Assembly: GCF_009649225.1 (NCBI RefSeq)
Contig: NZ_WJPP01000002.1
Coordinates: 372,001-436,000, forward strand
Length of the DNA: 64,000 bases
DNA from: Spiribacter salilacus
GTDB lineage: Bacteria > Pseudomonadota > Gammaproteobacteria > Nitrococcales > Nitrococcaceae
Direction: 5' to 3'
Positions 1-64,000 of the stretch are shown piece after piece. Below the pieces are notes generated by a model. The model was not told the origin of the DNA and made no database searches. It saw only the letters and a list, made by a program, of their open reading frames with translations. Both the position numbers and the translations under genes were made by a program. The stretch's first letter is position 1. Every line of letters starts with the position of its first letter.

Positions 1-1
1 C

Positions 2-895
2 TTGTTAGGCGAGCATTTAGCCGGTGCCGCGGCGTTGGCGGCGGCTGGCTGCCCTGCCTTGTCAGACGGCGGGCAACCCGTTCAAGATACTTTAGTGCTG
101 CGTCGTGCGTTGGAATATGCCAAAACCTTTGGCCTGCCTTGCCTTCTCACGCCGCTGGATACACACCTGGCACAGGGCTGTTTAAATGAGGGCGCCACGG
201 CCACGCGCTTAGGTTTACCCGGCGTTCCAGTGGCAGCAGAAACCGCTGGCTTAGGCCGGCAGCTGCCCGTTGCGGAGGTGTCTGGGGCGCGCGTGCATTT
301 TGGCCGACTTTCTAGCGAAGCAGGGGTTAGGTTGCTCGATCAGGCCAAACAGCACCATCCCGAGCTCAGCGCCGATGTGGCCATCCACCAGCTCTTTTTA
401 ACAGAGCAAGACGCGGTAGGGTATGACACCCGCTTTCATGTGCAACCACCACTACGCAGCATTTTTGACCGGCAAGCGCTGCGTCAGGCGCTTAAGGCTG
501 GCACCATTGGCATTATCTGCTCAGATCATCAACCCCATGAGCCCGATGCCAAAGAGGGCCCGTTTGCCAACACCGCCGCGGGGGCATCGGGCCTCGATAC
601 ACTTTTGTCGCTCATCCTGCGATTAGTCGAAGAAGAGGTGATAGACCTGCTGCCTGCCTTGGCAACCGTCACCAGCAAGCCGGCTGAATTACTCGGGTTA
701 GAAAGTGGGCGGCTTGCCGCGGGCGCCGTTGCCGATATTGCGGTAATAGACCCACATCAGCCGTGGTGGTGCACACCCAAAGCGCTCAAAAGCCGCGGTA
801 AAAACTCGCCCTTCTTAGGTTGGGAGCTTAATGGCCGAGCGCTGTGGACGTTTGTGGGAGGGCGCCCGGTGCATACTGCATCCGCCGATCGATGA
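2..895 (+). CDS. pyrC: Dihydroorotase homologue, PyrC'/PyrX type (5' end missing)
   Basis: C-terminal 297 residues of a class I dihydroorotase-family amidohydrolase; the gene starts before the window. Visible family marks are LDTLLSLILRLVEEEVIDL, the loop SDHQPHEPDAKEGPF and the closing segment RGKNSPFLGWELNGRALWTFVGG. The usual TPHHL metal-site motif reads AIHQL, so one of the two histidines is Gln. That suits the non-catalytic PyrC' that forms a complex with aspartate transcarbamoylase (PyrB) in pseudomonads. The Asp of SDHQPH is kept, and the N-terminal HxH metal site cannot be seen, so activity is undecided. Its stop overlaps the start of the next gene (ATGA), which suggests translational coupling. 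Confidence 0.85.
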   Translation: MLGEHLAGAAALAAAGCPALSDGGQPVQDTLVLRRALEYAKTFGLPCLLTPLDTHLAQGCLNEGATATRLGLPGVPVAAETAGLGRQLPVAEVSGARVHFGRLSSEAGVRLLDQAKQHHPELSADVAIHQLFLTEQDAVGYDTRFHVQPPLRSIFDRQALRQALKAGTIGIICSDHQPHEPDAKEGPFANTAAGASGLDTLLSLILRLVEEEVIDLLPALATVTSKPAELLGLESGRLAAGAVADIAVIDPHQPWWCTPKALKSRGKNSPFLGWELNGRALWTFVGGRPVHTASADR

Positions 896-1557
896 CACCC
901 ACCACATTAATTGACGCCACGCCGGTTTTAGACGATTGGTGGTTGCTCAGGCTGCCCTGGTCAGTCGAACCCGCCGCGCCCGGGCAATGGCTATGGTTAA
1001 ACATAAATGGACAGCGCTTACGTCTACCGGTTAGAGATTGCCACGCCAATGAGCAATGGCTGGCCGGATTAGTGCCCGGCGCCTTGGTGCCCCAGACTTT
1101 GCGCCCCGGTATGGCGATTAGCACTTCATCACTACAGGGCGCTGCCGTGCAGCCCCCAGCCAAAAAACGCCTGATTATTGTAGGCGAAGATTTAGGCATT
1201 GGCCCCGCGCTAGGGCTTGCTGAGCGGCAGGCGAGCCACACTCGATTAGTAATTATTGGCGGGCAATATGGGCTACCCGCGCGCGCTGTGCCTTCACGCT
1301 TTTTGGTACCTGCGGTGGCCGACACTGCCATTGCCGGCGTTGCCACGTTAGAGTCAAACAACATTCCCTCACGCATTGCACTGAGCACCGATCGCCCCGG
1401 CGTTTTTAATGGCCCACCGCTAAATTTGCTGCAGCAATACCTACACAACACGCCGGCCGACCTGCGTGCGGATTTTGCAGTGATCGGATTTACAGCCGAG
1501 GGCTTGTTTATGGGATTCGACGCGCCTTCCTCAGGCGCCGTATCATCACCGCTATGA
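892..1557 (+). CDS. PyrK-like flavoprotein (ferredoxin-reductase fold), function unknown
   Basis: A 221-residue protein. Start ATG 892 overlaps the pyrC' stop by four bases; a more upstream frame opening at 844 lies inside pyrC' and is unlikely. The first half has a flavin-barrel pattern (APGQWLWLNINGQRLRLPV) like PyrK, the electron-transfer subunit of class 1B dihydroorotate dehydrogenase. The second half has a dinucleotide-binding look (RLIIVGEDLGIGPALGLAE, then LVIIGGQYG), matching the LVGGGIGVPPL region of PyrK. The cysteine cluster that holds the [2Fe-2S] centre in true PyrK is absent and the C-terminus is short. No pyrD lies nearby in the window. A redox or regulatory role linked to pyrimidine synthesis is inference from context. 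Confidence 0.6.
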   Translation: MTPTTLIDATPVLDDWWLLRLPWSVEPAAPGQWLWLNINGQRLRLPVRDCHANEQWLAGLVPGALVPQTLRPGMAISTSSLQGAAVQPPAKKRLIIVGEDLGIGPALGLAERQASHTRLVIIGGQYGLPARAVPSRFLVPAVADTAIAGVATLESNNIPSRIALSTDRPGVFNGPPLNLLQQYLHNTPADLRADFAVIGFTAEGLFMGFDAPSSGAVSSPL

Positions 1558-2267
1558 ATGATGCACAAGCAACAACAATTGCCAGCAACCTCGATACCGT
1601 TCGTGCCGAAATACGGGCGGCTGAGCAGCGCTGGAATCGTGCCCCCGGCAGTGTCTCGTTACTGGCCGTGAGCAAGCGACACCCCGTGGCCGCCATTGAA
1701 GCGGCGATTGCTGCCGGGCAACACGCCTTTGGTGAGAATTACCTACAAGAGGCAGAAGAAAAACGCCACGCACTGACTGATGCCGATATTGAGTGGCATT
1801 TTATTGGGCCGCTGCAATCGAATAAAACACGTGCAGTGGCCGAGGGCTTTGACTGGGTGCATGCCGTTGACCGGCTTAAAATTGCTCAGCGCCTTTCGGC
1901 GCAACGCCCGAGTGAGCTTGCGCCATTAAATTGCTGCATTCAGGTTAATGTGAGTGGCGAGGGCAGCAAGTCTGGCGTTGCCCCAGATGAGGTAACCCCA
2001 TTAGCGCATGAGGTAGCCAGCCTGCCCGGCCTGCGGCTGCGTGGGCTAATGACACTGCCCGAGGCAGTGGTGGATTTTGCAGCACAACGGCAAGCATTTC
2101 GGCAACTCGCCGAACTGCAAGCCGAATTAGTCCAGCAAGGCCTGAACCTTGATACCCTATCGATGGGCATGACAAACGATTTAGAAGCCGCGATTGCCGA
2201 GGGCGCCACGCTTGTGCGCATTGGCACCGCAGTCTTTGGACCACGGCCGGAGAAGACCCATGAGTGA
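1554..2267 (+). CDS. yggS: Pyridoxal phosphate homeostasis protein YggS/PLPBP
   Basis: A 237-residue single-domain TIM-barrel protein of the alanine-racemase N-terminal fold that binds PLP and keeps free PLP and vitamin B6 vitamers in balance in the cytosol. The PLP lysine is Lys41 in LLAVSKRHP. Other family motifs are AFGENYLQEAEEK, HFIGPLQSNK, and the phosphate-binding end SMGMTNDLEAAIAEG followed by VRIGTAVFGPR. Length is normal. The start overlaps the stop of the previous gene, and the end runs 8 bases into proC. The order yggS-proC-yggT is conserved in many proteobacteria. Confidence 0.95.
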   Translation: MNDAQATTIASNLDTVRAEIRAAEQRWNRAPGSVSLLAVSKRHPVAAIEAAIAAGQHAFGENYLQEAEEKRHALTDADIEWHFIGPLQSNKTRAVAEGFDWVHAVDRLKIAQRLSAQRPSELAPLNCCIQVNVSGEGSKSGVAPDEVTPLAHEVASLPGLRLRGLMTLPEAVVDFAAQRQAFRQLAELQAELVQQGLNLDTLSMGMTNDLEAAIAEGATLVRIGTAVFGPRPEKTHE

Positions 2268-3090
2268 ACAAGTAATCGCATTTATTGGCGGTGGCAATAT
2301 GGCGCGCAGCCTCATCGGCGGGCTGATTATTGATGGTCATCCACCCGCGGCATTGCGCGTAGCCGAGCCAGACACCGAGCGGCGTGAACGCTTGGCGGAA
2401 GAGTTTGGCGTACAAGTTTTTGAAGAAAACGCAACGGCTGCCCGTGGGGCAGATGCAGTCATTCTGGCCGTTAAACCTGCCATGATTTCTGCAGTAGCGC
2501 GTGATTTAAGCCAACAAATACAAGCGCAAGGCAGCTTGGTCATTTCGGTGGCCGCGGGTATTCGCAGCCGTAGCTTGGCCGAGTGGTTAGGTGGAGATGT
2601 GGCCATTGTGCGCGCCATGCCCAACACCCCTGCCCTGGTGCGCACTGGCTCTACCGCACTTTTTGCTAATGCCGCCGTTGCGCCTGAGCAGCACGAGCTA
2701 GCGGAAACAACGATGCGCGCAGTGGGCATCATTGTATGGCTGACTCAAGAAGATCAAATGGACGCTGTTACAGCCCTTTCTGGCAGCGGGCCCGCCTACT
2801 TTTTTTATACAATGGAGGCGATGCAAAGCGCAGGGCAGGCTTTGGGGTTAGATGCAAAAACAGCCCGGCTACTTACGCTGGAAACAGCGTTGGGCGCTGC
2901 AAGAATGGCATTAGAAAGCAGCGAAGAGCCTGCCGAGCTGCGCCGACGGGTTACCTCACCCGGTGGCACCACCGCGGCAGCCATCGACGAGTTTGATCAA
3001 GCCAATTTATTAGCCATTTATGCACGCGCGCTAGAAGCCGCAGCCAAACGCGCCCATGCATTGGGTGACGAGCTGGAGGAGACAGAATAA
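2260..3090 (+). CDS. proC: Pyrroline-5-carboxylate reductase
   Basis: A 276-residue enzyme for the last step of proline synthesis, reduction of 1-pyrroline-5-carboxylate with NAD(P)H. The N-terminal Rossmann motif is FIGGGNMARSLIGGL (residues 8-22), followed by VILAVKP, RAMPNTPALV, the LSGSGPAYFF substrate segment and the C-terminal RVTSPGGTTAAAI signature. I chose ATG 2260 because the Rossmann strand begins six residues later and a GGAGAAG ribosome site precedes it; the in-frame opening at 2194 would add 22 residues inside yggS. Size matches the family (about 270). Confidence 0.95.
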   Translation: MSEQVIAFIGGGNMARSLIGGLIIDGHPPAALRVAEPDTERRERLAEEFGVQVFEENATAARGADAVILAVKPAMISAVARDLSQQIQAQGSLVISVAAGIRSRSLAEWLGGDVAIVRAMPNTPALVRTGSTALFANAAVAPEQHELAETTMRAVGIIVWLTQEDQMDAVTALSGSGPAYFFYTMEAMQSAGQALGLDAKTARLLTLETALGAARMALESSEEPAELRRRVTSPGGTTAAAIDEFDQANLLAIYARALEAAAKRAHALGDELEETE

Positions 3091-3672
3091 ATGATGGGCC
3101 CTGGCTATCTCTCAAGCCCGCTGGCGTTTTTAGTAGACATCACCTTTAACCTCTACATTATGGCCATCATGCTGCGCTTTTTGCTGCAGTGGGCACGCGC
3201 GGATTTTTATAACCCGTTGGCACAGTTTTTAGTGCGTATCACACAACCGGTTTTGCATCCGTTCCGCCGCGTCGTGCCAGGCTGGGGGGGTATCGATTTA
3301 CCCGCGCTGGTGGTGATGGTGCTGCTACAAATGCTTGCGCTGGCGCTGCTCATGATAATTGCTGGGGTATCGCCACGGATTGATTATTTGATTTTGCGCA
3401 CGCCCGCAGAACTCATTAGTTTGCTGCTCAATATTTATCTCATTGCCATTTTTATGCGCGTTTTACTGTCTTGGATTAGCCCAGATGGCTATCACCCGGC
3501 CATGACCGTAGTGTTGAGCTTAACCGAACCCATCATGCGCCCACTTCGCGCCATCATTCCGCCGATTGCCGGGGTTGATCTATCGCCACTGGCTGCCATT
3601 ATTGCCATTCAGGTGGTTCGTATGCTGGTAATGCCACCGCTCGACCGCATTGCACCTGGGTTAATGATGTAG
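3091..3672 (+). CDS. yggT: YggT family membrane protein
   Basis: A 193-residue inner-membrane protein with two YGGT repeats (about residues 10-85 and 105-185), each two hydrophobic helices joined by a conserved loop. The loops read [15 protein letters not shown] and [15 protein letters not shown]. The family is linked to osmotic tolerance and membrane protein placement, but its molecular role is not settled. It begins directly after the proC stop (TAA then ATG), so it is almost surely co-transcribed and coupled. A second ATG three bases on is equally possible. Confidence 0.92.
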
Positions 3673-3674
3673 TT

Positions 3675-4829
3675 ATGGCCACATCCTACCCCGTTGATTC
3701 TGTTGGGCTAGTAAGCCCGCAAAGTGTGACCTTTAACACGCCGCTCGAATTAGACGGTGGTCACACATTAGAGAGCTTTGAGCTGGCGTACGAAACCTAT
3801 GGCACGCTGAATGCCGATGCCAGCAATGCCGTACTGGTTTGCCATGCCCTTTCTGGCACCCACCATGCCGCCGGCTACCATGCCGATGATGATCGTAAAC
3901 CCGGGTGGTGGGAGGCCTGCATTGGCCCTGGCAAACCGCTCGATACCGAGCGTTTCTTTGTGGTGTGCAGCAACAACTTAGGCGGATGCCACGGCTCTAC
4001 TGGCCCCACCAGCTTAAACCCAGCAACAGGCCAACCCTATGGGGCTGACTTTCCGCTGGTTACCGTGCGTGACTGGGTGCGCAGCCAGGCCCTGCTTGCC
4101 GATCACCTCGGTATTCAGCGCTGGGCGGCCGTGGCGGGCGGCAGCTTAGGCGGTATGCAGGCCCTGCAATGGGCCATTGACCTGCCTGATCGGGTGGCCA
4201 ATGTTGTAGCCATTGCCGCGGCACCCCGACTATCCGCCCAAAACATTGCCTTTAATGAGGTGGCTCGCCAAGCCATTCGCTCAGACCCCGAATTTCACGA
4301 GGGGCGCTACCAACAAGCCGGCGATCGGCCGCGTCGCGGATTAATGCTCGCCCGCATGCTTGGGCATATTACCTATCTCTCAGAAGCCGCCATGCGCGAG
4401 AAATTTGGCCGCGATCAGCGTGGGGCCAATGGCGATTACGGCTACAACTTTGATGTGGAGTTTGAGGTAGAAAGTTACCTGCGCTATCAAGGACAGTCAT
4501 TTGTTGACCGGTTTGATGCCAACACCTATCTGCTCATGACCAAAGCGCTGGATTATTTTGACCCAGCCGCCGAATATGGCGGTGACCTAGGCCAAGCACT
4601 GGCACACACGCGCTCACGGTATTTTGTTGCCTCGTTTACCAGTGACTGGCGTTTTCCGCCCTCAGCTTCAAGAGAAATTGTGCGCGCCCTGCTCGATACC
4701 AATAAATCGGTGAGCTATGCCGAAATTGAAGCAGACCATGGGCATGATGCGTTTTTAATGCCGGTGCCACAGTACCTAGATACTTTTACTGCGTTTATGC
4801 GTGGCATCAACTTAGGGGCTGCAGCATGA
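3675..4829 (+). CDS. metX: Homoserine O-acyltransferase MetX (succinyl- or acetyl-)
   Basis: A 384-residue alpha/beta-hydrolase-fold enzyme that acylates homoserine, the first committed step to methionine. The nucleophile is Ser157 in [16 protein letters not shown]. The acid residue is in FTSDWRFPP and the base is His355 in EADHGHDAF. The acyl-pocket segment [11 protein letters not shown] followed by GWWEACIG resembles the succinyl-CoA-using MetX of pseudomonads, so O-succinylation is the better guess, but sequence alone does not settle it. It starts 2 bases after yggT and overlaps metW by 4 bases. Confidence 0.94.
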
Positions 4830-5434
4830 GCACATCTAAGTTGCGTACCGATTTGGATATTGTTGCCAGCTGGGTGGGTAAAGGCTGCCGCGTGCTCGAC
4901 CTAGGCTGTGGCGATGGGCTTTTGCTGCGGCATTTATTCGACTCTCGGCAAGCAACGGGCTACGGCCTTGAGATTGATCCAGAGAAAATTACCCAAAGCA
5001 TTGCCAATGGCGTTAACGTAATTCAGAGCGATTTAGACCAAGGGCTTTCTGATTTTGATGATCAGGTTTTTGATCAGGTGATCATGACCCAAACCTTGCA
5101 GGCCGTGCAGCGCCCACGAGAGCTTCTGCTAGAGATGGTGCGCGTTGGCCGCGAGGGCATTGTGACCTTTCCTAACTTTGCCTACTACCGCCTTCGCGCC
5201 CACCTTGCACTGCGTGGGCGCATGCCGATGAGTGGGGCGCTATCTTATGGCTGGTATGAAACGCCAAACATTCACCTGTGCACCATTCGTGATTTTGAGA
5301 TCTTATGCGAAGACCTGGGTATTCGCATCCTAGAGCGGCGTGTGTTATCTCATAACTATCAGCAGAGTTTTGCAGGTAACTTACTGCCCAATTTATTGGG
5401 AGAAATTGCCCTTTACCGTTTCTGTCAGTCGTAA
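4826..5434 (+). CDS. metW: Methionine biosynthesis protein MetW
   Basis: A 202-residue protein with the SAM-methyltransferase fold. Motif I is [16 protein letters not shown] (about residues 22-37), followed by [13 protein letters not shown] and the MetW-specific stretch [11 protein letters not shown] and [17 protein letters not shown]. MetW works with MetX in bacteria that carry the pair and is needed for full homoserine acylation. Whether it methylates anything is unclear. The ATGA overlap with metX keeps the two at matched levels. Confidence 0.94.
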
Positions 5435-5446
5435 GGAGAGCACATT

Positions 5447-5890
5447 ATGCGGTTTAAGCCTTATGCCCTTGTTGCCCCCGCCGTGGCCTGCCTATTGATG
5501 ATTTTACCGCTAAGCGTATTCGCTCAGCAGGCGCAGCGTTTTGAAGATTTCGAAATTCATTACAACGCTATCCCCACCGGATTGTTGAATGATGCCGTTG
5601 CTCAGGAATACGGCATTGTGCGCAGTCGCACTCAAGGCATGCTGATGATTACGATTTTGCATGACGGCTCGCCCATTCGTGGCCGTGTTCGTACCCTTGC
5701 CATCGACGATGATGAGCAGGTAATAGAAGTTCGTATGCGCGAGGTGAAGAACGATGACTGGGTGTCTTACATCGGCACGCTGGAAATAAAAGCCGGGCAG
5801 CCCGTCAATTTTTCTGTTGAGGTGCGCCCCGAAACCGGTGATGGGCCATTTGACCTAGGCTGGCGCCAGACCTTCCAAAGTTTGGAGTAA
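5447..5890 (+). CDS. DUF4426 domain exported protein
   Basis: A 147-residue protein with a clear Sec signal peptide (MRFKPY, hydrophobic core to residue 24, cleavage after SVFAQQ or nearby) and a mature beta-rich domain. The domain holds FEIHYNAIPTGLL, EYGIVRSRTQGMLMITIL and FDLGWRQTFQSLE, the pattern of DUF4426. The same family follows metW in Pseudomonas. Its function is not known; it should be periplasmic. A GGAGAG ribosome site precedes ATG 5447, 12 bases after metW. The stop overlaps the next start by one base (TAATG). Confidence 0.85.
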   Translation: MRFKPYALVAPAVACLLMILPLSVFAQQAQRFEDFEIHYNAIPTGLLNDAVAQEYGIVRSRTQGMLMITILHDGSPIRGRVRTLAIDDDEQVIEVRMREVKNDDWVSYIGTLEIKAGQPVNFSVEVRPETGDGPFDLGWRQTFQSLE

Positions 5891-6819
5891 TGCCTGTGAG
5901 CACTTGGCTAATTACCCATCCAAGCTGCCTTGCGCACAATACCGGCGACGACCACCCCGAGCGAGTCGACCGCCTGCGCGCCATTCTGGCCGCACTCGAT
6001 ACCCCCGCGTTTGCTACACTCGAGCGGCACACTGCCATGCCTGCCACCCGCGAAGCGCTAGAGCGGGTCCATACCGCTGAGTACATCGAACGGGTGCTCG
6101 CAGCGGTGCCCAAAACAGGGCGTACCCACTTAGATTCAGACACCGTGCTCTCCCCTGACTCTGGCGAAGCCGCTTTGCATGCCGCTGGTGCTGCAATACA
6201 AGGCATCGATGCGATTGTTGCGGGTGATGCACGGCGGGTATTTTGCGCGGTGCGGCCGCCAGGGCATCATGCTGAGCCCGATGAATCGATGGGTTTTTGC
6301 CTATTCAATAATGCCGCCATTGCTGCTTTTCATGCCCAAAAAGTGCATGGCATTCAACGTGTTGCCGTGGTTGACTTTGACGTTCACCACGGCAATGGCA
6401 CACAGACCATGCTGAGCGATCAGCCGGGCATGTTTTATCTTTCTTTACACGAGCATCCGTTGTTTCCTGGCACCGGCACACGCCGCGATAACCGGCCTGA
6501 CAATATCCTTAATCTGCCATTAGCAGCGGGCACAGACTCGGCAAATTATCGACAGCAATTTCATGGCGAAGCGACTGATGCCCTGATCGCGTTTGATCCT
6601 GAGCTTATTATTATTTCTGCCGGGTTTGATGCCGCCGCCGAAGACCCACTGGCCCATTTACAGCTGAGTGCCGATGATTTTGCGTGGATTACCGATGAGC
6701 TCGTGGCCGTTGCAAACTACTGCTGCAGCGGACATATCTGCTCGATACTCGAGGGCGGTTATGATTTAGGTGCGCTATCACGCGGCGTTCAGCGGCATGT
6801 AACCCAGTTAATGCAGTAG
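5890..6819 (+). CDS. Histone deacetylase-like zinc amidohydrolase
   Basis: A 309-residue enzyme of the arginase/deacetylase fold, the bacterial class II HDAC group that includes acetylpolyamine amidohydrolases and AcuC-like proteins. Catalytic features are RPPGHHAEPDESMGFCLFNN (tandem His pair near residue 125), the zinc ligands in VVDFDVHHGNGTQ, and SAGFDAAAEDPLA. Bacterial members remove acetyl groups from small amides or proteins; the substrate here cannot be told. It is the last gene of the plus-strand run and ends 22 bases from the convergent zapE gene. I see no hairpin terminator in that gap. Confidence 0.9.
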   Translation: MPVSTWLITHPSCLAHNTGDDHPERVDRLRAILAALDTPAFATLERHTAMPATREALERVHTAEYIERVLAAVPKTGRTHLDSDTVLSPDSGEAALHAAGAAIQGIDAIVAGDARRVFCAVRPPGHHAEPDESMGFCLFNNAAIAAFHAQKVHGIQRVAVVDFDVHHGNGTQTMLSDQPGMFYLSLHEHPLFPGTGTRRDNRPDNILNLPLAAGTDSANYRQQFHGEATDALIAFDPELIIISAGFDAAAEDPLAHLQLSADDFAWITDELVAVANYCCSGHICSILEGGYDLGALSRGVQRHVTQLMQ

Positions 6820-6841
6820 CACATGGCCTATGCGCAATGGG

Positions 6842-7942
6842 CTAAGGGCGATGGGCCAGCGCCAAATAATCATGCGACTGCATTTCCTGCAAGCGCGATA
6901 GCGTGCGCCGAAATTCAAAATCAAGCCGATACCCGCGATACAACAAATCTACCTCAGCGGCCGCCGAAATAATCAGCTTAACGCTGCGATCATAAAATTC
7001 ATCAACTAGCGCGATAAATCGGCGCGCAGCATCATCGCAGTCATGATCCATAATGGGCACATTGGCAAGCAGCACCGTATGGAATTGCTTGGCTAGCTCA
7101 ATATAGTCATCGGCACTGCGCGGGCTTTGGCACAGCGCATTGAAGCTGGCGTACAACACACCATCGCCCACACCGCGTGCCTTAATTTCACGACCATTAA
7201 TTTCAAGCTCTGGCTCTGCACGCTCACGCTCTGGCGATAACGACTCAAACGTTTGGGCCAGCTGCTGATCGGCTGCTGCGTTGGCCGGCGCATAATACAC
7301 GGGCGCCCGGCTGAGCAGACGCAGTCGATAATCAACCCCACCATCCACATTGAGTACTTGCGTGTGCTCCTCGAGCAGCGCAATGGCAGGTAGAAAGCGC
7401 TCACGCTGCAACCCATCGGCATATAAATCCGCTGGCGGCACATTGCTGGTTGCCACTAAGGTGACACCGTTTTCGATTAAACCGTGCAGTAACCCCGATA
7501 AAATCATCGCATCGGCGATATCGCTGACAAAAAATTCATCAAAGCACAGCACACGAGCCTCGCTGGCCCATTCCTTGGCCAACACATTTAGGGGATCTTC
7601 CTGATCGCGCAGGGTGCGCAGGCGGGCATGCGCGGCTTTCATAAAACGATGAAAATGCAGTCGGCGACGTTGCTCCGGGGGCAAGCACTCGTAGAAAAGA
7701 TCCATCAAATAGGTTTTGCCGCGCCCAACACCCCCCCATAAATACAGCCCTGGCACTGCAGCGGGCGCTGAGCGTTTACGCAACAACCGGCTAACGGGCC
7801 CCTTGGCAATGGGCGCGGGTGGGGTTTGAGCTAACTGCGCATGCAGCTCGGTGAGCGCATCGATGGCCGCTTCTTGTGCCGGATCATGCACAAATCCGGC
7901 TTCTTGAACATCTAACTGATATCGTTTTTTTGGGGTTGTCAC
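6842..7942 (-). CDS. zapE: Cell division protein ZapE (AFG1-like ATPase)
   Basis: A 366-residue AFG1/LACE1-type AAA ATPase. The P-loop is LWGGVGRGKTYLMDLFY (about residues 68-84), Walker B is VLCFDEFFVSDIADAMIL, and the sensor region is TLVATSNVPPADLY. In E. coli ZapE binds FtsZ and destabilises its polymers during constriction, mostly under stress. The start is GTG 7942; no better start lies close by. It stands alone, facing away from ilvD across a 139-base gap. Confidence 0.93.
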   Translation of the reverse strand: MTTPKKRYQLDVQEAGFVHDPAQEAAIDALTELHAQLAQTPPAPIAKGPVSRLLRKRSAPAAVPGLYLWGGVGRGKTYLMDLFYECLPPEQRRRLHFHRFMKAAHARLRTLRDQEDPLNVLAKEWASEARVLCFDEFFVSDIADAMILSGLLHGLIENGVTLVATSNVPPADLYADGLQRERFLPAIALLEEHTQVLNVDGGVDYRLRLLSRAPVYYAPANAAADQQLAQTFESLSPERERAEPELEINGREIKARGVGDGVLYASFNALCQSPRSADDYIELAKQFHTVLLANVPIMDHDCDDAARRFIALVDEFYDRSVKLIISAAAEVDLLYRGYRLDFEFRRTLSRLQEMQSHDYLALAHRP

Positions 7943-8009
7943 CGCCGGCTATCCATCATTGCCCAAGTTCTAAAAAACCGCAGTATGCCAGATACGCAGC
8001 ATCACGCAT

Positions 8010-8038
8010 TTGCCACAGCGCCATAAGTTTCGTATTTT
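8010..8038 (+). promoter_or_regulatory. Likely sigma70 promoter of ilvD
   Basis: TTGCCA (8010-8015) and TATTTT (8033-8038) are separated by 17 bases, close to the -35/-10 consensus. They lie 43 bases before the ilvD start in the gap between divergent zapE and ilvD. No leader-peptide attenuator is apparent between them and ilvD. Confidence 0.45.
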
Positions 8039-8081
8039 TCTCTTTTACGATTTGCCCGCTACACAAAACGAGGAATAACCA

Positions 8082-9773
8082 ATGGCCGATAACCGCCGCA
8101 GCCGCGTCGTGACCGAAGGGCTTGCCCGAACTCCTAACCGCGCGATGATGCGGGCTGCTGGGTTTAAGGATGAAGACTTCCAAAAACCCATCGTAGGCGT
8201 TGGTAACGCACACAGCACCATCACCCCCTGCAACATGGGCATCGGCGCACAGGCAGAGCGGGCTACCGATGCACTGCGTAAAGCCGGCGCCATGCCGGTA
8301 AGCTTTGGCACAATCACCATTTCAGACGGCATTTCCATGGGCACCGAGGGCATGAAGTTCTCGCTGGTCTCACGCGAGGTGATTGCTGATTCGATTGAAA
8401 CGGTCTGCAACGGGCAGCGGCTCGATGGCATTTTGGCTACTGGCGGCTGCGATAAAAATATGCCGGGTGCCATGATGGGCATTGCACGGCTGAACATTCC
8501 TGGCATCTTTGTATATGGCGGCACCATTAAGCCTGGGCGCTACAAGGGCAAAGACCTCACCATTGTGAGTGCGTTTGAAGCGGTGGGTGAAGCCGCAGCC
8601 GGCAAGCTCTCAGATGAAGATCTTAAAGGCGTAGAAATGAACGCCTGCCCAGGCGCTGGCTCTTGCGGTGGCATGTATACCGCCAACACCATGTCGAGTG
8701 CGTTTGAGGCCATGGGCATGAGCTTAATGGGCTCCTCCACCGTATCGGCCATTGATGATGAGGCACGCACCGTGGCGGCGCGCTCTGCCGAAGTACTAGT
8801 GGATGCAATTCGTCACCAGCGCCTACCGCGCGACATCATGACCCGTAAGGCATTTGAAAATGCCGTCAGCATTGTCATGGCGCTCGGCGGCTCTACAAAC
8901 GCCGTTTTGCACATGCTAGCCATCGCCAATGTCTGCGAAGTCGAATTTTCAATCGATGATATCGAAATGATTCGTCGCCGTGTGCCCGTGCTTTGTGACC
9001 TCAAGCCTTCTGGCCGCTATGTGACGAGCGAATTCCATGATGTTGGCGGCACACCGCAAGTCATGAAAATGCTGCTCAGCAAAGGCCTGCTGCATGGCGA
9101 TTGTCTTACCATTACCGGGCAAACCATCGAAGAGCTGCTCGCTGATGTGCCGGCAGAGCCCTCTAGCGATCAAGACATCATTCGTACCTTCGATAACCCC
9201 ATGTACCCCGAAGGGCATTTAGCCGTTTTGCGCGGCAATCTGGCCAGCGAAGGTGCCGTTGCCAAGGTCAGCGGCATTAAGCAGCGCCGCATTGAGGGCC
9301 CTGCCCGCGTGTTTGATTCTGAAGAGCTAGCCATGGATGCCATTCTTAGCGACCAAATTCGTGCCGGCGATGTACTGATCATTCGCTATGAGGGGCCAAA
9401 AGGCGGCCCGGGCATGCGCGAAATGCTGGCGCCTACCTCTGCCATTATTGGTCGGGGTTTAGGCGATGCCGTTGGCCTGATTACCGATGGCCGCTTCTCG
9501 GGTGGTACCTATGGCATGGTGGTTGGCCATGTTGCGCCAGAGGCTGCGGTGGGCGGCAATATCGCACTGGTTGAGGAAGGCGATACGGTGGTAATCGATG
9601 CAGATCACAACTTGCTCGAGGTGAAGTTAGACGATGCCACGCTGGCAGAGCGTCGGGCACGCTGGCAGCCTCGTCCGCCCAATTACCCACGCGGCGTACT
9701 CGGCAAATTTGCCAAGTTAGTGAGCTCAGCCAGTTATGGCGCGGTAACTGACAAGGACTTATTTAAAGATTAA
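8082..9773 (+). CDS. ilvD: Dihydroxy-acid dehydratase
   Basis: A 563-residue IlvD/Edd-family enzyme that removes water from 2,3-dihydroxy acids in valine and isoleucine synthesis. Length and cysteine pattern fit the [2Fe-2S] class: Cys50 (ITPCNMG), Cys123 ([12 protein letters not shown]) and Cys195 ([15 protein letters not shown]). The C-terminal half has [19 protein letters not shown] with the proposed catalytic Ser. Ribosome site GAGGAA precedes ATG 8082. It is a single-gene unit whose stop overlaps the convergent sco1 stop inside a TTAA. Confidence 0.97.
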
Positions 9774-10369
9774 CTGCCGCTGATTCGGCGTAAGTCTTCT
9801 GCCATATCGCTAATGGTATCGGCAGGCCGGAAGATGGCTCGGGCGCGGCTCGAGCCATCAAATACATACATCGCGCTGGGGTGCGAGACGTTATAGTTAC
9901 CAAACTGATCAGGCTCATCAAACCCGAATGTGGCCCGATAGCGTTTGGTCATCTCCCGCAGCTCAGGCTCGGTAGCAGTTGCACCAATAATATATTCGCT
10001 AAAAAAATCGGTGTATCGACCCAGCATTTCTGGTGAATCACGGCCCGGATCAACCGAAACGAACAGCACATTCACCTCTTCACCAATCGACTGATCTACC
10101 CGATCTAGCGCTGCGGCCAAGCGCGCCATTGCCGTGGGGCAGACATCAGGGCAATGCGTAAAACCAAAAAACACCACCACAGTAGAGCCTTTTAAATCAG
10201 CCTCAGTAATTCGTTGGCCCGTTTCTGAAACCAAGTCAAACTTAAGATCAGGCAGCAGGCCGTAAACTCCTTTGGTGGCATAGTCGCCACCAATACAGCC
10301 GCTAAGCAGCAACACCAAGGCAAAAGACCCAATCAGCAAACCGCGTTTAAGATGACTAAGACCGGGCAT
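9770..10369 (-). CDS. SCO1/SenC-type copper chaperone, lipoprotein
   Basis: A 199-residue thioredoxin-fold protein that delivers copper to the CuA site of cytochrome oxidase. A lipoprotein signal ends in LLLSGCIGG, so it is anchored on the periplasmic face. The metal/redox site is [13 protein letters not shown] (CxxxC), with the distal His in [12 protein letters not shown] and the conserved [12 protein letters not shown] chose ATG 10369, which puts the signal peptide at the N-terminus. The longer frame to 10417 reads through the end of ctaG. It overlaps ctaG by 14 bases, consistent with one assembly operon. Confidence 0.92.
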
Positions 10370-11183
10370 GCGTTTTCTCCAATCGAAAGGCCAGCACAAT
10401 AATCGCGGCAACCACACTCATCATTGAAGCAGGAATCCAGGTAATCAAACCGCCAATTTGTTGATCCAACAGCGGCGAAATTGGAAACGCTCTGCCACAG
10501 ACATCATAAATATCAAACAGGTTCTGCCGGCTAAAGGTGATGTAGGCGCCCAGCGCAATTTGCGGTGGAATAATCATGCCCAGCAATAAAATACGCTTAC
10601 CAGGGCTTAAGCGTGGCGTAACGCCAGCCCGCCCCCGCTCAAAAATTAGCCACCAAAACAACAGCCCATCAAGGGCCATTGTCCAGTTCATCAGCCAATA
10701 TAAATCGAGGCTGAGCATGGCGTAGAAGTGAATACTGGGCGTGAGCCAAAAATACAAAATGCCCACAAACAAAAATGCCGCCAAAAACGGTTGCTGAATC
10801 CCGTTATAGAGCACCCGCAACACCGAAAAAACTGGCGCTGCTCGGCCCTGCGGCCAAGCCCTAACCGATGCCGGTAACCCCGCTGCCAATACGGCAGCTG
10901 GCATTGATAAGGCCACTAAAAAAGGGCCTAGATGATGCAAGATGAGATGCTGAAAACGATGCGCTGAAAACAAGTACTGCGAGTAGTAGTCAAACTGGGT
11001 TTGGGTTACCACATACATCAGCCCCATACCCAGAAAAAAAGACAGCGCAGGCCAAAACCCGGGCTTAGCCCCCCGCATCATCCCAATTGCATACAAGCTG
11101 ATTGCCGCTGCGCACACGATGATGACCGGGGCCGAAGGCTCCCAGGGGCGCAACCAGTCAATAACCGTATTTAAGGTGACCAT
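10356..11183 (-). CDS. ctaG: Cytochrome c oxidase assembly factor CtaG (caa3 type)
   Basis: A 275-residue membrane protein with about seven hydrophobic segments. It matches the CtaG/YtkA-linked family found in Bacillus and many proteobacteria, which is distinct from Cox11 despite the shared name. Marks include SAHRFQHLILHHLGPFLVAL near residue 75, with the His-rich helix expected to handle copper, and LMNWTMALDGLLFWWLI. It lies between a small unknown gene (5 bases upstream) and sco1 (14-base overlap). In this window it is the only candidate for inserting CuB into the oxidase, since Cox11 is not seen. Confidence 0.9.
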   Translation of the reverse strand: MVTLNTVIDWLRPWEPSAPVIIVCAAAISLYAIGMMRGAKPGFWPALSFFLGMGLMYVVTQTQFDYYSQYLFSAHRFQHLILHHLGPFLVALSMPAAVLAAGLPASVRAWPQGRAAPVFSVLRVLYNGIQQPFLAAFLFVGILYFWLTPSIHFYAMLSLDLYWLMNWTMALDGLLFWWLIFERGRAGVTPRLSPGKRILLLGMIIPPQIALGAYITFSRQNLFDIYDVCGRAFPISPLLDQQIGGLITWIPASMMSVVAAIIVLAFRLEKTHARS

Positions 11184-11188
11184 AACCG

Positions 11189-11443
11189 CTAAAGATTAGC
11201 AGCCTGCTGCATCGCGGCATAGGTCTGCTCAGTCACCAATATAATGACTCGGCTGCTGGAATAAGCCTTGCCGTTGGCGAGCAGTGCCTGTCCTTTTTGG
11301 CTATTGGGGTCAATTAGAACAAAATCAATACCTTCGGTAAGCTGTGGCTCGATACGCTTAAACGCTCTAAAACTCGTGCCCTTGGGAACTTGGTTGTGCT
11401 GATCTAGCTCACGTAAGCTCAGCATTGTCGCTTCGTCACTCAT
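11189..11443 (-). CDS. Small protein of unknown function, possible winged-helix DNA binder
   Basis: An 84-residue protein that I do not recognise with certainty. It reads as short helices then a beta hairpin: MLSLRELDQHNQVPKGTSF, AFKRIEPQLTEGIDFVLID, and the end YSSSRVIILVTEQTYAAM. The spacing of a helix-turn-helix-like front and a hairpin suggests a winged-helix DNA binder; this is inference. It is the first gene of the minus-strand unit that continues into ctaG and sco1. Its start is only 18 bases from the divergent sohB start, so each gene's promoter must overlap the other gene or its leader. Confidence 0.6.
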   Translation of the reverse strand: MSDEATMLSLRELDQHNQVPKGTSFRAFKRIEPQLTEGIDFVLIDPNSQKGQALLANGKAYSSSRVIILVTEQTYAAMQQAANL

Positions 11444-11461
11444 ATCGCGTACACTTTAGGG

Positions 11462-12466
11462 ATGGAATTTATACAAGACTATGCCGCTTTTTTAGCACGC
11501 GTTGTTACTTTGCTGATTGCCGCCGGTATTTTAATCGGAATGCTCAGCGGCAGCACTGGGCGCGGCCGGGGCCGAAGCAAAGAATCCCTTGAAGTCACAC
11601 CGCTTAATCAGCGCTACCAAGAAATGGGCCGGCGCATTACCGAGTCTGGCCGGCAGGCAGGTTCTTTTTTAAAACGTTGGCGTGAGCGCAAAAAACAGCG
11701 CAAAACCCGAACGGGCGAAGGCCGCCTACCCCGGCTATTTGTGCTCGACTTTAACGGCGATTTGCGCGCCACGGCCACCGATTCGCTACGCGAAGAAATT
11801 ACTGCGGTATTGGCCAATGCGCGGAGTGATGATGAGGTGCTCCTGCGTTTAGAAAGCCCCGGTGGCATGGTGCCAGGCTACGGCTTAGCTGCCAGCCAAC
11901 TGGCCCGGCTGCGTGATAAGAACATTCGGCTGACGATTAGCGTAGACCGTGTAGCCGCTTCGGGTGGGTATCTGATGGCCTGCGTGGCCGATCGGATTGT
12001 GGCTGCGCCCTTTGCGATTGTTGGCTCGATTGGCGTGGTGGGGCAGCTGCCAAACTTTCATGGCCTGCTCAAACGCCACGATATTGACTTTGAGCTGCAT
12101 ACCGCTGGCGAAAACAAGCGCGACCTGACCGTTTTTGGTCGCAATACCGATGAAGGACGCGCGCATTTCCGTGAATCCTTACAAGAGGTGCACCAACTCT
12201 TTAAGGCGCATATCACCCGCTATCGACCCCGCCTCGACATCGAAAAGGTGGCCACGGGCGAGCACTGGCTGGGCGAAAAAGCGCTGGAACTCGGTTTGGT
12301 GGATGATCTTGGCACCAGCGACGATTTACTGCTCGAGCGCCGCGAAAAAATGGAATTGATTGCCCTTAAATATCACCCAGCGCCGTCTTTAAAACGCCGC
12401 TTAGCGGTAGTCTTAGAGTCGGCGTTAACCAAGCTTAGGCAGGGTGCGGGCCTTTACGGATCGTAA
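11462..12466 (+). CDS. sohB: Inner-membrane S49 peptidase SohB
   Basis: A 334-residue protease of the SppA/SohB family. One N-terminal membrane helix (residues 8-28) is followed by a basic linker (residues 33-90) and the catalytic domain. The Ser/Lys dyad is Ser167 in RVAASGGYLMA and Lys219 in GENKRDLTVFG. These enzymes cut membrane proteins or leftover signal peptides on the periplasmic side. The basic linker (RKKQRKTR) is typical for SohB. ATG 11462 has an AGGG directly before it, a tight spacing. The 3' end overlaps convergent tusA by 32 bases. Confidence 0.94.
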   Translation: MEFIQDYAAFLARVVTLLIAAGILIGMLSGSTGRGRGRSKESLEVTPLNQRYQEMGRRITESGRQAGSFLKRWRERKKQRKTRTGEGRLPRLFVLDFNGDLRATATDSLREEITAVLANARSDDEVLLRLESPGGMVPGYGLAASQLARLRDKNIRLTISVDRVAASGGYLMACVADRIVAAPFAIVGSIGVVGQLPNFHGLLKRHDIDFELHTAGENKRDLTVFGRNTDEGRAHFRESLQEVHQLFKAHITRYRPRLDIEKVATGEHWLGEKALELGLVDDLGTSDDLLLERREKMELIALKYHPAPSLKRRLAVVLESALTKLRQGAGLYGS

Positions 12467-12692
12467 ATGTGAATTCACCTTCGGCCTGCTCATGGGCAAT
12501 TAGCTCATGCTCGGTGGTGTCACAAAACCCCGTGAAGTCGATCACAGAATGAGGATCGGTGGCCACAACACGCACACAATCGCCCGGCGTTAACTCCCGC
12601 AGTGCTTGTTTAGTGCGCAAAATCGGCAGCGGACAATTCAGCCCCCGCAGATCAAGTTCCTGCTGTACTGTCAGTTGTGCTTCACCAGACAT
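12435..12692 (-). CDS. tusA: TusA/SirA-family sulfur carrier
   Basis: An 85-residue protein with the family signature LDLRGLNCPLPILRTKQAL, where the Cys of CPxP (residue 20) is the sulfur-carrying residue. The compact beta-alpha fold continues with GDCVRVVATDPHSVIDFTGFC. TusA passes persulfide sulfur to tRNA 2-thiolation and other pathways. YedF-like paralogues share the motif, so the exact role is not fixed by sequence. It points away from the small gene before lipA, and its 3' end overlaps sohB by 32 bases. Confidence 0.88.
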   Translation of the reverse strand: MSGEAQLTVQQELDLRGLNCPLPILRTKQALRELTPGDCVRVVATDPHSVIDFTGFCDTTEHELIAHEQAEGEFTFTIRKGPHPA

Positions 12693-12713
12693 AGAGTCAG
12701 CCCCATGTGAACG

Positions 12714-12742
12714 CGTATACTCCTATTACTATAACAGGACAA
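12714..12742 (-). promoter_or_regulatory. Candidate promoter for tusA
   Basis: On the minus strand TTGTCC (12742-12737) and TATACG (12719-12714) are 17 bases apart, just before tusA. The 51-base gap between tusA and the divergent small gene also holds a plus-strand TATACT at 12716-12721 that overlaps the -10, so the two directions may compete. Both matches are moderate. Confidence 0.35.
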
Positions 12743-12743
12743 A

Positions 12744-12941
12744 ATGGAAACCCGCTTGATGGCAGACGAAAAGAAAACTAAGCCAGATGCTCAAGACTGC
12801 GCAGACGACCCACGCTCAGTTAGCGACGATGAACTGCGTGAAGAGTTCAGCCGCGAAGAAGTGGAAGCTTGGCGCAAAAAGGCCGATAAATCACATGCCA
12901 ACTGGTTTTCAGTAATGAACAACCCTTATGGGAAAGACTGA
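12744..12941 (+). CDS. Small acidic protein upstream of lipA, unknown function
   Basis: A 65-residue, highly charged protein with no membrane segment. It contains DDELREEFSREEVEAWRKKAD and ends SHANWFSVMNNPYGKD. I do not recognise a named family. An AGGAC ribosome site sits 5 bases before ATG 12744; an internal ATG at 12759 is possible but has no good ribosome site. The gene ends 21 bases before lipA and is probably co-transcribed with it. The composition, not an obvious domain, suggests a helical cytosolic protein. Confidence 0.6.
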   Translation: METRLMADEKKTKPDAQDCADDPRSVSDDELREEFSREEVEAWRKKADKSHANWFSVMNNPYGKD

Positions 12942-12962
12942 CAGAGCATAGGCGGAGTCAGA

Positions 12963-13961
12963 ATGAGCGAGCTAAAAGGTATACCGGTGGTCGTTAGCGG
13001 CCAAAAAGTCTCAAAGCCAAATGGCGTGCGCGCCATCAAAAATGGCATGAAAACCAACCGGGCCGCGGCGCCCCTCACCCGTGGCGACAAGCCCGATTGG
13101 CTGCGCGTAAAAATCCCAACGGGCGAGACCTTTCAAAAAGTGCGCAACACGGTGCGCGAACACCGCTTAGCCACCGTTTGTGAAGAATCAATGTGCCCCA
13201 ACATGGGCGAATGCTGGAGCGCGGGCACCGCCACCATCATGCTCATGGGCGATGTCTGCACGCGTGCCTGCCGCTTCTGCGCGGTAGACACGGGCAACCC
13301 GCGCGGCTGGCTAGACCCCGAAGAGCCAGCAGGCGCGGCCGAAACCGTTTCACTGATGGGGTTAAAGTACGTTGTACTCACCTCAGTAGACCGCGATGAC
13401 CTGCCCGATGGCGGCGCTGGCCACTACGCCGCCTGCATTCGAGAGATCAAACGCCAAAACCCCAGCACCGCGGTTGAAGCACTCACCCCTGATTTTAATG
13501 GCAGCACCGAAGCCATTAACACGGTTGTCGACACCGGCCTTGAAGTCTTTGCGCAAAATGTGGAAACCGTTGAGCGGCTCACCCACCCTGTGCGAGACCC
13601 CCGCGCTGGCTACCAGCAAACCCTTGATGTGCTGGCGCATGCCAAAGTTCGCCGCCCCGATGTGCTGACCAAAACCAGCCTAATGCTCGGCCTTGGCGAA
13701 ACCGATGAGGAAATCATCAAAACGATGGATGACCTGCGCGCCATTGGCGTAGACATCGTCACCTTCGGCCAATACCTTCGGCCCACCGTTAATCACCTGC
13801 CGGTGGAACGCTACGTAACGCCCGAGCAATTTAACCGCTTCCGCGAAATCGGTCTGGAAAAGGGCTTTTTGGAAGTGGTCTCTGGCCCACTGGTGCGCTC
13901 GAGCTATCGGGCAGATCGGGTGTTGGAGAAGAACAACGTGGGCCTCACGGGAACGGTTTAG
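12963..13961 (+). CDS. lipA: Lipoyl synthase
   Basis: A 332-residue radical-SAM enzyme that inserts two sulfurs into octanoyl groups on lipoyl domains. The auxiliary cluster cysteines are Cys73, Cys78 and Cys84 ([13 protein letters not shown]), and the radical-SAM cluster is Cys99, Cys103 and Cys106 (CTRACRFC). The C-terminal RSSYRAD supplies the Ser ligand of the auxiliary cluster. lipB is not in the window. The last base of its stop codon is the first base of a large palindrome that probably terminates the transcript. Confidence 0.97.
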
Positions 13962-14023
13962 TGTGCTTTAGCCCGGCTTAACAATACGCTTCGCGTATCG
14001 AAAACCGCCGGGCCAAAGCACAC
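13961..14023. repeat. Nested-hairpin palindrome, left copy (likely terminator of lipA)
   Basis: Outer arms 13961-13977 and 14007-14023 pair over 17 bp with one G-T(U) pair. Inside them is a second hairpin: ATACGC (13984-13989), loop TTC, GCGTAT (13993-13998). The linkers are asymmetric (TTAA on the left, a run containing AAAACC on the right). The structure begins at the last base of the lipA stop and ends 28 bases before the next start, so it would strongly fold as RNA and could end or protect lipA mRNA, though no long U tract follows. The element at 26459-26533 shares its core, linkers and architecture in the opposite orientation. Confidence 0.85.
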
Positions 14024-14051
14024 AAAACCCTTTTGGTTGGGAGGAGTCGTA

Positions 14052-14636
14052 ATGAAGACGGTACAACGCTTACTAATTGCGCTTATGTTGATAGCACCGC
14101 CCAGTCTGGGGTCGGCTCAACATGCCCACTCGCCCTATAGCGGCCAGGAGAATCGGGCCATCAAGAGCCTTTCTGAAGACGATCTGGCCGAGTTGCGCCG
14201 CGGCGGCGGCTGGGGGTTGGCTCTGGCGGCGGAGCTGAACGGCGTTCCAGGGCCAACTCACCTGATGGAATTAGCGGATGAAATTGAGCTAGAAGACAAT
14301 CAGCAAAACGCCATCAATGACATCTATGAACGGATGCGCACCCGGGCCATTGAAGCGGGTGAGAGGTTTATCGAGGCCGAGGCGTCTTTAGAAGCAGCTT
14401 TTCAGTCAGGTCAGCTCTCGCCCGAAAGGCTGCGGGAGCACCTCGACACCATCGCCCAACGACGCAGCGATCTGCGTTACGCCCACCTGGCCGCTCATCT
14501 AGAAACCATGGACGTGATCTCACCCAACCAGGTAAAACGTTATAACAAGCTGCGGGGATACGACGCCTCATCTGCCTGTGACGACGTACCTGACGGCCAC
14601 GATCCCGCCATGTGGCGCCGGCATAATGGGTGCTAA
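14052..14636 (+). CDS. Spy/CpxP-like periplasmic protein
   Basis: A 194-residue exported protein. ATG 14052 follows a strong GGGAGGAG ribosome site; an upstream in-frame TTG at 14037 lies before that site. A signal peptide is visible (KTVQRLLIALMLIAPPSLGSAQ). The mature part is helical, with two LTxxQ-like motifs (ELEDNQQNAI and ISPNQVKRY), the mark of Spy/CpxP metal- or stress-related periplasmic proteins. Two cysteines lie in the tail (SSACDDVPD and the final NGC), with His residues near the N-terminus (HAHS), so metal binding is possible. It stands alone after the lipA palindrome. Confidence 0.7.
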   Translation: MKTVQRLLIALMLIAPPSLGSAQHAHSPYSGQENRAIKSLSEDDLAELRRGGGWGLALAAELNGVPGPTHLMELADEIELEDNQQNAINDIYERMRTRAIEAGERFIEAEASLEAAFQSGQLSPERLREHLDTIAQRRSDLRYAHLAAHLETMDVISPNQVKRYNKLRGYDASSACDDVPDGHDPAMWRRHNGC

Positions 14637-14723
14637 AACCTCGGCATGGCAACACGAAATTTCAAGGCGTGATGAGCTCTACTTATCGCCTCGGTTATAG
14701 ATGGGGGAATACCGGAGAGACTG

Positions 14724-14936
14724 ATGTCAATTAAGTACGAGCTGATCATCTATTGGAGCGACGAGGACCAGTCCTTTGTCGTCGAGGTTCCGGAGTTGCC
14801 AGGTTGCATGGCGGACGGCGAAAGCTATGAACTGGCCGTGGTGAACGCTCAGCAGGTGATTGAGGAGTGGATCGAGACGGCAAGGGAGCTTGGCCGGCCG
14901 GTCCCGGAACCGCAAGGGCGATTGAAGTATGCATAG
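14724..14936 (+). CDS. HicB-family antitoxin, short form (no toxin partner)
   Basis: A 70-residue protein with the HicB partial RNase-H fold: YELIIYWSDEDQSFVVEVPEL, PGCMADGESYELAVVNAQQ and VIEEWIETARELGRPVPEP. It has no C-terminal DNA-binding domain. HicB normally neutralises the small RNase HicA. No HicA-like frame is visible in the 87 bases before it or the 180 after it, so it is an orphan or a remnant. A GGAGAG ribosome site precedes ATG 14724. A piece of a second antitoxin gene begins 26 bases after its stop. Confidence 0.85.
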   Translation: MSIKYELIIYWSDEDQSFVVEVPELPGCMADGESYELAVVNAQQVIEEWIETARELGRPVPEPQGRLKYA

Positions 14937-14961
14937 GCCATCCAGCCGACGCTCATACCTC

Positions 14962-15060
14962 GTGAGTAAGCGCAATATCGGAGCGGAAATTCTCGAGGGG
15001 CTCGAGGAGGTAAAGCAATATAACAAGGGCAATGTCCAACTGCGGAACAACACCCTGAAG
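14962..15060 (+). pseudogene. Truncated XRE-type antitoxin (N-terminal fragment)
   Basis: From GTG 14962 the frame reads SKRNIGAEILEGLEEVKQ then YNKGNVQLRNNTLK. This matches the usual start of a common XRE-family antitoxin whose next segment would be the helix-turn-helix. After about 15060 the frame turns into unrelated, Cys-rich sequence to a stop at 15156, with no helix-turn-helix. The gene therefore looks cut off by a deletion or by joining to the DNA of the following minus-strand unit. It is likely a scar of a toxin-antitoxin locus. Confidence 0.6.
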
Positions 15061-15118
15061 TGTTCAGTGAATTGCGTTGACCCCGGGTGTAGCAATCAAT
15101 TTCGGTTCGCTCCACGCT

Positions 15119-15715
15119 TCAGAACGTTGGCGGTGTGCAAGTCCAAAGAATGCTAGCGGTGCAGGCGCCCGGGTTGCTGTAGGAGTGGGGGATGTCAGAG
15201 GGGAAGCAAAATGCATCGCCCTTTTGTAAGTGGTAGGTCACATCATCAAGCTCAAGAACCACCTCACCAGCTAGAATGTAGCCCGTTTCTTCGCCTTCAT
15301 GCACAAATGCTTCACCACTTTTTGCCCCCGGTTCAATATGATGGATATTGGACTGAAGCATATGGCCTTCGCGGTAAGGGATGATTCGCTCGATGCGGAT
15401 TCCGGCGTGATCACCCGGGTAGTAATCTAAGGTAATCACAGGCCGCTGGCCTTCTCTAAGCACTGGTTCATTGTGCGGAATGGATTCGTCGAATAGCCAG
15501 GTGATGTTTGTGTCTAGGTTGTGCACGAGCCGGTGAGTTATTTTGATTGACGGAAGCGCATGCCCGTTCTCAACTTTAGACAACAGACTTTCAGAGCAGC
15601 CACAGCGCATCGCTAACTCTTTGAGGGTTAGGCCCTTTGCTCGTCTTGCCATTTTTAACTTCAAGCCGAGCTTTTCTCGCGATAAATCACCGAACTCGCT
15701 TTGTGTCGATTTCAT
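15119..15715 (-). CDS. XRE-cupin transcriptional regulator
   Basis: A 198-residue regulator with an XRE helix-turn-helix near residues 15-70 (KLKMARRAKGLTLKELAMRC then SESLLSKVENGHALPSI) and a C-terminal cupin at about 110-195 (GEAFVHEGEETGYILAGEV, then GDAFCFPSDIPHSYSN). Such PuuR-like proteins usually repress nearby catabolic genes and sense their substrate through the cupin. ATG 15715 is chosen because it lies one base after the stop of the SDR gene; longer frames run back into that gene. It is the last gene of the seven-gene minus-strand unit, so it probably controls its own operon. Confidence 0.88.
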   Translation of the reverse strand: MKSTQSEFGDLSREKLGLKLKMARRAKGLTLKELAMRCGCSESLLSKVENGHALPSIKITHRLVHNLDTNITWLFDESIPHNEPVLREGQRPVITLDYYPGDHAGIRIERIIPYREGHMLQSNIHHIEPGAKSGEAFVHEGEETGYILAGEVVLELDDVTYHLQKGDAFCFPSDIPHSYSNPGACTASILWTCTPPTF

Positions 15716-15716
15716 C

Positions 15717-16469
15717 TCAGTGAGCCATGCCCCCATCAACCATCATTTGTTTGGCCGTAATATACCGAGATTCTTCCGATGCCAAAAATGTATAAATGGG
15801 CGCCACTTCATCGGGGGTGCCTTGTCGGCCTAAGGGAACAAGCCGTTCAACAATGCTCTGATGCTTCTCGGCACCACCCATTAGTTTGATTGCAGACTCA
15901 TTAAATGGGGTATCAATCCACCCGGGCAGAACAGAGTTGACCCGAATATTATGCGGCGCCATTTCTTGTGCTAATGCGGTTGTGAACGCTAGAACCGCGC
16001 CCTTCGCCGATGCATACGCTGCCATTCCCGCTGCCCCACGCAGCCCTGCTAAGGATGATGTTGTAATAAAGCTGCCGCCGCCACCCGCTTTAATTATTGC
16101 TGGCAACCCATGCTTAGCAACAAAGAACGTGCCCCTTACATTCACTTGGAAGAGGCTGTCCCAATCAGCCGCAGCAAACGATTTGATTTCGCCTGTTTTC
16201 ATTTGCCCGGCAAAAACCACGATCGTATTTATTTCGCCAAGTCGAGCCTCTGCCTCCTTTACTACCTCTGCAACGCTCTCCTCAGAGCCAACATCACAGT
16301 AGATGCTTGAAACGTTCTCACCGAGTTCGTTAGCAACAGCATCAGCACCCGATTTGTTGATATCGGCAATAACAAGGCTTGCCCCATTTTGGTGAAAATC
16401 AAGGGCAGTTGCCCGGCCTATACCTGTTGCTGCACCAATCAGTAGGGCTTTTTTATCTTTCAAGCGCAT
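15717..16469 (-). CDS. Short-chain dehydrogenase/reductase
   Basis: A 250-residue classical SDR. The cofactor loop is GAATGIG (residues 12-18) with Asp36 (VIADINKS) favouring NAD over NADP. The active site has Asn110, Ser138/139, Tyr152 and Lys156 (YASAK), and the end is the family-typical QMMVDGGMA. The usual NNAG reads VFAG, a mild change. It overlaps the upstream amidohydrolase gene by 17 bases and lies one base before the regulator gene. It may oxidise an alcohol released by the pathway; the substrate cannot be inferred from the sequence. Confidence 0.92.
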   Translation of the reverse strand: MRLKDKKALLIGAATGIGRATALDFHQNGASLVIADINKSGADAVANELGENVSSIYCDVGSEESVAEVVKEAEARLGEINTIVVFAGQMKTGEIKSFAAADWDSLFQVNVRGTFFVAKHGLPAIIKAGGGGSFITTSSLAGLRGAAGMAAYASAKGAVLAFTTALAQEMAPHNIRVNSVLPGWIDTPFNESAIKLMGGAEKHQSIVERLVPLGRQGTPDEVAPIYTFLASEESRYITAKQMMVDGGMAH

Positions 16470-17655
16470 CTTTCTCTCTCCTATCTAAATCGCCGGCGTT
16501 AGTTACTAGACTTGCCAGATAACTTGCGCCAATCGGCAGAATGTCGTCATTAAAATCAAACTCCGGATGATGCAAGGGCACATCTCGGCCATTACCAACC
16601 CAGGCGTAGCTGCCCGGCACTTCTTCAAGTAAGTAGGCAAAATCTTCCGAAGCCATACTTGGCAGATATTCAGTGATCACATTTTCATCACCTAAAAGGC
16701 TTCCCGCGACTGCTTTTGAAAATGCAGCCTCGTTAGGGGTGTTTATTGTGACTGGGAACGCTTTTTCGGTACTGAGGGTACATTCAATGTCATACATACT
16801 TGAGGTGCTGTCCACAATCGCGGCGAGCCGCTGATGGGTAAACTGAAGCGTGTCATTATCTAAGGTACGGATTGTTCCTTTAAGGATGACCTGGTGAGGC
16901 AAAACATTCACCGCATCTCCACCATGCACTTGGGTGACCGACACCACAAGCGGATGCTGCGTGTTAACCGAGCGAGACGTAATAGTCTGAATTGAAGAAA
17001 TCATCGTAGCGGCAGCAACGATTGCATCGGTGCCCTGATGAGGTAAAGCTGCATGAGAACCACTGGCGTTAAGCTCAATCCTAAACAGATCAGACGATGC
17101 CATCACAGCTCCCGGCTGCACAGCCATTTGACCAACAGGTATGCCCGGCCAGTTATGTACGGCAAATACCTGGTCGAGCGGCCATTTCTTTAACAGCCCA
17201 TCCTTGAGCATTGCCAACGCGCCCCCAAGCGCTTCTTCTGCTGGCTGAAAAATAAACCGCACCGTACCGGGAAAATTGCGTGTCTTTGCCAAATACTCAG
17301 CAGCGCCCAACAGCATAACCATATGCCCATCATGCCCACAGGAGTGCGCAATGCCATCATACTTTGATGCATAGGGCAGACCGGTCTGCTCCAATATTGG
17401 CAATGCATCCATATCTGCCCGCAAACCAACCGTTGGGCCTGGCCGGTCACCTTCAAGCGTGGCCACTAAACCGGTACCGCCGATACCCTGGTCAGCGCTC
17501 AGCCCCATATTTTGTAAAATCTCGGCAATAAAGGCACTCGTTTCAACCTCAGTAAACCCAACCTCGGGGTACTGATGTAGATGTTGCCGCCACTTTGTTA
17601 ACGTCTCGTGTTTTTTTACAAAAAAATCCTGGAGCTCTTGGGTGTTTTCTTTCAT
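16453..17655 (-). CDS. M20 family amidohydrolase (hippurate/N-acyl amino acid hydrolase type)
   Basis: A 400-residue metallo-amidohydrolase of the M20D type. It starts with RQHLHQYPEVGFTEVET and carries the metal ligands in HSCGHDGHM (Cys106, His108), QPAEE (Glu140/141) and AVHNWPG. The dimerisation lid is near residues 190-310, with GSHAALPHQG. These enzymes cleave N-acyl or N-carbamoyl bonds of amino acids, indole-amino acid conjugates or hippurate. ATG 17655 has a GAGGAAA ribosome site. The position right after a peptide-type ABC importer suggests that it hydrolyses the imported compound. Confidence 0.9.
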   Translation of the reverse strand: MKENTQELQDFFVKKHETLTKWRQHLHQYPEVGFTEVETSAFIAEILQNMGLSADQGIGGTGLVATLEGDRPGPTVGLRADMDALPILEQTGLPYASKYDGIAHSCGHDGHMVMLLGAAEYLAKTRNFPGTVRFIFQPAEEALGGALAMLKDGLLKKWPLDQVFAVHNWPGIPVGQMAVQPGAVMASSDLFRIELNASGSHAALPHQGTDAIVAAATMISSIQTITSRSVNTQHPLVVSVTQVHGGDAVNVLPHQVILKGTIRTLDNDTLQFTHQRLAAIVDSTSSMYDIECTLSTEKAFPVTINTPNEAAFSKAVAGSLLGDENVITEYLPSMASEDFAYLLEEVPGSYAWVGNGRDVPLHHPEFDFNDDILPIGASYLASLVTNAGDLDRREKDALER

Positions 17656-17663
17656 ATTTTCCT

Positions 17664-19475
17664 CTAAGGCAATTTTGCATAACCGACGTAGCATGCAGCG
17701 GCGCTGCCTTTTTCTTCATAAACTTCTAGGTTTGGTTCTTCTTGAGCGCACTGGTCAATCGCAAACGGGCAACGTGTTCTAAAACTGCACCCTGCAGGAA
17801 TATTGATGGGGTCTGGTGGCTCGCCATCAAGCAAATAAACTGACTCTTCGAATGGCTTTTCTTCTAGTACCGGCACAGCGCTCAAAAGCGCGCGGGTATA
17901 GGGGTGGCCGGCCTTACTAAACAAACTTTCATTATCCGCTAGCTCTACCACTTTCCCTAAATACATCACCCCAATTCGATCACAAATACGTCTAACCATT
18001 GCCAGATCATGCGAGATGTAAATACACGTGATGCTTCGGCGTCGATTGATATCTGCAAATAGCGCCAGCAATTTAGATTGCTCAACCTGATCTAGCGCGG
18101 AAAGGGTTTCGTCTAATATCAGCACTTCAGGCTCTAGCACCAGCGCCCGAGCAATACTCACTCGCTGACGCTGCCCCGCACTTAGCCCGGCCGGTAAGTC
18201 ATGTATTAGATCAAGGTTTAGCCCAACTTCTGTCATCACGGCTTTGACGCGCGTCCATAGCGCATTGCCTTTTTCGAGATTATGAATCCGCAAAGGCTCA
18301 GCAATGATGTCGCCGATGGTCATATAACTTGGAATGGAGTTATAAGGGTCTTGCAGAATCAATTGCATTTTCTGGCGCCAATTGAGCAGTTGCTTGCTAC
18401 TCATAGAAGACAATGATGTGCCGTTGAACAACACCTCTCCCGTATCTGGGCTCTCAAGGGCGCTTAACAAACGACTAAGCGTGGATTTTCCGCAACCCGA
18501 TTCACCAATAACGCCAAAATTCTCACCTCGGCGAACATCAAACGAAACGCCTCGCACTGCTTGCACAGCTTGCTTTCCGAACACCACATCCGGGTCTGCC
18601 AGTTGATAGGTTTTGGATACATCACGAATCGACAGAATAGGATGCTCATCAATTTGCTCGCTGTGAAAAGGCTCAGCACCCCATATATCAGGAACTTGAT
18701 GAATTAGCTGCTTGGTATAGTCATCCTGAGGATTTGCCAACAATCCAGACGTACCGCCACTTTCAACAACTCGGCCTTCTTTCATGACCAAGACTTTGTC
18801 TGCGATGTCGACCGCGGTACCAAGGGACGCAGTCACAAACACGATCGCCGTCTCAAAGTCCTGCTGCAGCTGTCTGAGCAATCTCAAAATCTGCGCTGCC
18901 ACCGTAACATCGAGAGGCTGCGTAATATTATCGGCGATGAGTAATTTTGGGTTGGTAACAAGGGCATCAACAATCAACGCACGCTGCATCATCCCACCAG
19001 AAAACTGAAACGGGTAATCGTTGAACCGCTTACTTGCCGATGGGATGCGAACCGCTTGAAACGTTTCAATCACAAACTCTTTGGCTTCTCGTTTACTGAG
19101 CGTTGGCTTTACGGTGACCAACTTTTTCACGATCTGGCTGCCCACGGGCACGGTGGGATCCAACGCACTGGTTGGATCAGCGCCAATGTAAGAAATTTCG
19201 CGGCCACGCATGGCATTAAACCGCTCGGCAGGTTGCTTCAGTAGATCAACGCCTTCAAAAAAGAGCTGGCCGGAAGAAATCTCTAAGGGCGAAGCCACCC
19301 AATTAACTAGCGCCTTGGCAAGCACCGTTTTTCCTGCACCACTCTCTCCAATAATCCCCACCACAGACTTAGGCGCCGCTGAAAACGAGACATCCTGGAG
19401 TACCGGCGCCGCCTTTGGCAGGTTGGCATTCCTAATCGATAATCCAGAAACTTGCAGAACATCACGCGTCGTCAT
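17664..19475 (-). CDS. Dipeptide/oligopeptide-type ABC transporter, fused double ATPase with degenerate first half
   Basis: A 603-residue fusion of DppD-like and DppF-like ATPases. Half 1 (1-265) keeps Walker A (GESGAGKT, 43-50) and the signature FSGGMMQR (158-165). However, its Q-loop Gln is Ala99 (IGADPTSALDP), the catalytic Glu is Asn183 (LLIADNITQPLDV), and the switch His is Ala216 (VTASLG). Half 2 (278-603) is intact: GESGCGKS (324-331), Gln375, LSAGQ (431-435), Glu456 (LILDETLSALD) and His489 (ISHD). The C-terminal AGCSFRTRCPFAIDQC is the usual peptide-transporter tail. ATG 19475 is one base after the dppC-like stop. One ATP site should therefore be inactive. Confidence 0.93.
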   Translation of the reverse strand: MTTRDVLQVSGLSIRNANLPKAAPVLQDVSFSAAPKSVVGIIGESGAGKTVLAKALVNWVASPLEISSGQLFFEGVDLLKQPAERFNAMRGREISYIGADPTSALDPTVPVGSQIVKKLVTVKPTLSKREAKEFVIETFQAVRIPSASKRFNDYPFQFSGGMMQRALIVDALVTNPKLLIADNITQPLDVTVAAQILRLLRQLQQDFETAIVFVTASLGTAVDIADKVLVMKEGRVVESGGTSGLLANPQDDYTKQLIHQVPDIWGAEPFHSEQIDEHPILSIRDVSKTYQLADPDVVFGKQAVQAVRGVSFDVRRGENFGVIGESGCGKSTLSRLLSALESPDTGEVLFNGTSLSSMSSKQLLNWRQKMQLILQDPYNSIPSYMTIGDIIAEPLRIHNLEKGNALWTRVKAVMTEVGLNLDLIHDLPAGLSAGQRQRVSIARALVLEPEVLILDETLSALDQVEQSKLLALFADINRRRSITCIYISHDLAMVRRICDRIGVMYLGKVVELADNESLFSKAGHPYTRALLSAVPVLEEKPFEESVYLLDGEPPDPINIPAGCSFRTRCPFAIDQCAQEEPNLEVYEEKGSAAACYVGYAKLP

Positions 19476-19476
19476 T

Positions 19477-20373
19477 TTATCTACCACCCTGCAAGACATG
19501 GTTTCTTGAGCGCTCGAGCACCCCACCAACCAAATTTAGACTGGTTAACGTCACTGCCAACAGCACACCTGGCGCAACGGTAATCCACCACGAATTAAGC
19601 AAATACTGAGTACCCGAAGAGATGATGGTCCCAAAGGTTGGGGTTGGTGGCTGAATACCAATGCCAATAAACCCAAAAATCGCTTCAAAAATCATCATTC
19701 GTGCAATATCGAGCACTGCTACAAAGGCAATGGGTGGCAGAATTTGCGGTGCCATGTGCCGGAGCATAATCCGCAAATCACCAGCGCCAATAATCCTTGC
19801 AGCGCGGATGTGCTCCTTTTCTTTTTCTGCGAGTGCCACGCTACGAGCAACACGCGCATACACAGGCCAACTCGCAATTACCAACACCATAATGATGCTA
19901 AATGGCGTTGGCCGACTCATCCCTAGCACCGTAATGGCCAAAATAATGACAGGGATAGACATTTGGACATCGGTGATGCGCATGATCACGGTATCGATCC
20001 AGCCGCCTTTATAGCCTGCGTAGATACCCAAGCCGCAACCGAGCACAAACATACAAATGACCGCGACCACGCTAAGCATTAAGGCATTTCGTAGCCCGAT
20101 TAGTGAGCGCAGAAATAGATCTCGGCCTAGTTGATCAGTACCGAAAATATGCGGCCATTGCCCACCCTCAAAAAAGATTGGCGGAAGGAAACGAAGACCA
20201 ACATTCATATCGATAGCTGATGCCGGGATGATGACGGGGCCTACTGCAGCCAGCACGATGAGAAATAAAAAGACCCCAAGGGCAAATTTCATCTCTTTAA
20301 ATGCCCATGCATGCGCCAGCATTCTCTGTGAGGTGCGCATGCCAGTTGTTGCGTTGCTAACGGTGTCTGTCAT
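19477..20373 (-). CDS. Peptide-type ABC transporter permease, DppC-like
   Basis: A 298-residue inner-membrane permease with an N-terminal extra-domain segment, a first helix near residues 29-50 and five more helices. The ATPase-contact EAA loop is GAGDLRIMLRHMAPQILP, and the family motif FGTDQLGRDLFLRSLIGLR is near residue 98. It pairs with the DppB-like protein encoded just upstream. The gap to the DppB-like gene is 13 bases and to the ATPase gene one base, so the unit is a single operon. Confidence 0.92.
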   Translation of the reverse strand: MTDTVSNATTGMRTSQRMLAHAWAFKEMKFALGVFLFLIVLAAVGPVIIPASAIDMNVGLRFLPPIFFEGGQWPHIFGTDQLGRDLFLRSLIGLRNALMLSVVAVICMFVLGCGLGIYAGYKGGWIDTVIMRITDVQMSIPVIILAITVLGMSRPTPFSIIMVLVIASWPVYARVARSVALAEKEKEHIRAARIIGAGDLRIMLRHMAPQILPPIAFVAVLDIARMMIFEAIFGFIGIGIQPPTPTFGTIISSGTQYLLNSWWITVAPGVLLAVTLTSLNLVGGVLERSRNHVLQGGR

Positions 20374-20386
20374 TGTTAGTTCTCTT

Positions 20387-21376
20387 TTAAAACTTCAATC
20401 GCCGATCAATCAGCGATGAGAAAAAATCGACAAACATATTGATCAAGACCAGCGCAACAGCCGCCAGTATTGAGATGGCTTGAACGATCGGGAAGTCACG
20501 CTGAAAAATCGCGTTAATGGTCAATAAGCCAATGCCGGGGTAGCTAAAGATGTACTCCACAACAAAAAGCCCACCCAACAGCATTCCAATGACTTGGGCA
20601 CCAAATAGATTCATTAGCGGCACCGCAGAATTTCTCAACACGTGCGCTCTAAACATATAGTTACTCGACAACCCCCGCACCAAACCAAGTGCAAAATAGG
20701 GCGCGCGCAAATTATCCGAAACCGATACAGAAATTGCCCGAATTAGAACGGGGGATATCTCAATGGCAATCACGATTGCCGGCAGTATCGCGTAAGCCAA
20801 GCCTTCGTAACCAATCGCAGGTAACCATCCCGCCTTCGTGGAGAACAGGAAAATTAAAACAACCCCAATCCAGATGTTGGGCAGCGATATAAACAGAGAA
20901 CTCACGTACAAAGCGAATCGATCGGGCCATCGGCCACTATTGCGGCCCGCAAAAATCCCGATGGGTAGCGCAATCAATAGCGCCAAAAACACACCCCCAC
21001 CCGCTAGAATTGCGGTATAGGGCAGTGCCGTCATAATTAAATCAAATACTGGCGCGCGGTTGTCGGTATCAAGCCCTTCGGAATCCTGACTACCCCCAGT
21101 GCTACCGCCCTGCACACCACGTATAAACGAGTGACCAAAATCACCCTGGACAACGCCAGCAACAAAACGGCCATACTGAATTGGAATCGGATCTCTAAGA
21201 CCTAATTGCTCCGCTGTCTCCTCAATTGCGGCAGATGAGGCCATTGGCCCCAAAATAATGCGAACCGGGTCACCAGACACCACCCGCAACAGCGCAAAGA
21301 TGACAAACGAAACCAGAAACACAATGACCGCGCCTTGAAGGATGCGGCGAACAAAAAACTCTATAGCAAACGCCAT
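20387..21376 (-). CDS. Peptide-type ABC transporter permease, DppB-like
   Basis: A 329-residue permease with an N-terminal helix (RRILQGAVIVFLVSFVIFAL) and the periplasmic loop SGDPVRIILGP. The EAA-type loop reads RAHVLRNSAVPLMNLFGAQV, followed by FVVEYIFSYPGIG. ATG 21376 is chosen because family members start a few residues before this helix. The in-frame ATG at 21445 would place 23 extra residues over a strong hairpin. A Gly/Ser/Asp-rich insert (VQGGSTGGSQDSEGLDTDN) in the first periplasmic loop is longer than usual. Confidence 0.9.
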   Translation of the reverse strand: MAFAIEFFVRRILQGAVIVFLVSFVIFALLRVVSGDPVRIILGPMASSAAIEETAEQLGLRDPIPIQYGRFVAGVVQGDFGHSFIRGVQGGSTGGSQDSEGLDTDNRAPVFDLIMTALPYTAILAGGGVFLALLIALPIGIFAGRNSGRWPDRFALYVSSLFISLPNIWIGVVLIFLFSTKAGWLPAIGYEGLAYAILPAIVIAIEISPVLIRAISVSVSDNLRAPYFALGLVRGLSSNYMFRAHVLRNSAVPLMNLFGAQVIGMLLGGLFVVEYIFSYPGIGLLTINAIFQRDFPIVQAISILAAVALVLINMFVDFFSSLIDRRLKF

Positions 21377-21411
21377 ACCAATTAGCCTATAAAACGGGCC
21401 TAGTAGAAGAT

Positions 21412-21441
21412 GTTCTGAGGCGCCTTGCGGCGCCCCAGAAC
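21412..21441 (-). terminator. Intercistronic hairpin with GNRA-type loop
   Basis: Arms 21412-21424 and 21429-21441 pair over 13 bp with one mismatch. The transcript strand loop is GCAA, a GNRA tetraloop closed by C-G. It lies between the binding-protein stop (21452) and the DppB-like start (21376). No U tract follows, so partial termination or 3'-end protection of the upstream message is more likely than full termination. This would leave the binding protein made in excess over the permeases, a common pattern for such operons. Confidence 0.65.
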
Positions 21442-21451
21442 GCATTAAGCC

Positions 21452-23020
21452 TTAGCTCAACGTTGCTTTACTTAAGTCTATCGGTCCGTTTGGATAGAAC
21501 TTAACGCCAGACACTCGATCCGACATGGCCCGTAAGAAGACCGACGAGAATAACGAAATTGCTGGCACTTTATCTGCCAACATCGGCAGCGTTTCTTCTT
21601 GCAGCAACTTCAGCCGCTCATCAATCGATACCGCGCCGCGCTGCCTATCCAAAGCAGCATCAAGCTCTGCATCGTCGATGCCATTAATGAGCGCAAAATC
21701 GGAGTGATAATTCGGGCGCAAAACCAAATCTGGCTCTGGCGAACCCGTAATCCATCCAACATCGATGATGTGCCCAGGTCCTTGCCCATCAGAACCTCTA
21801 TACAGCTGCTCTTCCCAAGCCGCTGGCTCTAATGTTGTGAGCTTGACTGGGAAGCCCTGCGCCTGAAGCATCGCCGTTACAAGTTCTCCATACTCACGGG
21901 TTTTTGGATAAAAACCGACCGAAGTAATGAACTCGATTTCAGGCAGCCCTTGCCCATTCGGATAACCGGCAGCCGCCAGTAACTCCTGACAACGTGCTGG
22001 ATCGAATGTCGGATAGTTCGGTACGTCGATATATCCAAATTTAACTGGCGAGATATGGCAATCTGATGCCTGTCCCGCTTCTGCGACCAACTGTAATACT
22101 TGGTCTCGATCGATGGCTGCAACCGCAGCCTGCCGAACCAGCTCATTATCAAATGGTGGTTTATTGCAGCGGAAATGCAGGTACTTATTTTCACTAGAGA
22201 GACTGCGATCAGTCGTGATGCCAGACTCGCCTGTTAGTGACACATACTGCTCGGGTTCTAGCCGCTCAGTCAGGTGGTATTCACCATTTAACAGACCTAA
22301 CACGCGAGTGTTGGCATCTGGCACGTATGCCCAGACGACCGTCTCAATATTCGGTTTCCCATCATAATATTCATCGAACGCTTCGAATATAATGCGATCG
22401 CCCTGGGTTTCCGAATACCGAAATGGCCCGGTGCCATTAGGACGTGACCGAAGCCGATCTGGATTGGCAATATCCCGTGCCGACAAAATCGGCAAGAAGG
22501 ATGAGACATACCAGAAGTTCAATGCTGGATATCCATATGCCTCTGTGTTGAGGCGAACGGTGTAACGATCTACAACTTCAACATCAACACGGCCTGGATA
22601 CCATGCCGATGCCGGGCGACTAGGATCGCTGCCGTATTCATAGGTTGCTTTTACATCTTCTGCCGTCAGCTCATTTCCATCATGGAACTTAACGCCCTGA
22701 CGAAGCTTGTACTCTAACGTGAACTCATCAACAGAACGCCACTCGACAGCGAGGTCTGGCAGTATTTCACTGGGGTCCTCAGGAGTCATCGGACAGTTAG
22801 TCAGCCGATTAAAAATGAAACCCTCTGCGGTAATTTGAGGCGCTACCGTATGCGAGGTTGGGTCCCAACTACTCGTTACAGTGCCCGCCGCCGCAAATAC
22901 CAATGTTTTCACGTCCTGCGACGCAGCAGTTTTAATGAATGGCAACCCAGCCGTTGGCAAGAATGAAACGGCACCTAAGGCTGATGCACCAGCCAAAAAC
23001 TTCCTTCTTGAAATGTTCAT
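21452..23020 (-). CDS. Peptide-type ABC transporter substrate-binding protein (family 5), Tat-exported
   Basis: A 522-residue DppA/OppA-class solute-binding protein. The N-terminus has a twin-arginine signal (NISRRKFLAGASALGAVSF), so it is exported folded. Family marks are LEYKLRQGVKFHDGNELTAED, the YPGRVDVEVVDRYTVRL stretch and the C-terminal FYPNGPIDLSKATLS. The binding pocket cannot be read from sequence, so the ligand could be a peptide, an opine or another N-substituted compound. It is the first gene of the operon, behind a good promoter candidate, and is followed by a strong hairpin. Confidence 0.93.
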   Translation of the reverse strand: MNISRRKFLAGASALGAVSFLPTAGLPFIKTAASQDVKTLVFAAAGTVTSSWDPTSHTVAPQITAEGFIFNRLTNCPMTPEDPSEILPDLAVEWRSVDEFTLEYKLRQGVKFHDGNELTAEDVKATYEYGSDPSRPASAWYPGRVDVEVVDRYTVRLNTEAYGYPALNFWYVSSFLPILSARDIANPDRLRSRPNGTGPFRYSETQGDRIIFEAFDEYYDGKPNIETVVWAYVPDANTRVLGLLNGEYHLTERLEPEQYVSLTGESGITTDRSLSSENKYLHFRCNKPPFDNELVRQAAVAAIDRDQVLQLVAEAGQASDCHISPVKFGYIDVPNYPTFDPARCQELLAAAGYPNGQGLPEIEFITSVGFYPKTREYGELVTAMLQAQGFPVKLTTLEPAAWEEQLYRGSDGQGPGHIIDVGWITGSPEPDLVLRPNYHSDFALINGIDDAELDAALDRQRGAVSIDERLKLLQEETLPMLADKVPAISLFSSVFLRAMSDRVSGVKFYPNGPIDLSKATLS

Positions 23021-23071
23021 ATCTAAATCCCCCCAAGGGTGTAAATATTCGACGTTCTTGCGTCAATAACA

Positions 23072-23099
23072 GTAGTAGCACTCACACAGCGTTTGTCAA
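23072..23099 (-). promoter_or_regulatory. Likely promoter of the peptide-transport operon
   Basis: On the minus strand a perfect -35 TTGACA (23099-23094) is followed after 16 bases by TACTAC (23077-23072); TACTGT at a 19-base spacing is an alternative. Between this and the binding-protein start lies an imperfect palindrome, GACG at 23051 and CGTC at 23061-23064, that could be an operator for the XRE-cupin regulator; that part is a guess. Confidence 0.45.
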
Positions 23100-23125
23100 G
23101 TAACTTGAATTTGGCGCCAGTTACT

Positions 23126-24070
23126 TCACTTACTACCAGCGCGCTCGGCGGTGCGGCGGATCGTATTCGCAACCAGCACGGGGTTAGCGTGATGAGGCAT
23201 GTGGCCCATGCCCTCTACGCGGGTGAGATGAGCGCTTTCGACGTCTGCGGCAAGGCGTTCGGAATGGTATTGCAGGCCCACCGTGCGGTCCTCGGTGCCA
23301 TGTATGATCTCGATTGGCAGGGACAACGCGGGGTACCCCGGGGACATGGCCACAAGGTGATCTCTGAGGCTGTCTACCTGCTGCGCGTTAATCTGCAGCT
23401 GGCTGGTGCGCAGCGTTAGCTCAACACCCAAATGATCGAGATAGCCCTCGGGGACTGGGTTGGGGCGAAAAGCACGTGGCAGGGCGCGCTCGATAAAGGC
23501 GCGGGGGGCAAGTCGGGCCACCATAGGCAAGATGACATGCTGCCCCAATGCCGAGGCTGACAGCCGATACCAAAGCCCAAGCTCTCCGGGCCACGGATGC
23601 GAGGCTGGGGCTAGAAGCGTCAGACCTGCAACCTCGCTCTCCGCCTGCAGCGCCCAGGCCAGCGCAACCGCACCACCATAGGAGTGGGCAAGGATGATTG
23701 GGTTTTCCACCTCAAGCTGAAGCGCTGCACTGCGTAACAGCTCGGCCTGCTGCATTGGGCTGAGCGCGTCGCCAAAACTATCCGAATATCCAAACCCCGG
23801 CCGATCAAAGGCAATGACGCGAAACTCATCTGCCATTCGATCGACAAGATCAAAACTGAAATCGCGCGCATTACCACTGGCGCCGTGGATCATGATGAGA
23901 TCGGGCCCTTCACCTCGCACGATGGCATGCAGGCGCCCTTGCGGCAACGTCACAAAGCGGCCCTCTGCGGCCGAGTCTGCATAAGCCATCGGCTCCTCCG
24001 TCCTGCTTGCACAGGCCGTGATGAGGCTAACCCAGAGCAGGGCTGCCAGCACAAGGCTTAATTTGAACAT
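23126..24070 (-). CDS. Alpha/beta hydrolase, predicted lipoprotein
   Basis: A 314-residue hydrolase with a lipoprotein signal ending in LITAC, so probably membrane-anchored outside the cytosol. The oxyanion motif is IMIHGASGN, the nucleophile is in LAHSYGGAVAL, the acid is in IHGTEDRTV and the base is His in EGMGHMPHH. Between strands it has FDRPGFGYSD, typical of haloalkane dehalogenase/epoxide-hydrolase-like and esterase members. Substrate unknown. It overlaps the renalase-like gene by 13 bases, so the two are co-translated. The hydrolase and flavoprotein pair is transcribed towards the transporter operon, whose own promoter follows its 3' end. Confidence 0.88.
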   Translation of the reverse strand: MFKLSLVLAALLWVSLITACASRTEEPMAYADSAAEGRFVTLPQGRLHAIVRGEGPDLIMIHGASGNARDFSFDLVDRMADEFRVIAFDRPGFGYSDSFGDALSPMQQAELLRSAALQLEVENPIILAHSYGGAVALAWALQAESEVAGLTLLAPASHPWPGELGLWYRLSASALGQHVILPMVARLAPRAFIERALPRAFRPNPVPEGYLDHLGVELTLRTSQLQINAQQVDSLRDHLVAMSPGYPALSLPIEIIHGTEDRTVGLQYHSERLAADVESAHLTRVEGMGHMPHHANPVLVANTIRRTAERAGSK

Positions 24071-25236
24071 AAGGCTGGGCTTATAAGCAGCCCCACGTTA
24101 AAACCAGATAGCAATGCGCATTCATAACTGCCCATTCTGGCAGGCGTACTCACATAGTCACCACAGAACGCCACTCGAGCATCACGGCATATGGATAAAG
24201 CCGCCGGGAGCGGCTCGCCCTGCGGAAAGGCGTTGCCCCACCGGTGCAACAGAGGGCCGAAGGGATAAGCCGATTTTTCAATTATCGGCATACCTGGAAT
24301 GCGCCCAAGCCCTGCGAGCATCGCATCGATAATACTTTCCTCACGATCCGCACTGGAGGAGGCATCCCCCACCCGGGCGGCGCTAGATGAAGAACCATAA
24401 ACGCCGGTATTTTCACGCGCAAAGCGGCTTGTGGAATAAAGCACCACCGAGCAACCTGTCGGCCCACAGGGCTGGATCGAAATTTTTGCTAAAACATCAT
24501 GATCCCGAATGGTGGCCACATCAAAAGACAGCCTTTGCCACGCCTGCGCCGCCGCACCGGTCGCATAGAACAACACCGCAAGCACTGGGGCTGCTGTCTG
24601 TTTCGCAATCACCGCCAATGACTCGTTGAGCGCAGGATCATTAAGTTGTGCAGCCGCCTCAACCAGGGGCGGCGGGCCACCAAAAGTTTCTGACCAGCGC
24701 GGATGGGCAATGCCGCTGCCCGCAACAATCAGCCAGTCTGCACGACCAAGCTCCGCTTGTTGTTTGTCATAAAGTATCCATGGATCATTCGCTCCAGTGC
24801 CACGGGCAAGGCCTCGAACCATGGTTGAGTAGGTAGTAGTTATGTTTGGCAGCAGCGAGGCAGCAATATTGGCCATCTCGCCATTAGCCCCAACCACCAG
24901 CTGCACATCCTTATTCGCCTCTCGCTCAACGATAGCGCCACTTTTACCATCAATAACAGCGCGCTTACCCGCATAGGGTTGAACCGATTGCCCAAGTGAT
25001 GAAATAACCGCCATCCCCTCATGGGTGGAAATATCCGCATACGGCACCCCATGATTAATGCGGAACTCTGAGATTGAGCGGGTTTTTCGGGTTGCGCTAC
25101 GCCCTCCGGGGCCCCTGCCAATTTCATACAGAATAATCTGACTGGACGGATCTGGCAGATTTGTTGCCAAGCCCCTTGCAACCGCAGCGCCAGCAACGCC
25201 CCCGCCAATGATTGCCACGCTAAACTGATGGGTCAT
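24058..25236 (-). CDS. Renalase-like FAD-dependent oxidoreductase
   Basis: A 392-residue flavoprotein. The FAD motif is VAIIGGGVAGAAVARGL near residues 7-23, followed by GRGPGGRSATRK, a pattern seen in amine oxidases and renalase (SRGVGGRxxTRR). The C-terminal FAD-contact segment is VAFCGDYVSTPARMGSYECALLSG reduced to its ends, VAFCGDY and ALLSG. Renalase-type enzymes oxidise off-pathway isomers of NAD(P)H; other relatives act on amines. ATG 25236 is chosen because it places the Rossmann strand at the N-terminus. Its downstream partner is the lipoprotein hydrolase. Confidence 0.8.
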   Translation of the reverse strand: MTHQFSVAIIGGGVAGAAVARGLATNLPDPSSQIILYEIGRGPGGRSATRKTRSISEFRINHGVPYADISTHEGMAVISSLGQSVQPYAGKRAVIDGKSGAIVEREANKDVQLVVGANGEMANIAASLLPNITTTYSTMVRGLARGTGANDPWILYDKQQAELGRADWLIVAGSGIAHPRWSETFGGPPPLVEAAAQLNDPALNESLAVIAKQTAAPVLAVLFYATGAAAQAWQRLSFDVATIRDHDVLAKISIQPCGPTGCSVVLYSTSRFARENTGVYGSSSSAARVGDASSSADREESIIDAMLAGLGRIPGMPIIEKSAYPFGPLLHRWGNAFPQGEPLPAALSICRDARVAFCGDYVSTPARMGSYECALLSGFNVGLLISPALCSN

Positions 25237-25366
25237 AAATACTATCGCTCTGGTTAAAGATGCCAATCGACTAAGTCCATTGTGAGACAGGGTTCACGAC
25301 AAACCCAACCCCCACTCAGGTAAATTATGTAACTCCTGTAATCAACCCATACAAAGGAACTGTGTT

Positions 25367-25579
25367 ATGACCTATAAAGAGTACAAAGTTTTACACGTTG
25401 TTGAAGGCGGCCTGGGCACCATCTTTCTGGGCGCATCAGGCGTACCAATCAAACGGATGGAAAATGCCCTCAACAAAGAAGCCGCCGATGGCTGGACCAT
25501 GCTCTTCCAGATAGTCGAGCAAAAGCGCTTCTGGCTTTTCTGGAAACGCGAAGCCGTCATCATCACTTTGGGGCGCTAA
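25367..25579 (+). CDS. DUF4177-like small protein
   Basis: A 70-residue protein whose pattern YKEYKVLHVVEG, then NALNKEAADGWTMLFQIVEQ and a final strand EAVIITLGR, matches the small beta-alpha-beta domain DUF4177. The function of the family is not known. An AAGGAA ribosome site precedes ATG 25367. It sits 3 bases before a TM2-type membrane protein gene, so the two are probably expressed together. They are divergent from the renalase-like gene across a 130-base gap. Confidence 0.75.
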   Translation: MTYKEYKVLHVVEGGLGTIFLGASGVPIKRMENALNKEAADGWTMLFQIVEQKRFWLFWKREAVIITLGR

Positions 25580-25582
25580 CCC

Positions 25583-25960
25583 ATGCTATCCAAAGACGCC
25601 GTTGAACAAAGAGAAGAGCGCATTCGGCAACAAATTAGTGAGCTGCCCGATGAAGATCGCAGCCGCCTGTACAAGGAGGCCGAAAAGAAACTCAAGGATC
25701 CTGACACCTACGCAACACTCAACTACTTCTTTATTGCAGGGCTCCACTACTTTTATTTGGGCAAATGGGGCGCCGGCCTTTTGGCGATCGCCCTCTTCTG
25801 GACTGGCATATATCTGCTCTTCACCGACGCCATGTGGCTGGGCATTGCACTCATCGCCGGCGTAACGCTCGTCGAATTCTACGAACTCTTTAAATCCCAA
25901 CTGATCGTGCAAGAGCATAACAATCAAGTTCTAGAGGAGCTTTACCGACGGCGGGTTTAG
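25583..25960 (+). CDS. TM2-domain-like membrane protein
   Basis: A 125-residue protein. The N-terminal 45 residues are a charged helix (EQREERIRQQISELPDEDR). Next is a TM2-type unit, FFIAGLHYFYLGKWGAGLLAI then two membrane helices to about residue 103, and a charged tail. The GLHYFYLGKW loop corresponds to the GxHRFYLG motif of TM2 proteins, whose function is undefined. It follows the DUF4177-like gene by 3 bases. After its stop there is a weak, imperfect stem (CCCCAG/CTGTGG) near 25970 that I do not count as a terminator. Confidence 0.78.
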   Translation: MLSKDAVEQREERIRQQISELPDEDRSRLYKEAEKKLKDPDTYATLNYFFIAGLHYFYLGKWGAGLLAIALFWTGIYLLFTDAMWLGIALIAGVTLVEFYELFKSQLIVQEHNNQVLEELYRRRV

Positions 25961-26069
25961 CCTGCTTTCCCCAGCTACTGTGGACACAAATATTTTATGG
26001 CGGCAATGATAGTCGTGGTACGGTTTGGGGCGAGTAACATTTTTTGCTCGACTATAAGGATTACCACTA

Positions 26070-26384
26070 ATGTCCATGCATAACCCGCCCCACCCCGGTG
26101 AGTTTATTATGGAAACCTATATGCGGCCCTATGGTTTGAGCTGTCGCTACTTGGCGGCACAGCTCGATGTAGCGCCATCGACACTAAACCGCCTATTAAA
26201 AGCCCAAAGTGGTGTTAGCCCAGAAATGGCACTGCGCCTTTCAAAAGCGCTAGGCCGCACCCCAAAAAGCTGGCTCGCAATGCAAGATATGCACGACCTC
26301 TGGTTTACCTCCAAAACCATCAAACTAGATCACATCCAAAAGGTCGCGTTTGACGACAACCCCCAAACCAACCGCCCCCACTAA
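26070..26384 (+). CDS. higA: HigA/VapI-family antitoxin (no toxin partner)
   Basis: A 104-residue XRE protein with the HigA start NPPHPGEFIMETYMRPYGLS and a helix-turn-helix over about residues 20-75 (YLAAQLDVAPSTLNRLL, SGVSPEMALRLSKALG), ending TPKSWLAMQDMHDLW. HigA binds HigB, an mRNA interferase normally encoded just upstream. The 109 bases upstream contain no RelE/HigB-like frame, so this gene is an orphan. AAGGA lies 9 bases before ATG 26070; ATG 26076 is an alternative. It is followed directly by the repeat array. Confidence 0.9.
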   Translation: MSMHNPPHPGEFIMETYMRPYGLSCRYLAAQLDVAPSTLNRLLKAQSGVSPEMALRLSKALGRTPKSWLAMQDMHDLWFTSKTIKLDHIQKVAFDDNPQTNRPH

Positions 26385-26402
26385 CAAAAGCCCCATATTC
26401 GT

Positions 26403-26580
26403 AAGCTTCCGTATTATTCTTAAGCCCCCGTATTATTCTCAAGGCCCCAAATTCCTAAGCTTCCGTTATCTTTAACCCCGCGTTTTTCAATTCGCGAAAG
26501 CGAATTGTGAGCGGGGATAAAGATAACGGAAGCTAAAGGTAATGGAGGGTAAGGATAACGGAAGCTTAAGGTAACGGAAG
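26403..26580. repeat. Inverted cluster of short AAGCTTCCG/CGGAAGCTT repeats
   Basis: Left of a central palindrome are units reading AAGCTTCCG or CCCCCG followed by TATTATTCT; CCGTATTATTCT occurs at 26409-26420 and 26428-26439, a 19-base period. Right of it are inverted units: GATAACGGAAGCTAAAGG at 26522, GATAACGGAAGCTTAAGG at 26554 and GTAACGGAAG at 26571. The whole 178 bases form a loose inverted cluster centred near 26497. It fills most of the 216-base gap between convergent higA and ctaB. No open frame of note is present. Confidence 0.8.
26459..26533. repeat. Nested-hairpin palindrome, right copy
   Basis: Outer arms 26459-26481 and 26511-26533 pair over 23 bp with one mismatch. The inner hairpin is CAATTCGC (26488-26495), loop GAAA, GCGAATTG (26500-26507), a perfect 8-bp stem. 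Read on the minus strand its middle aligns with the element at 13961-14023: CCCCGC, linker TCA, CAATTCGC, TTTC, GCGAATTG, linker AAAAAC, GCGGGG. It can act as a two-way terminator between the converging higA and ctaB transcripts. Confidence 0.9.
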
Positions 26581-26600
26581 GAAGCTAAAGATAACCAAAC

Positions 26601-27539
26601 CTAAAAAATCACCGGCAAATAAGCATCCACCAACAAAAACGCAAACAGCGCCATCAAATAATAAATGCTATAACCAAACGAGCGCATGGGCAGCGAGCGA
26701 TCTTGATCCCGAGTCAGCATAACAACGCCAAACCACAAGTAACGTGCACCTAAACCCAACGCCCCAAGTAAATAAACCCAGCCACTCATCCCAGTAACAA
26801 ACGGCAGCACCGACACGCCAACCAGCAAAATCGTGTAGTACAAAATCTGCCAGCGCGTGTATCGATCACCATGCGTGACGGGCAGCATAGGAATGTCGAC
26901 ACTGCGATATTCTTCTTGCCGATGGATGGCCAGCGCCCAGAAATGTGGCGGCGTCCAAACAAAAATAATCAAAAATAAAAGCAAGGCATGAGGATCAATT
27001 GTGCCCGTGACCGCCGCCCAGCCAAGAACGGGGGGTGCCGCGCCCGCTGCTCCACCAATCACAATATTCTGCGGCGTGGCGCGCTTTAAAAACAGCGTAT
27101 AAATAAACGCATAGCCAATTAGCGAAGCAAAGGTGAGCCAGGCCGTTAGCGGATTGACCAAGAAATACAGCACACTTAAACCTGCCGCGCCAATCGTCGC
27201 AGCAAAGATGACCGCATGGCCGGTGCGCAGATGCCCGGTGGGCAATGGCCTTGCCTGGGTGCGCTTCATAATCCCGTCTACACGCCGGTCTACCAAATGG
27301 TTAATGGCCGCAGCAGAACCCGCCGCCAGCGCAATACCGATATTGCCAACAATTAGCGCATTCCAGGGGATGGTGCCGGGGCTTGCAAGCAGCTGACCAA
27401 CAACCGCAGTAAACACCATGAGTGCCACCACACCAGGCTTGGTGAGCTCATAATAATCTCGCCATTGCCGCTGCACATGCTGCAGCAGAGTAGCGGGGCG
27501 CGTACTGGACGCGGTAGATGCCTCGAGCAATCGACTCAT
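26601..27539 (-). CDS. ctaB: Protoheme IX farnesyltransferase (heme O synthase)
   Basis: A 312-residue UbiA-superfamily membrane enzyme that farnesylates heme B to heme O, the precursor of heme A. About nine hydrophobic helices are visible. The first Asp-rich motif is NHLVDRRVDGIMKRTQARPLP near residue 97, and the matching second region is RQEEYRSVDIPMLPV. It starts inside the stop of ctaA (ATGA overlap), so heme O and heme A synthesis are coupled. The gene ends next to the palindrome array. Confidence 0.95.
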   Translation of the reverse strand: MSRLLEASTASSTRPATLLQHVQRQWRDYYELTKPGVVALMVFTAVVGQLLASPGTIPWNALIVGNIGIALAAGSAAAINHLVDRRVDGIMKRTQARPLPTGHLRTGHAVIFAATIGAAGLSVLYFLVNPLTAWLTFASLIGYAFIYTLFLKRATPQNIVIGGAAGAAPPVLGWAAVTGTIDPHALLLFLIIFVWTPPHFWALAIHRQEEYRSVDIPMLPVTHGDRYTRWQILYYTILLVGVSVLPFVTGMSGWVYLLGALGLGARYLWFGVVMLTRDQDRSLPMRSFGYSIYYLMALFAFLLVDAYLPVIF

Positions 27540-28546
27540 GTTCGCCTAATTGGTTGCACTAGATGCACGGCCGTTACCAGCGCCATCATCAGCAGCGCTG
27601 CACCGGCATTGTGCGCGACCGCGATACTCAGAGGCAAGTTGTAGAGCACATTAGCAATGCCTAGGGCAATTTGAGTACCCAGCACCCCTCCGATAACAAT
27701 AGCGATGCTTCGGCCAGCGCTATTTGTGCGCCAAAGCCGCCATAGCAGTAGGGCAAAGACCAGGGTAACCACAATCGCCCCAACTCGATGGACTAAATGA
27801 ATAGCCATGCGCGCGGGATGATCCAAAATACCGAACTCATAGTTCACCCCAAGGCCGCGCCACAACACAAACCCTTCTGAGAAATCGGCGCGCTCTGGCC
27901 AGTACTCACCAAGGCTACAAGTGGGGAATTCGTTACAGGCAAGTGCTGCATAGTTGGTGCTAACCCACCCCCCCAGCGTGATCTGCCCGATGGCGGCAAT
28001 AATCCCTAAGCTGAGCAAAAAGCCAAGCCCGCGCTGTTTAGCTAGCTTGCCTGCACCGCCAAAATAGTTAGAACGCAGAGTTACCCACCATAGCAGCGAC
28101 AACGTGGTCAGCCCGCCAAGCAAATGTGCGGTCACGACCGCCGGCTTAAGCTGCCAAGTGACTGTCCACATGCCCAGTGTGGATTGAAAAATAACCAGCA
28201 CGATAATGAACAACGGCAACTTCCAGGGCTGACCGGCTCGTTTACGCAACTTCCATGCCGCAATGCCCAAGCCCGCAATCAATAGGCCCAGCAAACCTGC
28301 AGCATAACGATGAACCATTTCTCGCCAGCCTTTGCCAATATCAACGGGTGTATCCGGAAAAGCGGCGTTGGCCGCGGCAATTGCCTCTGGCGTGTTCGGT
28401 ACATCCAGATGGCCATAGCAACCTGGCCAGTCGGGGCACCCCAGCCCCGCGTCGGTCAAGCGAACCCAAGCACCCAGCACCACAACGCAGAGCGTGAGCA
28501 GCGTGGCAAACAACGAAGTTCTAAAAAACCAGGGATGCGCGTTCAT
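27536..28546 (-). CDS. ctaA: Heme A synthase (COX15/CtaA)
   Basis: A 336-residue membrane protein with eight predicted helices that oxidises the C8 methyl of heme O to a formyl group. Marks are WVRLTDAGLGCPDWPGCYGHL in the first loop, the heme-ligand His in GWREMVHRYAAGLLG, the second His region in VVTAHLLGGLTTLS, and the C-terminal half HLVHRVGAIVVTL. Length and motif order fit the proteobacterial COX15-like group. It overlaps the neighbouring genes by four bases at both ends. Confidence 0.95.
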   Translation of the reverse strand: MNAHPWFFRTSLFATLLTLCVVVLGAWVRLTDAGLGCPDWPGCYGHLDVPNTPEAIAAANAAFPDTPVDIGKGWREMVHRYAAGLLGLLIAGLGIAAWKLRKRAGQPWKLPLFIIVLVIFQSTLGMWTVTWQLKPAVVTAHLLGGLTTLSLLWWVTLRSNYFGGAGKLAKQRGLGFLLSLGIIAAIGQITLGGWVSTNYAALACNEFPTCSLGEYWPERADFSEGFVLWRGLGVNYEFGILDHPARMAIHLVHRVGAIVVTLVFALLLWRLWRTNSAGRSIAIVIGGVLGTQIALGIANVLYNLPLSIAVAHNAGAALLMMALVTAVHLVQPIRRT

Positions 28547-29133
28547 TGAGCAAGGGCCTCCTCTCGGGCACGACGTTCCGCCTCTTCTTTAGCAAGGCGC
28601 AAAAGTTTTTCTAAATCATCGAGTAGACCGGCGGCATCTAACGGCTCGGCATACCGCATCACATGATAGCCTCGGTAATCAACAATATTGGCCGCAATAG
28701 CAACGCCATCCGCCTGCGCCAACGCGTTTACGGAGGCCATTGGCGCGGTCATGGCGATAACGCTGTCTTGGCTTTCGGGTGGCGGCTCTACCCCTGGCGG
28801 CTGAACGCTAACAAGCAACACTCGGTCGATGCTGCGATCCAGCGCCACCCGGGCACGCGTCAGCAGGTCTAAACGCGCTTGGCAGTCTTCGCCGCAGTCG
28901 GCCGTAAAAGGCACAACGATCTGCCATAAACCACCGGTTACCGGCGCTTCACCGCGAACTGGCTCCCAGTTCTTAGTATCCAGCTGCTCGGCCGGCTGCA
29001 CTAGGGTGCCGTGATTGGTGGTTACCCCACCCGGCATATATCCGCTTGAAACTAAAATCACAGCCGCTATAACGGGTAGAAAAAAGACACCCATCAAAAA
29101 CAGTAGCTGCAGTCGGCCCTTTGTACGTGACAT
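28543..29133 (-). CDS. Membrane-anchored SCO/thioredoxin-like protein of the oxidase cluster
   Basis: A 196-residue protein with one N-terminal membrane helix (LLFLMGVFFLPVIAAVILVSS) and a periplasmic domain. WQIVVPFTADCGEDCQARLD carries a CxxxC where SCO and thioredoxin-like proteins have their active site, then VLLVSVQPPG. A similar gene lies between SURF1 and ctaA in pseudomonads. A role in copper or thiol handling during oxidase assembly is inferred from place and motif. The tail is very rich in Glu, Arg and Ala. It overlaps ctaA by four bases and starts 0 bases after SURF1. Confidence 0.75.
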   Translation of the reverse strand: MSRTKGRLQLLFLMGVFFLPVIAAVILVSSGYMPGGVTTNHGTLVQPAEQLDTKNWEPVRGEAPVTGGLWQIVVPFTADCGEDCQARLDLLTRARVALDRSIDRVLLVSVQPPGVEPPPESQDSVIAMTAPMASVNALAQADGVAIAANIVDYRGYHVMRYAEPLDAAGLLDDLEKLLRLAKEEAERRAREEALAQ

Positions 29134-29886
29134 TTAACTTTTATTCCTTGGCTGGCGCCGTTTGGTATTGACCACAAGCCAAATAACGGTAAGGGCTGCG
29201 GCCATTGAAAACCATTGAAACGCATATCCTTCATGCCGCTCAGGGCCATATCGCCACGCCTCACGACCAGTGCGCTCGATGCGTGGTGCTAAGTCCAGCG
29301 ATCCTTCGATCAATAACTGACCGGCCAGTAACGGGTAGGGAGTTTGCGAGTCGAAATACTCGTAATCAAGGTACTGCACGCGACGCGGCCATTCACCCGC
29401 ATTGTCACTGGGCTCACCTAACTGCATTGCAACGGTGGGGCGTGGGGCAATTTGCCCCGTCACGGTTTGCTCGGGCTGCTCGATGACAACGGCAGGCAGC
29501 TGACGGCGATCATCACCGACAGGCAGAAAACCTCGATCAACCAATACCGCCTGATCCTGACCTTCAATCCGCAGCGGCACAAGCCAGCGATAACCCACTT
29601 CACTATCCTCTACTTGGTTATCCAGTAAAAACTGCCGCTGTGTATCATATACGCCAGTGGCACGAGCCCTGCGAAATTCAAAAGCTGCTAAGCCAGACTC
29701 AGCGGGCTTATCATTTAAAGAAACCACCGGAGCCTCAATAGCCGCTGCTCTGTGAGCAAGCTCGGTATGCTTTTGTTCCGCCCGATCAAGCTGCCAAACC
29801 CCAAGGAAGATCAAAAACATCAGCATGACCAGATAACCAAGCGTGGGGAGCAGCGGCGGTGCAAACTGGAAACTACCGATGTGCAT
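29134..29886 (-). CDS. SURF1 family oxidase assembly protein
   Basis: A 250-residue protein with two membrane helices: one at residues 15-31 ending in FLGVWQLDRAEQK, and one at the C-terminus (WFSMAAALTVIWLVVNTKR). The large periplasmic part has GYRWLVPLRIEG, VLVDRGFLPVG and RHEGYAFQWF, the SURF1 signature. SURF1 helps place heme A into subunit I. It is the first gene of the minus-strand unit SURF1, SCO-like protein, ctaA, ctaB. It diverges from the small DUF2909 gene. Confidence 0.93.
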   Translation of the reverse strand: MHIGSFQFAPPLLPTLGYLVMLMFLIFLGVWQLDRAEQKHTELAHRAAAIEAPVVSLNDKPAESGLAAFEFRRARATGVYDTQRQFLLDNQVEDSEVGYRWLVPLRIEGQDQAVLVDRGFLPVGDDRRQLPAVVIEQPEQTVTGQIAPRPTVAMQLGEPSDNAGEWPRRVQYLDYEYFDSQTPYPLLAGQLLIEGSLDLAPRIERTGREAWRYGPERHEGYAFQWFSMAAALTVIWLVVNTKRRQPRNKS

Positions 29887-29952
29887 GCCTGTCTGACCAC
29901 TCTATACTGATGTTTCTAAACCGATGTTTTAGCTAACCAGAAGGAAGCCTGC

Positions 29953-30171
29953 ATGGACCTCGCCATACGCATTGCCATCGCAACAACCATTTTGATCATT
30001 ATTGCGAGCCTTGGTTCAAGCCTATTTTATTTGATCAAAGATCGCGGCCAAACCAATCGCACACTCAATGCACTGAAAGTTAGAATCGTCTTGTCGGTTA
30101 CGCTGTTTTTGCTAATTTTGCTGGGCTTTTTCACAGGTGTCATCACCCCAAATGGCAGCCCGCTTAACTAG
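29953..30171 (+). CDS. DUF2909 twin-helix membrane protein
   Basis: A 72-residue protein of two membrane helices (residues 6-26 and 44-64) with a short charged loop holding IKDRGQTNRTLNALKVRI. This fits DUF2909, which is regularly found beside SURF1 and coxC in gammaproteobacteria. Its role in the oxidase is unproven. It is the only plus-strand gene inside the oxidase region and ends 6 bases from the convergent coxC stop. AAGGAAG precedes ATG 29953. Confidence 0.85.
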   Translation: MDLAIRIAIATTILIIIASLGSSLFYLIKDRGQTNRTLNALKVRIVLSVTLFLLILLGFFTGVITPNGSPLN

Positions 30172-30177
30172 CTGTCG

Positions 30178-31038
30178 CTACATAATGTAGACAAACACGT
30201 ACAGCCCCAGCCAGACCACATCAACAAAGTGCCAATACCAGGCGGTTGCCTCATAACCGAAATGAGAGTCTGCCTCGAAATGCCCTTTCATACAGCGCAG
30301 CGTGATAACGATCAGCATAATCGTGCCAAGCAAAACGTGCACACCGTGAAAACCGGTCAGCATGAAGAACGTAGAGCCGTAAATACCCGTATCTAAACGT
30401 AAATTCAGATGCGCATAGGCTTCGTAATACTCATAAGCCTGCAAACAAATAAAAGCTAGACCCAGCGCAATCGTCATCCACATAAAGGTGATCAAGCGAC
30501 GGCGATTGTTCTCTTTAAGCGCATGATGAGCAACGGTGAGCGTAACGCCAGAGGTGAGCAGGATTAGGGTGTTAATTGTAGGCAGCGGCCAGGGCCCCAT
30601 CGGCTTCCAGTCAAGACCCAAATTGCCAGGGCCTGCCGTTGGCCAGGCCAGCAAAGCCGAATCCCAAAGCACTCGGCTGGTGGCCGGATCTTCACCGCCA
30701 AGCCATGGCACCGACAAAAAGCGCGCATAAAAAAGCGCGCCAAAAAAGGCGCCAAAAAACATAATTTCAGAGAAAATAAACCAAATCATGCCCCAGCGAA
30801 GAGAGCGATCTACCTGCGCGCTGTAAAGGCCGCCCACACTTTCGCGGATCACATCAGCAAACCAGCCCCACACCATGTAGATCAGAAGCGCACCGCCGGC
30901 CCCCATTACCCACAAGCCTAGCCCCATGCCCTCTAAGTAAAGCGCAATGCCAATAACCAGTGAGGTAAGCCCAACACTGCCGATGATCGGCCAGTTACTG
31001 CCGTGGGGTACGTAATATCCGCTCTCTGCTTGCGCCAT
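30178..31038 (-). CDS. ctaE: Cytochrome c oxidase subunit III
   Basis: A 286-residue seven-helix protein. Marks are the N-terminal YYVPHGSNWPIIGSVGL, WFADVIRES, the phospholipid-binding Glu/His stretch FIFSEIMFFGAFFGALFY, TGFHGVHVLLGTIML, and the end YWHFVDVVWLGLYVFVYIM. Subunit III stabilises the core oxidase and guides oxygen. It is the last gene of the coxB-coxA-coxC unit, after a 33-base gap from the small 39-residue gene. Confidence 0.96.
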   Translation of the reverse strand: MAQAESGYYVPHGSNWPIIGSVGLTSLVIGIALYLEGMGLGLWVMGAGGALLIYMVWGWFADVIRESVGGLYSAQVDRSLRWGMIWFIFSEIMFFGAFFGALFYARFLSVPWLGGEDPATSRVLWDSALLAWPTAGPGNLGLDWKPMGPWPLPTINTLILLTSGVTLTVAHHALKENNRRRLITFMWMTIALGLAFICLQAYEYYEAYAHLNLRLDTGIYGSTFFMLTGFHGVHVLLGTIMLIVITLRCMKGHFEADSHFGYEATAWYWHFVDVVWLGLYVFVYIM

Positions 31039-31071
31039 GCGCTTGTCTCTCCACTCTAGCCTCAGGTCAGT

Positions 31072-31191
31072 CTATAACCGATCGAGGAAAACCCCAAAAT
31101 AAATTCCCAGCACGACTAGGACTAATAAAAACACCGTCCAGCGGATGCCGCGACGCGCGCGGCGATCTGCCTTTTCATTAATGATCTTCAA
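31072..31191 (-). CDS. 39-residue single-helix membrane protein between coxA and coxC
   Basis: A short frame starting at TTG 31191, the base directly after the coxA stop (TGATTG), and ending TAG at 31072. It encodes MKIINEKADRRARRGIR, then a hydrophobic helix WTVFLLVLVVLGIYFGVFL and DRL. A basic cytosolic end and one membrane helix resemble the small oxidase assembly proteins of betaproteobacteria and the N-terminal anchor of Cox11, which often occupies this place. No Cox11 gene is present here. The start codon is inferred from the join to coxA; an overlapping ATG is in another frame. Confidence 0.65.
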   Translation of the reverse strand: MKIINEKADRRARRGIRWTVFLLVLVVLGIYFGVFLDRL

Positions 31192-32766
31192 TCAGCGCAC
31201 CACCGGTGGGGTATCAAACGTATGATGCGGCGCCGGTGATGGCACTTCCCACTCAAGGCCTTCAGCGCCCTCCCATGCACGCGCTTCAGCCTTTTCGCCA
31301 CCACGAATGCACTTAATTAACAGCCAAACAAAGATTAGCTGAGAAAAGCCAAAGGCAAAGCCGCCAATACTAGAAATCATGTTCCAGTCTGCAAACTGCA
31401 CTGAGTAGTCGGGAATACGCCGTGGCATGCCCGCCAGACCCAAGAAGTGCTGCGGGAAAAACAGTACGTTGACCGAGATGGTGGACAGCCAAAAATGCGC
31501 CTTACCCAGTCGCTCGCTATACATATGCCCCGTCCACTTAGGCAGCCAGTAATAAGCCGCTGCCAAAATGGCAAACACAGCGCCAGTTACCAGCACATAG
31601 TGGAAGTGAGCCACCACAAAATAAGTGTCGTGATACTGATAATCAGCAGGCGCGATGGCCAACATCAGCCCAGAGAACCCACCAATGGTGAACAAAAACA
31701 CAAACGCCAATGCAAACAGCATGGGTGTTTCGAAGGTCATGGCGCCCCGCCACATCGTAGCCACCCAGTTAAACACCTTTACGCCGGTTGGCACTGCGAT
31801 CAGCATGGTGGCGTACATAAAGAACAGCTGCCCCGCTAACGGCATACCCACCGTAAACATGTGGTGAGCCCACACGATGAACGACAAGAATGCGATAGAG
31901 GCCGTTGCATATACCATTGAGCTGTAGCCAAACAGCGGCTTACGCGCAAAGGCAGGAATGATGGTGGAAACAATACCGAACGCCGGGAGGATTAGGATAT
32001 AAACCTCGGGGTGCCCGAAGAACCAAAAGATGTGCTGATAGAGCACCGGATCACCACCACCGGCCGCACTAAAGAACGTGGTGCCAAAGTACTGATCGGT
32101 TAGCAGCATGGTGATGGCGCCAGCCAGCACCGGCATAACGGCAATCATCAAATAGGCCGTGATCAACCAAGTCCAAACGAAGAGCGGCATCTTCATGAGG
32201 GTCATGCCCGGTGCGCGCATATTCAAGATGGTGGCTACCACGTTAATGGAACCCATGATCGAGCTAATGCCAAGAATATGAATCGCAAAAATGACGAATG
32301 GGAACGCAGTACCCGTTTGCAGCATCAGCGGTGGGTACATCGTCCAGCCGCCGGCTGGGCCGCCACCCGGCATAAAGAGCGTTGAAAGCAGAACGGCAAA
32401 CCCGAAGGGCAGCAGCCAGAAGCTCCAGTTGTTCATTCGTGGCAGGGCCATGTCTGGCGCCCCCACCATTAATGGAATCATCCAGTTAGCCAAGCCCGTA
32501 AAGGCTGGCATAACCGCACCAAAAATCATGACCAACGCATGCATGGTGGTCATTTGGTTAAAGAAGTACGGATCGACAAGCTGTAAGCCAGGCTGAAAAA
32601 GTTCTGCTCGAATTACCAAAGCCATGGCGCCACCCACAAGGAACATGGCCAGCGAAAACAACAAGTACATCGAGCCGATGTCTTTATGGTTTGTTGTTAC
32701 CAGCCAGCGCTTAAAACCCGTGGCTTCAGCAGCGTGATGGGCATGATCATGCGTTGTTGCGGTCAT
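31192..32766 (-). CDS. ctaD: Cytochrome c oxidase subunit I (aa3 type)
   Basis: A 524-residue heme-copper oxidase subunit with twelve helices. Heme and copper ligands are visible in [12 protein letters not shown] (low-spin heme His), [15 protein letters not shown] (CuB His with the cross-linked Tyr four residues on), WAHHMFTVG (two CuB His) and [12 protein letters not shown] (heme a3 and heme a His). The K- and D-channel segments look normal for an A-type enzyme. ATG 32766 follows a GAGGGAGACGGG ribosome site; a TTG six codons earlier overlaps that site and is less likely. Confidence 0.97.
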
Positions 32767-32795
32767 TGATCCCGTCTCCCTCAAAAGACTTTGTA

Positions 32796-33641
32796 TTAAC
32801 GAGATGCCACGGCATCTGATGCTTCGTCAGCGGATGAACCTTCGCGCTGTGCCATTAGCCAGGTCTCAAATTCATCCTTCTCTACAGCTTCTATCACAAT
32901 AGGCATAAAGCCGTGGTCTCGGCCACACAGCTCCGCGCAGCGCCCGCGATAAATACCTGGCTCATCAATTTGCGTCCATGTTTCGTTCACAAACCCAGGA
33001 ATAGCGTCTCGCTTCCAGCCAAAGTCAGGCACCCACCAGCTGTGAATGACATCGGCAGCGGTGATTTGAAAGCGGATGCGTGTATCTACCGGTAATACCA
33101 ATCGGTTATCAACATTCTCTAAATAGTACGGCACCGAAGCTGGCGAAACGCCCGAGCCAAGCTGCCGGGCCCGGTCACTTTCGACATCTAGACGGCTTAA
33201 AAACTGCACGTCTTCATCGATGTATTCATAACCCCAAAACCACTGATAACCGGTGACTTTGACGGTCATCTCAGAGCCCGTGGTGTCGTTAATATCAATC
33301 AGCACCCGCGTTGCCGGAATAGCCATACCCACCAGAATTGCCAGTGGGATAATCGTCCACACAATTTCTACCGCGGTGCTGTGATGAAACTTAGCAGGTT
33401 TAACACCGCGAGATTTACGATGCCGGATGATGGAATAGAACATCGCGCCAAAAACTAAAACACCGATAACCACAGTAATCCAGAAAATGGTCATATGCAG
33501 ACCATAAACCTGGTTACTCATATCGGTAACACCTTGGGTCATATTCAGCAGCGAGAGATCTGCCAGCGCAGGCCCTGCCATAAATAGTAACGCCAGCGCT
33601 AACACGCTCTTTTGGCATTGTTTGCCAATACGCATCATCAT
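32796..33641 (-). CDS. ctaC: Cytochrome c oxidase subunit II
   Basis: A 281-residue protein with a signal peptide ([16 protein letters not shown]), two membrane helices and a periplasmic cupredoxin domain. The CuA ligands are His in [11 protein letters not shown] and the cluster [14 protein letters not shown]. The aromatic electron-entry stretch is YQWFWGYEY. No cytochrome c domain is fused. Three ATG codons in a row (33641, 33638, 33635) are possible starts; the third has the best spacing to the AGG site, while the first overlaps the DUF2244 stop by four bases. Confidence 0.95.
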
Positions 33642-34165
33642 CCTGCTTTTTCTCCCAATGTTCTAAACAAGGTGCCACCGCATCGTGCCATCGGTCCGAT
33701 ACATCCTTTTAGTTCACGCGCCAGGCTCAGCCGTTCATCCGGATCTAAGAAGCTGCCTAGTGTAACCTCTCGATCGCGTGAGCGCAGAACTAACTGTGTT
33801 TCATCCCATCGGCGTGATAGCCGTCGCAATTCTACCTGCGTCCACGCTCGCTCCATCTCGTAGGCCTGCTCAACCCGGCCACGACCCTTTTCGATACGGA
33901 TATTGTTATCCGTTACGTTAATCACTTCTCTATCGAGCGAGCGCCGTGCAGACACATACAGCGCTGCACCCAGCGCCAAGACTTCTAACCCCGCGAAGGT
34001 CAAGATGGGCCATAGCCCGCAAGCGGCACAAACCACACCAATTCCTAAGCACACCGCACTTAGCCCAATGAAAATGCGCACCGTTTGCGGCCAGTTAGGC
34101 GCAATATTTGGTGCCAGCACAAAGCGCCGGCCTGCTAGCGAATCGGTTGAAGCCTGTGTTGTCAT
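33638..34165 (-). CDS. DUF2244 membrane protein, first gene of the oxidase operon
   Basis: A 175-residue protein with two membrane helices (about residues 30-68, IFIGLSAVCLGIGVVCAACG and the following LTFAGLEVLALGAALYV), then a soluble part with WTQVELRRLSRRWDETQLVLRSR. This is the DUF2244 layout, and such genes are often found with cytochrome oxidase genes. Molecular role unknown. It begins 26 bases after an FNR-type palindrome and overlaps coxB by up to four bases. Confidence 0.85.
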   Translation of the reverse strand: MTTQASTDSLAGRRFVLAPNIAPNWPQTVRIFIGLSAVCLGIGVVCAACGLWPILTFAGLEVLALGAALYVSARRSLDREVINVTDNNIRIEKGRGRVEQAYEMERAWTQVELRRLSRRWDETQLVLRSRDREVTLGSFLDPDERLSLARELKGCIGPMARCGGTLFRTLGEKAG

Positions 34166-34190
34166 TACAATCCCTGTCTAATCGACAAAG

Positions 34191-34204
34191 TTGATGTGCG
34201 TCAA
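34191..34204 (-). promoter_or_regulatory. FNR/Anr-type binding site upstream of the oxidase operon
   Basis: On the transcribed strand the sequence is TTGACGCACATCAA, one base from the FNR/Anr consensus TTGAT-N4-ATCAA. It begins 26 bases upstream of the DUF2244 start and overlaps a possible -35 (TTGACG). A 6-2-6 inverted repeat, AATTCT/AGAATT, abuts it at 34203-34216. A site over the -35 would suit repression of a low-affinity aa3 oxidase when oxygen is scarce; that is inference. Confidence 0.5.
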
Positions 34205-34241
34205 TTCTAGAGAATTCTGCAGCCCGAGAAAAGCACAACAA

Positions 34242-35153
34242 CTATTCACTACTGCGCCGAGGAATGGCGCCACCGGCAATCGGCACATGAACCTCGCCAG
34301 TTTCACTTTTAATTTGTGCCTGTCCTTCTGTTCCCCAGGCATGCCCGTAAGCAACCTCCCAGGTTGCCGGCACACGCCCCGCACTATCTTGCTGCTGCTG
34401 ATACGCCGCCCGCATAGCCTGCAGCCGCCTTGGCGTGGTTAGTCCTTGGTCTCGCGCGGCCAGCACATTCCGAAAGCCCAATGCGCTCAAATCCTTGATT
34501 AGAGCATCAACACCCGCATAGGTCAGGGTAAAGTGATCTAAATCCATCACAGGGTCTGCCAAACGCGCACCCACCAGCGCATCACCAATGTCATGCATGT
34601 CCACAAAACTTTGCACATGCCCGGCATTATCAACCGTGGCCCAAGCCGCGCGCAGCTCTTTTAAGGTATCTGGCCCAAACGTGGCAAACATTAAAACGCC
34701 ACCCGGGGTTAATACGCGCTGAAATTCTCTAACTGTCGTTGCTAGGTCGCTGATCCGGTGTAGCACCAGTGATGAGAAAATCAAATCCACCGAGCTGGTG
34801 GCAAATGGCAATCGGTTAAGTCCCGTCACTAAACCGGGCAAGCGCCGCCATCTTGAAACGCTTTTCCGCGCTGCGCGCACAAAACCTGGTGCCTGGTCAG
34901 CCACCATTAATTGCGCCTTGGGATAGAGCCGCCGCAGGCCAGGTGTTGCTAGACCCGTGCCGCAGCCCAAATCAAGCACCCGCTTAGGTTGTAATTTAAT
35001 AAACTCCAAGCGCTCCAGCAGGCGCTTGGCAACTTCTCGATGCAGGACAGCCGCGTCGGCAAATGAATTGGCTGTTGCGTGAGCCGCACGCGTAAGCCGA
35101 CGATTCAGCGCGCGATTATCAACTAACAATGGATCAAGCTGAGATGTTTGCAT
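34242..35153 (-). CDS. bioC: Malonyl-ACP O-methyltransferase BioC
   Basis: A 303-residue SAM-dependent methyltransferase that caps malonyl-ACP so that fatty acid synthesis can build the pimelate chain of biotin. Motif I is VLDLGCGTGLATPGL. LNRLPFATSSVDLIFSSLVLH, split by the family-typical LPF, is followed by LTPGGVLMFATFGPDTLKEL, the BioC mark. The C-terminus has LTTPRRLQAM. Other starts at 35168 and upstream are possible; 35153 leaves room for a promoter before divergent comF. The other biotin genes are not in the window. Confidence 0.88.
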   Translation of the reverse strand: MQTSQLDPLLVDNRALNRRLTRAAHATANSFADAAVLHREVAKRLLERLEFIKLQPKRVLDLGCGTGLATPGLRRLYPKAQLMVADQAPGFVRAARKSVSRWRRLPGLVTGLNRLPFATSSVDLIFSSLVLHRISDLATTVREFQRVLTPGGVLMFATFGPDTLKELRAAWATVDNAGHVQSFVDMHDIGDALVGARLADPVMDLDHFTLTYAGVDALIKDLSALGFRNVLAARDQGLTTPRRLQAMRAAYQQQQDSAGRVPATWEVAYGHAWGTEGQAQIKSETGEVHVPIAGGAIPRRSSE

Positions 35154-35238
35154 CCGCTCATGCTGCCACATTTTACCGCCCATCGGCACGTGGGCCTGCC
35201 GCACTCTGCGCGCCGTATGCACCTGTCAGACTCGGTGG

Positions 35239-35913
35239 ATGTCCACTATTAACACTTGGCTTCACCAACTATTCGATGGTCGATGCCGTTTCTGCCATAT
35301 CCCCTGCTCAAAGCAGGATATTTGCCCTGCCTGCAAAGAGGATCTGCCGTGGATTACTGCCGCGTGCTATGCCTGTGGCTTGCCATTGGCATCTGGTGCG
35401 GTGTACTGCGCCGATTGTCTGAGTAGCCCGCCGCCATTCACGCATACAATCGCCATTTGGCGCTATTGCGATGATATTCAACGGCTAATCCAAGCTTATA
35501 AATTTGAGGAAGATTTTGCTGCGGGACGACTACTGGCCGAGTTAGCTGCAGAAACATTGCAACAGCGTCAGTCTTTGTTAGATGCACCCGTTATTCCCAT
35601 GCCGATACACCCAAAACGCCGCCGATCCAGAGGCTTTGACCACACTCATCACCTTGCCAAATGGATGGGCTGCAGCGTTTCTGGTCAACTACTCAAACGG
35701 CAGCGCCACACCCCACCGCAAAGCGGCCTTGATGCCGCTGCGCGCGCCAAAAATCTGGCCCAGGCATTTACGCTCACGGCAACACCTCCAAAGCAGGTGA
35801 TTTTGTTTGATGATGTTTTAACCACAGGCGCAAGTACGCGCGAAGCCGCTGCCACGCTAAAGGCCACGGGAGTCGAAAGGGTTGAATGCTTCGTCTTAGC
35901 GCGGGCTATATAA
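35239..35913 (+). CDS. comF: ComF family phosphoribosyltransferase-like protein
   Basis: A 224-residue protein. An N-terminal zinc-finger-like part has four Cys pairs ([29 protein letters not shown]). A phosphoribosyltransferase domain follows, with the PRPP loop [18 protein letters not shown] near residue 190 and the conserved [15 protein letters not shown]. ComF-type proteins assist DNA uptake in competent bacteria, and this genome also carries pilM-pilQ, so natural transformation is plausible. Its 3' end overlaps convergent ubiA by 8 bases. Confidence 0.9.
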
Positions 35914-36778
35914 ACTGCAGAACAAGACCTAAAAAGATCACACCGCCGTAAACATTGTTGTTTAAGAATGCCCGAAAGCAATCGGCACGCTCACGATGCC
36001 AAATCAATTTTTGCTGCCAAACAAAAAAACCTGCCCCAACAACCACGCCAACATACCACCACACGCCAAGCTCAGCCTGCAGGCCAATCCACAACAAAAG
36101 CCCCGTTAAAATCAGCTGTAAAATGCCAATAATGAGCCGATCGTATTGACCAAATAAAATGGCCGTGGAGCGAATGCCAATTTTTACATCATCATCGCGA
36201 TCTACCATGGCGTATTGGGTGTCATAAATGGTGGCCCAAATAACAGTGGCACCAAAAACCCACCACGCAATAGAAGGAACCGCGCCGGTTTGTGCAGCAA
36301 ACGCCATTGGCACCGCCCAACCAAACGCCGCACCTAAGTGGATTTGGGGTAAATGCGTGTAACGCTTCATAAAAGGATACGTTGCCGCAATTACCACCCC
36401 CACAAACGAGAGCAACACGGTTAAGCGGTTCATTAACAAAACCAAACCAAATGCCGTTAAACACAGCGCGGCAAATAACAACAGTGCCTCCCGCTCGCTA
36501 ACTGCCCCGGTGGTTAAGGGTCGCTCGCGTGTGCGTTTAACGTGGCGGTCAAAATCGCGGTCTGCATAGTCGTTAATGACACAACCGGCTGCGCGCATCA
36601 CCAATACACCTAAGATGAACACGATCAGCACATCAAGGTGAGGCAACCCATCTGCGGCTAACCAAAGTGCCCATAAGGTGGGCCAGAGCAACAAAAAATT
36701 GCCGATGGGGCGGTCCAATCGTGCCAAGCGGGCATACAGCCCAGCGCGATGGCGCCAGTCCACACGATCAACCCACAT
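35906..36778 (-). CDS. ubiA: 4-hydroxybenzoate polyprenyltransferase
   Basis: A 290-residue membrane prenyltransferase that attaches the isoprenoid tail to 4-hydroxybenzoate in ubiquinone synthesis. The first Asp motif is [21 protein letters not shown] near residue 70 and the second is [16 protein letters not shown]. The N-terminal [21 protein letters not shown] is typical. The start overlaps ubiC by 11 bases, giving a ubiC-ubiA pair as in E. coli. Confidence 0.96.
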
Positions 36779-37328
36779 TGGTTAACTCCTCTAATAAAGC
36801 CGGCAAGAAAACCTCGGTAATTAAAAGGGGGCGCCCCCCAATACGAAAGATGGAACGTCTAGCCCATGCCGATGTGGCCTTTCCCCCAAAACTCGCAGAT
36901 AAACCAAGCCGACTCTCTCTTGGCACTGGCGCCACCTCAATTGGCCCGCGGGCCACGGGATATCGACCGAACAAAAGCGCCCCAAGCGGACGTGCACCCA
37001 ACCGACGAAAACGCCGCAGTGGCCCATGTAAGCTGCTGACGGGAATAATGCTTCGCGCATAAACTAGGGGTGTTGAACCCCGACACAGTTCCACCTCTCG
37101 CAGCCAAACTTTGCGCGGCTCGCGCACCGCTAACCGAGCCCGCTCATCAGGCCAAGGCTGAACCCAGCATTCTCGAATCACTCGCACCCGAAATTGTTGG
37201 CCGGCAATACCGCGAAGCCGCCGGGTTAATGAGCCAGGCTCATCCAACCAAGGCTTGAGTTTTTTTGGCACAGCGGTAATTGCCGATAATCGACGCGGCC
37301 GCCAGCCACGGGTTCCCGGTTCACTCAT
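36768..37328 (-). CDS. ubiC: Chorismate--pyruvate lyase
   Basis: A 186-residue enzyme that turns chorismate into 4-hydroxybenzoate and pyruvate, the first step of ubiquinone synthesis. Family residues are visible in RECWVQPW near residue 55, [33 protein letters not shown] and [23 protein letters not shown] 37328 is four bases after the recG stop; a TTG one codon earlier is possible. It overlaps ubiA, so product and next enzyme are co-translated. Confidence 0.9.
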
Positions 37329-37331
37329 CAA

Positions 37332-39407
37332 TTATACCTGCGCGTAGCGCTCGCCAGCGCCAACCCATCGATCGATAAGAGCCTGCGTGGCGTCTGGATA
37401 CTGTTGTAGTAGCGTTGCTGCTGCCTGCTGAACATGATCAAGCAAATCGCCATCGCGCAGCAAATCAGCAATCCGATAATTTAACTCACCCGTCTGCCGT
37501 GTTCCTAACAACTCACCCGGCCCACGAATCTCTAAATCTCGGCGGGCAATGCGAAAGCCATCGTTACTTTCGCGCAATACCGACAATCGCGCGCGAGCGG
37601 TTTGGCTTAGTGGTGATTTGTATAACAGCACACAACTGCTGACGGCCTCTCCTCGCCCCACCCGACCGCGCAACTGATGCAGTTGAGCAAGCCCAAAACG
37701 CTCGGCATTTTCAATGACCATCAGTGAGGCGTTAGGCACATTCACGCCCACCTCAATTACCGTGGTGGCAACGAGCAAATCAAGCTCCCCTTGCTCAAAA
37801 GCATGCATGGCGGCCTCTTTTTCTTCTGCTTTTAGCCGGCCATGCACCAGCCCAACGCGCACGTCTGGCAAGTGGGTGCGCATACGCTCGGCCGTTGCTT
37901 CGGCCGCCTCGGCCTCAAGCACATCAGAGGCTTCAATCAAGGCACAAACCCAGTAAACCTGGCGCCCTTCCTTACAGGCAACGCGCACGCGATCCATGAC
38001 CTCATCACGCCGGCTATCGGGCAGCGCCACCGTTTGCACCGGGGTACGCCCCGGCGGCAGCTCATCAATAACCGACACGTCCAAATCCGCATAGGCTGTC
38101 ATCGCTAAAGTGCGCGGTATTGGTGTGGCCGTCATGACAAGCTGATGCGGCTGAATGTGGCCGCCACCTTTATCGCGAAGCGCAAGCCGCTGATGCACCC
38201 CAAAGCGATGCTGCTCATCCACCACGACCAGCCCCAAGCGATGAAATACGACGGCCTCTTGAAACAAAGCATGCGTACCAATCACGACTTGGGTACGACC
38301 TTCAGCCAGATTAAGCAATGCCTGGCGATGCGCCGCAGCAGATAGCCGCCCGCCGAGCCAGTCCACCTGCACGCCCAGCGGCTCAAGCCAGCCCATAAAA
38401 CTGCGATAATGTTGCTCGGTGAGCAATTCGGTGGGCGCCATCACCGCCGCCTGCCAGCCGGATTCCACGGCACTCAAGGTGGCCAGTGCGGCAACCACGG
38501 TTTTACCGGAGCCCACATCGCCCTGCACCAGCCTTAGCATGGGCTCTGTGGTGGCCAAATCGGCTTTAATCTCTGCATGCACCCGTTGCTGCGCTTGAGT
38601 CAGGGCAAATCCCAACTGCGTTAATAACGCACCCGGTAACTCGCCTTCTACATTCAGCGCAGGCGCCGGGGCCACGCGCTGATGCTCGGCCCGCAGACGC
38701 AATAGACTTAAGCGATGCGCCAGCAACTCTTCAAAAGCAAGACGCCGCACCGCAGGATCACGCCCTTCGATAAGAGCCGCAATGTCGGCATCCGTCTCTG
38801 GAGCGTGGACGTGGCGTAAAGCGGCGCTAAGAGAAGGCAGTTTCAACGCTGCGCGCAGCGCTTCGGGTAGCCATTCTTGCAGGGTGTCTACTTGCTCAAG
38901 TGCCGCGGCCATAGCGCGTCTAATTTGCAGCTGGGTCAAGCCCTCGGTTGAGGGGTAGACCGGAATAAAACCGCCGGTGGGTGGTGGCGCATCGGGCTCT
39001 ACCAAAGACCACTCAGGATGCACCATTTGCAACATGACTGGCCCTGGCCGTGCCTCGCCAAACAGCCTAAGTCGGGCGCCACGCACGAGCTTTTGGCGTT
39101 GCGCCCCGTAAAAATGAAAAAACACCAACTCTAAATGTCCAGTGCCATCACTAATGCGGCACACCAGTCGTTGCCGCCGCCCGCCCGTAACCTCACTGGC
39201 GGTCACTTCTCCTTCTACCAACGCACTCACACCCGGACGAAGCTCGCCAACGCGCAGCACGCGTGTACGATCTTCATAGCGGGCCGGCAGATGAAACGGG
39301 AGATCTTCAACGCGGCGAATGCCAAGCTTGCCTAACTTTTCAGCAAGCCGCGCGCCGATGCCCGGTAGTCGGGTCAGCGCGGTGCCTACTCCCTTCTCAG
39401 GGGGCAC
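37332..39407 (-). CDS. recG: ATP-dependent DNA helicase RecG
   Basis: A 691-residue superfamily 2 helicase that reverses stalled forks and processes D-loops and R-loops. The N-terminal wedge domain includes an OB fold at about 60-160 (LVEGEVTASEVTGGRRQRLVC). Helicase motifs follow: I in LVQGDVGSGKTVVAALA, Ia MAPTELLTEQH, II in VVDEQHRFGVHQR, III VMTATPIPRTLAM, V TTVIEVGVNVPNAS and VI LHQLRGRVGRG. It starts at GTG 39407, three bases after the ridA stop. Confidence 0.97.
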   Translation of the reverse strand: MPPEKGVGTALTRLPGIGARLAEKLGKLGIRRVEDLPFHLPARYEDRTRVLRVGELRPGVSALVEGEVTASEVTGGRRQRLVCRISDGTGHLELVFFHFYGAQRQKLVRGARLRLFGEARPGPVMLQMVHPEWSLVEPDAPPPTGGFIPVYPSTEGLTQLQIRRAMAAALEQVDTLQEWLPEALRAALKLPSLSAALRHVHAPETDADIAALIEGRDPAVRRLAFEELLAHRLSLLRLRAEHQRVAPAPALNVEGELPGALLTQLGFALTQAQQRVHAEIKADLATTEPMLRLVQGDVGSGKTVVAALATLSAVESGWQAAVMAPTELLTEQHYRSFMGWLEPLGVQVDWLGGRLSAAAHRQALLNLAEGRTQVVIGTHALFQEAVVFHRLGLVVVDEQHRFGVHQRLALRDKGGGHIQPHQLVMTATPIPRTLAMTAYADLDVSVIDELPPGRTPVQTVALPDSRRDEVMDRVRVACKEGRQVYWVCALIEASDVLEAEAAEATAERMRTHLPDVRVGLVHGRLKAEEKEAAMHAFEQGELDLLVATTVIEVGVNVPNASLMVIENAERFGLAQLHQLRGRVGRGEAVSSCVLLYKSPLSQTARARLSVLRESNDGFRIARRDLEIRGPGELLGTRQTGELNYRIADLLRDGDLLDHVQQAAATLLQQYPDATQALIDRWVGAGERYAQV

Positions 39408-39410
39408 GGA

Positions 39411-39803
39411 TTAGGCCTGATCTGCGAGACTCATGATCGCCTCAACCTCTACCATTGCCTGACGCGGCAATGCGGCTACACCAATGGCAGCCCGCGCGGG
39501 ATAAGGCTCACTGAAATACTCGGCCATCAACTGATTCACAGTGGCAAAATGGCCAAGGTCAGTTAAAAAGATGGTTAGCTTGACGATATCTTCTAACCCA
39601 CCGCCAGCTGCCATACACAAATTAGACAGATTCTCGAAGACTCGAATGGTTTGCGCTTCAATATCTGGCCCAACCATTTCCATGGTGATGGGGTCTAGCG
39701 GAATTTGACCCGATAAAAAAACAAGATCGCCCACCCGAACTGCTTGAGAGTAAGGTCCGATAGCGGCAGGGGCCTGATCGGTCTGAATAATTTTGCGTGC
39801 CAT
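39411..39803 (-). CDS. ridA: RidA family enamine/imine deaminase
   Basis: A 130-residue trimeric protein that hydrolyses reactive enamines and imines such as 2-aminoacrylate from PLP enzymes. Marks are [21 protein letters not shown] and SGQIPLDP at the N-terminus, the catalytic Arg in [13 protein letters not shown] and the closing MVEVEAIM. A strong TAAGGAG ribosome site precedes ATG 39803. The spoT-ridA-recG order is typical of gammaproteobacteria. Confidence 0.96.
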
Positions 39804-39816
39804 AAATGTAAGCTCC

Positions 39817-41988
39817 TTAACCCCGCTGCCGGGTAATTCTTAAAACCGCAGACAAACCCCGTAATCGCCGCATGATGCGAGCCAGATGGATACGATCCTG
39901 CACACCGAGCACCAAGCGAATAGTGGCGATCATACCCTCTTTTTCATCAATCTTAATGCCATCGATACTTGCTTCCATGTCCGAAATCACAGCGGCCACG
40001 CTAGCGAGAACGCCACGGTCGTTCATAACCTCAACACTCAGCGCTGCGGGATATTCTCCCTCGGCCTCCGGATCCCACTGCACATCAATCCATTTTTCCG
40101 GATGATTGCGATATTCGCGAATGTTATGACACGCCTGATGATGAATCACCACACCGCGCCCTGCGCTGGCAAAGCCCACAATCGGATCACCAGGAATAGG
40201 CCGGCAGCAACGGGCAAAAGTAACCACGGCGCCTTCGGTGCCCCGAATGCTTAGCGAACCCATTGATTCTGACTCATCTTGGGCATCAGGCGTATCAGCC
40301 GGTGTGCCGGCAAGGCGACGCGCCACCAGCCAAGGCATCCGTCTACCCAAACCCACCTCAGCAAATAATTCGGCTTCAGATTCTGCGCCGAGCGCCTGAA
40401 CCGCTGCGCTAACGCGCTCATGATCCACTTCAGATAAGGGAACATTCATTGCAGTCAATGCTTGATCGACCAATCGCCGACCCAACGCTTCTGCCTCCTC
40501 GCCCTGCAGCCGCTTTAGGCTATGTCGAATGGCGGTTCTTGCCTTCGCGGTTACCACAAAATCGAGCCAAGCCGGATTGGGCCGTGCGATTGGCGAAACA
40601 ATCACCTCAACGGTTTGGCCGTTTTCTAAAGGCGTGCGCAACGGTGCTAACCGATTATCGATATTGGCGGCAATGCAGGCATCACCAATATCGGAGTGCA
40701 CCGCATAGGCAAAGTCTACGGCCGTAGCGCCTTTTGGCAGCTCCATGATGTCGCCATTTGGCGTAAACACGTAGACTTCATCCGGCAGCAAATCAATTTT
40801 GACGTTTTCAATAAACTCTAAGGAATTGCCTGCGCTTTCTTGTAGCTCCATCAGCCCGTGCACCCATTCACGTGCTCGACTTTGCGCGGCATTGCTCGCG
40901 CTGCCTTGGTCTTTGTATAACCAGTGCGCGGCAATGCCCGCTTCAGCCACGCGATCCATATCAGCCGTGCGAATTTGCACCTCTACCTGTATTCGGCGCG
41001 GGCCGAGCAAAGTGGTATGCAGGCTTTGATAGCCGTTAATTTTTGGAATGGCGATATAGTCTTTAACTCGACCGGGCAGCGGCTTATACAGTGCATGGCA
41101 AATGCCTAGGGCGCGATAACAGGTATCTACATCGCCAACCACAATTCTGAATCCATACACATCGAAGATGTCATCAAACCCGGCCTGCTTGAGCCGCATT
41201 TTCTGATAGATGCTCCAAAGGTGTTTTTCGCGACCAATGACGCGGCCATCAATCTTGGCTTCGCTTAAAGCCTGATCAAAGCCCGATCGAACCGTATCTA
41301 AAAGCTCTCTTCGCGACCCACGCTGTCTGCGAAGTCGCTCTTTCAGCACGCGATAGCGCATGGGATACAGCGCCGCAAACCCAAGATCTTCCAGCTCCAC
41401 CCGCAAGCTATTAATGCCAAGGCGCTGTGCAATGGGCGCATAAATCTCAAGCGTTTCGCGAGCGATACGGCCACGCTTGCTCGGAGGCATCACCCAAATC
41501 GTGCGCATGTTATGAAGCCGATCGGCCAGCTTGATTAAGATGACCCGAATATCTTGAGCCATAGCCAAGACCATCTTGCGAAAGTTTTCGGCCTGCGCTT
41601 CGGCTTTACTGCGAAAATTAATTTGGGTGAGCTTAGAGACACCATCAACCAGCTGCGCCACTTCGGGGCCAAACGCCTCGGCAATTTCTGCCTTCGCCGT
41701 TGGCGTATCCTCAATGACATCGTGCAGGATGGCGGCACATAAGCTGTCAGCATCGAGCCCCATTTCGGCAAGCGACCGGGCCACTGCCAGCGGATGAGTA
41801 ATGTAGGGCTCGCCAGACAAGCGGCGCTGACCTTCATGCGCCGCTGCACCAAATTGGTAGGCCCGGTAGACCTTTTGAACCTGAAGGGGGTCTAGATATT
41901 CTTCAAGCAGCGAGCATAAATCAGCGGCGCGGCTAGCGGAATCGACGCTAACCGTCTCCCGATTCACTACCGCATCACTGCTTGCCAT
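39817..41988 (-). CDS. spoT: Bifunctional (p)ppGpp synthetase/hydrolase
   Basis: A 723-residue RelA/SpoT enzyme. The N-terminal HD hydrolase keeps its metal residues (His65 in YITHPLA, His89-Asp90 in [10 protein letters not shown]). The synthetase domain has the substrate loop [15 protein letters not shown] follows near residues 405-465 ([19 protein letters not shown]), then the helical and conserved-cysteine part ([17 protein letters not shown]) and a C-terminal ACT domain. Both active sites look complete, as expected for SpoT rather than RelA. It sits between rpoZ and ridA. Confidence 0.97.
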
Positions 41989-41998
41989 GAGGTGCTAA

Positions 41999-42304
41999 TC
42001 AACCGACAGGCTGATCTCCATTTGCCGCGTCTTCACTTGCCGCTGCGTCAGCCGCGGCCTCGTCTGCCTGCTGCTGCAATGCGCCTAGGGCTTCAGCAGC
42101 TTCGTGCTCAACGCTCAAAATCTCAGAAGTTACATGCCCTTCGGCAATTTCGCGTAAAGCGACGACGGTGGGTTTGTCGTTTTCCCACTCCACCAGCGGC
42201 TGGGTGCCGCGTGCGACTTGGCGCGCCCGGCGGGTAGCCGCCAGCACCAACTCGAATCGGTTATCAATTGTCTCAAGACAGTCCTCGACCGTCACACGTG
42301 CCAT
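41999..42304 (-). CDS. rpoZ: RNA polymerase omega subunit
   Basis: A 101-residue omega subunit: [21 protein letters not shown], then [11 protein letters not shown] and [15 protein letters not shown]. Omega binds the beta-prime tail, helps assemble RNA polymerase and is needed for part of the ppGpp response, which fits its place just before spoT. The C-terminal 30 residues are a low-complexity run of Ala, Glu and Asp. A GGAGG ribosome site lies 8 bases before the start; the gap to gmk is 46 bases. Confidence 0.96.
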
Positions 42305-42350
42305 GGGGCAACCTCCGGGTATTCTTCAAGTGTATGATTCTAGGTGCAGT

Positions 42351-42998
42351 CTAGCCTGAACCGGGCTGTTCAAGCAAAGCCGAAATTATCTCAGCCTGCG
42401 CGGTCAACTGCCGGCGCAACTGAAGCCGACGTGCCTGAATAATCGCATTAAGATCGGTTAGCGCTTGCTGGAAGTCATCATTCACCACCAAATAGTCATA
42501 TTCGGTGCAGTGCTGCATCTCGGCTACGGCCGCCTCCATGCGCCGAGCAATTACCTCATCGCTATCCTGGTTTCGGGCTCGCAAACGCTGCTCTAGTGCT
42601 GCCAGCGAGGGAGGCAAAATAAATATAGACACCACATTGAGCAGCCGCTCACGCACTTGCCGAGCGCCCTGCCAGTCAATCTCCAAAAGCACATCATGGC
42701 CTTGCTCAAGCTCTAACTGAATGGCTGCCCAGCTCGTGCCATAGCGTCGGTCAAACACATGCGCATGCTCTACAAAGGCATTTTGCTCGATTAGCCCGAC
42801 AAAAGTAGGATCATCAACAAAATGATAATCCACGCCATCACGCTCAGCAGAGCGTGGCGCACGTGTGGTGTGCGATACCGACACCGCCAAACCCGAGTCC
42901 TGCTCAATCAGCGCACGCAACAACGAGGTTTTACCCGCCCCCGAAGCCGCGGAGACCACATAAACCGTTTCAACAGTGCCGTTTTCCATACCGGGCAT
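42351..42998 (-). CDS. gmk: Guanylate kinase
   Basis: A 215-residue kinase that converts GMP to GDP. The P-loop is [14 protein letters not shown], the GMP-binding part is [21 protein letters not shown], and the lid region is [24 protein letters not shown] 42998 is picked because AAAAGG lies just before it; ATG 42989 gives a start closer to the family norm but lacks a ribosome site. It leads the minus-strand run through rpoZ, spoT, ridA, recG and on to ubiC-ubiA, and diverges from rph. Confidence 0.95.
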
Positions 42999-43047
42999 GG
43001 TACCTTTTGCGCTCAATTTGCGCACCGCTTTCAACAGGAGATCCTTT

Positions 43048-43770
43048 ATGCGCCCTAGTGGCCGGTCACCAAGCCAGCTTCGCGCCGTTCGCTTGACGCG
43101 CGGTTTTACTCAGTATGCAGAAGGCTCGGTCCTTGTGGAGTTCGGCCACACCCGCGTACTTTGCACCGCTTCTGTCGAGTCACGAGTGCCACCCTGGCTG
43201 CGTAACTCCGGACGCGGCTGGGTCACGGCCGAGTACGGCATGCTGCCACGCGCAACGAATACCCGCACTGATCGTGAAGCAAGCCGTGGCAAACAGCAGG
43301 GACGTACCATTGAGATTCAGCGTCTCATCGGCCGGTCGCTGCGCGCCATTGTTGATTTAGAAGCGCTAGGCGAGCGTCGCATTGTGGTTGATTGTGATGT
43401 TTTGCAGGCTGACGGCGGCACACGAACCGCCGCCATTACCGGCAGTTATGTTGCCCTAGCCGATGCCGTTGGTACGCTTTTGCGCGCTGGTCGTATTCGC
43501 CGCAACCCTTTGCACGGCCAAGTGGCCGCCGTTTCGGTAGGGATTCATGCCGGCACGCCCGTGCTTGATCTGGATTATGCAGAAGACGCAGAAGCTGAAA
43601 CCGACATGAATGTGGTGATGAATGACGCCGGACATTTCATCGAGGTACAGGGCACCGCCGAAGGTCATGCCTTTCGGCGCGAAGAGCTCAATACGTTGCT
43701 GGATCTAGCCAGCGACGGCATAGAAACCCTAATCAAACTGCAACGCGAGGCACTGGAGCAGGCCCTATGA
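43048..43770 (+). CDS. rph: Ribonuclease PH
   Basis: A 240-residue phosphorolytic exoribonuclease that trims tRNA 3' ends. It begins [19 protein letters not shown] and has [35 protein letters not shown], the phosphate-binding [19 protein letters not shown] and [18 protein letters not shown] 43048 has a good GGAG site; an in-frame opening at 42976 would run over the gmk promoter region. Its stop overlaps rdgB by four bases. Confidence 0.96.
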
Positions 43771-44384
43771 CGGTGCCGGCCAGCATTGTTTTAGCCACTG
43801 GCAACCCAGGAAAAGTGGCCGAATTTAATATGCTACTGGCTAATTTTGGCACGCAAGTACGGCCGCAATCTTATTGGGCCGTACCCGAGGCGGCTGAGAC
43901 TGGCACCACGTTTGTCGAAAACGCCATTATCAAAGCCCGCAACGCCTGCGCACATACCGGGCTGCCGGCCATTGCCGATGACTCGGGCATGGAAATTCCG
44001 GCGCTTGACGGTGAACCCGGTGTTTATTCCGCACGCTGGGCTGGGCCTGATGCCGATGATGAACAAAATAATGCGCATTTGATTGATGCACTGCTCGATC
44101 TTGCGCCGAATGAACGGCTGGCTTACTACCGCTGTGTTTTAGTGTACCTGCGGCATGCCGCTGATCCAGCACCCCTAATTGCTGAGGGCGTTTGGCAGGG
44201 GGAAGTGGTTGAAACAGCCTCTGGAACCGGAGGCTTTGGCTATGATCCGCATTTTTACTTACCCGAGCATCAATGTACCGCGGCGGCGCTGGATTCAGCC
44301 ACTAAAAACCGCTGCAGCCATCGTGGCCAAGCCCTTCGAGATTTACGCCAAGCTTTAGAGCAGGAATGGACATCGCACGTCTAA
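43767..44384 (+). CDS. rdgB: dITP/XTP pyrophosphatase
   Basis: A 205-residue Ham1-family enzyme that removes non-canonical purine triphosphates. Motifs are [14 protein letters not shown] near the N-terminus, [35 protein letters not shown] and [10 protein letters not shown] at the end. It continues directly into hemW with a 19-base overlap, as in Pseudomonas, where rdgB and hemW lie after the metX-metW block. Confidence 0.95.
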
Positions 44385-45535
44385 CACCACCGCCGCTTGG
44401 CTTATACCTTCACCTGCCATGGTGTGTGCAAAAATGCCCCTATTGCGATTTCAACTCGCATGCCTTGCGTGGCGAATTACCTGAGCAGGAATACACAGCC
44501 GCGATTTTAAGAGATATTCCTGCCGAGGCCGAGCGCGCTAATGGCCGACCACTAAGCAGTATTTTTATTGGCGGCGGCACACCGAGTTTATTTAGCGCCA
44601 GCGCCATTCAGCACGTCCTTGAACATCTGGAAAAGCAGATTCCATTTGCCAAAGACATCGAAATTACCCTCGAGGCCAATCCCGGCACCACCGAGGCAAA
44701 CCGCTTTCGGGGTTTTCTTGCGGCTGGTGTTAATCGCCTATCGATTGGCGTACAAAGTTTTAACTCAGCACATCTTCAGTCGCTGGGGCGCATCCATGAT
44801 GGTGATGCCGCCATCCAAGCGATTAAAACAGCACAGTCAGTCGGATTTAACCGAATCAACGTCGATTTAATGCATGGTTTACCCAATCAAACGCTGGCTG
44901 CCGGACTGGCCGATGTTGAACAGGCCCTTGCGCTGGGGGTAACTCACTTATCGCATTATCAATTAACGCTTGAGCCGGGCACGGCCTTTTTTAACCGCCC
45001 CCCACAACTGCCCGATGATGACAAACGCGCAGACATCGAAGCCGCCTGCGCTGAGCGTATTGCCGAACACGGCTTACAACGCTATGAAATTTCGGCATGG
45101 GCCACGCCAGATCAGGCATGCCGTCATAATCTTAACTATTGGGAGTTTGGCGATTATTTGGCGCTGGGCGCGGGAGCCCATGGCAAAGTTAGCCAGCCAG
45201 ATGGCTCAATCTGTCGCTACCAGCGTGTACGCCTGCCTCGCCTTTACCAATCGTTAGCCGGTACACCAGAGGCTATTGCTGAAACCCATGAAGTGAGCCC
45301 AGACCAGCGCCCACTTGAATATCTGATGAACGCATTGCGACTAACCCGCGGAACATCGCTAGACGCGGCAATTACCCGCACCGGTTTAACAGCTGCTGCC
45401 TTTGAGCCTGGTCTTAGCATTGCGCGCGATAATGGCTGGATCGATCCCAATCCTGATTGGCTTAAACCCACGCCCTTGGGCAGCCGATTTCTTGATGATC
45501 TATTGGCCTTGTTCGTGGTAGAACCCCAAACATGA
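44366..45535 (+). CDS. hemW: Heme chaperone HemW (radical SAM)
   Basis: A 389-residue protein related to oxygen-independent coproporphyrinogen oxidase. The radical-SAM cluster is Cys20, Cys24 and Cys27 (PWCVQKCPYCDFNSH). Other marks are SIFIGGGTPSLFSA, EITLEANPGTTE, RLSIGVQSFN, MHGLPNQT and NLNYWEFGDYLALGAGAHG. The short N-terminus without the extra Cys of HemN indicates HemW, which carries heme to acceptor proteins rather than making porphyrins. It may serve the respiratory enzymes in this window. Confidence 0.94.
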   Translation: MDIARLTPPPLGLYLHLPWCVQKCPYCDFNSHALRGELPEQEYTAAILRDIPAEAERANGRPLSSIFIGGGTPSLFSASAIQHVLEHLEKQIPFAKDIEITLEANPGTTEANRFRGFLAAGVNRLSIGVQSFNSAHLQSLGRIHDGDAAIQAIKTAQSVGFNRINVDLMHGLPNQTLAAGLADVEQALALGVTHLSHYQLTLEPGTAFFNRPPQLPDDDKRADIEAACAERIAEHGLQRYEISAWATPDQACRHNLNYWEFGDYLALGAGAHGKVSQPDGSICRYQRVRLPRLYQSLAGTPEAIAETHEVSPDQRPLEYLMNALRLTRGTSLDAAITRTGLTAAAFEPGLSIARDNGWIDPNPDWLKPTPLGSRFLDDLLALFVVEPQT

Positions 45536-45714
45536 TCGAAACCGTCATGCTGAGTTGCCCGTACTGTGGAGAAACCTACGAAACCGTGGTTGACGGTTCC
45601 GCAGGCAATCAAGCCTACATTGAGGATTGCGCCGTGTGTTGCCAGCCCATTGAGTGCCGGCTTACCGTTACCGCCGATGGGGTTTACCTAGAAACGCGGC
45701 GCGATGACGACTAA
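45532..45714 (+). CDS. CPXCG motif-containing cysteine-rich protein
   Basis: A 60-residue protein with two Cys pairs, CPYCG near residue 9 and CAVCCQPIEC near residue 33, a probable zinc knuckle. The N-terminal VMLSCPYCGETYETVVD matches the small family of this name, found across gammaproteobacteria with no known role. It overlaps the hemW stop by four bases and is therefore translated with it. Confidence 0.9.
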   Translation: MIETVMLSCPYCGETYETVVDGSAGNQAYIEDCAVCCQPIECRLTVTADGVYLETRRDDD

Positions 45715-45720
45715 GACGCC

Positions 45721-46101
45721 TTAAAACGGCACCACCGACTTGCTTAATGCCACCAGCACCATATAGCCATAAACTGCCAGGGCCCCGATAAACGCACCAA
45801 CCCGCACGCCGGCAGAACGATCACGCTTAAAGACCATCACCCCAAAAACAATGTAAAGCACTAAAGCGATCACCTTAGCGGTAATCCAGGGATGATTAAC
45901 CATGGGGTATTGCCAACCAATCCAGGCAACGCTTAAAGCACTGACCAAAAGCACGGTATTCACCACATGCGGTAACACACGCACCCAGGTCTTTTGCAGT
46001 AGGCTGGAATTCATCACCATCCAGCCACTACGGGCCAAAAAGAGCACCAGCGACAGGGTCACAACGGTGGTGTGCAAATGCTTCAACGCGATATACGACA
46101 T
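45721..46101 (-). CDS. SirB2-like membrane protein
   Basis: A 126-residue integral membrane protein with four hydrophobic helices. It starts SYIALKHLHTTVVTLSLVLFLARSGW reduced to its family marks KHLHTTVV and LFLARSGW, then RVLPHVVNTVLLVSAL and HPWITAKVIALVLYIVFGVMV. This is the SirB2/YchQ pattern; the family has no proven function despite the name. It is a single gene, convergent with the CPXCG gene (6 bases apart) and divergent from rpmE2. Confidence 0.88.
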   Translation of the reverse strand: MSYIALKHLHTTVVTLSLVLFLARSGWMVMNSSLLQKTWVRVLPHVVNTVLLVSALSVAWIGWQYPMVNHPWITAKVIALVLYIVFGVMVFKRDRSAGVRVGAFIGALAVYGYMVLVALSKSVVPF

Positions 46102-46157
46102 TCATTCAATCTCTTGTTGCTAACTGATGAGTTGGTAATGCGGCAGTGCAAAATGAC

Positions 46158-46186
46158 TTGTACGCATCCCCTCGAGCGCCTAAGAT
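46158..46186 (+). promoter_or_regulatory. Candidate promoter of rpmE2
   Basis: TTGTAC (46158-46163) and TAAGAT (46181-46186) are 17 bases apart, 37 bases before the rpmE2 start. The match is moderate. I looked for a Zur box in the same gap and saw no convincing palindrome. Confidence 0.35.
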
Positions 46187-46222
46187 ACCGCGTTCTGTTA
46201 ATGCAGCGTACCGAGTAGCGCA

Positions 46223-46489
46223 ATGAAAAAAGAGATTCATCCAGAATATCGTGAGGTCGTGTTTCAAGACATCTCCTCTGATTTTTCGTTTAAGACCCGT
46301 TCAACGGTCCAGACCAAAGACACCATTCAATGGGAAGATGGTCAGGAATATCCGTTGGTAAAGGTCGAAATTTCCAGTGCCAGCCATCCGTTTTACACGG
46401 GTAAGCAACGCACGCTCTCCAGTGGCGGCCGGGTGGATCAGTTCCGCCGGCGCTTTGGCGACAAGGCCCGCGGTGGCAACCGCCAGTAG
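46223..46489 (+). CDS. rpmE2: 50S ribosomal protein L31 type B
   Basis: An 88-residue ribosomal protein: [18 protein letters not shown] then FKTRST and [15 protein letters not shown]. It lacks the four zinc-binding Cys of the main L31, so it is the zinc-free paralogue that can replace L31 when zinc is short. In many bacteria Zur represses it; no Zur site is evident here, so it may be constitutive or the only L31. It ends 58 bases before gltA, with a hairpin between. Confidence 0.94.
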
Positions 46490-46497
46490 GTTTACTG

Positions 46498-46520
46498 CCG
46501 GTGCACTGCACCGGGGTTTT
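46498..46520 (+). terminator. Probable terminator after rpmE2
   Basis: CCGGTG (46498-46503) pairs with CACCGG (46509-46514) around a 5-base loop and is followed by GGTTTT. It is short but GC-rich, and placed 9 bases after the rpmE2 stop. The gltA ribosome site lies beyond it. Confidence 0.5.
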
Positions 46521-46546
46521 CGTCAGACGATAGCAGGAGGCACCGC

Positions 46547-47848
46547 ATGACTGAAAAAACCGTCACGGTCACTGATAATGAAACAGGCAAAAGTGTTGAG
46601 CTACCTGTAAGAAGCGGCACGCACGGGCCTGACCTGGTTGATATTCGCAGTTTGTCATCGGAATTAGGTTATTTTACCTACGACCCGGGCTATAGCTCCA
46701 CCGGCAGCTGCCAAAGCGATATCACGTTTATCGATGGTGATCAGGGCATCCTGCTTTACCGTGGTTATCCGATTGAACAGCTGGCTGAGCAAAGCTCCTT
46801 TTTGGAAGTTGCCAGTTTGCTAATTAATGGTGATTTGCCAACGCAAAGCGAGTTGGTTGGGTTTGAAGATTCGATCACGCGTCACACCATGGTGAATGAA
46901 AGCCTGCGGATTTTCTTTAACGGCTTTCATTACAACGCACACCCGATGGCAATGCTCACCGGTGTCGTGGGTTCGTTATCGGCGTTTTATCACGACACCA
47001 TCGATATTAACGACCCTGAAAACCGCATGCTGTGCGCACATCGCATCATCGCCAAAATCCCAACAATCGCAGCAGCCGCATTCAAACACATGGTAGGAGA
47101 GCCTTTTGTTCATCCGCTGAACAAGCTTTCTTACACAGGCAATTTGCTCAATATGCTGTTTGCTCGGCCCAGCGAAGATTATGAGATTAATCCAGTGGCC
47201 GAGCGCGCGCTTGATCAGCTGCTGATTCTGCATGCCGATCATGAGCAAAACGCCAGCACATCCACGGTTCGCATGGCAGGTAGCACCGGGGCCAACCCGT
47301 TTGCGGCAATTGCCTCGGGCTGTGCGGCCTTATGGGGCCCAGCACACGGCGGTGCTAATGAAGCGGTCCTAAATATGCTAAGCGAAATTGGTTCCGTTGA
47401 TGCGGTGCCAAAATTTATTGACCGCGCTAAAGATAAAGATGACCCATTCCGGCTGATGGGCTTTGGGCATCGGGTCTATAAAAACTACGACCCACGCGCC
47501 ACCATCATTCGCAAAACCTGCCACGATGTGCTTAACGAGCTTGGGGTAGGAAACGATCCTCAGCTTGAGCTAGCCATGCGGCTTGAAGAAATTGCCTTGG
47601 CTGATGATTATTTTGTTGAGCGCAAGCTCTACCCGAATGTTGATTTTTACTCAGGCATTATTTATCGAGCACTTGGGATTCCCACCGAGTTCTTTACAGT
47701 GATGTTTGCTATCGGCAGAACACCGGGCTGGGTTGCGCAGTGGATGGAAATGCTAACCGATCCAGAGCAGCGCATTGGACGGCCACGTCAGCTTTACACG
47801 GGTGCTGCCCGGCGCAAATACGTGCCGTTGCACCGTCGTAGAGGCTAG
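46547..47848 (+). CDS. gltA: Citrate synthase (type II)
   Basis: A 433-residue enzyme that condenses acetyl-CoA and oxaloacetate at the entry of the TCA cycle. Active-site stretches are [38 protein letters not shown] (catalytic His) and [15 protein letters not shown], with the catalytic Asp in [11 protein letters not shown]. The N-terminal beta-rich segment ([18 protein letters not shown]) is typical of the hexameric, NADH-inhibited Gram-negative type. AGGAGG precedes ATG 46547. Its stop overlaps the convergent next gene by four bases. Confidence 0.97.
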
Positions 47849-48447
47849 TTAAGCATTTCGGCGAGCTGGCTACGGCTGGCTCGCCGCATCGGCCGGCCAT
47901 CAATTGGGCTGCGCGGGGGCTGTCTAAGCCCTTTTGGATCCATGACCACCAACTGAACCTCAGCATCACCCGCTAAAAAGCGATGACAGGGCAAAGTGAC
48001 GGGGTCGGTATCAAAGCGCAGACGTCGTTGATCCGTATCAAACGGAATGCCCTGATCCATCAGAAAAAAGACAACGTCTTCGGGCGTATCTGCAAAACAA
48101 TGCAGCTCAATCGGCGCACCTTCTGCGGCCGTTCCCTCCAGCACCTCGCCAACTAACCGGGGCCTAAAAGCAGCAAAAAAATCCATGGCCTCTAATGCCA
48201 TTTGCCGTAAGGCATGTAGCGCCTGCGCTTGTTCCTCACCGCCAAACAGGCGCTGATATTCAACTAGCGCCGCCTGTATTTCTTTGTTTTGGGGAAGGTT
48301 TGTGGTGCTGGGCGCGCCCAAATGCGCGGCCGCCTTGCGCTTTGCCTGTGAGAAATCACGCACACCCTCAACTGCCATAATGCGTGCCGCTTCTTGCGTC
48401 AATCGCTCACGCATTCTTGCATCACGTGATTCTCTACCGCGTGCCAT
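47845..48447 (-). CDS. Conserved protein of unknown function with N-terminal helical domain
   Basis: A 200-residue protein. The first 60 residues are helical and basic ([20 protein letters not shown], then [11 protein letters not shown] and [18 protein letters not shown]). From residue 80 on it has a mixed alpha/beta domain ([38 protein letters not shown]) that resembles a nucleotidyltransferase-like fold. Similar proteins occur widely in proteobacteria without an assigned function. It lies 20 bases after the PBP1A gene on the same strand and may be co-transcribed. Confidence 0.75.
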
Positions 48448-48467
48448 TAGAGCATCCTTTTCTCAAA

Positions 48468-50738
48468 TTAGAAGATGGGTTCTGCGTCACTGCCCTCAGT
48501 CTCACGCCGTGCAACGTCACCCTGTGGCGGCAGGCTACCTTCAAGAAACGTCTCAAACCGCGCATTAGGGTTTTCTGGTGATGTTCGTTCGCCCGTTTCG
48601 GCATCAATACGCAGTGTGACCACGCCGGGAGGCCTGACCCAGTTGGTGTTAGGCTTGCCCTCCAACGCCTGCTCCATAAAATCAATCCAAATCGGCAATG
48701 CGGCGCGGCCGCCCGTTTCATAACGGCCTAACGACTGCAGCTCATCAAAGCCCACCCAAGCAGTTGCCACAACATCGCCATTAAACCCAGCAAACCAAGC
48801 ATCGTTTTGATCGTTCGTTGTGCCAGTTTTGCCGGCTAAATCCTCTCTGCCTAAACGCAGTGCGCTGCGCCCGGTACCCTCGCGCACCACGTCTTCTAGC
48901 ATTGAGCGCATTAACCAAGCGTTACCCGCACTGATTCCGCGCTCAAGACGCACGCCAAACAGTAACTCTCGGTCTTTAGTCGTCACCCGTTCAATAAACC
49001 ACGGCTTAACCCGCAGACCTCCGTTAGCAAAGGGGGCATAACTGGCCGCTAGCTCCATTGGCGTGACTTCAGCCGCGCCAAGCGCCAACGATAGCGTGGG
49101 CGACATTTGCTCGGTGGATAAACCCAGCTTTTGAATATGTTCTAGCGCTGCCGGCAGGCCAATCTGGCGTAATACCCGAATTGAAACCAAATTTCGGGAA
49201 TGAATTAAAGCCTCACGCAGACGCGTTGGCCCAAACACCTGACCACTATAATTCTCAGGCCGCCAAACACCCTCAAGTGAAACATCAGAGAACACCACCG
49301 GCGCATCGTTAATGATGGTTGCCGGCGTTATGCCATGCTCAAGTGCGGCGGAGTAAATTAAGGGCTTAAATGCAGAACCTGGCTGGCGGCGCGCCTGCGT
49401 GGCTCGATTAAATGAGCTCAGCGAAAAGCTATACCCCCCAGCCAGCCCCAATACCCGACCATCGACAGGGTCCAATGCTGCGATTGCACCCTGCGCTTGT
49501 GGTAATTGAGCCAATCGATACCCACTCGTAGTTTCACGAAAATAAATCACATCGCCGGGTGATAGCAGCTCGGCAGGCTGCGTACTGGCCCAGGCCACGC
49601 CAGTCCATGGCAGCTCAAGTTCGTCTCCCTGAGCCGTGAGCAGTTGCGCGCCGTTTTCAGCAATTTCGGTAACAACCGCCGCACGCAATGCGCCGGCGGT
49701 GCGTATTTCTGATAAAGCCTCAATCAGCTCGGCTGAATTGAGCGTATCTACCGCTAGTTGTTCGATCGCACCCCGATAGCCATGCCGCTCGTCGTAGGCA
49801 TGCAAACCTCGCACTAATGCCTCTTGGGCGGCTTTTTGCTGAGTAACGTCAACCGTGGTGTAAACCTCAAAACCCGCGGTGTAGGCCTGATCTGCGCCAT
49901 AGCGCTCAACCACCCACTGCCGCGCCATTTCTGCCACATAGGGCGCAGAAAATTCTGGGCGACGCAAGTGCCGCTGGGCGGTAACAGGCTCGGCCATGGC
50001 CCGCAGGTAGGCGGGCTCATCGATAAACCCAGAGTCCAGCATGCGGCCAAGCACATACCCACGTCGCTGCAGCCCGCGCTCTGAATTGGTAATCGGGTTT
50101 GCCGCCGAGGGTGCCTTTGGCAGGCCCGCAATCATGGCTTGCTCAGCAAGGGTTAAGTCGGCCAGCGGTTTGTCGTAATACACCCGGGCAGCCGCGGCCA
50201 CGCCGTAGGCACGCTGACCCAAATAGATTTTATTGAGATACAGCTCAAAAATAGTTTCTTTATCGAGCTCTCTTTCAATGCGCAGCGCCAGCATAATTTC
50301 GCGCACTTTGCGTAAGTAGGTGCGCTCACGGGTTAAAAACAGATTGCGCGCCAGCTGCATGGTGATTGTGCTACCACCCGGCCCTTTTTCTCCAGTGCGA
50401 ACTAGGTACCAGACTGCGCGAACAAGCCCTTGATAATCTACCCCCGGATGCTGATAAAACCGCTGGTCCTCTGCGGCAATAAACGCCTGTCGAAGAGAAA
50501 CCGGCACTTGATCAAAACGAATGGGGGTGCGGCGCATTTCGCCAAACTCTGCCATGAGGGTGCCGTCAGCGGCATGCACGCGCAGCGGTACCTGTAACTC
50601 AACGTTGCGCACCTCTTCTACGCTCGGCAACCCAGGAGCCAACGCAATGTATGCCGCCAAAAACCCACCCACTAAAAGCAACGAGAGGGCAGCTAGGCCA
50701 GCCAAGAGATGCAGAAACAGTCGAACAATTCGGGGCAT
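48468..50738 (-). CDS. mrcA: Penicillin-binding protein 1A
   Basis: A 756-residue bifunctional peptidoglycan synthase. One N-terminal membrane helix is followed by a GT51 glycosyltransferase (AAEDQRFYQHPGVDYQGLVRA split by family marks; GGSTITMQLARNLFL). The transpeptidase has its active Ser in GSAFKPLIYSAAL, SxN in HSRNLVS and the KTGTT box. It is shorter than E. coli PBP1A (about 850), mainly in the linker domain. ATG 50738 is chosen; GTG 50750 would add four residues. It diverges from pilM, the usual ponA-pilM layout. Confidence 0.95.
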   Translation of the reverse strand: MPRIVRLFLHLLAGLAALSLLLVGGFLAAYIALAPGLPSVEEVRNVELQVPLRVHAADGTLMAEFGEMRRTPIRFDQVPVSLRQAFIAAEDQRFYQHPGVDYQGLVRAVWYLVRTGEKGPGGSTITMQLARNLFLTRERTYLRKVREIMLALRIERELDKETIFELYLNKIYLGQRAYGVAAAARVYYDKPLADLTLAEQAMIAGLPKAPSAANPITNSERGLQRRGYVLGRMLDSGFIDEPAYLRAMAEPVTAQRHLRRPEFSAPYVAEMARQWVVERYGADQAYTAGFEVYTTVDVTQQKAAQEALVRGLHAYDERHGYRGAIEQLAVDTLNSAELIEALSEIRTAGALRAAVVTEIAENGAQLLTAQGDELELPWTGVAWASTQPAELLSPGDVIYFRETTSGYRLAQLPQAQGAIAALDPVDGRVLGLAGGYSFSLSSFNRATQARRQPGSAFKPLIYSAALEHGITPATIINDAPVVFSDVSLEGVWRPENYSGQVFGPTRLREALIHSRNLVSIRVLRQIGLPAALEHIQKLGLSTEQMSPTLSLALGAAEVTPMELAASYAPFANGGLRVKPWFIERVTTKDRELLFGVRLERGISAGNAWLMRSMLEDVVREGTGRSALRLGREDLAGKTGTTNDQNDAWFAGFNGDVVATAWVGFDELQSLGRYETGGRAALPIWIDFMEQALEGKPNTNWVRPPGVVTLRIDAETGERTSPENPNARFETFLEGSLPPQGDVARRETEGSDAEPIF

Positions 50739-50804
50739 GGGCGCACGCACCGTCCAGCGGTCAGAATAGTGAACGCAAGTATACGCCGGGTTGCGCAGAT
50801 CTTC

Positions 50805-51701
50805 ATGCCGAATCGCAGGCAGCTAAGACTGGGGGTTGATATTGGCTCAAGTGCTGTAAAGGTTGCGGTTGTCAAAAGCCCGCCTCGCCGGGCTCCGGTT
50901 TTACTGGATTATGTGATTGAGCCTCTGCCACAAGACGCGGTAGAGGCAAAACACATACGCCGCGTTTCTTTGGTCAATACCGCACTTAAAGCTGCCTGCA
51001 AAAAACTTCGGCAGCACCCGCAATTTGCCTATTTGGCCATTCCAACGGCTTCGGCAACTACTCGGCAAATCACCTTGCCCAGCGGCTTAAATGCCATGGC
51101 TATTGAAGCCCGCGTTAGCCTGGCAGCCGAGGAGCAGATTAGTAGTGCCACCGAGCCCTTATGCGTTGATTATTGCGCTGCCCAAGACCAGCAGATAACG
51201 CTAACGGCCACCCGCCAATGCAACGTAGATGAGCGGGCCAAATTATTACAAGGCACTGCACTGAGGGCCGGCGGCATCGATCTAGAAGCCTACGCGGTGA
51301 TTCGCGCAATCAAACTGGGCCAGTCAGCCAATGATCACTCCAACATCGGCATTGTTGATTTAGGAGAAGACACACTCAACCTAACTGTTCTGAGTAACGG
51401 GCAATTGATGCAAGCTCGCGATCAGGTATTACACGGTGATTTGAGCGATTCCCAACAAACCGCGGATGCCGTCAAGCGTTTGCTAGCCTTATTCACGGGC
51501 AGCGGCACCACCGCCGGACCCGCACAATTAATGATTGGTGGCGGGCGGGCCAGTGATGCTGATCTACTTTCGCGCATTGAGCAGGTAACCGCGTTGCCCG
51601 CTAGCCGGCCTGATTTGTCGTTAGTCCTCAAAGGCTGTCCAGAACCCGATACCGCTGCGCGGCTTATCACCGCCGTTGGTCTGGCGCTACCGAGTGGCTA
51701 G
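50805..51701 (+). CDS. pilM: Type IV pilus assembly protein PilM
   Basis: A 298-residue actin-like ATPase of the inner-membrane alignment complex. The phosphate-1 motif is LGVDIGSSAVKVAVV at the N-terminus, then LAIPTASATTRQI and the phosphate-2-like IGIVDLGEDTLNLTVL. It is shorter than the roughly 350-residue PilM of Pseudomonas. ATG 50805 puts the first motif at residue 10; GTG 50769 would add twelve residues and overlap less well with known starts. It gathers PilN at the membrane. Confidence 0.9.
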   Translation: MPNRRQLRLGVDIGSSAVKVAVVKSPPRRAPVLLDYVIEPLPQDAVEAKHIRRVSLVNTALKAACKKLRQHPQFAYLAIPTASATTRQITLPSGLNAMAIEARVSLAAEEQISSATEPLCVDYCAAQDQQITLTATRQCNVDERAKLLQGTALRAGGIDLEAYAVIRAIKLGQSANDHSNIGIVDLGEDTLNLTVLSNGQLMQARDQVLHGDLSDSQQTADAVKRLLALFTGSGTTAGPAQLMIGGGRASDADLLSRIEQVTALPASRPDLSLVLKGCPEPDTAARLITAVGLALPSG

Positions 51702-51702
51702 C

Positions 51703-52248
51703 ATGACCATTAACGGTGTCAATCTGCTGCCGTGGCGAGCCATGCAGCGCGCACGCACGCTAAGACTCAGACTTAGCGGCAGTGCTGTAATGCTGCTACT
51801 AGGGCTGCTGCTCGGTGTAGCAGGGTCGCAGGGCATTCACGCCTTAAATAACGAGCAGTTGCAGCGTAATCTTCGCCTTGAAGCCGCGATTAGTAGCCTT
51901 GACCAGCGCATCAGCGCGATTGACGACTTACAGGGCACCCGAGAGCGTCTGACCGAGCGTATGGCAACGCTGCAATTGCTAGCAGATAATCAAGAAAAGC
52001 CCTTACAACGCTTTGCGGCCATCGCTTGGGCACTGCCTGATACGCTGACCCTGCAGCGCTGGTCGATGCAAGGCGATACGCTCGATTTAACCGGTACGGC
52101 CAAGCAAATCACTGCCGTGGCAACTTTGATGTCGCGCATCGAGCAGCTTGCGCATTTTGGCGAGGCCACGCTGGTTTCCATCGATGCACCCCAAAAACCC
52201 AACAGCACACTTAAGCATTTTCATATTCGGGCAAAGGCACTGCCATGA
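51703..52248 (+). CDS. pilN: Type IV pilus assembly protein PilN
   Basis: A 181-residue inner-membrane protein. The cytosolic N-terminus has the PilM-binding motif NGVNLLPWRAMQR, then one membrane helix (AVMLLLGLLLGVAGSQGIHA), a coiled coil to about residue 90 and a ferredoxin-like domain. ATG 51703 follows the pilM stop by one base; the in-frame opening at 51676 would overlap pilM. The end overlaps pilO by four bases. Confidence 0.92.
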   Translation: MTINGVNLLPWRAMQRARTLRLRLSGSAVMLLLGLLLGVAGSQGIHALNNEQLQRNLRLEAAISSLDQRISAIDDLQGTRERLTERMATLQLLADNQEKPLQRFAAIAWALPDTLTLQRWSMQGDTLDLTGTAKQITAVATLMSRIEQLAHFGEATLVSIDAPQKPNSTLKHFHIRAKALP

Positions 52249-52784
52249 GACTGCCTATTAAACGTCGCCTGATCACCTTTTGCTTCCTAAGCATCGCGCT
52301 GCTTGCCGGCCTATTGCTGAGCTGGCCGTTTTTTGGAGGGCCGGCAGCCAATCAGCTCAGCGTTGCCCAAAGTGCAGAGTTATCACTGCGCAAAGCTTTG
52401 CAGAAACAACAAGCTCAGGCAGCCAACCTCAATCGTTATGAAGCACAACTGCGGCAAATGCAGACGCGCTATGTTCAACTACTTGAGCAGCTACCCGAGC
52501 AACTCATGCTCGATAGCCTCCTTGCCGAATTAGACACCCAAGCGCAAACCCATGGCCTTAGCGTAATTCAGCTCACCCCACGCCCTGCCACTGAGCACGG
52601 GTTTTATACCGCTGTTCCTATCGAAATTGCGCTTAGCGGCCAGTGGGAAGGCATTTATACGTTTATTCACCAAATGGCTTTGCTCTCCCGCATGGTGACG
52701 TTAGACACCATTGAAATCACGCCGCTTAGCGCTCGGCTCACGTTAATTACCTACTGGCAGGGCAACACCGAGGCCACGCCATGA
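52245..52784 (+). CDS. pilO: Type IV pilus assembly protein PilO
   Basis: A 179-residue partner of PilN: one N-terminal helix (FCFLSIALLAGLLLSWPFF), a coiled coil rich in Gln, Leu and Glu (residues 40-85) and a C-terminal ferredoxin-like domain with GLSVIQLTPRP and HGFYTAVPIEIALSGQWEG. PilN and PilO form a heterodimer that links PilM to PilP. It overlaps pilN and pilP by four bases each. Confidence 0.92.
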   Translation: MRLPIKRRLITFCFLSIALLAGLLLSWPFFGGPAANQLSVAQSAELSLRKALQKQQAQAANLNRYEAQLRQMQTRYVQLLEQLPEQLMLDSLLAELDTQAQTHGLSVIQLTPRPATEHGFYTAVPIEIALSGQWEGIYTFIHQMALLSRMVTLDTIEITPLSARLTLITYWQGNTEATP

Positions 52785-53200
52785 ATGCCGGAATTGCTTT
52801 GATGGCAGTATTGATGGGTTATCAACCGGCCGTGCCTGATTTAGAGACATGGATTGCCGATGTTATGCAAAGGCCCGGTGGTGCCATTGAGCCCTTGCCA
52901 AACCGCCCCGCATCATCAGACTGGGCTTTGCCCATGCCACCGCCCGCTGACCCTTTTGATTTAACGCGCGTCACGCCGATTGACCTTGAGTATCTGGGGC
53001 GAATTTTTATTGATGACCAGGTATGGGCGCTGATTCGAACACCCGAAGGTCAGCTGCACTCGTTGCAGGTGGGTGATCCAGCCCCCTATTCCGAGTGGCT
53101 TGAGCTGAACGCCATCAACCCAAGCCATATTGCGCTATCGCTGACAGGAAAAATTCATCGCATTGAGCGCACAAACGAAACGGGGAGGCCCCTTCGATGA
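52781..53200 (+). CDS. pilP: Type IV pilus protein PilP, non-lipoprotein form
   Basis: A 139-residue protein recognised by its place and by its C-terminal beta domain: PIDLEYLGRIFIDDQVWALIRT then GQLHSLQVGDPAPYSEW. PilP is normally an inner-membrane lipoprotein that connects PilNO to the secretin PilQ. Here the N-terminus (MNAGIALMAVLMGYQP) is short and weakly hydrophobic, and the protein has no Cys at all, so it cannot be lipidated. It must rely on a membrane segment or on PilO for anchoring. Confidence 0.85.
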   Translation: MNAGIALMAVLMGYQPAVPDLETWIADVMQRPGGAIEPLPNRPASSDWALPMPPPADPFDLTRVTPIDLEYLGRIFIDDQVWALIRTPEGQLHSLQVGDPAPYSEWLELNAINPSHIALSLTGKIHRIERTNETGRPLR

Positions 53201-54300
53201 GAATAATCCTATTGCTGTTATCCCTTTTATTAGCTGCCACCGCGTTTGCGCAAGACAACGAAAACATCCGCGTCGATGTAGTGGATATCGAGCTACCTGC
53301 CCTTATGGAAGAACTCAATACGCTGCGCGAAGAATCAGAAGAATCACCCGAGGCGCAAACCACAATGCAGGTCATTGCTATTCGCTATGCCAATGCCGCT
53401 GAGCTTAGGGAGCTTATTAACGGCGCGCAAAGTGCAGCCGGACTGCTTTCGGCCAACGGCAGCCTATTTGTGGATGAACGCACCAACACCTTGGTTATTA
53501 CCGATTCCCCAGCACGGCTTGAAAAGATTCGCCATCTCGTTGAGCAGCTAGACATTCCCATTCGGCAAGTACTAATAGAAGCGCGAATCGTGATTGCGCA
53601 GCGTGATTTTAGTAATGCCATTGGCGTGCGTTTTAACGCCCAAGATATGAGCGGCACACCCGATGGCGAATCGGGTAGTCAGTTTCGTAATCGCGGGTTA
53701 ATGGTTGATTTACCTATAACCAATGCTGCCGGCACGGCTGGGCTGGCCATTGGACGAATTGGCAGCCGACTGCTTGAGCTTGAACTCTCAGCGATGGAAA
53801 CAGAAAACCGCGGCGAAGTGATTTCAAGCCCACGCGTTGTTACCGCAAGCGGCCAGGAAGCGGAAATTAAGCAAGGCGTGCAAATTCCCTTCGAGCAGGC
53901 CACCTCCAGCGGCGCAACCAGCATCGCGTTTAGAGATGCCGTGCTTGGCCTGGTCGTAACCCCGCGCATTACCCCAGATGATCAGGTGCAACTGCAGCTA
54001 GCCGTTAACCAAGATAGCCGTGGTGAGGAAACCCCCGATGGCCCTGCAATTAACACCCAATCGGTGCGTACGCATGTGCTTGTTGGCGATGGCGAAACCG
54101 TTGTGCTGGGGGGTGTTTTTGAGCAAACCCAGCGCGAAGATGTGCGCCGTGTTCCACTTCTCTCCCGCCTGCCTGTTTTGGGCGGGCTTTTTACCCGCCG
54201 CGCCAAAGTGGATGATCGGACCGAACTGCTCGTTTTTGTAACCCCCAGAATCCTTGAACCCTCGCTCGAGCACCGGAACGCGTTAGAATCACCCCCATGA
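53197..54300 (+). CDS. pilQ: Type IV pilus secretin PilQ, reduced form
   Basis: A 367-residue outer-membrane secretin. A signal peptide (RIILLLLSLLLAATAFAQ) is followed by about 30 acidic residues, one N-type domain (MQVIAIRYANAAELRELINGA split by family marks, ending LVEQLDIPIRQVLIEARIV) and the secretin domain, with VVTASGQEAEIKQGVQIPFEQ shortened to its core QGVQIPFEQ, then VVTPRITPDD and VLGGVFEQTQRED. Pseudomonas PilQ is about 714 residues, with AMIN domains and an N0 domain that are missing here. It overlaps pilP and aroK by four bases. Confidence 0.9.
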   Translation: MRIILLLLSLLLAATAFAQDNENIRVDVVDIELPALMEELNTLREESEESPEAQTTMQVIAIRYANAAELRELINGAQSAAGLLSANGSLFVDERTNTLVITDSPARLEKIRHLVEQLDIPIRQVLIEARIVIAQRDFSNAIGVRFNAQDMSGTPDGESGSQFRNRGLMVDLPITNAAGTAGLAIGRIGSRLLELELSAMETENRGEVISSPRVVTASGQEAEIKQGVQIPFEQATSSGATSIAFRDAVLGLVVTPRITPDDQVQLQLAVNQDSRGEETPDGPAINTQSVRTHVLVGDGETVVLGGVFEQTQREDVRRVPLLSRLPVLGGLFTRRAKVDDRTELLVFVTPRILEPSLEHRNALESPP

Positions 54301-54830
54301 AATCTTATGACCGCATTTTCTTGGTGGGTCCAATGGGGGCTGGCAAGACCACAATTGGACGCCGTTTGGCGTCTCGCCTGCATCTTGAGTTTATTGACCT
54401 AGACTCGGCCTTAGAAGAGCGAACGGGTGTCGATATTCCAAGAATTTTTGACATTGAAGGCGAATCGGGCTTTCGGCGCCGTGAATCTCAGCTCCTTGAT
54501 GAGCTAACACAACGCAAAGGCATTGTGCTGGCCACCGGTGGCGGCGCGGTCATCGATCCCAACAATCAACGCCATTTGGGCGCGCGCGGTCTGGTTATTT
54601 ATCTGCGCGCCACGCTGGATACCCAAATCAAGCGCACCCACGGCACCAATCGGCCGATGTTAAATGGAGAAGATCCCGCCACTCGCCTTAGTGCATTAAT
54701 GCAAACGCGTGGTCCAATCTATGAAGCACTTGCTGATCGGGTAATTGATACCGAAGATGGGCACCCAGAGCGACTGGCTGAAGATCTCGCTCGGGCACTG
54801 GAGGAATCAGGCATTGTCGACCCACACTAA
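54297..54830 (+). CDS. aroK: Shikimate kinase
   Basis: A 177-residue P-loop kinase that phosphorylates shikimate at O3. Walker A is [16 protein letters not shown] (residues 11-26), the substrate motif is [13 protein letters not shown], and GEDPATRL marks the lid area. It is joined to pilQ by an ATGA overlap, the standard pilQ-aroK-aroB order. aroB starts inside its last codons. Confidence 0.96.
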
Positions 54831-55914
54831 AACACGCCGCGTTGAGGTTGCCTTAGGCGAGCGTAGCTACAACATCGAAATCGGGCAGCAGTTACTTACC
54901 GATTCATCGCTGCTGCATGCCCTGATACCGGCCAATCAGGTCATGGTTGTAACCAACGAAACCATCGCCCCGTTATATTTGGATGCCCTTGTAAAATCGC
55001 TGGGCACCAAGCAAGTTGCCACGTGTGTTTTACCGGATGGTGAGCAAGCAAAGCGTTTAGATTCGATGCTACCGGTGTTCGATGAACTGCTGGCCAACGG
55101 GTTTGATCGCGACTGCTACCTGGTTGCGCTAGGTGGCGGAGTCATTGGTGATCTAGCTGGGTTTGTGGCGGCCACCTATCAGCGCGGCGTGGCTTTTGTG
55201 CAAATCCCCACCACGCTGCTGGCTATGGTGGACTCTTCTGTTGGCGGTAAAACAGGCGTTAATCACCCATGCGGCAAAAACATGATTGGTGCATTCCATC
55301 AGCCCAAGGCCGTCATCGCTGATTTAGATTTACTGAGCAGCCTGCCAGATCGCGAGTTTCGGGCCGGCATGGCCGAGGTCATAAAATACGCACTACTCGG
55401 TGATGCGGCTTTCCTAGCATGGTTAGAAGCCCATTTACCGGAGGTTTTTGCGCGAGACACAGAAGCATTGGCCTACATTGTGGAGCGCTCTTGCCAAAAT
55501 AAGGCCGCCATTGTTCAGGCCGATGAAAAAGAAGCGGGGCAGCGCGCATTACTTAACTTAGGGCATAGCTTTGGGCATGCCATTGAGGGCGCCACCGGAT
55601 ATGGGCCCTGGCTGCATGGCGAGGCCATTGCGGCGGGTATGTGCATGGCGCTGCGTCTTTCTGCACGACTGAGCTGGATTACGGCTGAGGAATGCGCCCG
55701 GGGGATTGCGCTGATCCAGCGCGCAGGCTTACCGATTGAGCCGCCTTCGCAAATCACTCCCGAAACTTTTCTTGATTTTATGCAGCGAGACAAAAAAAAC
55801 CGAGGCGGGCAGTTGCGCCTCGTTTTACTCAAAGGGCTGGGTAACGCCGTGGTGAGCGCAGATTATCCAGAGTCTGCCCTGCTAGAAACACTCCAGGAAT
55901 ACAGTGATGGCTAG
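54814..55914 (+). CDS. aroB: 3-dehydroquinate synthase
   Basis: A 366-residue NAD- and metal-dependent enzyme that closes DAHP into 3-dehydroquinate. The NAD loop is [21 protein letters not shown] shortened to [11 protein letters not shown]. The substrate part is [19 protein letters not shown], and the metal ligands are in [22 protein letters not shown] and [11 protein letters not shown] chose TTG 54814: it gives a start right before the conserved first strand and has GGAGGA 8 bases upstream. It overlaps aroK by 17 bases. The longer frame from 54745 lies wholly inside aroK. Confidence 0.94.
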
Positions 55915-57079
55915 CCCCGGCGCAGATCCACTTGGCTTGGCACCCTGGGCATCTCGCCCATCTACCAGTCATGGCCGGCGCTATCCAGAAACAGGCATAG
56001 ACATTCGCAATGCCTTTCAGCGCGATCGCGACCGTATTATTCATAGCGCTGCATTTCGGCGGCTGGAATATAAAACGCAGGTTTTTGTGAATCATGAGGG
56101 TGATCTGTTTCGTAATCGGCTAACGCACAGCCTAGAGGTGGCGCAGATTGCCCGAACCATTGCGCGTTCGATGGGCTTTAACGAAGACCTCACCGAGGCC
56201 ATTGCACTCGGCCATGATTTGGGCCACACCCCGTTTGGGCATGCTGGGCAAGATGCCCTTGATGCTTGCATGCACAACTATGGCGGGTTTGAACATAATT
56301 TGCAGTCGCTTCGCGTAGTAGACGTGCTAGAAACCCGCTATGCCGATTTTGATGGCTTAAACCTGACGTTTGAGACGCGAGAAGGATTAATCAAACGCTG
56401 CTCGCCTGAGCGTGCCAAACGGCTTGGCGAGGTCGGTTTACGCTTTTTAAATGGCACTCAACCAGCACTCGAAGCCCAGCTAACCAACATTGCCGATTCA
56501 ATTGCTTACAACAGCCACGACATTGATGATGGCCTGCGCGCCGGATTGCTCGAACTAGAGCAGTTGCGAGAAGTTGAGTGGATAGACGCACTAACGCGGG
56601 CTGCTTTAAAAAAACACCCCACCTTAAAAGATCGGCGGTTAGTGCATCAGATTGTTCGTGACCTAATCGCCGATCAAGTCCACGACTTAATTCACAGCAC
56701 TGAGCAACGGATTGCTGAGCTTGCCCCTGATTCGGCAGACGCCGTGCGTCAATTAAAAAAGCCGCTCATTGGTTTTAGCGATGACATGCAAACTCGGCAT
56801 CATGCGCTCAAGCGCTATTTACATGAGCATCTTTATCGGCATTATCGGGTGCATCGCATGACCATTAAGGCCCATCAAGTAGTCACCGCGCTGTTTGATG
56901 CGTTTATGAATGACCCCGCGCTGTTGCCCACTTCGTTTAGAAACGACGCCACTGAAAGAGCGCGTCAGCGTGGGCCGCGAGGGCAGGCAAGAGTGGTGGC
57001 CGACTACATTGCGGGGATGACGGATCGGTTCGCAATTGCCGAGCACGACCGCTTGTTTCAGGCAGGCTTTGGTTGCTGA
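55907..57079 (+). CDS. dgt: dGTP triphosphohydrolase-like protein
   Basis: A 390-residue HD-domain protein that splits dNTPs into nucleoside and triphosphate. HD residues are in [16 protein letters not shown] and [18 protein letters not shown], with the third acid region [17 protein letters not shown]. The N-terminal [21 protein letters not shown] reduced to its core [22 protein letters not shown] is typical. It starts inside the aroB stop region with an AGGA site. Many relatives have a SPOR-domain gene between aroB and gltB; here dgt is there instead. Confidence 0.92.
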
Positions 57080-57101
57080 AAATAGCCAATCAAGCTATAT
57101 T
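57073..57101 (+). promoter_or_regulatory. Likely promoter of the gltB-gltD-hemE unit
   Basis: TTGCTG (57073-57078) and TATATT (57096-57101) are 17 bases apart. They span the end of dgt and the 70-base gap before gltB. The start of transcription would be about 40 bases before the gltB start codon. Confidence 0.5.
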
Positions 57102-57149
57102 ACCTGCCCATTTGTCTATCAAAAATCCACTACCCAAGAGGCAGTTTGT

Positions 57150-64000
<6,851 letters not shown>

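Follow-up and report, generated by a model that had tools for sequence, protein, structure and literature searches.

The window analysed here is a stretch of 64,000 nucleotides of the Spiribacter salilacus genome, and its cytochrome c oxidase cluster raises the question of what is encoded between coxA and coxC, at the place where Cox11, the CuB-inserting factor, would be expected. A first-pass annotation, made from the letters alone, had found a short frame there and had left two readings of it: a leftover Cox11 anchor, or a working assembly factor which automated gene finders would miss because of its size and start codon.

The small frame and its conservation

The frame (Table 1) runs from a TTG at 31191-31189 to a TAG stop at 31074-31072, and its product has 39 residues, MKIINEKADRRARRGIRWTVFLLVLVVLGIYFGVFLDRL. 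The coxA stop ends at the base immediately before the TTG, as first described, and coxC starts 33 bases past the end of the frame; the strand, minus, had not been given in the first description. The description of the product as a basic end plus one membrane helix also held: the sequence, together with a single-sequence AlphaFold2 model with one helix over residues 3-38 (mean pLDDT 82), supports a predicted basic N-terminus followed by one long hydrophobic membrane helix.

Table 1. Positions of the small frame and of the oxidase-related features in the window
Feature	Coordinates	Strand	Remarks
Predicted small single-helix membrane protein gene, putatively Coa3-like	31072..31191	-	39 codons, TTG start; homologues in 22/22 family loci
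coxA, cytochrome c oxidase subunit I	31192..32784	-	stop abuts small gene
coxC, subunit III	30178..31038	-	label assumed
coxB, subunit II	32796..33641	-	label assumed
surf1-like gene	29134..29886	-	label assumed
Heme A synthase-like gene (cox15/ctaA)	27536..28546	-	label assumed
Heme O synthase-like gene (ctaB/cox10)	26601..27539	-	label assumed; finds ctaB of second-class cox loci
Caa3_CtaG, presumed CuB assembly protein replacing Cox11	10356..11183	-	PF09678, E 1.3e-47
Sco-like protein adjoining CtaG	9770..10417	-	label assumed
GGTGG, possible weak ribosome-binding-site-like stretch within last coxA codons	31200..31204	-	read from sequence

The labels coxC, coxB, surf1-like, cox15/ctaA-like, ctaB/cox10-like and Sco-like in Table 1 are those that we take these genes to carry. 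Since the GGTGG stretch upstream of the TTG also codes for the C-terminus of CoxA, its conservation proves nothing. Two further frames were seen in the neighbourhood. One is read from the plus strand, against the oxidase genes, in the gap between coxC and surf1 (29953-30171); it has 72 residues with two hydrophobic stretches and presumably resembles DUF2909. The other, immediately upstream of coxB (33638-34165, minus), encodes 175 residues like those of a membrane protein, which we take to be DUF2244-like.

To follow the small frame among close relatives, 23 genomes of the family, that of the window included, were compared. A coxC match was obtained in 22 of them (G015 had none), and a homologous frame was present between coxA and coxC in all 22 loci. 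These 22 frames form the set A1, from which G015 was left out and in which several starts were set by hand. The coxA-coxC gaps of the 22 loci measure 144-320 bases and therefore leave no room for Cox11. Four positions are invariant, namely R14, R17, T19 and Y31. Over a 28-codon core, the dN/dS of the window copy against 13 relatives was 0.04-0.14 (11 pairs with unsaturated dS). Moreover, the pooled pN/pS of 14 sequences was 0.23 in the true frame, the differences being mostly synonymous, and the synonymous excess was gone in both shifted frames. The small frame is a real gene under purifying selection, and the conservation by synonymous and non-synonymous changes that the first-pass annotation had proposed to look for is thus present.

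The CoxA proteins of the 12 congener loci (L002-L013) are 91-98% identical to that of the window over the part present in the loci. In 11 of these 12, the first codon of the small frame is an ATG that lies one or two codons downstream of the window's start, at a place where the window has AAG or ATC; the frame of L006 starts with TTG, as in the window. The start codon of the window copy differs from that of most congeners while the frame is intact, and the TTG appears a plausible start from the sequence.

Relatives in other Pseudomonadota and the copper factors

The comparison was extended with the best 80 of 587 loci from a CoxC scan (the named loci), which are mostly beta- and gammaproteobacterial by title. 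In 67 of the 80, the coxA stop is followed, before cox11 or coxC, by a one-helix small frame of 31-62 residues (82 residues in L080 before trimming). These 67 frames make up the set A2, in which the N-termini of L065, L070, L072 and L080 were trimmed by hand. By the rule applied here, the small frame is absent from 13 loci, including those of Pseudomonas, Marinobacter and Pseudoalteromonas type. The comparison with pseudomonads made in the first-pass annotation fits poorly, the Pseudomonas-type loci L060, L062, L076, L105 and L109 having Cox11 and no small frame by this rule. Two titles look wrong, as an impression: L071 is titled 'Bacillus subtilis SK7B5', yet has a proteobacterial-type cox locus with Cox11, and L076 is titled 'Pantoea sp. 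Cy-639', yet its cox locus is like those of Pseudomonas. Furthermore, a second small frame of about 68-86 residues was seen between cox11 and coxC in the Nitrosomonas-type loci L037, L042, L045-L047, L049, L055, L061 and L063, which we take to be DUF2970-like.

A second class of genomes, whose gene order suggests that they are Alphaproteobacteria, was sampled by Cox11: a search of 289 genomes was made and the 30 loci with the best matches were taken, which were therefore not picked for a small frame. A small frame stands directly before cox11 in all 30 of them and makes up the set A4, the frame next to cox11 being taken by eye where there were several. As ctaB precedes it in 29 loci, the slot lies between ctaB and cox11 in this class and after coxA in the class of the window. 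In hhalign comparisons, A1 matched A2 with a probability of 97.4% (E 1.3e-11), A4 matched A2 with 96.3% (E 1.5e-9), and A4 matched A1 with 78% (E 1.9e-5). These matches are best explained if the window frame is one member of a group of small proteins, each with a single helix, whose genes accompany those of the aa3-type oxidase in many Pseudomonadota.

Part of this group already bears a name: 39 of the 67 A2 frames match, at E<=0.1, the NCBI model NF038351 (cyt_ox_assem_30, 'cytochrome oxidase small assembly protein'). The window protein gave no match to it at E<=10 (cut-off 27.5 bits not reached), none of the 22 family members matched it at E<=1, and no Pfam or NCBIfam model names the window protein directly with a match above its cut-off. 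Since the family aligns with the A2 frames and 39 of these match the model, we infer that it is a divergent branch of the NCBI-named group. The phrase 'oxidase small assembly protein' was found in none of the open-licence papers searched.

The copper factors were followed in the same genomes. A search for Cox11 (PF04442) gave no match in any of the 23 family genomes, including that of the window (99.99% complete), so that the absence of Cox11, first noticed in the cluster, extends to the whole genome. Caa3_CtaG (PF09678) matches in 22 of the 23, the exception being a genome that is 74% complete. The match in the window spans 10392-11096 on the minus strand (G000:C11:382392-383096), beside the presumably Sco-like frame, which agrees with the caa3-type CtaG and Sco that had been pointed out earlier. 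The two frames lie together at 9770-11183, about 19 kb from coxC. In 11 of the 12 congeners with both matches, the distance from CtaG to coxC is shorter, about 7-10 kb (in G019, CtaG is on another contig), and the oxidase and CtaG clusters therefore seem to travel together.

In at least 51 of the 67 named loci, the small frame adjoins a Cox11 recognised by its motif and having its own anchor. It is also kept in genomes without a Cox11 match, namely those of the window's family, G836 (same class), G543 and G633 (second class), and the two that contain L094 and L107. All of these genomes carry Caa3_CtaG, except one incomplete family genome, which likewise has no coxC match; in the genome of L096, Cox11 is present and CtaG gave no match. 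Since the small frame persists where Cox11 is lost, the small protein goes with CoxA and not with a particular copper factor. Its occurrence is independent of Cox11, and the Cox11-less family separates its role from copper insertion by Cox11. The link is not absolute, because L098 (titled Marinobacter pelagius) has only 68 bases between coxA and coxC and lacks both Cox11 and the small frame, with Caa3_CtaG elsewhere in its genome.

Resemblance to mitochondrial Coa3

A Pfam scan covering 24,736 families was run on the three sets. The family matched by most A2 members was Coa3_cc (PF09813, mitochondrial Cox1-assembly factor 3; gathering cut-off 27 bits), with 13/67 at E<=0.1 and a best E of 2.5e-8 (L096), followed by DUF485 with 7. 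Coa3_cc came first in A4 as well (14/30 at E<=0.1; next family 4) and in A1 (10/22 at E<=0.1, best E 0.0036), in which DUF2273 was a close second (7/22). Two relatives scored above the cut-off, L096 with 33.9 bits and G881 with 27.1 bits. When A2 and A4 were combined, 27 of the 97 real frames matched, versus 1 of 97 copies shuffled within segments, and the Cox11 anchors taken as a control matched in 2 of 44 cases at E<=0.1. The window protein itself gave no Coa3_cc match at E<=10 and did not reach the Pfam cut-off; its best Pfam match was DUF2273 (E 0.0094).

The search with Coa3_cc was also run over 398 genomes of the phylum. At E<=0.01, it found eight places in eight genomes and none in 14 control genomes, and six of the eight places fall in the small frame of a cox operon. 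At E<=0.1, the second class gave 61 places in 56 of 289 genomes, of which 3 are Cox11 anchors and at least 20 belong to the small frame; the window's class gave 53 places in 48 of 274 genomes, with 2 in Cox11 anchors and 14 in the small frame. One of these places, that of G881, scores above the Pfam cut-off. The Cox11-anchor places are left out of the small-frame counts, for which the Cox11 places of genomes with Coa3_cc places (26 and 18) were entered and the reading frames were compared by hand, the second-class count being a lower bound. Most of the class-wide places at E<=0.1 lie outside cox operons, 3 of the 14 control genomes match too, and a genome-wide search misses most small frames, whose scores are too low. 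The slot takes up a few hundred out of several million bases, so that by a hand estimate chance would place far fewer than one match there. Over the family's own genomes at E<=10, the search was noisy, with matches in 10 of 14 control genomes, and was not counted as evidence.

Most bacterial matches end at position 29-36 of the 48 positions of the profile, that of G363 reaching 46 and that of one family member examined reaching 29; human COA3 extends to 48 and a sequence taken for yeast Coa3 to 37. The C-terminal part of the profile past the helix has no counterpart in the window protein, which ends 8 residues after Y31. As a mark of membership, this C-terminal extent is weak.

The reciprocal test was made with a sequence taken for human COA3, which scores 72.3 bits to Coa3_cc. 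The A2 profile found it at E 1.1e-5, and the A4 profile at E 3.6e-4, ranked first (set of 3243 frames). With both, human COA3 stood above every decoy save cox small frames and Cox11 anchors. Some Cox11 anchors equalled it on a pooled profile (best E 2.3e-6), and an hhalign comparison of A2 with a set of Cox11 anchors (A3, 44 of 63 extracted and thinned by hand) gave 94%; part of the signal may therefore be the shared pattern of a basic stretch plus a helix. Several Cox11 anchors among loci L031-L110 score on the small-frame profile, and the resemblance between small frame and anchor would be explained either by common descent or by a docking site on CoxA that both use. Human COA3 was missed by the Cox11-anchor profile (E 30). 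It was missed by the A1 profile as well (E 690), so that the link between the window and Coa3 is indirect, through relatives. No bacterial profile found the yeast Coa3 sequence at a meaningful E (best 270), and no solved Coa3 chain was found in the PDB with the human sequence used here.

In the alignment, Y31 of the window protein falls on Y72 of this human sequence. This column holds Y in 22/22 of A1, and Y or F in 57/67 of A2 and in 30/30 of A4, and the window protein has the basic stretch, the single helix and the conserved tyrosine of Coa3. Y72C in COA3, together with a truncated second allele, has been reported for a patient who showed loss of both COX1 and COX14 (PMC11011759).

The wider group has a profile-level resemblance to Coa3. 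As to its origin, it is possible, and we propose it tentatively, that mitochondrial Coa3 descends from the cox-operon small frame of bacteria or is its sister. Mitochondria would then have inherited an assembly helix that binds CoxA together with the operon and later extended it, and its role would be older than, and independent of, the partnership with Cox11. That the small cox protein is real and its likeness to Coa3 a convergence, such as any basic end plus helix with an aromatic residue might reach, is a somewhat doubtful account which still deserves weight; it concerns ancestry only and fits either function considered below. The missing Coa3_cc match of the window protein, the partial matches of Cox11 anchors and the many scores below the cut-off are what convergence would lead one to expect. 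However, it would hardly yield the ratio of real to shuffled matches, the two scores above the cut-off, or genome-wide searches that lead back to the cox operon. The published distribution of COA3 speaks against a simple descent story: it is marked 'n.d.' for Andalucia godoyi (PMC7050145), and plants are given no entry (PMC5877523).

A 2019 review describes both Cox14 and Coa3 as 'not present in bacteria' (PMC6696091), and the word Coa3 is absent from the main text of a 2022 review of bacterial oxidase assembly proteins (PMC9145763). Among the matches listed from the open-licence literature, no title or abstract start names a bacterial Coa3. In mitochondria, Coa3 couples Cox1 synthesis to assembly, and COA3 is mutated in a human oxidase deficiency (PMC11011759). 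A counterpart in the cox operon, if true, would give Coa3 an origin and make its function studiable in tractable bacteria.

Proposed function and comparison with known systems

We consider it fairly probable, judging from sequence, that the gene is functional and that its product is a Coa3-like early assembly factor of CoxA; of the two readings left by the first-pass annotation, the working assembly factor is thus the better one, and the gene it flagged as easily missed is real. The small protein would probably be translated straight after CoxA and may insert with its basic end in the cytoplasm and its one helix in the membrane. There, it could pack on newly made CoxA and hold it ready for the insertion of heme A and copper (CuB), as Coa3 does for Cox1 in mitochondria. 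It would cooperate with the CuB factor that the genome provides, which is Cox11 in most relatives and Caa3_CtaG in the window genome. The topology, the binding to CoxA, the assembly role and the common ancestry with Coa3 are each what we infer. In yeast, Cox14 and Coa3 are described as Cox1 chaperones that remain bound after insertion (PMC5877523).

A rival reading, which seems to us rather unlikely but deserves serious attention, makes the product a small component that stays in the oxidase for good, as subunit IIa does in the B-type oxidases and subunit IV in some aa3 enzymes of bacteria. At E<=0.1, the Pfam listings for A1, A2 and A4 do not include the aa3 oxidase subunit IV family, presumably PF07835. 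A profile search of the PDB gave no convincing relative, its sole listed match being an ATP synthase b subunit (E 0.41), and the 13 of 80 loci that have no small frame by the rule have the same kind of CoxC. On the other side, the size, the one helix, the gene abutting coxA and the retention without Cox11 fit a subunit equally well, and there is a precedent in subunit IIa of Aquifex, which has 41 residues and had been overlooked (PMC3128077).

The leftover membrane anchor of a decayed Cox11, the other reading of the first-pass annotation, draws on the absence of Cox11 from its expected place and has become very improbable: the small frame coexists with anchored Cox11 in at least 51/67 relatives and stands beside cox11 in 30/30 second-class loci, A1 scarcely matches the Cox11 anchors (hhalign, A1 versus A3: probability 7%, E 0.005) against 97.4% to the small frames, and the frame is under purifying selection. 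A spurious open frame arisen by chance, for which the shortness and the TTG start might speak, can practically be dismissed with conservation in 22/22 family loci and a dN/dS of about 0.1.

Among known systems, the N-terminal anchor of Cox11 shares with the small protein a single N-terminal helix and the operon, and the 67 A2 frames as a set resemble it. However, the small frame has no copper domain and no 'VPLY...C' motif, it occurs together with Cox11 in relatives, and the family of the window stands apart from the anchors. With subunit IIa of the B-type oxidases, it has in common a length of about 40 residues, one helix and an overlooked gene (PMC3128077); the likeness is by description only, and subunit IIa belongs to a different type of oxidase. 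The NF038351 group differs in that its model does not recognise the window's family, from which Cox11 is absent. Nevertheless, the slot directly downstream of coxA, the size and the plan are shared, and the family aligns with the set that contains the matches of the model. As for Coa3 (COA3, MITRAC12, Cox25), the bacterial small proteins are shorter and the window protein alone falls below detection; since it fails the Pfam cut-off, we call it Coa3-like and not a member of Coa3. The two have in common a basic stretch, one helix and an aromatic residue at the place of human Y72, and each goes with its own subunit I, Cox1 or CoxA.
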